From Acidimicrobiaceae bacterium (GTDB lineage Bacteria; Actinomycetota; Acidimicrobiia; Acidimicrobiales; Ilumatobacteraceae), in NCBI GenBank assembly GCA_947467375.1, contig CANIHL010000005.1, forward strand, positions 1-44,940: a DNA stretch of 44,940 nt. The letters run 5' to 3'. Positions 1-44,940 of this stretch are shown piece after piece. How positions within the stretch are numbered: position 1 is the stretch's first letter; each line of letters begins with the position of its first letter. The notes beneath the pieces were generated by a model. That model ran no database searches and was not told the DNA's origin. It saw nothing but the letters and a program-made list of their open reading frames with translations. Made by a program: the position numbers and the translations under genes.

Positions 1-30
1 CAGTGTGTACTGTGTGCCAAGGGGGTATTT

Positions 31-1086
31 GTGGGGGCACATATTCCGTCGTCTATTGGCGACGTTAATCAGGAGTGGTTTAAGTCTGCACTGGGTTGGG
101 AAGTCGATTCAATCGATTGCAACCAGATTGGTTCAGGCATTGGCGTGTCGAGCGCGTTGTATCGATGCAAACTTACGGGTCCAAAATGTCCGTCTTCGGT
201 CATTGTCAAACTTCCGGCACTCGATGAAGCAGCAGTGTTCACAAGCACCATGCTTCGCATGTACATCCGCGAAGCGAATTTCTTTAATTCACTCGTTCAT
301 GAAATGCCAATTCAGGTTCCTGTTGGCTATCTCTCGTTGATTGATGAAGAGACGAGCAAGTTTGTAGTGGTTATGGAAGACCTTGGCAACATGCGAATCA
401 TTGACCAAAACATTGGCATGACTATTGAAGATGCGCGCAAGTCCATCGATGCTGCAGCGAAAGTGCATGCCAATTGGTGGGGTAAGGGTGACGCACTCGC
501 AGAAGCGGGTAAAACCGTGAGCCTTGGTGATCCTATTTATCCTGCTGTGTTGCCGTTTGTGTTTGGTGAAGGCTGGGCGAAGTTGACGGCCGAGATGTCA
601 TTGCCGCAAGCGATCCTGGAAATTGGTCCGCACTTCAGCGAAGCACTTCCAAAATTGCTGAGCAGCATGGTGGTTGGACCAAACACGTTGTGTCATGGCG
701 ACTATCGCGCAGACAACTTGTTGTTTAATGAAAACAACGAACCTGTTGCCATTGACTTCCAATTGTTGGGCACAGGCACTGGCGCATATGACATTGCATA
801 TTTTGTAACGCAAAGTCTTACCCCTGAAGTTGCGAGCAAGCACGAGCGTGATTTGTTTGATCAATGGGTTACTGCGTTAATCACTCATGGTGCGCCAGCC
901 GGCCTTGTAGACCGCGACACACTGTGGTTGCACTACCGAACTGCTGCATTGTTCTGCCTTGCGTACCCAGTAATTGCAAGTAGGGGAATGGACTTGTCGG
1001 ACCCACGTCAACGCACGTTGATTGAAGTCATGACCAACAGGTTTGATCGCGCAGTGCGTGAGCTAAACCTGGCCGAGTTGTTGTAA
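31..1086 (+). CDS. Aminoglycoside phosphotransferase/CHK kinase-like family protein
   Basis: Long ORF with kinase-like catalytic motifs LCHGDYRADNLLF and VAIDFQLLGTGTGAYDIAYF. Confidence 0.8.
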   Translation: MGAHIPSSIGDVNQEWFKSALGWEVDSIDCNQIGSGIGVSSALYRCKLTGPKCPSSVIVKLPALDEAAVFTSTMLRMYIREANFFNSLVHEMPIQVPVGYLSLIDEETSKFVVVMEDLGNMRIIDQNIGMTIEDARKSIDAAAKVHANWWGKGDALAEAGKTVSLGDPIYPAVLPFVFGEGWAKLTAEMSLPQAILEIGPHFSEALPKLLSSMVVGPNTLCHGDYRADNLLFNENNEPVAIDFQLLGTGTGAYDIAYFVTQSLTPEVASKHERDLFDQWVTALITHGAPAGLVDRDTLWLHYRTAALFCLAYPVIASRGMDLSDPRQRTLIEVMTNRFDRAVRELNLAELL

Positions 1087-1115
1087 CTCACGCCGATCCA
1101 TCTACATTCTTAGAC

Positions 1116-1703
1116 GTGGAAATCATCCTGGTTCGTCACGCACTGCCTGTGCGCATTGAATTGGAAACAGGAATTGCCGACCCCGAATTATCGGCTGAGG
1201 GTCACGAACAGTCCAGGAAAATGGCGGCCTATTTAGCGAGTGAGCAAATAGATGCGGTGTATGTAAGCCCGCTTAGGCGTGCGCGTGAAACGGCACAGCC
1301 ACTCATCGAAAAACTTGGTATCCAATACGAAGTTTGCGAAGGCGTTGCAGAATTCGACAGAAACTCTAAGGAATATGTTCCTGCTGAAGAATTGCGGGCA
1401 ACCAATGATCCGCGTTGGCAGAAAATGATGAAGGGTGAGTGGGATGAAACTGCCGATTCACCAGAAGTGTTCCGCGATCGTGTGATTGCTTCGATTAACG
1501 AACTCATTGATCGACACCCAGGCCAGAAGGTTGCTGTGGTGTGTCACGGTGGCGTTGTCAATCAATACCTTGCATATGTTCTTGGCATTTCAACGCAAAT
1601 GGGCTTTTTCTACCCTCAATACACCTCGATCCATCGGGTTGCAGCCTCGCGTTCCGGTGCGAAATCCATAGTCAGTATCAACGAGGCTTCGCACCTGCGC
1701 TAG
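1116..1703 (+). CDS. Histidine phosphatase (phosphoglycerate mutase-like) family protein
   Basis: N-terminal MEIILVRHALPV, SPLRRARETAQPL and VCHGGVVNQYL match the RHG-type phosphatase pattern; GTG start. Confidence 0.85.
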   Translation: MEIILVRHALPVRIELETGIADPELSAEGHEQSRKMAAYLASEQIDAVYVSPLRRARETAQPLIEKLGIQYEVCEGVAEFDRNSKEYVPAEELRATNDPRWQKMMKGEWDETADSPEVFRDRVIASINELIDRHPGQKVAVVCHGGVVNQYLAYVLGISTQMGFFYPQYTSIHRVAASRSGAKSIVSINEASHLR

Positions 1704-1739
1704 GTATTTTCACCTTCGTTTCTATGGCAACATTGGGGA

Positions 1740-2585
1740 ATGGCAATTGATGTTTCGAGGGTGGTCGACCTTGATCGGTATCCCATCCATGTAGATGGTG
1801 AAGCTCGAAGACAATTAGTGGCCGATGTGCAAAAAGACGTTCGCTCTGTCGGTTGCGCAGTTATTAAGCAGTTTGTAAAACCAGAAGCCATTCCCGCACT
1901 CGTTGCAGAAGGCGACAGAGTTTCGCATTTAGGTCATCGCAACTTCAATCGCACGAACCCGTACTTCACTCAGCTGCCAGCAGATTTACCTGACACACAC
2001 CCACTTCGTCGTTTCTACGACCGCTCAAACGCATTTGTGCCTGCCGACAATTTCGGCGAAGACAGCATTATTCGTGCGATGTATGAGTGGTCCTCGTTTG
2101 CGCCGTTCATTCAAGAAGTTCTTGAAGAGCCTTCGTTCTATCGATATGCCGACCCACTTGCCGATGTTGTCATCAACTTGGCCGAAGAGGGGAATGGTTT
2201 CCCTTGGCACTTCGACACCAACAACTACACCGTCACACTTGCTATTCAAAACGCAGAGCATGGCGGCGAGTTTGAATTCAGTCCAAATCTGCGTACATCA
2301 ACAGATGAAAATTATGATGGTGTCGGAAGAGTGTTGGATGGTGATCAGTCGCTTATTCATTCGTTGCATCTAGAGCCTGGTGATCTGCAAATTTTCAAGG
2401 GTCGCTATTCGTTGCATCGAGTAACTCCGCTTAGTGGTCCGACCATGCGGTACGTAGCGATTTTCAGTTTCACTGAAATGGAAGGCGTTGTGGGCAGCCC
2501 CGAACGCACCAAACAGTTGTATGGCCGTGTGTTGCCAATTCACCTTGAGCGTGCGGGTATGCGCGGCGACGCTTTAGTGGACTAG
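1740..2585 (+). CDS. Fe(II)/2-oxoglutarate-dependent oxygenase, HalD/BesD-like
   Basis: FPWHFDTNNYTVTLAIQNAEHGGEFEFSPNLR and DLQIFKGRYSLHRVTPLSGPTMRYVAIFSF resemble the metal/2OG-binding core; HxD is present. Confidence 0.65.
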   Translation: MAIDVSRVVDLDRYPIHVDGEARRQLVADVQKDVRSVGCAVIKQFVKPEAIPALVAEGDRVSHLGHRNFNRTNPYFTQLPADLPDTHPLRRFYDRSNAFVPADNFGEDSIIRAMYEWSSFAPFIQEVLEEPSFYRYADPLADVVINLAEEGNGFPWHFDTNNYTVTLAIQNAEHGGEFEFSPNLRTSTDENYDGVGRVLDGDQSLIHSLHLEPGDLQIFKGRYSLHRVTPLSGPTMRYVAIFSFTEMEGVVGSPERTKQLYGRVLPIHLERAGMRGDALVD

Positions 2586-2711
2586 TTGGCCTTCTTGTTG
2601 TTTTGGTAGCTGCACTGAATCTTCAGGTAAGAGAGTAGGTTTGGGACATGAAGCTTGGCCCTGGGCTCACGTTCTCTTTGAAGCGCACGTTGGGAATGAA
2701 ATAGTTACGAA

Positions 2712-3380
2712 ATGAAAAATTTTCCTGCAATTTCCACATTTGTCGTCATCATTTTATTGATTTGGCGAAGTCGGAAAAACGCCAAGAAATCTGGAAAAAC
2801 ATCGAAAAAGTCTGTACAAAAACGTGATATCCCAATGATTGATTCTGAAATTACCGCGATTACCGATGAGATCGATTTCTTTTCAACGTACAAAGATCAT
2901 GATGTTGCGCATGCAACCGACTCAATCGTGTTGCAGAAAGACGAGCACCTGCTAGCTGCGGTGATTGGGGTTGGGTTTGTAGAAAACAAGACAACTGAAG
3001 ACGGTGTATCTCCATTCCTGCTTGATGAAGGCGAATTCATCATCACCACTGTGCGAGGTGTGTTTGTAGGAAAAACTATGACTCATGATTTTCAATGGAC
3101 CAAACTTATTTCGCATAAATCAGAAACGGTGACGGAAGATGTCAATATGGTCACGTATCTCCCAGTCAGTAACAGACAAAAGATTTATGGCATCGCTACA
3201 GATATTGCTACCAATGGCACGCTTCAAAAAAGATTGAGTTTTGGTGTCGCGGTCGCGCTGGGACGGCAAGAGCAACATATCGACGGACTAAAGGCAGAGC
3301 GCGAGAAATTGACACAAGAAAAGCAGCAATTGGCATTAGGTTCGGCTGGTGGCTCTGGGTTTGAGAAAGAGCAAAGCTAG
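2712..3380 (+). CDS. Hypothetical protein with N-terminal membrane segment
   Basis: 222-aa ORF; N-terminal hydrophobic ISTFVVIILLIW then basic residues; no family recognised. Confidence 0.5.
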   Translation: MKNFPAISTFVVIILLIWRSRKNAKKSGKTSKKSVQKRDIPMIDSEITAITDEIDFFSTYKDHDVAHATDSIVLQKDEHLLAAVIGVGFVENKTTEDGVSPFLLDEGEFIITTVRGVFVGKTMTHDFQWTKLISHKSETVTEDVNMVTYLPVSNRQKIYGIATDIATNGTLQKRLSFGVAVALGRQEQHIDGLKAEREKLTQEKQQLALGSAGGSGFEKEQS

Positions 3381-3406
3381 AACGCTAGGCTCTTGCAGGA
3401 AATAGC

Positions 3407-3453
<47 letters not shown>

Positions 3454-3542
3454 AGTTTTCCAATTTTGTTCAAACGTCCTGAACCTCAATCCCAATATGG
3501 CTTTTGCATGTTTTGCGGCCTTTATGGCTAGCACGTCGACCT

Positions 3543-3557
3543 CTTCCTTTTAGGAAG
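3543..3557 (+). promoter_or_regulatory. Hairpin overlapping the ribosome-binding site of the integrase remnant
   Basis: CTTCCT-TTT-AGGAAG perfect 6-bp stem; AGGAAGG lies about 8 nt before GTG 3566. Confidence 0.5.
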
Positions 3558-3565
3558 GGAATTAA

Positions 3566-3871
3566 GTGAAACTTTCATGGATTGACGAATTTGTATCCGA
3601 TTGGGTGCTGTCAGGTAAATCTCCAACCACTGCAAATGCTTATAAGAAGAATTTAATTTTATTATTAAAATATTGTTCAGATCCACAATTAATTGATATT
3701 AAAAAATGGTTGACAGATGCTCAAACAAAAGAGGTTTGTCGCAAACGTGCACAATCCGCAAGAGCATTTGGCTCATGGTGTGAAAAAGTTGGCTTAGAAG
3801 AATTCGGTTTTTGGAAACAAATACCAGTTCAAAAAATAGAGATAAAACCTCAGTGCACTGTTGCGGCTTAA
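3566..3871 (+). pseudogene. Truncated tyrosine recombinase/integrase (N-terminal SAM-like domain only)
   Basis: 101-aa ORF collinear with the first ~100 aa of the integrase at 8646 (EF..DW.L, RAFG.W, FG.WK..PV.K, PQ.TV); catalytic domain missing. Confidence 0.8.
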
Positions 3872-3883
3872 GGTGAAAACTAT

Positions 3884-3916
3884 CCAAAAGCAAGTTTGAG
3901 AAAACGTTGCTTTTGG
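3884..3916. repeat. 10-bp inverted repeat, possible terminator-like hairpin
   Basis: ccaaaagcaa - 13 nt - ttgcttttgg, just after the truncated integrase ORF; no strong T-run follows. Confidence 0.5.
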
Positions 3917-4081
3917 GATTGGTTTCTGTGGACGGAGCTATCGGGTGGGTCTCGCTCGGACAAGAGCAGAGACCATCCATTCGGTTAACACCCCCGTACC
4001 CCACCTATGCCCCTAGTGCACGTGAAGTTCTGTGCCAGTCTGTGAATTCAGGAAAAAAAATATGGAAGTGGGTACTTCTAT

Positions 4082-4118
4082 CGATGACATCTCGTCATTG
4101 AAAGCCAAGATGTCATCG
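4082..4118. repeat. 11-bp perfect inverted repeat
   Basis: cgatgacatct - 15 nt - agatgtcatcg in an intergenic region. Confidence 0.7.
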
Positions 4119-4270
4119 CTCACTTGGGAGGAATTGGACTAAGGTTCATTCTGTTGATATTTGTGTCTGCTTTCGGTTCTGGCATGTGTAGTAGTCGTGG
4201 TTCTTGTAAAAAGAAAAGCTCAAACCGAATCATTGGATGTTTAAAAACCTGTAAATAGAATAGGAATTAA

Positions 4271-4990
4271 ATGAAACTCAAGGCGCTAAAAAACACCATA
4301 TTTTTTGTTTTTGGAGTCACAGTTCTTACTGCATGTTTGAATGTTGAAGCTGATTTGAAGTTGGATTCGAAGGCGTTGGCCTCTGGTGAATACAAAATCA
4401 CTATGGAAAAATCGATTGCGGCGATGATGGGTGCTACTGATGCTGAATCTTTCAAAAAAGTATTCATCGCCCAAGAAGATTTTGACCTAGCTAGTGAAGA
4501 GATTTCAGTAGTTGAATCTGGCGATTCGTACATCATGACTGTGAAAGCTACAGATTATCCTTTGGTTGACAAAGACATGAGTGCAACACTGATGCCTGAT
4601 GGGAGTATTAAATTTCTTTTCAGTCAAGAGGGGTCAACGGATGAAAGCACGATGGTGGCAGGGAATATTTCTCTAAAACTTGAGTTCCCAGGTGATATCA
4701 CGGAACTAAGTCCAGAATTTCAAAAAGTTGACAATCGCAATGTGTTGCTAGATGTACCACTTTCTCAAGTGGTTGCAGGCGCTTATGTCATCAGCGAAAG
4801 TGGAGATTCTCCAGAGAGTGATTCAAGTGCTGAAGAAGCGACTTCAAGTGCAAGTGATGGTTCCAATTCCAAGTTGATTATTGGGCTTATGGCAGTAGTT
4901 CTCCTGGTTGGGGTCGGGCTTGTGCTTAAACGAAAGAAGTCGACAAAATCAGGTTTTGGTTCCTCCGAAGATGTGGACGCAAATTCCTAA
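4271..4990 (+). CDS. LppM-like lipoprotein with C-terminal membrane segment
   Basis: Signal peptide with lipobox LTAC; VEADLKLDSKALASGEYKITM resembles the LppM domain; C-terminal LIIGLMAVVLLVGVGLVLKRKK. Confidence 0.65.
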   Translation: MKLKALKNTIFFVFGVTVLTACLNVEADLKLDSKALASGEYKITMEKSIAAMMGATDAESFKKVFIAQEDFDLASEEISVVESGDSYIMTVKATDYPLVDKDMSATLMPDGSIKFLFSQEGSTDESTMVAGNISLKLEFPGDITELSPEFQKVDNRNVLLDVPLSQVVAGAYVISESGDSPESDSSAEEATSSASDGSNSKLIIGLMAVVLLVGVGLVLKRKKSTKSGFGSSEDVDANS

Positions 4991-5113
4991 ATCACTCGTA
5001 CCGATTAGCCGTCACTGATAATGACGATAAAGTAATCAACCTTGAGTGTGAAGCACGATCAAGGTAGCTTGGAATTTTGCCGTTCCTGAATCCGCTAGTT
5101 AGACACTGACTTC

Positions 5114-5683
5114 TTATTCGTGGATTGTTCCGTCAGGCATGGTTGTACCAGTCAGTATTGCCCCATTCAAAGCCCCTTCCAAAAGGTTGGATCCAAGAAG
5201 ATTTGCATCTGTCAGGTTCGCACCGCTCCAGCAATCCCTAGAACTGTTGCATGAAAAATATGCATAAGCCAAGTTTGCACCTGTCAAGTTTGCATTGCGA
5301 AAGATTACGTCGTCACCTTCAGCGCCCGTCAGGTTTGCACCGATCAGATTTGCTCGAATTAGTTTTGCGTGGCCCATTTTTGCATATGACAAATTAGTTT
5401 GTTCAAGGTTTACACCTGACAGGTTTGCGAAACCTAACGATGCGCCAGACATGTTCATATATGAAAGATCAAAACCTTCAAAAATTGCTGAAGTGCACTC
5501 AAGGTGTTCCGGAGGATCGCAGTTGTAAACTTCGGTTGTAATTGTTACTTCTACATCCTTAGAGCAACCTACGTTACTAACTACCAAAATTGATAAAATC
5601 AAAAACGAAATTGAGCGCTTAATTTTGCTCAGAAATACATTGGAGCATCGTAAATCAGTAGCCATAATCCTGGTTACCGGCAA
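5114..5683 (-). CDS. Pentapeptide-repeat lipoprotein
   Basis: Hydrophobic N-terminus ending NVGC; A(N/D)LxX repeats (ANLSGVNLEQTNLSYAKMGHAKLIRANL); C-terminus GTTMPDGTIHE. Confidence 0.8.
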   Translation of the reverse strand: MPVTRIMATDLRCSNVFLSKIKRSISFLILSILVVSNVGCSKDVEVTITTEVYNCDPPEHLECTSAIFEGFDLSYMNMSGASLGFANLSGVNLEQTNLSYAKMGHAKLIRANLIGANLTGAEGDDVIFRNANLTGANLAYAYFSCNSSRDCWSGANLTDANLLGSNLLEGALNGAILTGTTMPDGTIHE

Positions 5684-5688
5684 TCGTT

Positions 5689-6273
5689 TTATGAGTTAGG
5701 TAGGCAGTAGTCAAAATTTGTAAAGTAATAGGCAGTTCCATCAATTATTGAGTAATGAATGTCTATATCTTTCTCACCCGGTTGATACCCAACATCAACA
5801 TATTTTACCCGAATCATGTATGTCCTTCCGAAATCACTCGGCTTGAATGTTTTACCGTCTGAATGTTCAAGAATCCAATCGGGGGTGGGAATGCTTGAAC
5901 CCAATTGTGGAACCATATAGGAGATGTAAAAGGTTGAGTATTGGTCCAGTTGTTCCTGGAGGCAGTCTTGCAACATTGCATCAGTCAAATATTCACGGTA
6001 AGGGGGGAATAGGTTTTTGGTATCAAAATCGAATGAAGCTTTAAAGGTTTCTTTAGTGTTTGCCGCTGCCGAAAACAGCTGTTGACCTTCATAGGCCACG
6101 AGTCGGAAAAGTTGTTCATCTGCAGCAGTTTGGGCTGCTGGATCCAATGTTGTGGTCGGAGCGTCAATGGATGATTCATTGGCATCTGTTTTTGATCCAC
6201 AGGCCGCAAGGGTTGACAGCGCTAGAACAGCAAAGGCTGCTCTAACTGAACGATTAATCATGAAGGTTCTCAT
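5689..6273 (-). CDS. Putative lipoprotein of unknown function
   Basis: 194-aa ORF with signal peptide and lipobox LAAC. Confidence 0.65.
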   Translation of the reverse strand: MRTFMINRSVRAAFAVLALSTLAACGSKTDANESSIDAPTTTLDPAAQTAADEQLFRLVAYEGQQLFSAAANTKETFKASFDFDTKNLFPPYREYLTDAMLQDCLQEQLDQYSTFYISYMVPQLGSSIPTPDWILEHSDGKTFKPSDFGRTYMIRVKYVDVGYQPGEKDIDIHYSIIDGTAYYFTNFDYCLPNS

Positions 6274-6483
6274 ATAGCATTTATACCACGATCAGCCCAT
6301 CAATTGCTAGTGAGTCGGTCAGCGTTGGATGCGGAAGCTCTGATCTGTGCATCACGAAAATTGGGGGCTACTTGGAAGCGCTTTTAGTCTGAATTTTACA
6401 GAACTGTCCCATTGCTAGACCAATGTGGTAGAAATCCATAACGGTTGTAAATATCCAAAAGTTTGATTTATGAGGGGTTGAGA

Positions 6484-6930
6484 ATGAATAAGAGTTTTAA
6501 AGCTCTCACTTATGTTGTATTGGCTGCAATTTCATTAACTTCATGTTCAAATAGTTCAGATTCTTCGTCCAAGAGCAAGAGCAAGAGTTTTGAGACGCTT
6601 TTGGAGATGCGTGATGCATTCATTGTTGTTGGAGGCGATTGTTCTGACTGGAAACAAGAAAACGAAGTAAAGCTTGCCTTGGAATCTGGGGCTTGTGGCG
6701 ATTCCAATGTCCTCAGTATTTACTCGAGCCGAGCAGCAGCTGACGAGCAAAATAGGGCGTATAAGAAACTGATAGCCGAAATTTTGCCATCCGAAATTGA
6801 AGAGGACAAGCCAATACATTTGCTTGTCGGAGAAAATTGGATCCTTAATGAATCCGATATGAATCTACTTTATGATTTTCAATCAAAATATGGCGGTGAT
6901 CTCATCACAAGCTATAGCCAGATTTCCTGA
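6484..6930 (+). CDS. Putative lipoprotein of unknown function
   Basis: Start at ATG 6484 gives MNKSFKALTYVVLAAISLTSCSN, a signal peptide with lipobox LTSC; track ORF begins at 6463. Confidence 0.65.
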   Translation: MNKSFKALTYVVLAAISLTSCSNSSDSSSKSKSKSFETLLEMRDAFIVVGGDCSDWKQENEVKLALESGACGDSNVLSIYSSRAAADEQNRAYKKLIAEILPSEIEEDKPIHLLVGENWILNESDMNLLYDFQSKYGGDLITSYSQIS

Positions 6931-7069
6931 GAAGTTCTTACTTTCACGGCAACATCCAACGAGGTTTGTAACCTAAGGTTGCCTGAATTTTTAGAAGTGA
7001 TGCTCCAGAGGGCTTATAATCAATACAAAACTATTTTAATTGTTTAACGCTCAGCTATACGTTGACTAG

Positions 7070-7876
7070 TTAGTCGTGGATTGAGCCATCTGGCATTGTT
7101 GCGCCAGTGAGAATAGCGCCAGTCAGATTTGCACCACTTAGGTTTGCGCCACTCAAGTTGGTTTGCCTCAGGACTGCACCACTCAGGTCTGCGCCCCATA
7201 GATTTGCACCACTTAGGTTTGCGCCACTCAAGTTTGTGCTAGTCAGGATTGCACTATTCAGATTTGCACCACTTAGGTTTGCACCACTCAGGACTGCACC
7301 ACGCAGGTCTGCGCCACGCAAGTTGGTTTCCATCAGGACTATGCCAGCCAGGTTTGCGCCACTCAAGTTTGCGCCAGTGAGAATAGCGCTAGTCAGGTTT
7401 GCACCACTTAGGTTTGCGCCACTCAAGTTGGTTTCTATCACTTCTATGCCAGCCAGGTTTGCGCCAGTCAGATTTGCACCACTTAGGTTTGCGCCACTCA
7501 GGACTGCACCCAGATTTGCACCACTCAGGTTTGCGCCACTCAAGTTTGTGTTAGTCAGGATTGCACTATTCAGATTTGCACCAGTTAGGTTTGCGCCACT
7601 CAAGTTGGTTTCCATCAGGACTATGCCAGCCAGGTTTGCGCCAGTCAGATTTGCTTCAATCAGGACTGCACCACTTAGGTCTGCACAACTCAAGTCTGCG
7701 TAGTTGAGTACTGCGCCAGTCAGATCAGCTCCAGGCGCAATCGTGTAGCCATCCACAACCTTTTCAGACTGATTGCATGTAGTCAACTCATTCGTAGCGG
7801 TTGACTCGGATGTTGCTCCACAAGCCGATAAAGCGAAAAGAACTAAACAGGAAATAGCTACCTTTGTTTTGCGCAT
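7070..7876 (-). CDS. Pentapeptide-repeat lipoprotein
   Basis: Lipobox LSAC, then near-uninterrupted NLSGA/NLTGA repeats; C-terminus TGATMPDGSIHD. Confidence 0.9.
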   Translation of the reverse strand: MRKTKVAISCLVLFALSACGATSESTATNELTTCNQSEKVVDGYTIAPGADLTGAVLNYADLSCADLSGAVLIEANLTGANLAGIVLMETNLSGANLTGANLNSAILTNTNLSGANLSGANLGAVLSGANLSGANLTGANLAGIEVIETNLSGANLSGANLTSAILTGANLSGANLAGIVLMETNLRGADLRGAVLSGANLSGANLNSAILTSTNLSGANLSGANLWGADLSGAVLRQTNLSGANLSGANLTGAILTGATMPDGSIHD

Positions 7877-8474
7877 ACCTTAATTGTGCCCTTTTTTATT
7901 GCTGATTAGCAAAGCCCCCGTCACTTCCTGTTCTATATCCCAAAACTTTGCTGCTGCATCATTTCTTGCGTTGAAACCTGAGAGCGTCAATAGCTGTGCC
8001 TACACACATAAGAACCGAAACAGTTAGAAACACACCAGCAAAGCCAAGTGGAGTTCTTGGTGCACCTAACGAACCTGAAAGTCCTAAGCCACCCAATATG
8101 AGTGTCCAAAAATATCGCTCCTTCATGAGATGGCACGATAGCGGATATGGAATAGCAAGAGTTTCACAATCTAAGTGTTACCTAAAAGTAAGAGATGAAT
8201 AAAGTTTTGTACCACAATGACAGGGTGTTTTTGAAACATGGAGATACTCCACCAATGTGGTCATTGAGGTAGAAACAACCGTTTTCCAGAAACGGGATCT
8301 GATTGATAGCGAGCAGACTCTGAAAAGGCTGCGGATGCAAATTCATGCTGATCACTTGCCTCAATTCGAGCTTTTCCTATGCACTTGACGGACGCTAGTA
8401 TTGGGGCGCAAACTCGAAACGCAAGAATGAAACTGCTTGTTTTCGCCGTTTGAGCAGAGCTTTAAACGGCTTCT

Positions 8475-8530
<56 letters not shown>

Positions 8531-8556
8531 TTGCGTTTTGTTGTTCCAGAACGCAA
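8531..8556. repeat. 7-bp inverted repeat abutting the att copy, possible recombinase-binding site
   Basis: ttgcgtt - 12 nt - aacgcaa; related aaacgcaag at 8417-8425. Confidence 0.4.
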
Positions 8557-8620
8557 AGCCTGATTGGGTTTGAGCCTGTTTCTCGCCGTTCACGTCAGGG
8601 GTCTTTCGCGTTTTGTGCTT

Positions 8621-8637
8621 CTCCTTATATATAGGAG
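8621..8637 (+). promoter_or_regulatory. Hairpin overlapping the ribosome-binding site of the integrase gene
   Basis: CTCCT-TATATAT-AGGAG; AGGAG lies 8 nt before ATG 8646. Confidence 0.5.
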
Positions 8638-8645
8638 TAAACGTG

Positions 8646-9419
8646 ATGAAACAGCTTGTTGATGAATTTACTGCCGATTGGCTTCTCGCACAGCGAGCAA
8701 AAACAACCATAAAAATGTATGCGTCCTACCTTGGAAACCTTTTTGCGATTCATGAAGACCCAACTTTTGTGCAAACGAAACAATGGATTGGGTTGACAGA
8801 TTCTCCATCAGTGCGTCGAAAGAAAAGCCAAGCGGTTCGCGCATTTGGGAAGTGGGCGCAACTTAATGGGATTGACGTTTTTGGTTGGTGGAAAGCGGTT
8901 CCCGTTGCTAAGGAAGGAGTTTCACCACAGTTGACCGTGACCGAAGAAATGTATGTCGAAGCAAAACTGAAGGTAACAACAGCCCGTGACCAGGCATTGA
9001 TTGAAGTCCTGTGGTCTTCGGGTTTGCGTCGTAGTGAAATCGCTCGTCTCAATGTTGAAGACATCAATTTCGTAGAGGGTTTCCTTGTAATTCGACAAAC
9101 CAAAACTGGGAATCCAAGAATTGCCCCAATTTCTCCAACGGCTCGACGCGCGTTAATTAAGCATCTTGGGAAAAGAGGCGAAGGTTCGGTATTCAAACTC
9201 AATTCCAATTCAATTCGCATTCGTCTGCGACGCTTAGGTTTGCCATCTGCACATGCATGGCGTCGGGGTTGGGCGGTGCACTCGTTACGAAGCGGTGTTT
9301 CAGAAGTCTCAGTCCGCTCTGCTGCGGGTTGGTCAAGTGGAACAATGGTTGCTCGTTATACCAAGGCACTATCAGGTGAGTTAGCCGTAGAAGAGTTTCA
9401 TCGAAGCTGGCTGATGTAG
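8646..9419 (+). CDS. Tyrosine recombinase/integrase
   Basis: Candidate catalytic residues: R in SSGLRRSEIARL, K in RQTKTGNPR, HxxR in HAWRRG, W in AGWSSGT, Y in ARYTKA. Confidence 0.9.
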   Translation: MKQLVDEFTADWLLAQRAKTTIKMYASYLGNLFAIHEDPTFVQTKQWIGLTDSPSVRRKKSQAVRAFGKWAQLNGIDVFGWWKAVPVAKEGVSPQLTVTEEMYVEAKLKVTTARDQALIEVLWSSGLRRSEIARLNVEDINFVEGFLVIRQTKTGNPRIAPISPTARRALIKHLGKRGEGSVFKLNSNSIRIRLRRLGLPSAHAWRRGWAVHSLRSGVSEVSVRSAAGWSSGTMVARYTKALSGELAVEEFHRSWLM

Positions 9420-9501
9420 TTTGGAGCGCAAGACGGATAACTTGCAGTACAAATAGGAATGTGGAGCGATAGCTGCTCTCTGGAAAAGGTGATGGTGTCA
9501 A

Positions 9502-10374
9502 ATGGCTGATGTACCAAATTTGAATGAGAGCAACGAAAATTCCTGGACAACTTCAGTTGTGGAAGTTGCTTCAGGAGATATCGAAGCAAAGTCACAGAGA
9601 ATTGTAAAAGTTGCAATTCTTGTTTCGGTATTTTCACTACTTGTTGCCGGTTTTTCACTCCTAAAGACTCAGAGTGTTGAATCAAAATCATCGGGTTTGA
9701 TTGCCGACCCTGCCAACACAGAAGGTATTGACCTTTTTCAACCACCAAAAGACCTCCCAAGTTTTATTGCAACAGTTGAAGAATCAGTCGTTGCTATCGA
9801 GTGCGAAGGAAACGAAGAGGGAATATGGACTTATGGAACTGGTTTCGTCGCAGCATTTGAGCCCGAAACCGATGGTTTCGAGTCGGTCATAGTCACGAAC
9901 CATCATGTGATTGAAGATTGTATTGATTCTGGCAACGAACTAATCGTGCTAACCGGCGCTGACCAAACTGGAGCACCTCGTGTAAATCTTCTTCGATGGG
10001 ATGAGGAAAATGACCTCGCAGTAATCGAAGTCGATGAACTTCTTCCAGGCCTAGTTTCAGCCGAAACCTTTGCGTCGCGTGGTTGGTGGTCCATGGCTAT
10101 TGGGAATCCGCTTGAAACAGATTTTGAAGAAACTATTGTCCTTTACAACTCAACAACCTTTGGCTACATCTCCTATGTATTAGATGGAAAGTGGAATTAC
10201 ACATCAGCCACCATTAATGGGGGGAATTCTGGAGGACCTTTGGTTAACAGCAGGGGAGAGTTGATTGGCATTAATACTCTTGCTGCAGCAAGTACGGAGG
10301 GTGGAGTTTGGAACATTGCAGTCGATTCAGACATCTTGTGCGAAAAGATTTTCACCGATTGTGCCACTGACTAA
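9502..10374 (+). CDS. Membrane-anchored trypsin-like serine protease
   Basis: TM VAILVSVFSLLVAGFSLL; triad-like H in VTNHHVIEDC, D in ENDLAVIEVD, S in NGGNSGGPLV. Confidence 0.85.
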   Translation: MADVPNLNESNENSWTTSVVEVASGDIEAKSQRIVKVAILVSVFSLLVAGFSLLKTQSVESKSSGLIADPANTEGIDLFQPPKDLPSFIATVEESVVAIECEGNEEGIWTYGTGFVAAFEPETDGFESVIVTNHHVIEDCIDSGNELIVLTGADQTGAPRVNLLRWDEENDLAVIEVDELLPGLVSAETFASRGWWSMAIGNPLETDFEETIVLYNSTTFGYISYVLDGKWNYTSATINGGNSGGPLVNSRGELIGINTLAAASTEGGVWNIAVDSDILCEKIFTDCATD

Positions 10375-10441
10375 CGAACCAGAGTGAACCTTTTCGTAAT
10401 GCCGAAGGTTTGGGGTATTCAGCTACATAAGCGAACCCAAA

Positions 10442-10891
10442 TCAGTTGGTTGCGTTTCCAAATTCTTCAACAAACTCTGCATAGTCTTCATCAAAAATCC
10501 GAAGCACCTTTTCGGTAATTGTGTCAGACAATTCATCTACGTAGAAAGGTGCAAGTCGAAGTCGGATGATAAATGAACCATTGTGAATAATGGGTAATTC
10601 GGTATCTGGGTCGTAAAGAACAGTTGCAACAGTTAGGTGGTCTTCCTCGTTCCAATCGTTTGCCACCAAATGCGGGTTGCCAGAAATTTCAATAAATGAT
10701 TGAATACTGAAGTCCTCGAAATAAGGTCCGCCGTATCCAAGCGGAATAATCCAGAAATGCTCTTCGCCAGCTGTGATTGTTATTGAGCTGTATTCACCAA
10801 ATGTCTCGTCAATTTCTGTAGATAATTCGGCCTCATAGTCAAGCTCTTGAATGACGTTTAGAAGTTCGGGTGCAGTTAATAGTGCGCTCAT
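10442..10891 (-). CDS. YbjN-like protein
   Basis: NPHLVANDWNEEDHLTVATVLYDPDTELP resembles the YbjN core; resembles the protein at 24064. Confidence 0.55.
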   Translation of the reverse strand: MSALLTAPELLNVIQELDYEAELSTEIDETFGEYSSITITAGEEHFWIIPLGYGGPYFEDFSIQSFIEISGNPHLVANDWNEEDHLTVATVLYDPDTELPIIHNGSFIIRLRLAPFYVDELSDTITEKVLRIFDEDYAEFVEEFGNATN

Positions 10892-10892
10892 T

Positions 10893-11069
10893 TCAGTTCT
10901 CCCTTGGAATGTCTGTTTGGGATTTAATCATTTCGATGGTTCTTTGTGAATGTATAGCAGGGTTGTTGCACAGTGGTTTAGTGGTGACATTTATGTGCAG
11001 CAAGATTGATGCACCACAAACTGGACAGACGTGCAGGTCATTTATGGCTGCGTTTTTCGGTTTAGGCAT
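10893..11069 (-). CDS. Small zinc-ribbon-like protein (58 aa, below the ORF-track cutoff)
   Basis: Manual translation: MPKPKNAAINDLHVCPVCGASILLHINVTTKPLCNNPAIHSQRTIEMIKSQTDIPREN; preceded by AAAGGA; stop one nt before the ATG of 10891. Confidence 0.5.
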   Translation of the reverse strand: MPKPKNAAINDLHVCPVCGASILLHINVTTKPLCNNPAIHSQRTIEMIKSQTDIPREN

Positions 11070-11147
11070 GCTTGTTTCCTTTGCTTTAGATGTTTGGGTC
11101 GGAAACTATAAGCAGCCCTGTCATGTGGTTTGCAACTCTAAGTTAAG

Positions 11148-11174
11148 TTTGGTACCTACTACGTAGGTACCAAA
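11148..11174. repeat. 12-bp perfect inverted repeat, possible operator or hairpin
   Basis: tttggtacctac-tac-gtaggtaccaaa in a divergent intergenic region. Confidence 0.75.
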
Positions 11175-11250
11175 AAAGTTTTCAGATAAGAAGAATTGCT
11201 TGATTCTCTAGACAATAAGTAGAAACCACTTGGACAAATTGAAAGAGAGT

Positions 11251-11279
11251 TTGACAATCATGGTTTCACTCAGTAGAAC
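11251..11279 (+). promoter_or_regulatory. Predicted sigma70-like promoter for the 11313-19716 operon
   Basis: TTGACA - 17 nt - TAGAAC, followed by AGGAGG at 11301 and ATG 11313. Confidence 0.5.
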
Positions 11280-11312
11280 TACGAGCAAGAACTGTCAATC
11301 AGGAGGAAGACA

Positions 11313-11510
11313 ATGAATGAAGAAGAACTCATCACTCGACTCGAAACAGAATTAAAGGCAACACCGAATCAAACTGCGAGACAGTTAGCACGTACCATCG
11401 GAGCACCAAAAACTGTGCTCAATCCACTTCTATACAGAATTGAGAAATTCGTGCAAGATGGTTCAAAACGTCCTCTCTGGAGATTAAAAGAGAGTCCAGA
11501 GAGTAACTAG
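11313..11510 (+). CDS. Small winged-helix protein, Z-alpha-like
   Basis: TARQLARTIGAPKTVLNPLLYRIEKFVQDGSKRPLWRL aligns by eye with human ADAR1 Z-alpha [41 protein letters not shown]. Confidence 0.55.
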   Translation: MNEEELITRLETELKATPNQTARQLARTIGAPKTVLNPLLYRIEKFVQDGSKRPLWRLKESPESN

Positions 11511-11536
11511 TAAACCCTCAATCAAGAAATTCCTGA

Positions 11537-12196
11537 ATGATGGTCGAAAATCAGAAAGCTCAAAAGAGTAAAGGAACGCCATACAACTTGTTTGTTGTTG
11601 AGCTGAAGGAACTTAAAGGCCGAAGTGCTGATAAGCCACACCTATACGTAACATTGACTTCGTCAACTACCAAACTTGCATTTCGCCGACTTCTTGAAGG
11701 CAAAGGTCCAACTTGGGTGCAGGGCAAAGTCGAAAAACTTAGAACTGACCTGATACCTAACTATCGCGAGACGAACAATAGGGAGGTAGCAGAAAAGCGT
11801 CTCGGAAAGTTAAAAATTGACTTATCAAAACAGGGTTTCGGCGTAAATGGTGACTCGACTGTATGGGTCGTGTATGTACTTGACATTGACCCAAATATTG
11901 AACCAAAGATTCTTGACTTAGGGAAAAAAGGGAAAGCAATTTACGTCGGTCAAACGTCAACAACCAGGGAACTTCGTGCTGAACAACACGCTGGAAAACC
12001 AAGTAAATCAGGAAAGCACATTGGTTCACGAAAAACCAAAGGAAGAAACCCGGTCCTTAATCTGCATTTGAGTCCCACAAAAGAGATGTATACAAAAGAA
12101 GACGCGCTTGCCTTTGAGACAGAGACCCACAAGAGGTTGGAGGAAATGGGTTACAGAGTGCTTGGGGATGTTCAAGATGGCAACAAAAGTGACTAA
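11537..12196 (+). CDS. GIY-YIG nuclease-like protein
   Basis: VWVVYVLD, KAIYVGQTSTTRELRAEQH and ALAFETETHKRLEEMGYRV fit the GIY-YIG layout. Confidence 0.6.
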   Translation: MMVENQKAQKSKGTPYNLFVVELKELKGRSADKPHLYVTLTSSTTKLAFRRLLEGKGPTWVQGKVEKLRTDLIPNYRETNNREVAEKRLGKLKIDLSKQGFGVNGDSTVWVVYVLDIDPNIEPKILDLGKKGKAIYVGQTSTTRELRAEQHAGKPSKSGKHIGSRKTKGRNPVLNLHLSPTKEMYTKEDALAFETETHKRLEEMGYRVLGDVQDGNKSD

Positions 12197-12271
12197 ATCC
12201 CTTGGTACACCCTTGGACTAGTTTTGTGGTGTGAAGACTATGTCGTTCAGCGGTCAGAGCCGTAAGCCATT

Positions 12272-15200
12272 ATGACTATTTCGCTGAAGGGTAAAAGTAA
12301 AATTGCGTGGGTTCGTCCGGACGGATGTCCTGCCGGATTCGAGCCATCCGAGGTTGTCGTTGGTAATAGCGACGTTGGAGGGATGGCTCTTGAAATCGCC
12401 ATTACTAAATGGTCCAAGAATGAACCTCCTACTCGTGAGGCGCTCACACGTCTTCATACTCTTCGAACCAATAAGCGAGCAACGCCTGTTGTCTTGGTCG
12501 TCGAGTTTGATGGCGGCGGAACTCTCGTCTTTGGTCCTAATACTGCTTCTGCTCCAGTTGGCCCACTACCGATAGAGCAGACCCAACGTGTAGTCCAAGC
12601 AGCGCTCGATGAGCCAACAGTTATTGCGGCGCGTAATCGACTAGCTGGACTAGTGCAATCGATTGATTCAACATCAATGCCAGGAGTGAAGAACTCTGGA
12701 CTATTCGCAAATCATGAACTTCGTGTTGGTGTACCTCAGCGTGCAGATTGGGCTGATGCATGTACTGCATCATCTCCGATGTTGCCACTTAAAGGTAAAG
12801 AATTAATTGAAAAACTTGGTTTCCAAACTGGTCAATTCGGAGCGCACGCATTATTGCTAACGGGAGATGGACCCAAAGCAGAAGCAATTGCTGTCTTGCT
12901 CGATGACCGAGAAGCTTTCGATGCAGATTCACCTCGCTTTACGGTGTCGCCAGTCGCTTATGGATTGAACATGGCAGAAAAGCAGGGTGTCCCATGGCTC
13001 ATCATGGTGCGCGGTAGCCAGATTCGCCTCTATTCATCACGTAAAGATTTTGGTGTCGGTCGCAAAGGCTTAGCTGAAACTTTCTTTGAAGTTGACTTGC
13101 CGCAACTCACAGCCTCAAATTCCGGCTATTTGCAACTCATATTTTCGGCCAAGGCACTAGCGGAGGGTGGCACAACCTATGAGATTTTGAAGTCAAGCAC
13201 GCAGTACGCAGTTGCGCTCGGTGAACGATTGCGCGACAAGGTGTATGAGGAAATCATCCCTGAACTTTCTGTGTCCGTTGCAGATGCCTTAGTCGAAAAT
13301 GGTTATGAAATGGATGCCGCGGGCTTGGACCTCGCGTACCAGCTAACACTTCGAGTGTTTTTCCGCATGTTGTTCCAGGTGTATGCAGAAGACCGGAAGC
13401 TACTTCCATACGGTGAAAACACGAAGTACGACCGAAACGCTATAAAAACTGTTGCCAAAGACCTTGCTGAAAATCCTGAACAGATTTTTGACGAAAACTC
13501 CACATCACTTTGGGATGACTTGGCCCAAGTATGGCGAGTTATTGATTCGGGTGATAAAGCCTGGGGTGTTCCTGCCTATAACGGTGGTCTGTTCGCAAGC
13601 GATTCAGAGCTAAGCGAGCACGGAGCAATTCTTAAAGATGTACATATAACTAATGATGTGATGGGCCCGGTCCTTAGGGCGTTGTTACTCGACGATTCAG
13701 ACGATGGCACTATTGGTCCAGTTGACTTCCGTTCGCTGAGTGTGCGCGAATTCGGAACCATTTACGAAGGACTTCTTGAATCAAGTCTTGGCCTTGCTGA
13801 GGTTGATTTAACTCTTGACGAAGATGGAACTTGGATTCCAGCGAAGAAGAAAGACGAAATCTACGCTGAAGCTGGTCAGGTGTACTTCCATAACACCAGC
13901 GGCCAACGCAAAGGCACTGGCTCTTACTTCACCCCTTCGTTTGTGGTCGAACATCTTCTTGAACGTTCACTTGACCCTGCTCTCGACTCGCATCTTGCTC
14001 AAGTTGCGGAACTCATGCAGAAAGGCGACCACGCAGGAGCGGCAGAAAAGTTCTTTGACTTCCGCGTCGCAGACCTCGCTATGGGCTCAGGACATTTCCT
14101 TACATCTGCCATCGACCACATTGAACAAAAAATGGCGGCGTTCTTGGCAGAAGATGGTCAATCTATTCCTGGTGTTGCAGCTGAGTTGCTAAAACTGGAA
14201 AACGCAGCTCAAGAAGCACTTGGCGAAGATTCTGTTGAACTTGAACGCTCATCACTTTTGAGGCGTCAAATTGCACGTCGCTGCATATATGGACTCGACA
14301 TCAACCCAATTGCTGTTGAACTCGCACGTGTTTCAATTTGGATTCACACATTCGTTCGTGGGCTTCCAATGTCAAGCCTCGACCACAATCTTGTCTGCGC
14401 GAACAGCCTTACTGGAATTGGAAGCGTCGATGAAGCGTTAGATGTGCTCGTTCCTGGTCGCAAGGGTCAAATGACATTGTTTGATGAGCCAATTGAGAGA
14501 GCGCTCGAAAGTGCACGGACAGTTTTGGTCGATGCTGCACTTCTTGCCGAAGCGACTAAAGACGAAACACGCGCAGCATCACGAGCGGCAAAGAAAGCTT
14601 ACAAAGATGCCGAAAAAGCACGTTTGCTTTTTGATGCAGCTGTGCTGAACCGAATTGGCCGTTCTGGCCTCGTAGCAGCAGTGGACCCTGATGCAATCGC
14701 AAAGCTTGCTGCAATGCCTATTGCGCAGGAAGCGATATCTCCGTTGAAACCGGCTCACATGCCAGCACTATTTCCAGAAGTATTCCTCAGGGAGAATGGA
14801 GGATTTGACGTTCTTGTTGGTAATCCACCGTGGGAAGAAATAATGGTGGAAGAACCAAAGTATTGGCTACGTGCTCAGCCTGGCCTTTTAGGTATGAATG
14901 CTGCAGACCTGAAAGCAGCAATAGTTTCGTTGCGCAAGAAGCGTCCGGAACTTCTTGCTGGGCTTGAAATTGAAATTGAAATTGCAGCAAATATTCGGAA
15001 AGTCCTTTTGGCTGGTCCATTCCCAGGATTAGGCACTGGGGATATCGACCTATATCGCGTGTTTGCTTGGCGGAATTGGCAATTGTTGCGCTCAGGAGGT
15101 CGTTTAGGAGCCGTGTTTCCAAGAACGCTGCTGAACGCGGCTGGGAATGCGCCATGGCGTGAGATTGTGCTTAGCAATGGCGAAGTAAGTGTTGTAAACA

Positions 15201-16303
15201 TCGTGAACTCAAACGGTTGGGTGTTTCCAAGTGTGCATGGTCAGTATTCAATTACGTTCATTGACATCCACAAAACAGATTCAAGCCCAGAAACAGTTCA
15301 ACTCAGTGGACCTTTCTTTGAATACAAAACTTTCGATGAGGGCAGACATCAAAGTGGTGCGCTACCAATTGCACTTTTAAAAACTGCTTCAGAGGGGGCG
15401 TCGTTTCCACAATTGCCCGACGTCGAATCTGCATCAATATTCACGCAGATTCGGCTCGCGCCGCGCTTGAACGACCCACGGCATCCTTCTTTTAGACCTG
15501 TAAGAGAGTTTGATGCAACTAATGACAGACCAACTTTTGATGCTGGACCACAGAAGGAAGGACGATGGCCAGTTCTTGGTGGTTCAGGCTTCAATCTTTG
15601 GGAACCTAACACCGGTGATGTTTACGCGTGGGCTGAACCTAAAAAAGTAATCGCAGTACTTCAGGAGAAAAGGCAACGCCAAATTCGATTGAAAAGTTCA
15701 GCATTCTTTGGAATGGATGAAACCTGGGCTGCGAATCCAGATACTCTGCCATGCAGCGGAGTAAGAATTGCATTTAGGGACATTACTAATGCGACAAACA
15801 CCCGAACTTGTATAGCGGCCCTTCTTCCTTCAGAAGTCATCCTGACAAATAAGGCACCATATTTGCTTCGAAACGATTGCACGAGTGGCGAAGAGGCATA
15901 CCTGCTCGGCGTGCTTTGCAGCATTCCACTTGACTGGTATGCGAGACGTTACGTCGAACTGAGCATGAACCTGCATATTTTTAATGGATTGCCAATTCCG
16001 CTAGTTGATGAAAATGATTCAAGAAGATTGAGAATAATTCAAATTGCAGGAATGCTTGCAGCGGTTGATAACCGATATGCGACTTGGGCAAAAGAAGTAG
16101 GAGTCAAGGTTGGCTCAGTCAAAACTGATTCCGAGAAAGACGCGTTAATCGCAGAAACCGATGCGCTCGCAGCTCATTTATACGGACTGTCCCGGTCCCA
16201 GTTGGAACACGTTTTCAAAACCTTTCACCGAGGTTGGGATTATTCCTCACGTTTGACACAGGTCCTTTCGTTTTATGACCAGCTACCGGAAGTGAAGTCA
16301 TGA
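12272..16303 (+). CDS. Eco57I-type N6-adenine DNA methyltransferase, large restriction-modification-like protein
   Basis: GSYFTPSFVVEHLLERSLDP, motif I FRVADLAMGSGHFLTSAID, motif IV FDVLVGNPPWEE; long N-terminal region. Confidence 0.85.
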   Translation: MTISLKGKSKIAWVRPDGCPAGFEPSEVVVGNSDVGGMALEIAITKWSKNEPPTREALTRLHTLRTNKRATPVVLVVEFDGGGTLVFGPNTASAPVGPLPIEQTQRVVQAALDEPTVIAARNRLAGLVQSIDSTSMPGVKNSGLFANHELRVGVPQRADWADACTASSPMLPLKGKELIEKLGFQTGQFGAHALLLTGDGPKAEAIAVLLDDREAFDADSPRFTVSPVAYGLNMAEKQGVPWLIMVRGSQIRLYSSRKDFGVGRKGLAETFFEVDLPQLTASNSGYLQLIFSAKALAEGGTTYEILKSSTQYAVALGERLRDKVYEEIIPELSVSVADALVENGYEMDAAGLDLAYQLTLRVFFRMLFQVYAEDRKLLPYGENTKYDRNAIKTVAKDLAENPEQIFDENSTSLWDDLAQVWRVIDSGDKAWGVPAYNGGLFASDSELSEHGAILKDVHITNDVMGPVLRALLLDDSDDGTIGPVDFRSLSVREFGTIYEGLLESSLGLAEVDLTLDEDGTWIPAKKKDEIYAEAGQVYFHNTSGQRKGTGSYFTPSFVVEHLLERSLDPALDSHLAQVAELMQKGDHAGAAEKFFDFRVADLAMGSGHFLTSAIDHIEQKMAAFLAEDGQSIPGVAAELLKLENAAQEALGEDSVELERSSLLRRQIARRCIYGLDINPIAVELARVSIWIHTFVRGLPMSSLDHNLVCANSLTGIGSVDEALDVLVPGRKGQMTLFDEPIERALESARTVLVDAALLAEATKDETRAASRAAKKAYKDAEKARLLFDAAVLNRIGRSGLVAAVDPDAIAKLAAMPIAQEAISPLKPAHMPALFPEVFLRENGGFDVLVGNPPWEEIMVEEPKYWLRAQPGLLGMNAADLKAAIVSLRKKRPELLAGLEIEIEIAANIRKVLLAGPFPGLGTGDIDLYRVFAWRNWQLLRSGGRLGAVFPRTLLNAAGNAPWREIVLSNGEVSVVNIVNSNGWVFPSVHGQYSITFIDIHKTDSSPETVQLSGPFFEYKTFDEGRHQSGALPIALLKTASEGASFPQLPDVESASIFTQIRLAPRLNDPRHPSFRPVREFDATNDRPTFDAGPQKEGRWPVLGGSGFNLWEPNTGDVYAWAEPKKVIAVLQEKRQRQIRLKSSAFFGMDETWAANPDTLPCSGVRIAFRDITNATNTRTCIAALLPSEVILTNKAPYLLRNDCTSGEEAYLLGVLCSIPLDWYARRYVELSMNLHIFNGLPIPLVDENDSRRLRIIQIAGMLAAVDNRYATWAKEVGVKVGSVKTDSEKDALIAETDALAAHLYGLSRSQLEHVFKTFHRGWDYSSRLTQVLSFYDQLPEVKS

Positions 16304-19300
16304 CAGACAGCAAGCCCTTTCCACCAGTCTTTGCAACGAATAACCCAAACACTGGGGAGACTGTTGCGGCCGAAGTGAATCGGATGATGAAGGGTTTGCG
16401 TGAGGAACTTGCGCAGCCACCGAATTTGGCTCTTGCTACCGCTTACATCAACCCTCAAGGGTTTGCGCTTATTGCTGACGAAGTGGAGCAGGCACCGCGA
16501 GTACGAATTTTGTTGGGTGCTGAACCCGATGAGCCATTGCAACGAAGAATTGATTCAGGTGAGGATGTTTCCTTTGAACAGGTCGCGCTGGATTATGAAA
16601 ATGGTTTGAAGCGTGAACGTGACTTGGTTGGTTTTGATGCGGAGTCTGATGCAGCTGCGAAGCATTTGGTGAAATGGCTTCGTTTCGCTGAAGTGGGGGA
16701 ACCTCCACGTGTTGAGGTACGACGTTTTACAAAAGGATTCCTGCACGGGAAGGCATTTATTGCTGAGCATCCGCGTATGCCTGCCGTATTGGCTGGTTCT
16801 TCGAACCTGACACTCGCTGGTCTGTCCTTGAATCGCGAGTTGAATCTTGGTTATCCGTCAGGTCAGTACACCGAGCTAGTGGTTGGCTGGTTTAACGACT
16901 TGTGGGACCAAGCAGAGTCTTTCGACCTAGCAGCAATGTACGAGGCCAGGTGGAGCGAACATTCACCATGGGTTGTGTTTCTACGAATGCTGTACGAACT
17001 GTATGGTAACCAATCAAATGTCTCGGATGAGCGAATTGAACTTAATGTCACCGAATTCCAAAGGGATGGAATTATTCGCTCAATGCGAATCCTCGACGAG
17101 CTTGGCGGTGTCCTTGTTTGTGATGAAGTTGGATTAGGTAAAACCTTTATTGCTGGCGAAATAATTCGTAAAGTTTCTCAAGAAAATCGACAGAAAGTAT
17201 TAGTCGTTGCACCAGCGTCTTTGCGTAATTCGATGTGGGAACCGTTTTTGAAGCGGTTTGATTTTTCGCGCCGTGTTGAACTTGTTACATATGACGATTT
17301 GAGAATTGGAACTAAGGCCGAAGTTCAAAACTTTGATGATTATGCGATGGTGGTTATTGATGAAGCGCATAACTTGCGGAATGCCAAGACGCAACGAGCC
17401 TCAGCTGTCATTACTTTGTTGGGCGGAGAACATCCCAAGAAAGTAATTTTGCTTACAGCAACGCCTGTCAATAACTCTCTATGGGATTTAGAGACCTTGG
17501 TGAAATATTTTGTCAAGAATGATGCTCAATTCTTGGCTGACGGAATACCAAGTATTGAGGATTACATCAGACGGGCACAAGCGTTAGACCCTGAAACTCT
17601 TTCTCCTGAGCACCTATTCAGTTTGATGGACAAGGTCGCTGTTCGACGTACGCGCCGATTTATTAAGAAGGAATACGCAAATGATTTCATCACCAACAAC
17701 CAGGGTGAACTAGTACCTATCGAGTTTCCCACTCCTTCCGTGCATCGTTTGACTTATGACTTGGATATTGACTCAGATGACATTGTTGGCCGAGTAATTC
17801 ATGCACTTGCTGTAAGTGAAGATGAAAATCTTGTTATTCGAGCCGGTACGCATCGTGACCCATCACGTTTATCGCTAGCGCGCTATGCGCCAAGCGTTTA
17901 TCTGAAAACCAATGATGTTGACCATCTGCAAATCACCAACGTGGGATTGTTGCGGTCAGGACTTCTGAAACGACTTGAGTCATCAACAGCAGCACTCGTC
18001 GCTACTTTGACTCGACTGATTGCCTCTCACCAGGCGTTCATCAAAGGAATCGATGCGGGCTATGTGATTACGGGTGACACACTGCGCGATTATGTAAGCA
18101 GCGAATCTGATGACCTAAACGAATTCTTGGACCTACTTGATGAAGTTTCGGCTGACGAAGTTAAAGACATCAAGGACTTTGACGGACAGGCACTAAAACG
18201 AGACGTAGAACTCGACCTCGTACTGCTCAAAGAGCTAGTTGAGCTGGCAAAGAAGCGCCAGAAGCAAGGTCCGGATTCAAAAGTTGAAGAATTGCTAGCT
18301 CACCTGTCTGAGATTGCTGAAGAAGCTGAACGCCCAGACAAACATGGTTTATCGAGTGAAGACCGTCGCAAAGTAATCATCTTTTCGACTTACACCGACA
18401 CTGTTGAAGACCTCTCTAACCAAGTCGTGGATGCAGTTAACAAAGCTAAGAAAGGCTCGCCGCTCGCTGCATATAAAGGACGAATCGCACCACCAGTTGC
18501 TGGCGCACAGGGAAGTACCGCCCAAACGGAGAGGGCCGAAATTCTTGCCGGTTTTGCACCGATAACAGCAGGAAAAATCGGCGAGAACGGCGTTCCTGAA
18601 TCGAAGAACGTATTCGATGTGCTCATCACCACTGATGTGTTGGCAGAAGGCGTGAACCTCCAACAAGCTGGTCGAATGGTCAACTTTGACCTTCCATGGA
18701 ACCCAATGCGACTAGTCCAACGCCATGGCCGCATCGACCGAATTGGTAGCCCGCACAAGAAAGTTGTCATTGGCTGTTTCTTTCCAGCAGAGAACCTTGA
18801 CACTTTGCTGAAACTCGAAGAAACCTTGCAACGCAAAATCGCGTATGCCAATGCCGCGATAGGAACTGGAACGGTAATTCCGGACCAAAAATCTGACCCA
18901 AATCGTGAAGTCTTATTTAAGGACAACACTCAAGACATCAAGAACATCTACAACGAGGACGCATCGCTTCTCCTAGAAGCTGGTGGCAGTGGGGCATTAT
19001 CAGGTGAAGAATATCGACGCCGCTTAGGCAGGGCAATGCAAGGGGCATACCCACGCGAAGATGTTCTTAATCTGCCGTACGGCTCGGGTAGCGGCTTTGT
19101 CTCGACAAAGATTCGACAATCAGGATTCGTATTCTGCGTAAAAGTTGGAAATCATAAAGCACCATGGTTCAGATTCGTAGCTGCAGACAGCACTAGCTGG
19201 ACGCCATTAAACAAGGCCGACGGCTCACCTTGGATTGATGATGACACCTTGACCTGCCTTATCGCAGCAGACCCAGGTGAACGTGAAGAGACTCAAGTGA

Positions 19301-19716
19301 TACCTGAAGCAGCACTCAAGACAGTTTTTGAGGCCTGGTCAAAAGCGCGCCAAGACGTTCACCAAGAATGGTCAAAACTCACAGACTGGGCAAACTTGGA
19401 ACCACAAGTTCCAAAAGCCCTGCGAACCGCCATTGACCTTGTGCTGGAACATGGCCACAAGCTTTCTCAAGAAGAACAAGGCGATTTAATCAATCGACTC
19501 AATGGGCGTTGGGAACATGCGATTGTGAAGTCTGTGCGTGACATCCTCCGCGAAGAGACAGCTAGTGATATCGAGAAGGTTGGACTGTTGCAGAGGTTTG
19601 TTAAGGATGCAGGTCTTCCACTTCCAGTGAAGCCTGAGCCATTGCCAGCAGTGCGTATAGATGACATTCGCGTTGTTTGTTGGATGGCTGTGACTGCAGC
19701 TGCGCCAGTCCTTTGA
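16300..19716 (+). CDS. PLD-like nuclease domain fused to SNF2-family helicase
   Basis: PLD-like FLHGKAFIAEHPRMPAVLAGSSNLT; helicase motifs CDEVGLGKT, VVIDEAHNLRN, LLTATPVNNS, FDLPWNPMRLVQRHGRIDRIG; ATGA overlap with the methylase. Confidence 0.9.
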   Translation: MTDSKPFPPVFATNNPNTGETVAAEVNRMMKGLREELAQPPNLALATAYINPQGFALIADEVEQAPRVRILLGAEPDEPLQRRIDSGEDVSFEQVALDYENGLKRERDLVGFDAESDAAAKHLVKWLRFAEVGEPPRVEVRRFTKGFLHGKAFIAEHPRMPAVLAGSSNLTLAGLSLNRELNLGYPSGQYTELVVGWFNDLWDQAESFDLAAMYEARWSEHSPWVVFLRMLYELYGNQSNVSDERIELNVTEFQRDGIIRSMRILDELGGVLVCDEVGLGKTFIAGEIIRKVSQENRQKVLVVAPASLRNSMWEPFLKRFDFSRRVELVTYDDLRIGTKAEVQNFDDYAMVVIDEAHNLRNAKTQRASAVITLLGGEHPKKVILLTATPVNNSLWDLETLVKYFVKNDAQFLADGIPSIEDYIRRAQALDPETLSPEHLFSLMDKVAVRRTRRFIKKEYANDFITNNQGELVPIEFPTPSVHRLTYDLDIDSDDIVGRVIHALAVSEDENLVIRAGTHRDPSRLSLARYAPSVYLKTNDVDHLQITNVGLLRSGLLKRLESSTAALVATLTRLIASHQAFIKGIDAGYVITGDTLRDYVSSESDDLNEFLDLLDEVSADEVKDIKDFDGQALKRDVELDLVLLKELVELAKKRQKQGPDSKVEELLAHLSEIAEEAERPDKHGLSSEDRRKVIIFSTYTDTVEDLSNQVVDAVNKAKKGSPLAAYKGRIAPPVAGAQGSTAQTERAEILAGFAPITAGKIGENGVPESKNVFDVLITTDVLAEGVNLQQAGRMVNFDLPWNPMRLVQRHGRIDRIGSPHKKVVIGCFFPAENLDTLLKLEETLQRKIAYANAAIGTGTVIPDQKSDPNREVLFKDNTQDIKNIYNEDASLLLEAGGSGALSGEEYRRRLGRAMQGAYPREDVLNLPYGSGSGFVSTKIRQSGFVFCVKVGNHKAPWFRFVAADSTSWTPLNKADGSPWIDDDTLTCLIAADPGEREETQVIPEAALKTVFEAWSKARQDVHQEWSKLTDWANLEPQVPKALRTAIDLVLEHGHKLSQEEQGDLINRLNGRWEHAIVKSVRDILREETASDIEKVGLLQRFVKDAGLPLPVKPEPLPAVRIDDIRVVCWMAVTAAAPVL

Positions 19717-19976
19717 TTTCGTAATCAAGAACTATGTCCTCAGATGCATTGGGGTAGCGCTCACTAGCTATACGTGGATTCCCTCAGCTGTTCTAAGTTA
19801 AATGATATGAAAATGAGGACCTGTTTAAAGCTGGTTTGGCATCATGGGGTCTGTTAGTTACTTTGAGCCATACCATCAGGTGTGCTTGAGATGAAAGTCG
19901 CGGCGTTCGCTGGGGAAGATGATTAGTGCATGTGTACATTCATATAAGTGGCAGATAGCCGTAAAGCGAGGAAGCA

Positions 19977-20822
19977 ATGGAGATAAATGGATACCAAATA
20001 GGGCCAAAAGCCGAGCTCCACTGTGCTGAACTAGCAGATGAGAATCTTTTCTTGGCAAACCTGGCAGAAGCCAATCTCAGTCGAGCAAATTTGTACTTAT
20101 CTGTACTCGGCGGAGCAAACCTCTATTTAGCTGATTTATCAGACGCCAACTTAAGTTTTGCTGAATTGAATATGTCGAACCTCTGTATGGCGAACTTGAG
20201 TAAAGCGAATCTGTCTAACGCTGATATGGATTCAGCCAATCTCAGTAAGTGCAATTTGACGAATGCAAATTTGACAGAAGCGATAGGTGCAAGTAGTAAT
20301 TTCTCGCTTTCAAATATGGTCGATTCAAATCTGGCGAAGTCAATTTTTACAAAGTGTAATTTTGCTGATGCAAATATGGATGGAAGTAATTTATCCGGCG
20401 CTACTTTAGGGTTTTCGAATTTTACGAACGCGACTTTAATGAATACAAATCTGAGTCACGCGTACGTGGCTTACGTTAATTTCTCAGAAGCGAATCTAAC
20501 GGGCAGTAATCTAAGAGAATCATTGTGTAGTGGTGCAAACTTCACTCGAGCTACTGCGCAGAACACACGGTGGTCCAAGAGCGATTTGACATTTACGATA
20601 TTTGTTCAAGCAAATTTGATGGACTCAGATTTTGCAGGAACTGACTTCACAAACTCGAATCTTTCTGAGGCAAATCTCACGAATGCAAATTTGACGGGAG
20701 CCAATTTTCAGGAAGCGATTCTTGCCCATGCAAATCTTCGTGGCGCAAACATCTCAGGTGTTAATTTTGATGAAGCTGTATTGACAGGCGCAACAATGCC
20801 AGATGGGTCAACACACGACTGA
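19977..20822 (+). CDS. Cytoplasmic pentapeptide-repeat protein
   Basis: No signal peptide; ANLSRANLYLSVLGGANLYLADL-type repeats; C-terminus TGATMPDGSTHD. Confidence 0.85.
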   Translation: MEINGYQIGPKAELHCAELADENLFLANLAEANLSRANLYLSVLGGANLYLADLSDANLSFAELNMSNLCMANLSKANLSNADMDSANLSKCNLTNANLTEAIGASSNFSLSNMVDSNLAKSIFTKCNFADANMDGSNLSGATLGFSNFTNATLMNTNLSHAYVAYVNFSEANLTGSNLRESLCSGANFTRATAQNTRWSKSDLTFTIFVQANLMDSDFAGTDFTNSNLSEANLTNANLTGANFQEAILAHANLRGANISGVNFDEAVLTGATMPDGSTHD

Positions 20823-20868
20823 GCGCATCATAGAAAATGTGCAAAAAGCATTGTTTGCAGGCACAGTC

Positions 20869-21138
20869 CTACAGATGTTCTATGTAAACAACATTTAAGA
20901 AGAAGGGCTTATTCGAAGCAAGTTTCGGGTCTCGTGGTTCGATAACTCCATTGAGCCGAACTTCCGTCTGTGGCTGTAGGCGACTGAGTTCTTTGATTAC
21001 GGACTCATCGTGTGCGAAAGCAACAATTTCGCCTCCGTCTACTTCCAGGCGGACTATTGCGTAACTCCGTTTTCCTTTGAATTTGACCTCAGGTTTTACC
21101 AGAATATTTCCTTCGGCTTTCCAGTTGCATAATTTCAT
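20869..21138 (-). CDS. Small hypothetical protein, possibly OB-fold
   Basis: 89-aa ORF; SYAIVRLEV...VRLNGVIEP suggests an OB-like beta pattern (weak). Confidence 0.35.
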   Translation of the reverse strand: MKLCNWKAEGNILVKPEVKFKGKRSYAIVRLEVDGGEIVAFAHDESVIKELSRLQPQTEVRLNGVIEPRDPKLASNKPFFLNVVYIEHL

Positions 21139-21254
21139 CTAATTTTCCTTTTGTGTTTGATTGTTGATGTTGCTGTGATGGGATTATTGGCTATTTCGAG
21201 ATTTCTTAACCACTAAAACATTCAACTCATGTAAAAACGTTTGTGGGGGTGATG

Positions 21255-21725
21255 CTAAATCTTCAAAATCCTGCGAATCATTGCAAAAGCACCCTTCTTC
21301 GAATCATCGTCGAAGCATCCTTCTTCGAATTCACGCCAATCTTCTTCGAACTCTTCGTTGGTCATGAGGTGCTTATCGAGTCCGCAAGTGGCTTTGCCCA
21401 CTAGTTCAGACCGCCAGTACTCCTTAGGTCCAAGTGGGTGAATCTCTGCTAGTTCGTTTTGATATTCCAACTCAGCATCAGCTAATCCGTCGTGTTGAGC
21501 CATGTGTATCTCAGCTATAGATAAGTCGTCTTCCCATCGGCACACGTAAACTGGAACTGTATTCGTGTACCACCATTGAGGTTTGCCGCGTTTCATTAAT
21601 TGGATTTCAACTACGCCACTTCCGTCTGACCGTGGTGTGCCGATGCGTATAACTCCATCCTCTCCGTGGGCTGCATTTCCGATGAATTGTGGGGGGAGAA
21701 TATTGCGTACTGGATAATCATTCAT
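21255..21725 (-). CDS. Hypothetical protein
   Basis: 156-aa ORF; no family recognised. Confidence 0.4.
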   Translation of the reverse strand: MNDYPVRNILPPQFIGNAAHGEDGVIRIGTPRSDGSGVVEIQLMKRGKPQWWYTNTVPVYVCRWEDDLSIAEIHMAQHDGLADAELEYQNELAEIHPLGPKEYWRSELVGKATCGLDKHLMTNEEFEEDWREFEEGCFDDDSKKGAFAMIRRILKI

Positions 21726-21794
21726 TTCTGTTTCCTTAATTAGTTGTCTTTGGGGGTGTTGGATTTTTTGTGAGAGCTTTTGATTGCTTTGGGG

Positions 21795-22289
21795 TTACGA
21801 GGGATTTGGTATCAGCCCCATGTCCCTAGCTAGCCGTATTCGACGGGAAGCTGTGGGGTAGGAAATATTGAGTTCAGAGATGATTCTCTGATGAGGCGAC
21901 TCACCGTTTCTCTGTGCTTCAAAATAGAAATCTGCGACCTGTTGAACTTCGGCAACAGAGACTGATGGCTGGTGTTTATCAGCAGTTCTGAAGACATTTT
22001 TCTTTTCGCCGTGGATACGTCTTCCGTGGAACTCACGCACCTGGTCCTCAATTTTTCCCATGGGGAACTCACGTAAGAATCGAGCTGTGATTGGGGTTTT
22101 GTGATTGACCGCGCTTATGGAGATACCAGAAACCTGCGCTGAGTGCTCAAAGAATTTCCATTCAAATTCAACTGACCAGGAGTTTCCGTCCCGGTCAGTC
22201 CAAACGGCGTAGGCGTCTGGGCTCGTCTTGCTATTGGGCCCTATGTGTACTTTTATGCTCATAAATTTGTCCTTATCAGATTGCGTCAC
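21795..22289 (-). CDS. HTH-containing mobile-element-type regulatory protein
   Basis: C-terminal VADFYFEAQRNGESPHQRIISELNISYPTASRRIRLARDMGLI is HTH-like; internal Met at 22262 may be the real start. Confidence 0.5.
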   Translation of the reverse strand: MTQSDKDKFMSIKVHIGPNSKTSPDAYAVWTDRDGNSWSVEFEWKFFEHSAQVSGISISAVNHKTPITARFLREFPMGKIEDQVREFHGRRIHGEKKNVFRTADKHQPSVSVAEVQQVADFYFEAQRNGESPHQRIISELNISYPTASRRIRLARDMGLIPNPS

Positions 22290-22410
22290 ACCATGATAAA
22301 GAGTGAATCCAGAGCGCGCAAGTCCTGGTAGAAAAAATCAAAGAAATTTTGAACCCACTCTGACCACTTAAAATGGAGGAATTGACGGTCTTGACTGGTT
22401 GTACAGGCAA

Positions 22411-22596
22411 ATGGAGCTTGTTGGTCTTGCATCGCTCCAGGAAGCCGCTGACGCCTGCGGTTTAGACAAGGCAGCCCTGTGGCGTTACTTCAATTTTGAT
22501 GTACGTCCATCCGTTGAACGCTTGCCAAGCCTGTGCCGAGGGCTACAGGTTTCGCTAGACGAACTGCTGGTCGCACTTAACGTGCACATTGAATAG
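22411..22596 (+). CDS. Small XRE-like HTH regulator
   Basis: MELVGLASLQEAADACGLDKAALWRYFNFDVRPSVERLPSLCRGLQVSLDELL; ATG 22411 preferred over TTG 22399. Confidence 0.6.
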   Translation: MELVGLASLQEAADACGLDKAALWRYFNFDVRPSVERLPSLCRGLQVSLDELLVALNVHIE

Positions 22597-22740
22597 TTCG
22601 GCGCAAGTGCTGGATAAATTAAACCAAGAATTCTTCCCGCGTGATTTCCAATAGCTAAGCGGAGAACACCAAGCAACAAAGACCTCAGAAGTCCCGAGTG
22701 CATAGGTATATGCGGCGTCGACAACTCTGCTTAAGCTGCA

Positions 22741-23901
22741 TCAATACTTTAGACGACTTGATTCTCTAACCATGGGCCGTTTGCCTTTTTTGACTCTGGT
22801 CCCTGGCGCGCGCTTCTTCCTTGTCTTTCTGCGCTTCCAAAGCAAAGCATCAGCCTCAAGCGCCTGGATGAAGCTGCACGCTTTTTCGACGATTCTCCGT
22901 CCCTCTGCATAATCTCTCTTCTCTGCAGCTCTGTAGAACTTGCCAAGCCCATCTGAAAGGGAAGCCCGCAGCATGTCGTTGGGGTCAATGTCGCTATCCA
23001 GAAGGTGAAATTTTCCTGGTCTCACCTCAAATTTGTCAATCTTTCTAATAAAAGCTTTTGTTTTCGCGTTACAACTATGGCAAATGGCCCAGACCAGGTG
23101 TGGATGGTCTTTTCCTCCGAACTTGACAGGAGGGAAGTGTTCAACTTCTTTTGATTTTCGACCACATCGCACACACGGATTCTTCAAAAGCTTTTTACGC
23201 TCTATCGGGGTGAGCTTTCCCTCTCGAATTAGGTTCGAGTAAACACGTCTATCGATTTTCACCTCATGCCGAATACGTACTTGTCTTGCCTTTCCACCCG
23301 GGTGCCCGTCAACAAATACCTTTAGATTTTCTTCCCAGGATTGACTTCGGATGTAAAAGCCATCTGTATACGAAACAATTTTTGCTTCCACCATCTTCTT
23401 GAGGGCAGAGTCAATTGTTGACAGACTCATAAATTCCTGGAGATAGTTGACAAGGTCCACACGGCGAAACCTTTGCTTACGATAAACAAGCGCCCCTAAG
23501 ACCAAAGTTTGCCTGAAACCGAAAACACCGTGCCCCCATACAGGGGAGTTAACAAATTTGCTGACCAAACCCTGATTGCCGAAAAGACTTGTTGCAAAAG
23601 CCAGCCACTCTTCGTGTAGAGGTGAATTCGAAGTTAACTTCCTACCAGGTGAATAGCAAAGACCTTCTGTGTCTTCAACCTTCTGAGCTGTCAGCCATCC
23701 TTTTGCGCGTAGTTCTCGAAGGTCCTTAGAGAAATCCCCTCCCTTGCCTCTATTGAACAATTTGCGACCACTCCGCTGAGACAACTCAAAGGGATGTCCA
23801 ATACGAAACTCAGAGATGATAAACGCCAGGTAAATACGTTGAGTCGCAGCTGCTGGAGACTCTGACGGCAAAACAAGATTCGGTAGCTTCACCACACCCA
23901 T
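22741..23901 (-). CDS. HNH endonuclease-like protein with winged-helix-like N-terminal region
   Basis: CVRCGRKSKEVEHFPPVKFGGKDHPHLVWAICHSCNAKTK (CxxC, EH, CxxCN); basic C-terminal tail. Confidence 0.6.
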   Translation of the reverse strand: MGVVKLPNLVLPSESPAAATQRIYLAFIISEFRIGHPFELSQRSGRKLFNRGKGGDFSKDLRELRAKGWLTAQKVEDTEGLCYSPGRKLTSNSPLHEEWLAFATSLFGNQGLVSKFVNSPVWGHGVFGFRQTLVLGALVYRKQRFRRVDLVNYLQEFMSLSTIDSALKKMVEAKIVSYTDGFYIRSQSWEENLKVFVDGHPGGKARQVRIRHEVKIDRRVYSNLIREGKLTPIERKKLLKNPCVRCGRKSKEVEHFPPVKFGGKDHPHLVWAICHSCNAKTKAFIRKIDKFEVRPGKFHLLDSDIDPNDMLRASLSDGLGKFYRAAEKRDYAEGRRIVEKACSFIQALEADALLWKRRKTRKKRAPGTRVKKGKRPMVRESSRLKY

Positions 23902-24063
23902 ATTTCTAGCGGGAAATATAGATTCGGGGGTCTGAAAACCTCACCAATACTTCAGAACTGTAAATCGTCATCTACAAATGCGCTGAAGTTTGTATATCAC
24001 TCGTCAAATCTGGTTGGGTAGAAAAATACCCAAACAAAAGTGTGTAAATAGATTTAGTGAATA

Positions 24064-24555
24064 TCAGTGACCATCACCCGATACAGAATCAGGGTCGTAA
24101 GGGAACTGCTCAATCGCCTCATTGACAGAGTCGACCCAGTTGGCAAGATGCCGTTCAAAGGCTTCGAACGTCAAGAGTTGCTGAAAATTAGCTGACGAGC
24201 AGATACGCAATGAGAAGTACGGATATATGTAGAGCGGATTGTCCTCGTCGTCCAGCATGACGGTCATGACCGACTTATAGTGCTTCTGATTCCATTCGTT
24301 AGCAACGTGGTACGGATTTTCAGTTGTCGGGCGGTAACACACCAAGTCGAAGCCTTCGAACAACTGCGTATCAACATCGAGGAAGACATGCCAAGGTAGC
24401 CCGTCCTCGCTTTCATCACCGAGACACAAAACGGATTCACCCGAAAAACGCTCAATGCGCTCAATCTGCAGACTAAAGCCGCAATTGGAAAAGAGGTTGA
24501 GAAGCTCGTCGGCTGTAAAGATTTCTCGAAGGAGTTCGTGATTAGGTGTGCTCAT
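24064..24555 (-). CDS. YbjN-like protein
   Basis: NPYHVANEWNQKHYKSVMTVMLDDEDNPLYIYPYFSLRI parallels the protein at 10442. Confidence 0.55.
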   Translation of the reverse strand: MSTPNHELLREIFTADELLNLFSNCGFSLQIERIERFSGESVLCLGDESEDGLPWHVFLDVDTQLFEGFDLVCYRPTTENPYHVANEWNQKHYKSVMTVMLDDEDNPLYIYPYFSLRICSSANFQQLLTFEAFERHLANWVDSVNEAIEQFPYDPDSVSGDGH

Positions 24556-24731
24556 CTGTTCAACCTCAGTTGTGGGGCATTTCTTGTTCTCAAGAGGAAT
24601 ACTTTAGAAAACTCAGTATTTAGTAAAGAAATCAGACTTGGAATCTCATATCTGTGACTATCGATTGATTGTTAGATTGAGAAGCAGGCATCTTAATTAA
24701 TTCAGATATGCCAATACGGGAATAGGGGAAG

Positions 24732-27392
24732 ATGTACGTGGGAATTGAAATAGCACCTTATTTTGAATTTAGAACGGTCCAAATAGAGGCACGCGGTGGT
24801 CAAAACATTTGGTTAACCATTGAAGATGGGCTATCTGTTGTTTATGGACTAAACGGAACAGGAAAAACTACAGTGATTGATGGAATCAATCGACTGTTGA
24901 AGAGCAATTTAGACATTGAAATTGAAAAAGTAAACGGTAGAAATCTTGAATTTCAGCCTGGCAAGACTCGCGGATATTTTGGGTTTCCTGTCTCTCCTGT
25001 TTTATGCGAAATGGCACATGACGTCTATTTCGATTACAACCCGCAAGGTCTGGTGGCGCCATATAGGCGCGGGTTAAATCTAGAAAAACTTGGACTTCCA
25101 ATAGAGCGACTTGAAGACGACAAACAAGAATCAATCGTGAGGTTCAAATCTTGGTATCTGGATGAGTGGCTCGAAGAAAAGACACCTGAAAAGGCTAAGG
25201 AAGCTCGAGAATTAGGAAACTTGCGAGCAGTTTTCAATGAACGAACTGATTCATCCGATTCAGACAGTGACCGTGAAAAGCCCGTTACCGAGGAATTTTT
25301 AAATCTTGCTGTAGGTCTGCTGCTTGATGAAGCCGTGGATAGACAAGGCCACGCGTTTTTTAGTCCTTTCTCTACCATCTGTGAATTCATCGATAACCTT
25401 CGCACATCCATAAGTGACAAATTCACTAATTGGGAATTTTCAAAACCTAATCCAGATTATGCAAATGAATTAGGTCGCAAATATGGGATTGAGTTTGGAT
25501 TTGATGAATCCACTTTTTCTGATAGAGGGTTTGAAGGCAGCACAAGTTCGGAGCTTCTAGAGTTATACCTCTATCTACTTATTGAGAAATTTCACAGCGT
25601 CATTTCTAGAAAGATTGATGATGAAGAATGGTTTACAGACGATGATAAATGTAGTGAAGTTATCGGCAAGGGACTGCTGATTAGTGATTTAATACAAGAC
25701 ATATCTCGAATAGGGAAAATCGTTTTTGCGGCAATTCAAGAGTCGCTGTTTACTCCAGTGTTCTGGTTTGAGCCATCGAATAGGTGGAAGGAAAGTCGAA
25801 GATATGGCCTTTCACTGGACCTGTCGCTAGGTGTAGATGCCGGGAAAAAGCTCATTGAATTCAAAGAACTATTGAATGAGATTAAAACCTCCTTCGCATC
25901 TGAGGAGAACCAAGTTCAAAACAGCGCTCTGTTTCACGTGCTGCATGAATCAAATCTATTTACGCTGAACGATTTTGAAAGATTTGACAGTTTTGAAAAC
26001 GATTGGCCTTACATAAACATTGATTACGTAGAAGGAATTGGAGAATTAGAGGATTTCCCGGTAAGCATTGTCGATATTGCTCAACCGATTGATTTTGAGT
26101 CGGTGGCACAGAGCACGCTTTCTCGATTGATTACTGGCGAAGGCATAGAAGCCTCTTTCAGTTTGAATGGTTATCTCCGTGAAGCTGTCGTCGAGATACC
26201 CGATATCAACCTGGTGAAGGAATTCATGGATAGAGTCACAAACTTCCTGGTGAAATTAGATATCGGAATCATTCGATGCAGGTTTGAGTATTCAGAGGAT
26301 TTAGGCAAGTGGGTTAATGGGAGAGCTGCGGAATTTGTTTTTGAAACAGTTTCTACAAGAATGGGCGAACTTGAATATGGGATTCCATTTTCGCGATTAA
26401 GTGCCGCCCAACAGTATTGGACCCAAGCAGCATTTTGGCTAGTTTCTGCTGGCTCTTTAGATGATGCCTTCTTAGTTACGGCTGATGAGCCAGAAAGCGG
26501 ACTTCACGAAAGAGCGGTAATTCAGGTTTTTAACGAACTTTCGAAAACGAATTCTCCTTGTATCGTCACGTCGCATTCATCGAGGGCGTTGCGCCTTCCG
26601 AATGCAAAACTTTTACATCTTGAACGCACGATGGATGGTCGACTGTTGCTCGGAAGACCTTGGTTGGGCGATGATGTTGCGGCAGCCGCAGAGCGCTTAG
26701 GAACAACGACTTTCGACCTATTTGCGTTAAAGCGAGCTCTTGTGATTGTTGAAGGTTCTCATGACGTTGAGGTAGTTAAAGGCCTTGCTTCATTGCGGGT
26801 TGACGGAGCGTTACTTGACCAGTTGTTAATTGTTCCTGCACGGGGAGTGAAGAACGTTGCAACCGTTGCCGATTCGGTGGTAATTACAGAATTTACAAGT
26901 TTGCATGTGCTTGCAATCACTGATAATGGAAGAGCAGAAAAGCTAAAAGATTTCGTTTCGAAGGCTAGTGATGCCTTGCAAAATGGGGCTTCACCTGGGC
27001 AGGCGATAGCAATTTCAGGAATTAGAGAAGTCGATAGAGAAGCCACTTTTGAAGAGCGTGTAATGCATGATTTGATTGAGCGAGCGATACATCGCAGCAT
27101 GCTCCACCGCTTACACATTTACGCCTTACCTGCACAAGACATAGTCGACCTATTGCCTGAAAAATCGTTTGGTTTAGAAGGAACTTGGGATGAGTTGCGA
27201 GATGAGCATCGCAGCTTCCCTGTAAGAATGAGTTTCAAAGACTGGTTGAGACAGGAAAAGGGTGTCTCGGTGTCTGTGAAGAGTGTTAGAAAGGCATTCG
27301 ATTCGATAGATGCGCTCAGTGCGCCATTGCAAGAGATTCTGAATGAATTAGAAATAGTCTCATCTCTTAGCCCTCTCGAAGGGAACCAGTAG
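24732..27392 (+). CDS. OLD-like ATPase/TOPRIM nuclease
   Basis: Walker A VVYGLNGTGKTT, Walker B AFLVTADEPESGLH, VTSHSS, TOPRIM-like LVIVEGSHDVEVVKGL and VLAITDNGRAEKL. Confidence 0.75.
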   Translation: MYVGIEIAPYFEFRTVQIEARGGQNIWLTIEDGLSVVYGLNGTGKTTVIDGINRLLKSNLDIEIEKVNGRNLEFQPGKTRGYFGFPVSPVLCEMAHDVYFDYNPQGLVAPYRRGLNLEKLGLPIERLEDDKQESIVRFKSWYLDEWLEEKTPEKAKEARELGNLRAVFNERTDSSDSDSDREKPVTEEFLNLAVGLLLDEAVDRQGHAFFSPFSTICEFIDNLRTSISDKFTNWEFSKPNPDYANELGRKYGIEFGFDESTFSDRGFEGSTSSELLELYLYLLIEKFHSVISRKIDDEEWFTDDDKCSEVIGKGLLISDLIQDISRIGKIVFAAIQESLFTPVFWFEPSNRWKESRRYGLSLDLSLGVDAGKKLIEFKELLNEIKTSFASEENQVQNSALFHVLHESNLFTLNDFERFDSFENDWPYINIDYVEGIGELEDFPVSIVDIAQPIDFESVAQSTLSRLITGEGIEASFSLNGYLREAVVEIPDINLVKEFMDRVTNFLVKLDIGIIRCRFEYSEDLGKWVNGRAAEFVFETVSTRMGELEYGIPFSRLSAAQQYWTQAAFWLVSAGSLDDAFLVTADEPESGLHERAVIQVFNELSKTNSPCIVTSHSSRALRLPNAKLLHLERTMDGRLLLGRPWLGDDVAAAAERLGTTTFDLFALKRALVIVEGSHDVEVVKGLASLRVDGALLDQLLIVPARGVKNVATVADSVVITEFTSLHVLAITDNGRAEKLKDFVSKASDALQNGASPGQAIAISGIREVDREATFEERVMHDLIERAIHRSMLHRLHIYALPAQDIVDLLPEKSFGLEGTWDELRDEHRSFPVRMSFKDWLRQEKGVSVSVKSVRKAFDSIDALSAPLQEILNELEIVSSLSPLEGNQ

Positions 27393-27510
27393 GGTTTTTT
27401 GAGCTTTTCCTTTCGGACTTTTTGCCCACTATGCTCAGTAGCGCAAACTTGAGAAGCACTGCTGCGAAGGCTTGTTTACGAGGGTTGGCGTGAAATACAG
27501 AGGTAACTCT

Positions 27511-27583
<73 letters not shown>

Positions 27584-27606
27584 CAATCATGGGGGAGAAC
27601 TAGTTC

Positions 27607-28653
27607 ATGTTGGATGGCGCGGTCACGCTTGAGCATGTCAACAAACTGTTCGGCGAGCGCACTGTTGTTAACGACGTCAACTTAGAAATTCACGCCGGCG
27701 AGTTCTTCTCGTTACTTGGCCCATCTGGTTGTGGCAAGACCACCACGTTGCGCATGATCGGTGGGTTCGAACTTCCCGATTCTGGTCGCATTCTGATTGA
27801 TGGTCGCGATGTTACGCACGACGAGCCAGAGACACGTCCTTTGAACACTGTGTTCCAGAGCTATGCGCTGTTTCCTCACTTGAACGTTTTCGACAACGTG
27901 GCTTTCGGGTTGCGCTTCGAAAAGCCAGGAACGGTATCGAAGAAGTCGGACAAAGAGCGCGTCATGGATGCGCTTGAACTTGTTGCGCTTGGATCATTTA
28001 GCGAACGTCGGGTTCCGCAGTTGTCGGGTGGTGAACAGCAACGCGTTGCGCTTGCGCGAGCATTGGTGCTTGAACCCAGTGTGTTGTTGCTCGATGAGCC
28101 GCTTGGTGCTTTGGATGCACAGTTGCGTGCACGCTTGCAGGTCGAACTTGCATCACTACAGCGCCAAATTGGCATAACTTTTATTTACGTGACGCACGAT
28201 CAACACGAAGCGTTCACGATGAGCGATCGCATTGGCGTTATGCGCGATGGCAAGCTGATTCAAGTTGCACCACCGCGCGAGATTTACGAAAAGCCTGCAA
28301 CTATTGATGTTGCAAAGTTCGTTGGCGCGGCGAACCTGTTACCTGGTCGAGTGGTGTCAACAGGCGTGGTGGAAATCTCTGGCGTGAAGTTTGCTGCCCC
28401 GCAGCATGCACCAATGGGCGATGGCATGGTCATGATTCGCCCAGAACGAATTCATGTTGGTACTGGCTCACAACAGGCAATCATTGAGCGCGTGACGTTT
28501 GCTGGTTCATCGCTGCGTATTGCGCTAAACGTTGGTGGCGTGAAACTGGTGGCAGAAATTCCTAACGACGAGAACTCTCGCAGTTTGGAAGAAAATGCAA
28601 CAACCAACATCGACGTACTGCCTGACGCAGTTCGTGTTTTGCCGCTGAGCTAG
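27607..28653 (+). CDS. potA: Spermidine/putrescine-type ABC transporter ATP-binding protein
   Basis: GPSGCGKTT, LSGGEQQRVALARAL, VLLLDEPLGALD, VTHDQHEA; substrate not determined. Confidence 0.85.
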   Translation: MLDGAVTLEHVNKLFGERTVVNDVNLEIHAGEFFSLLGPSGCGKTTTLRMIGGFELPDSGRILIDGRDVTHDEPETRPLNTVFQSYALFPHLNVFDNVAFGLRFEKPGTVSKKSDKERVMDALELVALGSFSERRVPQLSGGEQQRVALARALVLEPSVLLLDEPLGALDAQLRARLQVELASLQRQIGITFIYVTHDQHEAFTMSDRIGVMRDGKLIQVAPPREIYEKPATIDVAKFVGAANLLPGRVVSTGVVEISGVKFAAPQHAPMGDGMVMIRPERIHVGTGSQQAIIERVTFAGSSLRIALNVGGVKLVAEIPNDENSRSLEENATTNIDVLPDAVRVLPLS

Positions 28654-29526
28654 TTATTCGCCCATTCGGGTGAGGTCGGCAAGGGCTGCTTTGAATCCAC
28701 CGGTTTCACCATGGCGTTTGCGCCAGAACGACAGACCAAATACGCCAATGGTGAGTGCGGTGAACGTGGTGAGAACAAGCAATGTGGCGAGTGCGTTCAG
28801 TGCAGGTGTCGCTCCACCTTTTACCGATGAGTAAATACGCAGCGGAACGGTTTCCGAATCAACTCCAGCTGAAAGGAAACTGGTGATCACGAAGTCGTCA
28901 ATAACCGTTGCGAATACGACAACAAAGCTGGCCATGATCGAAGGCCACAGCATTGGCATGAGCACAAAGCGCAATGCCTGAAAACGTGTGGCGCCAAGGT
29001 CGCGTGCAGCTTCCTCAAAACTTGAACCAATTGACACCAAGCGTGCGCGCACGATGACGACTACAGCTGAAACCGAAAAAGTCACATTGCCGAGCAACTG
29101 TGCCGGGTAACCGAGTGGAATTCCGCTGAACAGGCGGGTGAAGGTAAGCAGCAGGGCAGCACCAACAACGATTTCGGGCGTGATGAGCGGAACAGAAGTC
29201 ATTCCCTGCACTGCTGCAGCGCTCTTGCCTTTCATGCGATGCGAGCCAATGGCGAGGGCGAGCCCTAGTGGCGTAACGATCAACATGGTGGTTACGGCAA
29301 GAACGAGAGAGTTCACAATTGCGTGACGCATGGAAGGGTCGTGAAACACCGAAGCATATTTGTCGCCAAACCACCAGCGGAAAGAAAAGCCTTTCCACAC
29401 CGTGCGGCTTCGTCCATCGTTAAACGAATAGATCACTGCAATTAAAACGGGAACAAGGCTCCAAATGATGTAGCCCCAAATAATGATGGGGAGTGCTTTA
29501 ACGCGACGCGTGGAAACCGATGTCAT
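28654..29526 (-). CDS. potC: Spermidine/putrescine-type ABC transporter permease
   Basis: Hydrophobic; EEAARDLGATRFQALRFVLMPMLWPSI EAA loop. Confidence 0.8.
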   Translation of the reverse strand: MTSVSTRRVKALPIIIWGYIIWSLVPVLIAVIYSFNDGRSRTVWKGFSFRWWFGDKYASVFHDPSMRHAIVNSLVLAVTTMLIVTPLGLALAIGSHRMKGKSAAAVQGMTSVPLITPEIVVGAALLLTFTRLFSGIPLGYPAQLLGNVTFSVSAVVVIVRARLVSIGSSFEEAARDLGATRFQALRFVLMPMLWPSIMASFVVVFATVIDDFVITSFLSAGVDSETVPLRIYSSVKGGATPALNALATLLVLTTFTALTIGVFGLSFWRKRHGETGGFKAALADLTRMGE

Positions 29527-30404
29527 CGCACACGTTCCTTGCCAATTTTAGAAGTACTGCGTAAATACCACGACAGCGCAATAAGTAACAGTGTGGACAA
29601 CATGATCACCAAAATTGCGCCGCGTTGCGGCTGACTGCTGTTGTTGATGTAGTAGTCAATTTGGTTGCCCAGCATTTCGGTTTTTGGCGATCGAGAAAGC
29701 AAGTCGTTGGTGTAATAATCACCAAACATTGGCAGTGCAATGAGAACGCCCGCAGCTGCAACGCCAGCTTTAGCCATTGGAACGGTGACTACGCGAAAGG
29801 CCTGGCGCGATGTTGCGCCAAGGTCGCGAGCTGCTTCAACAAGGCGCCAGTCAAGGCGCTCAAGCGTGGCGTACAACGGCAAAATAAGGAACGGCACGTA
29901 TCCATAAACAAGTCCAAGAATGACGGTGATGGGCGAGCCATCAAGCCAGTTGTAATGAATGCCGAACATCCCAACGAAGCGACTGAATAATCCAGATGGG
30001 CTGAGCAAGTTAACCCATGCCAACATGCGCATGAGATAGTTAACCCAGAACGGGGCAATGATGAGCAGCAACAACAACATGCGCCGCTTTCCTGCATGAC
30101 GAGCCAGGTAGTACGCAACAGGAAAACCGATCGCGAAGCTCATGATCATTGCACTCACGACGTACACAATGGTGCGAGCAAATACTCCGCGAAGCGGGCC
30201 ACTGGTCACGCTGCTAAATACGGCCCCGAACTCGCTGAAACTCCAATGCAATGGGTTCCACTGCGGAATCGCATCGCGAAAGATTGGGTCAATCGAACCG
30301 AATGCAACGCAGGCGACAGCGTAAAACGGAACTGCAAAAAAGAACAGCAGCCAAAATGCACCGGGGGCGGCAAGTGCTGCCCAGAGTCGGGCGGCTTTGT
30401 TCAC
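29523..30404 (-). CDS. potB: Spermidine/putrescine-type ABC transporter permease
   Basis: Hydrophobic; VEAARDLGATSRQAFRVVTVPMAKAGV EAA loop; GTG at 30404 avoids the 37-bp overlap of the track ORF. Confidence 0.8.
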   Translation of the reverse strand: MNKAARLWAALAAPGAFWLLFFFAVPFYAVACVAFGSIDPIFRDAIPQWNPLHWSFSEFGAVFSSVTSGPLRGVFARTIVYVVSAMIMSFAIGFPVAYYLARHAGKRRMLLLLLIIAPFWVNYLMRMLAWVNLLSPSGLFSRFVGMFGIHYNWLDGSPITVILGLVYGYVPFLILPLYATLERLDWRLVEAARDLGATSRQAFRVVTVPMAKAGVAAAGVLIALPMFGDYYTNDLLSRSPKTEMLGNQIDYYINNSSQPQRGAILVIMLSTLLLIALSWYLRSTSKIGKERVR

Positions 30405-30406
30405 AC

Positions 30407-31603
30407 TCAGCCCGCGGTGAACGTCGTCCAGACGTCGCTCCAAAGAGCATCAGTTTCTGGTGTCAGGCTGACGAGTCGCTTTCCAGCCTGATACTTGGCA
30501 TCATCAATTACTGCATCGACAAGTGTTTCTGGAATTGCACCCGCATTGATTAGTGCTTCAGCACTCACGTTCGTGAGCGCAGGTTGGTAACCAACGTAGG
30601 ACTGGTTCTTCACAGCAACATCGTTGTCGAGCAAGTAGTTAATGAACTGGTGAGCAGCCACTGGCTTTGCTGAAGCCTTTGGAATGCAGAGGAAGTCGTT
30701 TGCCGTAATGGTGTTTTCTGGGTACCAGAATCCAAGAACATCTGCAGTTGTTCCTTCTGGCAAATAGAACGGTGCAAGCAAAATGTCACCCGACCAGGTG
30801 TAGGCAATGTCTCTGTTGCCAGCAGGAAGTTCCTGATAACTCAACACATCAACTTTTGGATTTGTAGCAGAGCGAAGTCGAATGAGGTTTTCTTTTGCCG
30901 CTGCAAGAATGTCTGCGTCGCCTGTGTTTACATCGGTAACTCCAGCTTGGAACAATGCGAGGCTGACGATGTCGCGATATGAATCAGTGACACCGAGTTT
31001 TCCGCTGTATGCAGAATTCCACATTGCGTCGTATCCCTGTGCAGCAAGTTCTGCTGGGTCAATGCGATCTCTGCGGTAGCCAATTCCGTTTCCGTAAATG
31101 AACTGAGCCATGGTGTACTGCGCGCCAAGGTCGTAATACGGGTTCTGCAAACCAGTAATCAAGTTTGCCTTATTTGGAATGTATGAATGATTCAAAGGCT
31201 GAATCAGTTCGCCTGCCATCAGTCGGGCAAGCGCGGTGTCAGTGAGACCGATAATGAGGTCTGGCTTCAGCGTTCCGTTGCGCAACTTTGCAATTGCGGC
31301 ATCTTCGTTGTCGTAAATGCTTTGCTTCACTGTTACGCCAAATGCCTTTTCGAAATCGGCGATCACTTCTGGGTTGGTGTAATCAGCCCAGTTCAAAATT
31401 TCAATGGTGCCACCTTCATTGGCAAGTCCATCTGCAATCGGCTCTCCAACAAGTGGGAGAGTGACTGGTGAATCGGGAGTGCCGATAATTAATCCAGTCG
31501 ATGATTTTGTTGTGGCCCCACCGCACGCTGCAAGTAACGAAGGCCCAATAATGATTCCCCCGGTAGTTGCAAAGAGCGTTTTAAGAAAATCGCGTCTTTC
31601 CAT
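30407..31603 (-). CDS. potD: Spermidine/putrescine-type extracellular substrate-binding lipoprotein
   Basis: Tat-like MERRDFLKT, lipobox LAAC, EILNWADYTNPEVIADFEKAFGVTV. Confidence 0.85.
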   Translation of the reverse strand: MERRDFLKTLFATTGGIIIGPSLLAACGGATTKSSTGLIIGTPDSPVTLPLVGEPIADGLANEGGTIEILNWADYTNPEVIADFEKAFGVTVKQSIYDNEDAAIAKLRNGTLKPDLIIGLTDTALARLMAGELIQPLNHSYIPNKANLITGLQNPYYDLGAQYTMAQFIYGNGIGYRRDRIDPAELAAQGYDAMWNSAYSGKLGVTDSYRDIVSLALFQAGVTDVNTGDADILAAAKENLIRLRSATNPKVDVLSYQELPAGNRDIAYTWSGDILLAPFYLPEGTTADVLGFWYPENTITANDFLCIPKASAKPVAAHQFINYLLDNDVAVKNQSYVGYQPALTNVSAEALINAGAIPETLVDAVIDDAKYQAGKRLVSLTPETDALWSDVWTTFTAG

Positions 31604-31612
31604 GAGGGTAAC

Positions 31613-32713
31613 TTAGTGCGTTTGTGTGTCTTGCCTGTATTGCTTGACGAACTGCATTGCGTACTTTTCCATTTCGGTGTGGTACGCCTGTTTGAAGGCC
31701 GATGAGGCAGTCCCACGTTGAACCCGCTCGGAAACGGCGATGTCTTGGTGGTTCACCAAATCATTGAAATCGATCACTGCATTCAGGTCCAGGCTGGAGT
31801 CGGCGGCCATATCGGCGGGGAAAAGGTAGTCGGTAATGACTGTGGTGTGCGTAGGGGAACGCGGGATATAGGTGGTGACCGCTACCGAGTCGGGCGAAAC
31901 ATCGATCAACATATTTGGATAGACGTAGGCGCCAAAGAGCGACTTGTCATCCATGCCAGGAATAAGCGTTAACCCTTGGTTTTGCTTAAACGAAATGGAG
32001 TTCACTCCATCAGCCAGGTTTGCACCCCAGTCGCCTCGGTCCTTATCAATAGTTCGACCAGTTGCAAAAACCGGCACGAGATCACAGAACTCTGGGTGCA
32101 CAACTGAGCAATGCAGGCACTCTGAATAGTTCTCAACAAGTACTTTCCAGTTGGCTTGTGCTTCATCCACGGTGGTGCGAACACTCTTCAATCCAGCCAT
32201 TCCAAACTTGTCAAGTTCTAGTGGTTTGCTGTACATATTTTCGAGCCACTTCAGCAATGGAACTTCGTTGTTGTCTAAACAAACGAACAGGCAGCCCTGC
32301 CATTCATCTACACGAACTTGTTTTAGTGAAATGCATTCACGATCGAATGATTCTTTTTCGTGATGGATTGCACCGACAAGTTTCCCGTCCAGTGAATAAC
32401 TCCATGCGTGATACGGGCAGGTGATTGCGGCGCCATATCCAGATCCGCTTTCATCACACAACTGTGAGCCGCGATGTTGACAGACATTGAAGTAAGCGCG
32501 CAGTTGGCTTTCGCGATTGCGCACGATCAAGATGCTTTCGCTTCCAACATTGCACACCATGCGGTCGCCAATGTGAGAGAGCTTGTCGGCCCTGCCTACG
32601 TAGCACCAGTGTTTGCTGAAAATGGTTTCAAGTTCTGATGCAAAAATTGCAGGAGACGTGTATTCATCTCGCGTAAAGCTCTTTTGGAGCCCTCTAATTT
32701 CTGGTGCTGACAT
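31613..32713 (-). CDS. Rieske-type ring-hydroxylating oxygenase alpha subunit
   Basis: Rieske CQHRGSQLC...CPYHAWSY; mononuclear iron region ENYSECLHCSVVHPEF. Confidence 0.9.
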   Translation of the reverse strand: MSAPEIRGLQKSFTRDEYTSPAIFASELETIFSKHWCYVGRADKLSHIGDRMVCNVGSESILIVRNRESQLRAYFNVCQHRGSQLCDESGSGYGAAITCPYHAWSYSLDGKLVGAIHHEKESFDRECISLKQVRVDEWQGCLFVCLDNNEVPLLKWLENMYSKPLELDKFGMAGLKSVRTTVDEAQANWKVLVENYSECLHCSVVHPEFCDLVPVFATGRTIDKDRGDWGANLADGVNSISFKQNQGLTLIPGMDDKSLFGAYVYPNMLIDVSPDSVAVTTYIPRSPTHTTVITDYLFPADMAADSSLDLNAVIDFNDLVNHQDIAVSERVQRGTASSAFKQAYHTEMEKYAMQFVKQYRQDTQTH

Positions 32714-32716
32714 GAT

Positions 32717-33583
32717 TTACTCCCATTTCATTCCGACAGGTATGTCTTCGTAATCGATAGTCCACAACCGTGCGGCTTTCACATCGCCTGTGTAACAGCG
32801 GTAGCCAAGTAGTTGTTGTTGCGTTGGGGAAAGCGTGCGCGCAATGTCTTCGGGAAGTCCAACGCAGCCAGCTTCTTCAGGAGTTAACCAACCAACTACA
32901 TAGGAGAGATGCAAACCTTCTCGCCAGTAGTTGTCAGTTTGGTTTGCGCCACCGCCATGAATGACCGTTCCCGAATAAATCAAGCCACTTCCTGCTGGCA
33001 TCACCGCTTGAGTGACTTCCGCATCGGTTGCCTTGCGAGAGAAGTCGTCCCACTGATGACTGCCAGGCACCACTCGTGTTGCTCCACCCTCGGCGGTGAA
33101 GTCGGAGAGCGCGAACATGCACGACACCGTTACGGGTTTGGCAGTTGGTCCAAGAACAAGCGGCCAGTTGTCGGCGTCACGATGCAACCATTGTGCTTTT
33201 TCGCCAGGACCAATGATCATGGCTTGACCGGTGTTCATCCAATACGAAGCGCAATGTGGGCCAAGCTCGTCGTCTGCGACTCCGCGCAGAATGGGGTGAA
33301 CCAGCAGATGATCACGGAACGTCTTCGACCGGTACGCCAGGCGAGTGAAGCGCTTGGTGTTGGATCCCCAGAATTCCTGCACGCCTTTGTCGCTTGACTT
33401 CGTGCCAGCGTCTGTTGTCTGCATGGATTCGGCAAGTTCGGAGCGAAGGCTGTTGCGAACTTCGTCGCTCAGCATGTTGTGGACGATTACGCCACCATCG
33501 CGGTGAAATACTGCAAGGATTTCGGCGAGCGAATGTACCTTCGCGTCAAGACTTGTTAACACCGCGGTATTCGCAGTTGCCAT
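32717..33583 (-). CDS. Phytanoyl-CoA dioxygenase (PhyH) family 2OG oxygenase
   Basis: LHRDADNWP (HxD), GGATRVVPGSHQWDD, SGLIYSGTVIHGGGANQT. Confidence 0.85.
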   Translation of the reverse strand: MATANTAVLTSLDAKVHSLAEILAVFHRDGGVIVHNMLSDEVRNSLRSELAESMQTTDAGTKSSDKGVQEFWGSNTKRFTRLAYRSKTFRDHLLVHPILRGVADDELGPHCASYWMNTGQAMIIGPGEKAQWLHRDADNWPLVLGPTAKPVTVSCMFALSDFTAEGGATRVVPGSHQWDDFSRKATDAEVTQAVMPAGSGLIYSGTVIHGGGANQTDNYWREGLHLSYVVGWLTPEEAGCVGLPEDIARTLSPTQQQLLGYRCYTGDVKAARLWTIDYEDIPVGMKWE

Positions 33584-33592
33584 ACAGCAACT

Positions 33593-34141
33593 CTAGCAGT
33601 GGAAAAATGATCGCAAATGAGGCTCGTAATAACTCAACGTGTGTGATTCATATGTTGGATCAAATGAAACCTGGTCATACTTTGCGCAAAACTCTTCGGT
33701 TAATTCGTAATGCGGGTTATCGGTATATGCATCGCGGGCGTTTTGATTAAGGCCAATGTGTTGCCAAAAGTAATAACCCTGAAATATTCCATGATGAGCA
33801 ACCATCCAGTGATGTGCTTCTGAAACGAATGGTTTAATGATTGCTGCGGCAACTGCTTCGTGATTATCGGGGGCAAGGCTGTCGCCAATGTCGTGCAATA
33901 GCGCGCACATCACATATTCCATGCTTTGGCCATCGCGCTCTGCTCGCGTTGCGGTTTGCAACGAATGTTCAAGGCGAGTGACCGGATAGCCGTCTAGTTC
34001 ACCGTCAAGTTTTTGCAACTGTTGCAGCACCTGATTGGCGACATCGCCCTGAGTTCTTTTATACAACTCGGTGATGTTGTCCCAGTCTTGTTTCGTGGAC
34101 TCACTGAATTTGGTGAACGTAGGGACATGTTGCGATGACAT
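33593..34141 (-). CDS. HD-domain protein, PhnZ-like diiron oxygenase candidate
   Basis: GYPVTRLEHSLQTATRAERDGQSMEYVMCALLHDIGDSLAPDNHEAVAAAIIKPF...HWMVAHHGIFQGYY. Confidence 0.7.
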   Translation of the reverse strand: MSSQHVPTFTKFSESTKQDWDNITELYKRTQGDVANQVLQQLQKLDGELDGYPVTRLEHSLQTATRAERDGQSMEYVMCALLHDIGDSLAPDNHEAVAAAIIKPFVSEAHHWMVAHHGIFQGYYFWQHIGLNQNARDAYTDNPHYELTEEFCAKYDQVSFDPTYESHTLSYYEPHLRSFFHC

Positions 34142-34181
34142 GGGGTAACTGTAGTGAAACGTGTTGGGCTAAGTTTTACCT

Positions 34182-34940
34182 ATGACTTCATTGAGCTTTC
34201 GTTTAGACGGTTTGCGTGCATTAGTAACTGGCGGAGGTTCAGGAATTGGCAAGGTAATTGCCGACGCAATGCGTGATGCAGGCGCAACCGTGGTGGTGTG
34301 CGACGTAAACGATTCGACTAAACCCAACTACATCTGTGATGTGTCGAAGACTTCAGATGTTGAAGCGATGTTCAAGGGAATCGAACGCGACTTGGGTGGG
34401 CTCGACATTTTGGTAAACAACGTTGGCGTGCCTGGGCCGACAGCGCGTGTAGACGAGATGGACCCTGACGCTTACGACGAGTGTGTGCGCGTGAACTTGG
34501 GCGGAACATTCCGTGTTACGCACTTTGCCGTGCCGATGTTGTTGAAGACGAAAGGCTCGATGATCAACATTTCAACAAGTGCTGGAATTTTTGGCTACCC
34601 ATTGCGTTCGCCATATGTTGCTGCGAAGTGGGGAGTAATCGGACTCACGAAGTCGTGGGCTATGGAGCTTGGCGAATTTGGTGTGCGAGTAAATGCCATT
34701 TGTCCTGGTTCGGTAAGTGGTCCACGCATGGACGGCGTGATTGATCGCGAAGCGCAAGCTGTTGGCAAGACATCACAAGAAATTCGCACGGGTTACGAAA
34801 AGCAAGTGTCGTTGCAAACATTTATTGAGCCTGAAGACATTGCAGCGTCGTGTGTGTTCCTCAGCTCGCCGGCTGGTCGTTTCATCTCTGGCCAAGTGCT
34901 GCCTGTAGACGGCAACATCGAAACCATGAGAAGTAACTAG
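34182..34940 (+). CDS. Short-chain dehydrogenase/reductase
   Basis: ALVTGGGSGIGK, ILVNNVGVPG, SPYVAAKWGVIGLTKSWA (YxxxK). Confidence 0.9.
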   Translation: MTSLSFRLDGLRALVTGGGSGIGKVIADAMRDAGATVVVCDVNDSTKPNYICDVSKTSDVEAMFKGIERDLGGLDILVNNVGVPGPTARVDEMDPDAYDECVRVNLGGTFRVTHFAVPMLLKTKGSMINISTSAGIFGYPLRSPYVAAKWGVIGLTKSWAMELGEFGVRVNAICPGSVSGPRMDGVIDREAQAVGKTSQEIRTGYEKQVSLQTFIEPEDIAASCVFLSSPAGRFISGQVLPVDGNIETMRSN

Positions 34941-34942
34941 CT

Positions 34943-35722
34943 GTGATTATTGACCTTCAGGTCAATCAAGGCCAGTGCACGTGGCCTGAGTTGTGGTCTA
35001 CAGCTCACGCTGCAGACCGCGCTGGCTATAACACCTTGTGGATTGCTGATCATTTGTCTGGTTCGGTAATGAATGCTCCGTCCATGCCCGAATGCTTTGC
35101 CACACTTGGTGCGCTTGCTGCGGCAACTCGCAACATTGGTCTTGGCTCGCTTGTGGTGAATGCTGGCTTACGCGACCCGGCAATTGTTGCCAATGCCGCT
35201 GCAACGGTGCAGGAAATATCGGGTGGCAGGTTCATTCTTGGACTTGGCGCAGGTGCTTCGCCGTCCAGCACGTTTGCATCGGAGCTGCACGCAATCGGTG
35301 CAGACATTCCAGCAACTATGGAACAGCGTCATAAGCGACTCGAGCATGTTTTGGACGTGCTCGATTCCATGTGGTCGAACAATCGCGATGAAAAATTTGC
35401 AACGTTTCCGCTTCCGCAAGACTCCATTCCGCGCATACTTGGCGTGAATTCAGTTGCGCTTGCCACCCTTGCAGGGAAGCGTTGCGATGGGGTGAATATT
35501 CGCGCCAGTCACGAGCGGCGTGGTGAAATTCTGCGTGCTGCTCGCGATGCTGCTGGTATTCGCGAATTTATGGTGTCGGTGTGGGATTGGTTCGATGAGT
35601 CATTGCTGGATGAAAACAGCGATGCCCGCAAGCAATTGGCTAGCGAGGGTGTGAACCGGTTGATCTTGTTGATGCGTGGTGCGCCAGATGCGGCCCGTAT
35701 TGAAGACAGCTCGGTCTTATAG
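34943..35722 (+). CDS. LLM-class, F420-type flavin-dependent oxidoreductase
   Basis: [53 protein letters not shown]. Confidence 0.85.
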
Positions 35723-38512
35723 AACAACGTTGACGAGGCGTTTCGGAACAATGACCACCTTGGCTGGTTCCGTGCCATTGAGCAACGCAATCACTTTTTC
35801 GTCCGCAAGTGCAAGCGCACGCAATTCATCGTCGGTAACGGTTGGAACTACCGACAACTTTGAGCGAACTTTGCCGTTTACCTGAATTGGAATTTCAATA
35901 GTGTCGCTTACAAGCAACGCTGGGTCTGCAACAGGGAATGGCGCAAAGGTGAGCTCGGTGGTTTGACCAAGCATCGACCACAACTCTTCTGCCATGTGCG
36001 GGCACAACGGCGAAAGCATTTGTACAAGTGGCACTGCAACTTCGCGCGGGGTAGAGCCGTGCTCGTTTACGTAAATGGTGAGAGCGTTATTCAATTCAAT
36101 GAGTTTTGAAATTGCTGTATTGAAACGCAGGTTCTGCATGTCGATACCAACACCGTGAATTGCCTTGTGCAAGTCGCGCTTCAACTGCAACGGAGCTTCA
36201 ACGTCGCTCACGTGTAGTGCGCCAGTGTCTTCGTCTACCAAGTTGCGCCATGAGCGCTGCAAGAAACGCTGCATGCCAACAACGTCGCGTGTATTCCATG
36301 GGCGCGATGCATCCAGTGGGCCGGTGCTCATTTCGTACAAGCGGAAGGTGTCTGCACCGAACTCGTCATACATTTCGTCTGGAGTAACGATGTTCTTCAG
36401 GCTCTTGCCCATTTTCCCGTATTCGCGAATTACTTTTTCGCCCTGCCAGGTGTATGCGCCGTTTGCTTCTTCAACTTCGTTTGCAGGAACGGTTTGACCA
36501 CGCTCGTCGCGGTAGGCGTATGCCTGAATGTAACCCTGGTTGAACAAACGGTGGAATGGTTCTTCGCTGCTTACATGACCAAGGTCGTGCAACACCTTGT
36601 GCCAGAAGCGCGCGTACAGCAAGTGCAACACCGCGTGCTCAACGCCACCCACATACAAGTCCACGCCGCCCGTGTGGCCAGCATGCTTTGGGCCCATCCA
36701 ATACTTTTCAACGTCTTTATCGATGAACGCTTCGGTGTTCGTTGGGTCGAGGTAGCGCAATTCGTACCAACACGAGCCAGCCCACTGAGGCATCACGTTT
36801 ACTTCGCGGCGATATTGCTTTGGTCCATCGCCAAGATCGAGAGTGACATTGACCCAATCTTGAATGCGGGCAAGAGGCGGAATTGGGTTGGTGGTTTCGT
36901 CGTTCGGGTCGAGCGCCTGTGGCTTGAAATCGGCAAGTTCTGGAAGCAATACGGGCAAAGCCGAAGCAGGAACAGAAATTGGCTGATCGTTTTCGTCGTA
37001 CACAATAGGGAACGGTTCGCCCCAGTAGCGCTGACGTGAGAACAACCAGTCGCGCAGTTTGTATGTAATTGCGCTGTTGCCGTGATCGTTATTGTCGAGC
37101 CATGCGGTCATTAGCGAAATGGCTTCGGCTTTGGTGCGCTTGCCATTCAACGACACTGAATCGTTTGACGAGTTGACGTACTCGCCGTCTTCGTTCACCA
37201 CGTCAATAACCGGCAAGTTGTATGCGGTTGCAAACTCCATGTCGCGTTCGTCGCCGCTTGGTACGGCCATGATTGCGCCGGTTCCGTAACCCATTAATAC
37301 GTAGTCCGCAATCCACACAGGAATCTGTGCGCCGTTTACTGGGTTCGTTGCGTATGCACCAATGAACACACCGGTCTTCTTGCGTGAGTCGTCGGTGCGA
37401 TCGGCGTCTTGCAGCGCTGCTGCTGTTTCGCGATACTTCGTGACAGCAGTTTGTTGTTCGCTGGTGGTGAGTGCATCAACAAGTGGATGCTCTGGCGATA
37501 ACACCATGAACGTTGCACCGAACAAGGTGTCGGGGCGAGTGGTGAATACTTCAATAGGGCCAGCGGCTGAACCAAAGCGAACGCGTGCACCTTCGCTTCG
37601 ACCAATCCAGTTGCGTTGCATCAACTTGATTGCATCTGGCCAATCGAGTCGATCAAGGTCGTCGAGCAAACGGTCGGCATATTTTGTAATGCGCATTGTC
37701 CACTGACGCATGTTGCGTTTGAACACGGGGTAGTTGCCAATGTCGCTTCGACCTTCGGCAGTTACTTCTTCGTTGGCAAGAATGGTTCCAAGACCAGGGC
37801 ACCAGTTCACTGGCGCATTCGACAAGTACACCAAACGGTGGTTGTTAATGGCGTCTTGCTGTTCTACTTTGCTTAAGCCCGACCACGCACCCATGCCGGT
37901 GTCGCGCTTGCCCGAAGCAAACTCGTCAACAAGTTCTGAAATTGGTCGTGCACGATTCTGTGTTTCGTCATACCACGAGTTGAAAATTTGCAAGAAGATC
38001 CATTGCGTCCACTTGTAAAACTCTTCGTCGGTGGTGCTCACGCTGCGGCGAGCATCGTGACCCAAACCAAGCCTGCGCAACTGGCGGCGCATGTTGGCAA
38101 TATTCGACTCGGTGTTAATACGCGGGTGAATTCCCGTAACGATTGCGTGTTGTTCTGCTGGCAAACCAAAACTGTCGTAGCCAAGCGCGTGCAACACGTT
38201 GTAACCAGTCATGCGCTTGTAACGCGCAAATACGTCGGTGGCGATGTAGCCGAGTGGGTGACCTACGTGCAGTCCGGCGCCAGACGGATACGGAAACATG
38301 TCGAGCACGAACAACTTTTCGCGGCCAGCAACTTTTTCTGGTTGCGCAAGAGGGCCCGCTGGGTTCGGCGCTTCAAAAGTGCCCTCGGCGTCCCAATGGT
38401 CTTGCCATTTGGACTCAATTTGATTGGCTAAGCCCGAGGTGTAGCGGAAGGCTGGAATCTTGGATTCCGGGTCATTTCCGCGGATTGAACCCTGTGGGCG
38501 CTTTGCTGACAT
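35717..38512 (-). CDS. leuS: Leucyl-tRNA synthetase
   Basis: HIGH-type [23 protein letters not shown]-like [11 protein letters not shown]; start set to [18 protein letters not shown]. Confidence 0.95.
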
Positions 38513-38585
38513 AGCCTCCGTATCGTAGATGAGCCAAGCGGCAAAAACGCCGTGATTGGATCGGAAAGGCAGTGCAGGTAACACG

Positions 38586-39005
38586 ATGGGCAGACCACAA
38601 GGCCGTTCACGCGGGCGTTCATCGAATAGCCGCAAGCACAGCTACCCACGCGAAGCCCGCATTAGCGAGACCGTGCGCGAAGTGGTGGCCGAAGAACTAC
38701 TGCGAATTGATGATGATCGCTTGGCATTCGTTTCCATTACCGCAATTGATGTTGACGCTGAAATGAACCGTGGCATTGTGTACTTCGACTCGTTGCAGGG
38801 CCCAGAAGGCGATGCCGGAATATTGGCGGCATTTAGTCATTACCGCAAGCAGCTGCAGTCGGCAATTGCCACGCAAGTTCATGCGCGTCGCACACCAATT
38901 TTGGAGTTCCGCCCAGACGATGCAATTCGTGCAGCAGCACGCATTGATGAAGTGTTGCGCAACGACCCAATGCATACGCGCAATCTTTCTGACGACACGG
39001 AGTAG
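38586..39005 (+). CDS. rbfA: Ribosome-binding factor A
   Basis: [48 protein letters not shown]; upstream of truB. Confidence 0.85.
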
Positions 39006-39007
39006 CA

Positions 39008-39889
39008 ATGGCGAAACGCCGTCCGCCAACCGTGCACGGTTTGGCTCTCATTGACAAACCTGCGGGCATGACAAGCCACGACGTGGTGAGCAGACTACGC
39101 AAGCAACTGAACGAACGACGCATTGGTCATGCGGGAACGCTTGACCCTGATGCAACAGGTGTGATGGTGATTGGCGTTGGCTACGTAACTCGCTTGATGC
39201 AGTTTTTAAGCGGCATGGACAAGACATACACATGCGAAGTGGTGTTTGGCAGTGAGACCAACACGTTGGACGATTCGGGAACGGTGACCGCAACATTTGA
39301 GATGGGCGAGTTGGCGCTTGATGCAGTGCGTGCTGCCGCAGCGAAGTTGACTGGCCCGATTATGCAAGTGCCACCCATGGTGTCGGCATTGAAAATTGAT
39401 GGCAAACGTTTGCACGAACTAGCGCGTGAAGGAATAGAAGTTGAACGCAAGCCACGACCAGTAACGGTGTATTCATTTGATGTGCACAGTGTTCGAGTTG
39501 AAGACGGCGTAACTATTGCGAGCATTGAAGTTCGGTGCTCGTCGGGAACATACGTGCGCACACTTGCAGCCGACCTTGGCACGTTGCTTGGTGGAGGAGC
39601 GCACCTTCGAAATTTGCGCCGCACCACAGTTGGCGACTTTGTTCTTGCCGATTGCACCAGCATTGAAAATGCGACATTGCTCGAACCGATTACCGCGCTG
39701 CGCTCTATGACTCGCGTGGTTGCCGATGCCGACACTGCGGTAAAGATTCGACACGGCCGCTCGTTTCCCGCGTGGGAAGGCAGCGCACCGTGGGCGGTTG
39801 TTGATGAAGCGGGAGCTCTGCTTGCTGTCTATGAAGCAGATGGACCTAATGCAAAACCATCAGTGGTTTTGGCTGAAGCGATAGCGTAA
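39008..39889 (+). CDS. truB: tRNA pseudouridine(55) synthase
   Basis: GLALIDKPAGMTSHDVV, GHAGTLDPDATGVM, CSSGTYVRTLAADLG. Confidence 0.95.
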   Translation: MAKRRPPTVHGLALIDKPAGMTSHDVVSRLRKQLNERRIGHAGTLDPDATGVMVIGVGYVTRLMQFLSGMDKTYTCEVVFGSETNTLDDSGTVTATFEMGELALDAVRAAAAKLTGPIMQVPPMVSALKIDGKRLHELAREGIEVERKPRPVTVYSFDVHSVRVEDGVTIASIEVRCSSGTYVRTLAADLGTLLGGGAHLRNLRRTTVGDFVLADCTSIENATLLEPITALRSMTRVVADADTAVKIRHGRSFPAWEGSAPWAVVDEAGALLAVYEADGPNAKPSVVLAEAIA

Positions 39890-39895
39890 ATATTC

Positions 39896-40843
39896 GTGCT
39901 TATTCTTCGTGACACCGACACTGCAGTTGCGCCAGTAAAGCGATCTGTTGTCACGATTGGCGCATACGACGGTGTGCACAAAGGCCATCGCGCAGTTATT
40001 GCTCACGTTCAGGCCGAAGCGAAACGACTGGATTGCCAGGGAGTGGTGGTCACATTCGATCATCACCCGGCATCGGTAGTGCGCCCAGAATCTGCACCGA
40101 AATTGCTGACCGATAGCGACCAAAAGATTGAGTTGCTTGCAGAAACCGGCATTGACGCCACGTTCATTGTGCATTTCGATGAAGCGGCTTCGAAGGAAGA
40201 CCCGGCTGCATTCGTAAAGCGCGTGCTGGTGGATTCGCTTGGTGCGAGGTTGATTGTGGTTGGCGAAGACTTCCACTTTGGATACAAGCGCGGTGGAAAC
40301 GTTGCCATGTTGCGCGAACTCGGCAAGCAATACGACTTTGAGGTTGTGCCAATGCAATTGGTGCCACGCCCAGACGGCGTTGCCGAACCCGTAAGCAGCA
40401 CTGCAATTCGCCGTGCACTTGCCGGTGGGCAGGTTGAAGTTGCTCAGCAATTACTTGGTCGACCATTTTCTGTGCGCGGAGTAGTGGTGAACGGCGACAA
40501 GCGTGGCCGCACCATCGGTTTCCCAACAGCCAATACTGAAGTGTCGAACCAAATGTGTTTGCCAGCCGATGGCGTGTACGCGGGAATGTTTACGTGCGCA
40601 GACGGCAGCGTGCATGGTTGCGCAATCAACCTTGGTCGCAGGCCAACGTTTTTTGAACACGCAGACGTGTCGCTACTTGAAGCACACTTGCTCGATTTTT
40701 CTGGCGACCTTTACGGTCAGCAGGTGAGTGTCACGTTCGAACACTTCTTGCGCAGTGAACGAAAGTTTGACGGCCTTGATGCAATTAAATCGCAGCTAGA
40801 GCTTGACGTGTCGGCGGCTCGCGGTCTGGTCGGCCGTAAGTAG
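39896..40843 (+). CDS. ribF: Bifunctional riboflavin kinase/FAD synthetase
   Basis: VVTIGAYDGVHKGHRAVI, VVGEDFHFGYKRGGN, GRTIGFPTAN. Confidence 0.92.
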   Translation: MLILRDTDTAVAPVKRSVVTIGAYDGVHKGHRAVIAHVQAEAKRLDCQGVVVTFDHHPASVVRPESAPKLLTDSDQKIELLAETGIDATFIVHFDEAASKEDPAAFVKRVLVDSLGARLIVVGEDFHFGYKRGGNVAMLRELGKQYDFEVVPMQLVPRPDGVAEPVSSTAIRRALAGGQVEVAQQLLGRPFSVRGVVVNGDKRGRTIGFPTANTEVSNQMCLPADGVYAGMFTCADGSVHGCAINLGRRPTFFEHADVSLLEAHLLDFSGDLYGQQVSVTFEHFLRSERKFDGLDAIKSQLELDVSAARGLVGRK

Positions 40844-43175
40844 TGGTTCGCTGACGAAGTGATCTGCCAATCGGTTCGGCAATTGCTCTAAAGGATTCTT
40901 CGGTCATTAACTGACCATGGTTTGCGCCTGCTGCGCGCGAAATGTTTTCATTCATCAACGTTCCGCCCATGTCGTTACAACCAGCACGAAGAAGTTGTTG
41001 TGCGCCTTCTTGACCAATCTTTGTCCACGACACTTGCACGTTGTCAATAAGCCCGCGGTATGCAATGCGACCGATTGAGTGCATGAGAAGCGTTTCTCTA
41101 AACGTTGGCCCACGACGTGCTTTGTGCTGCAAGTAAATAGGTGATGCCATGTGCACGAACGGCAATGGAATGAACTCGGTGAATCCACCCGTAACTTCTT
41201 GCAATGCGCGCGTGCGCACAATGTGTTTAGCCCAGCTAAGCGGGTGCTCAACAGAACCAAACATGATGGTGATGTTGGACTTCAAGCCAGCTTCGTGTGC
41301 AACCTGGTGACAGTCCAGCCACTCTTCGGTGTTGATCTTGTCGGAGCAAATGATGTTGCGAATGTCGTCGTCCAAAATTTCGGCTGCGGTTCCTGGCAGT
41401 GATGCAAGGCCAGCTTCCTTCAAGCGAGTGATGTAGCTAAACAGCGATTCGCCTAAGCGCTTTGCGCCTTCGGTTACTTCAAGCGCCGTAAACCCGTGCA
41501 CGTGCATGTCGGGAACTGCATCCTTCACTGCACGCGTGACGTCTATGTAATAGTCGCCGTCGAAGTCGGGGTGAATACCGCCCTGCAGGGTTACCTCGGT
41601 TGCGCCCAAGTCCCAGGCTTCTTTTGCACGCTCGGCAATGTCGTCGAGGGTTAGTAGGTATGGGGTACCGCGAAGGTTGAGGCTGAGTGGGCCTTTGGAG
41701 AACCCGCAGAACCTGCACTTAAACGTGCACACGTTGGTGTAGTTGATGTTGCGGTTGTGCACCCACGTCACTTCGTCGCCAACAATTTGCTTGCGTAGGT
41801 CGTCGGCAACGTGCGCAATTGCTCGCACCTCTGGTCCGCGTGCGCCAAACAACGTGACAATTTCTTGTTCGTTAATGCGATGACCAAGCTCAACACCGCG
41901 CAAAATTTCTGCAACAGGGCCAGTGATCTTTTCGCCTTCGCCCATGCGCTCAAAAGGAATGAGCATTGGGGGAGCATTGTTTGCACCCGAGTACCACTGT
42001 GTTGAACGATGACCAACCAACACAACCTCAGCGCCGTCGTGCACCACATCGGCTGCCGTTACTTTTTCTGGCCACACCTGTCCGCTGTCGTCGCGTGCCA
42101 AACCTTCGGCGTCGCTTCGGTCCATCAATGCGAAGTCGAGCGATGGATCAAACCATTTCTCAGGGTTGATAACAAACTCTGGATACACCGTGAGGCGTGG
42201 AGCAAGTGACTTGCCCTTTGCTTCGGTAACTGTGCGCAACTTGTCGAGTGCTGGCCACGGGCGTTCTGGGTTTACGTGGTCGGCAGTAACAGGTGATACG
42301 CCGCCCCAATCGTCGATGCCGGCGTCGAGCAAGATGCTGAAGTCGTCGCTTAAGTTCGGCGGTGCCTGCAAGTGAATGCTCGATGGCAAAATAATTCGCG
42401 CTGCAGCAATCGACCACAAGTACTCATCTTCTGGGCACGGTGCTTCGTGTTGCATGCCGGTGCGCGGCTTCGGCAAAAAGTTTTGCACGATTACTTCTTG
42501 CACGTGTCCGTACTTCGCATGCGATGCAGCGATTGCCTCAAGTGCATCAATGCGGTCTTCGCGATTTTCGCCAATGCCCACCAAAATTCCAGTAGTGAAC
42601 GGAATGTTCAGTTCGCCAGCCCACTGCAATGTGTCGAGGCGGCGTTGTGGTTCTTTGTCTGGCGCACCGCGGTGGCAGTCCAAGTCATCGCGCAACGACT
42701 CGATCATCATTCCTTGTGAAGGCGACACCGTGCGCAACAGTGCAAGTTCGTCTTTGTACAACGCACCCGCGTTTGCGTGCGGAAGTAATCCGGTTTCTTT
42801 CAGTACCAATGCGGCCATGTCGTGCAGGTAATGCACAGTTGAATCAAAACCGTTTGCCTTCAACCAATCTTTTGCCACGTCGTAGCGAAGCTCTGGTCGT
42901 TCGCCAAGAGTGAACAATGCTTCGTGACAACCCATACGTGCGCCTTGTTTGGCAATGGCCAACACTTGTTCGGCACTGAGGTAGGGGTTCTCGAGTCGTG
43001 CAGGTGGCTGCGCAAAGGTGCAGTAACCGCACTTATCGCGGCACAACATGGTGAGCGGAATAAACACCTTCGGTGAATACGTAACTCGACTTCCGAATTG
43101 CGCATCGCGAATGGCGCGCGCTTCAGCCAAAAGCTGATCGAGTGGGGTGGCAAGGACGCGCTGACGCTCAGACAA
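40785..43175 (-). CDS. fbiC: 7,8-didemethyl-8-hydroxy-5-deazariboflavin synthase, CofG-CofH fusion
   Basis: Two radical-SAM clusters, CRDKCGYC and CTFKCRFC, in one ORF; TTG start assumed. Confidence 0.93.
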   Translation of the reverse strand: MSERQRVLATPLDQLLAEARAIRDAQFGSRVTYSPKVFIPLTMLCRDKCGYCTFAQPPARLENPYLSAEQVLAIAKQGARMGCHEALFTLGERPELRYDVAKDWLKANGFDSTVHYLHDMAALVLKETGLLPHANAGALYKDELALLRTVSPSQGMMIESLRDDLDCHRGAPDKEPQRRLDTLQWAGELNIPFTTGILVGIGENREDRIDALEAIAASHAKYGHVQEVIVQNFLPKPRTGMQHEAPCPEDEYLWSIAAARIILPSSIHLQAPPNLSDDFSILLDAGIDDWGGVSPVTADHVNPERPWPALDKLRTVTEAKGKSLAPRLTVYPEFVINPEKWFDPSLDFALMDRSDAEGLARDDSGQVWPEKVTAADVVHDGAEVVLVGHRSTQWYSGANNAPPMLIPFERMGEGEKITGPVAEILRGVELGHRINEQEIVTLFGARGPEVRAIAHVADDLRKQIVGDEVTWVHNRNINYTNVCTFKCRFCGFSKGPLSLNLRGTPYLLTLDDIAERAKEAWDLGATEVTLQGGIHPDFDGDYYIDVTRAVKDAVPDMHVHGFTALEVTEGAKRLGESLFSYITRLKEAGLASLPGTAAEILDDDIRNIICSDKINTEEWLDCHQVAHEAGLKSNITIMFGSVEHPLSWAKHIVRTRALQEVTGGFTEFIPLPFVHMASPIYLQHKARRGPTFRETLLMHSIGRIAYRGLIDNVQVSWTKIGQEGAQQLLRAGCNDMGGTLMNENISRAAGANHGQLMTEESFRAIAEPIGRSLRQRTTTYGRPDREPPTRQALAAI

Positions 43176-43317
43176 CTAAACCCTCCGTGGGTGCTAGTGA
43201 AATTGGATTGTCAGTGCTCGACCAAGTTTTCCCACAGTGTTAGAGAAGTGGGCGTTCTTGCGTATGCCGTGCGTCCACCAAGATAGCGCTTGTGGGCGTG
43301 GAATAGGTGGTCGGAAT

Positions 43318-44085
43318 TTAGAGATTGCCGAGGGCGGTAAACAGCGCGCGCACGTTGTGGCCACTCATTGGCTCACGATGACCCGTGCGACTAATGAATC
43401 CAAGCTGAACACCAGTTGCTGGGTCGACCACCGTAAACAACTGCTCGTGTCCAGCGGCATCCACCACAACATCGGTAAGCAGGGGAACGCCAGCCTCGGC
43501 TAGTGCCTGCTGCACGAAACCTGCGTTCAACACTTCAATAGCAATGTGTTGCACGCCAGAACCATTTGCTTCCAAGTGTGCGCGCACTGCAGGGTCGTTT
43601 CCAGGACCAACCAACACCACGGTCACGCCACCAGCGGTTGCAGTGACAATGTCGGCGTCTTCGGTTGGAGCAACTGCAAAGCCAAGCGTTTTCAAAAATG
43701 AAGAAGCCGATGCAAGATCAACCACTGCAACCACAACGTGATCAATACGAACTGCAACGGTGTCGAGTGCCGACAACAATGTGTCAGCAACTTTTGTTGG
43801 AGCAACTCCACCACGTTCGTGCGCAACTTCAATGCGATGTGTTTCGGCAAGCAGTGTGCGGAAAATCTGTTCTGCAAAGTCGGCATCAACACCACTATTA
43901 ATTGCCCACTGCCTGCGAGTAGTCAACACTTCGCGCACGCGTTGCGGCTGAATGACTGCAGTTGACGAACCAGCTTTTACTTCTGCAACTTCACGACACA
44001 CTTCCATTCGCTGAGCGAGCAGTGCAACGATTGCTGCATCGATCTGATCGATCTTTTCGCGAAGTTGTGGAAGGTCGCGTGCCAT
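43318..44085 (-). CDS. Chorismate mutase type II-like domain fused to a VOC domain
   Basis: N-term LREKIDQIDAAIVALLAQRMEVCREVAEVK; C-term RIDHVVVAVVDLASASSFLKTLGF...GVQHIAIEV...GVQLGFISR. Confidence 0.8.
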   Translation of the reverse strand: MARDLPQLREKIDQIDAAIVALLAQRMEVCREVAEVKAGSSTAVIQPQRVREVLTTRRQWAINSGVDADFAEQIFRTLLAETHRIEVAHERGGVAPTKVADTLLSALDTVAVRIDHVVVAVVDLASASSFLKTLGFAVAPTEDADIVTATAGGVTVVLVGPGNDPAVRAHLEANGSGVQHIAIEVLNAGFVQQALAEAGVPLLTDVVVDAAGHEQLFTVVDPATGVQLGFISRTGHREPMSGHNVRALFTALGNL

Positions 44086-44087
44086 AA

Positions 44088-44678
44088 CTATTTACGCCAC
44101 CACTTACGTTTCGTGTGTGGTTCGACCAAACGTTGAACGTGTTTTGCAAGCACATCCATTTCAATATTCACTGCGTCGCCAGGTTTGCGTACACCAAGTG
44201 TGGTGACAGCGGTGGTGTGCGGAATTACTGCAACGCGAAATGTGTCGGCGGTGAGATCAAATGCGGTCAGCGAAATGCCATCAACGGTGACCGAACCTTT
44301 TTCAACAATCAAGTGCATCAGGTCGCGCGGAATACGAATCACTAAATCGGGAGCAGGGGAGACAACATGTCCAACTGCATCAACGTGACCAAGCACCATG
44401 TGTCCACCAAGTCGTTCGCCAAGCGCCATTGGTCGCTCAAGGTTCACCACATCGCCAGCTTGCAGCGAACCGAGGTTGGTACGCGAATACGTTTCTTCGC
44501 TTACGTCGGCATCCCAATAAGACGAACCGTCTGTGGCCACCACCGTGAGGCAGCAGCCATTCACTGCAATGGATGCGCCGAGGTCGGAGCCTTCCAACAC
44601 CGTGGTGCTGTTGATGCGCAGGCGACTGCCATTGCGCGATCCGACTTTGCCTAGTTCTTCAACGATTCCCGTGAACAC
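44088..44678 (-). CDS. ribE: Riboflavin synthase alpha subunit
   Basis: MFTGIVEELGKV, IAVNGCCLTVV, LGGHMVLGHVDAVG. Confidence 0.95.
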   Translation of the reverse strand: MFTGIVEELGKVGSRNGSRLRINSTTVLEGSDLGASIAVNGCCLTVVATDGSSYWDADVSEETYSRTNLGSLQAGDVVNLERPMALGERLGGHMVLGHVDAVGHVVSPAPDLVIRIPRDLMHLIVEKGSVTVDGISLTAFDLTADTFRVAVIPHTTAVTTLGVRKPGDAVNIEMDVLAKHVQRLVEPHTKRKWWRK

Positions 44679-44861
44679 AGCAATTCACACTACTTATATA
44701 GGCACTCATTGGACAGGGGATTACCCCGCCGAACCCGACGACCCTCCCGATAGATTGAAGGGGTCCACTAGGGCTTTTAGCGCTGGTGAGATGCAGAGGG
44801 TCAACAGGCCAACTGCGACCAATTGGTCCCGCAATTCGGCGGGCACACGAAAGGCATACTT

Positions 44862-44940
44862 ATGGCAACTGCTCCAAAAAGCGAAACCATCGCCAAGCAC
44901 CGGGCTCACTCAACTGACACCGGTTCTCCTGAAGTGCAAA
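44862..44940 (+). CDS. rpsO: 30S ribosomal protein S15 (5' end only, runs off window)
   Basis: Manual translation MATAPKSETIAKHRAHSTDTGSPEVQ. Confidence 0.9.
   Translation, partial: MATAPKSETIAKHRAHSTDTGSPEVQ

Follow-up and report, generated by a model that had tools for sequence, protein, structure and literature searches.

A conserved DNA methylase and PLD nuclease-SNF2 helicase gene pair that apparently forms an unnamed two-gene system

Two overlapping genes in a 44,940-nucleotide stretch of an Acidimicrobiaceae genome (contig CANIHL010000005.1; hereafter the window) encode an N6-adenine DNA methylase (MT) and a PLD nuclease fused to an SNF2 helicase (HEL). The pair appears to be a real, conserved two-gene system without an existing name. 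Its domain logic and context suggest a function in defence, in which the pair probably marks the DNA of its host cell and destroys unmarked invaders. PADLOC models the methylase only, as a lone Type IIG enzyme. If correct, the recognition of the pair as one minimal unit would add a compact ATP-dependent restriction system, with a PLD nuclease fused to an SNF2 motor, that spans several bacterial phyla and the haloarchaea.

Table 1. Features of the module and its surrounding island in the window
Feature	Position	Strand	Description and basis
tRNA-Ala 5' part, 47-bp copy	3407-3453		Exact repeat
tRNA-Ala 5' part, 56-bp copy	8475-8530	+	Left end of the 19-kb segment with the module; exact repeat
Phage-type integrase of the island	8613-9419	+	PF00589, 68 bits
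MT	12272-16303	+	1343-aa N6-adenine DNA methylase: degenerate N-terminal domain, Eco57I/PglX-type methyltransferase core, C-terminal recognition domain; ORF, Pfam, PADLOC, AlphaFold2 and fold matches
MT residues ~146-275	12707-13096	+	Nuclease-like fold without a conserved catalytic ExK, predicted inactive; AlphaFold2 (pLDDT 94), weak PD-(D/E)XK matches, residue conservation
MT residues ~1099-1338	15566-16285	+	C-terminal recognition domain
HEL	16300-19716	+	PLD nuclease and SNF2 helicase in one 1138-aa chain
HEL residues 149-180	16744-16839	+	PLD/HKD half-site (H149, K151, N169, E180); invariant in alignment
Intact tRNA-Ala(GGC)	27511-27584	+	Right island end; ARAGORN, repeat and empty-site comparison

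The two genes and their motifs

The first-pass annotation had described a compact module of a methylase and a fused PLD-helicase without DrmA, DrmB or DrmC, and the open reading frames, the motifs and scans of neighbouring genes bore this out. Both frames had been placed correctly and overlap by ATGA (Table 1). MT contains the methylase motifs read earlier, with DLAMGSGHFL as motif I and NPPW as motif IV; it matched the Pfam family Eco57I at 59.7 bits (cut-off 25.3). HEL contains the PLD half-site HGK...GSSN...ELN together with a complete set of SNF2 motifs; Helicase_C and SNF2-rel_dom exceeded their Pfam cut-offs, and the match to PLDc_2 was sub-threshold (24.0 against 27). In an alignment of nine sequences, comprising HEL and relatives, the PLD residues H149, K151, N169 and E180 were invariant, as were the Walker A motif (G278-T282), DEAH (354-357) and QRHGRIDR (807-814). 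The catalytic quartet of the nuclease BfiI consists of His, Lys, Asn and Glu, and a single HKD half-site in HEL, completed by dimerisation, is therefore the expected state. The PLD domains of SauUSI (PMC7913695) and CglI (PMC5737866) are likewise half-sites that are completed on dimerisation.

Conservation and spread of the pair

Named genomes were scanned for HEL with a nine-row alignment as the query, which retrieved 80 loci; a plain protein query retrieved none. One full HEL relative was found on a viral contig in IMG/VR (L126), where the remaining matches covered helicase motifs only, and its addition gave a set of 81 loci. MT lay directly upstream of HEL on the same strand in all of the 76 loci with enough upstream sequence, with a gap mostly within about 100 bp. 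Because the loci were retrieved with HEL alone, this pairing does not follow from the way the set was built, and it is far beyond chance. A search of the 81 loci for a third conserved gene found none, and no other family was present in more than 8 of them; integrases, HEPN_Swt1 proteins and DUF262/GmrSD-RAMA proteins were sporadic accessories near the pair, each in 4 to 8 of the 81 loci. Among 198 genomes of the order to which the window belongs, 28 had HEL relatives and 25 had MT relatives.

The hosts of the pair included Pseudarthrobacter, Kribbella, Mycobacterium, Streptomyces, Rhodococcus, Actinomadura and Acidimicrobiia, and beyond Actinomycetota also Gemmatimonadota, Chloroflexota and Acidobacteriota. 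The pair was present on actinobacterial plasmids of Paenarthrobacter aurescens, Rhodococcus erythropolis and Euzebya pacifica, and on haloarchaeal plasmids of Halorubrum lacusprofundi and Halalkalicoccus. On all five plasmids the NCBI annotation gave MT as a hypothetical protein and HEL as an SNF2 helicase or helicase-related protein. The first-pass annotation had allowed that the module might prove to be an already named two-gene system; PADLOC 2.0 and NCBIfam 20 contained no such system, and no description of the pair was found in the literature. The PADLOC search it had proposed thus returned no named pair, but MT alone turned out to be catalogued as a putative 'Type IIG' enzyme.

Further genes were seen in some of the loci. 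Loci L042-L045, from the same taxonomic order as the window, carried a diverged sister pair of about 30% identity, a methylase and an HGK...TSAN helicase, and the system thus seems to have a second lineage. One gene family followed directly downstream of HEL in six loci (L052, L053, L057, L068, L079 and L105); the two members scanned, from L053 and L068, were Swt1-like HEPN proteins, possible RNases, and these genes may be candidate backup effectors. An ORF with a RAMA domain lay between MT and HEL in three repeat-bearing loci (L081:7887, L094:8183 and L096:8286), and such ORFs, being adenine-methylase-associated, fit a context of adenine methylation.

Location of the nuclease

AlphaFold2 models were made of MT residues 1-545 (pLDDT 94) and 540-1343 (pLDDT 91) from the sequences of the window and the related loci only. 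The 540-1343 model matched DNA-bound BrxX (E 6e-15), CamA, M.BseCI and MmeI, and these fold matches spanned the methylase and the recognition domain. The 1-545 model had no significant fold match; its weak matches included DrdV and Holliday-junction resolvases, which have PD-(D/E)XK folds. Where the ExK strand was expected, 48 sequences read A-V-A-V-L, and neither a lysine nor ExK was conserved among them. Judged from model and conservation together, the N-terminal domain of MT is most simply taken as a dead nuclease fold; an active nuclease at this position was considered and ruled out on residue conservation. Since the N-terminus of MT has no conserved ExK, the PLD domain of HEL is the only evident nuclease.

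The best PADLOC profile for MT was PDLC03620 (REase_MTase_IIG), a full-length match of 810 bits, and the Halorubrum MT scored 804 bits against it. MT is therefore a member of this family by full-length match, and it has the Eco57I/N6 methyltransferase with a target recognition domain that is typical of Type IIG enzymes. However, the label denotes a stand-alone enzyme without a partner helicase, and MT has no conserved nuclease residues, so that a methylase and an active nuclease are predicted not to share its chain and the Type IIG label does not hold on that feature. We consider it improbable that MT works by itself as a Type IIG restriction-methylation enzyme, with HEL a mere helper or an unrelated neighbour: such an enzyme would agree with the PADLOC profile and with the weak resemblance of the MT N-terminus to PD-(D/E)XK proteins and DrdV, but not with the missing ExK, the adjacency of HEL to MT in every assessable locus, or the invariant nuclease residues that HEL has of its own.

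Comparison with DISARM and Hma

The module resembles DISARM in ingredients only. Like class 1 DISARM, it combines a methylase, an SNF2 helicase and a PLD protein; class 1 DISARM differs in requiring DrmA and DrmB, in having its PLD protein (DrmC) as a separate gene, and in the clades to which its proteins belong. In a helicase tree including DrmD, as the first-pass annotation had suggested, HEL formed a clade of its own with 100% support, separate from DrmD. A split with full support (SH-aLRT 100) separated nine DrmD and eight HmaA sequences from HEL, its distant sister set (clade B), the C3a139-type helicases and cyanobacterial PLD-SNF2 helicases, although the deep order of this tree is unsure because it is unrooted and has long branches. 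HEL scored 157 bits against the DrmD profile, for which the equivalog cut-off is 610. In the methylase tree, MT and DrmMI also formed separate clades; MT scored 217 bits against the DrmMI profile, over the methyltransferase core only, and true DrmMI proteins score about 1650. Motif IV is NPPF in DrmMI and NPPW in MT.

The absence of a DrmA-, DrmB- or DrmC-like protein, claimed previously, held among the window neighbours scanned. MZB/DUF1998 (PF09369), which marks DrmB, had zero matches in the whole genome of the window, which is 92% complete; in relatives with both HEL and MZB/DUF1998, the latter was encoded on a different contig or at a distance of hundreds of kb. No DrmA or DrmC family was recurrent in the 81 loci. 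In the DISARM loci retrieved, DrmD preceded DrmMI, the reverse of the order here. Membership of DISARM was thus excluded by the separate trees and the absence of DrmB. The earlier interpretation of the module as a reduced or ancestral DISARM, with DrmC fused to DrmD, DrmA and DrmB lost and the DISARM mechanism kept, drew on the shared ingredients, and the partial matches to the DrmD and DrmMI profiles would also suit it. It now seems very improbable, given the separate clades of both proteins, the lack of an N-terminal PLD domain in DrmD, the reversed gene order and a genome without DrmB. The Hma system also has an N6-methylase with an SNF2 helicase, but the HmaA helicases compared here had no PLD motif and belonged to another clade, and HEL scored 101 bits where the best matches of the HmaA profile score about 1200 to 1700.

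Frameshifting repeats in MT of relatives

In many relatives, mainly of Acidimicrobiia, MT was split, and the splits coincided with simple-sequence repeats that severed the C-terminal recognition domain. The short repeat units were polyG/C, CT, AG, CAGC, CCGA and ACCA, and the longer units were CCCAG, CGAGC, GGCAC, GATACTC, GAAGACTC, AGGCCGAC, GTACCGGGAT, GAACACACGG and others; at least 15 different units were present across about 30 relatives (L046-L126, residues ~900-1100). The MT regions (317 kb) held 56 repeats, whereas HEL (271 kb) held 1, 57 in total, and the rest of the loci held 20 in 836 kb. Not one of the 56 MT repeats had a unit that is a multiple of three, compared with 8 of the 20 elsewhere. 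Most lay at one of two places, near residue 967 or from residue 1067 to about 1090, within the linker that leads into the recognition domain; in six loci with six different units, MT broke off at residue 1067 or 1068 and resumed between 1070 and 1089. The loci with repeats did not group together in the HEL tree but occupied two distinct regions of it, and well-supported branches forced at least four label changes. Two near relatives with helicase DNA that was 92.6% identical carried different tracts at the first place (about residue 967), G12 and (GA)17.

The frame states were read from draft assemblies, many of them metagenome-assembled genomes. Of the 24 repeat loci that could be assessed, 22 had MT out of frame and 2 read through in frame, and among the 45 loci free of repeats 43 had an intact MT; these counts are indicative, because the sequences are related, a few genomes are repeated and repeat lengths in drafts are unreliable. 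HEL was intact in all 30 repeat loci, as the eight apparent stops sit at its natural end (26 of these loci came from the repeat count, and four had a tract adjoining an MT that the end of the contig truncates). The MT repeats look like built-in on/off switches. This pattern is a natural experiment that points to dependence of the nuclease on the methylase, and the tracts suggest that uncultured Acidimicrobiia may turn their defence on and off.

A separate C-terminal domain could also be a true specificity subunit, like HsdS, with the repeats as linker relics. Many of the C-terminal ORFs do have start codons of their own and ATGA overlaps with their neighbours; however, the MT units are all non-multiples of three, 2 repeat loci are in frame, and the units turn over between near relatives, so we regard a subunit of this kind as unlikely. 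A fuller account, which is tentative as a whole, is that the pair is a distinct type of two-gene ATP-dependent restriction-modification system that would be phase-variable in many Acidimicrobiia and some Acidobacteriota, with MT turned off or its end swapped through slippage and the MT-dependent HEL expressed without harm meanwhile, and that the diverse repeat units would have arisen repeatedly at the same places before the recognition domain. Loci L036, L032/L090, L108, L109 and L121 carried an additional C-terminal domain in tandem, each with a tract of its own, and these spare domains possibly permit C-terminal switching. MT of the window was searched for such a tract and had only a 6-base unit (14964-14984), which is unable to shift the frame.

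Proposed mechanism and comparison with other systems

We propose that the pair is probably a two-gene ATP-dependent restriction-modification system, in which MT recognises and methylates a site and brings in HEL to cut unmodified DNA. The C-terminal recognition domain would direct MT to a specific DNA site, and MT would add N6-methyl-adenine to the host copies of that site. Where the site is unmethylated, as on incoming DNA, the complex of MT and DNA would engage HEL, the SNF2 motor of HEL would move along the DNA, and a second HEL would complete the PLD half-site, as in BfiI and SauUSI, leading to cleavage. HEL has no evident sequence reader and in this proposal therefore acts only through MT; it may also be that MT recognises and modifies DNA and HEL is not its nuclease partner. 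We infer that MT methylates and recognises a target, that HEL is recruited, translocates and cleaves as a dimer, and that the pair acts against phage, from several lines that back the proposal: the domains, the conserved active-site residues, the strict pairing, the loss of nuclease residues in MT and, in relatives, the repeat-driven disruption of frame in MT but not in HEL. An intact HEL beside a disrupted MT is an argument that HEL works by way of MT, since host DNA would lie open to a HEL that found its own targets once methylation was lost. In phase-variable Type III systems, Res likewise acts through Mod. A HEL that is harmless without MT fits its intact state beside an out-of-frame MT.

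Other known systems share parts of this design. In the Type ISP enzymes LlaGI and LlaBIII, nuclease, helicase, methylase and target recognition domain cooperate from one recognition event, as proposed here. These enzymes are single polypeptides with an Mrr/PD-(D/E)XK nuclease, whereas the present system has two genes and a PLD nuclease. The Type IV enzyme SauUSI has a PLD domain N-terminal to a translocating SF2 ATPase in one chain, with a dimeric active site, but its own C-terminal target recognition domain reads 5mC and it has no methylase partner (PMC7913695). CglI and NgoAVII also combine a PLD nuclease with an SF2 helicase for ATP-dependent cleavage, with one active site per PLD dimer; they differ in having a B3 reader on the nuclease and, as a separate protein, a helicase with a Z1 domain (PMC5737866). 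The Type-2 BREX-related systems have an N6-methylase and an SNF2 helicase fused to HKD, a helicase type that HEL shares as judged by motifs alone, but they also have a DUF499 ATPase and DUF3780 (PMC12839542). Neither was found in Pfam scans of chosen window neighbours, and neither was recurrent in the 81 loci.

A BREX- or Pgl-like exclusion, in which MT marks self and the HEL motor blocks the replication of unmarked phage without systematic cleavage, was weighed against the proposed restriction-modification. The nearest solved fold to MT is that of BrxX/PglX, and restriction by a helicase-like protein without PD-(D/E)XK would be in keeping with it. Invariant PLD residues, on the other hand, are needless in a protein that does not cleave, and no recurrent neighbour of the PglZ or BrxC kind was present in the 81 loci; we therefore judge exclusion of this kind to be a poor candidate.

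Island setting and neighbouring genes

The 5' part of tRNA-Ala occurs three times as a direct repeat in the window, and these copies delimit two adjacent integrated segments (Table 1). In a genome of the same genus (G186) the site is empty, and the left flank (3378-3406) is joined directly to tRNA-Ala; MT and HEL relatives were absent from the same-genus genome in the order sample. GC inside the island is lower than to its right. The tRNA-Ala copies, the integrase, the empty site and the GC indicate that the module is cargo of an integrative island. The copies retain the 5' part of the tRNA gene, not the usual 3' part.

The module is closely preceded, on its own strand, by a winged-helix-like ORF and a gene for a GIY-YIG protein (11313-12196). 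The GIY-YIG gene was considered as a third component and rejected, as the first 20 relative loci had no homologue; none was found in the 197 other genomes of the order either. The same island encodes an AAA ATPase of 886 aa (24732-27392), which has weak matches of the AriA/GajA/AbiLi type and is possibly the product of a second defence gene. The integrated segments also encode pentapeptide-repeat proteins at 7070-7876 (- strand) and 19977-20822 (+ strand), the latter just downstream of HEL, and beside the integrase a trypsin-like serine protease (9502-10374) weakly matches the protease half of RT-Protease_XI.
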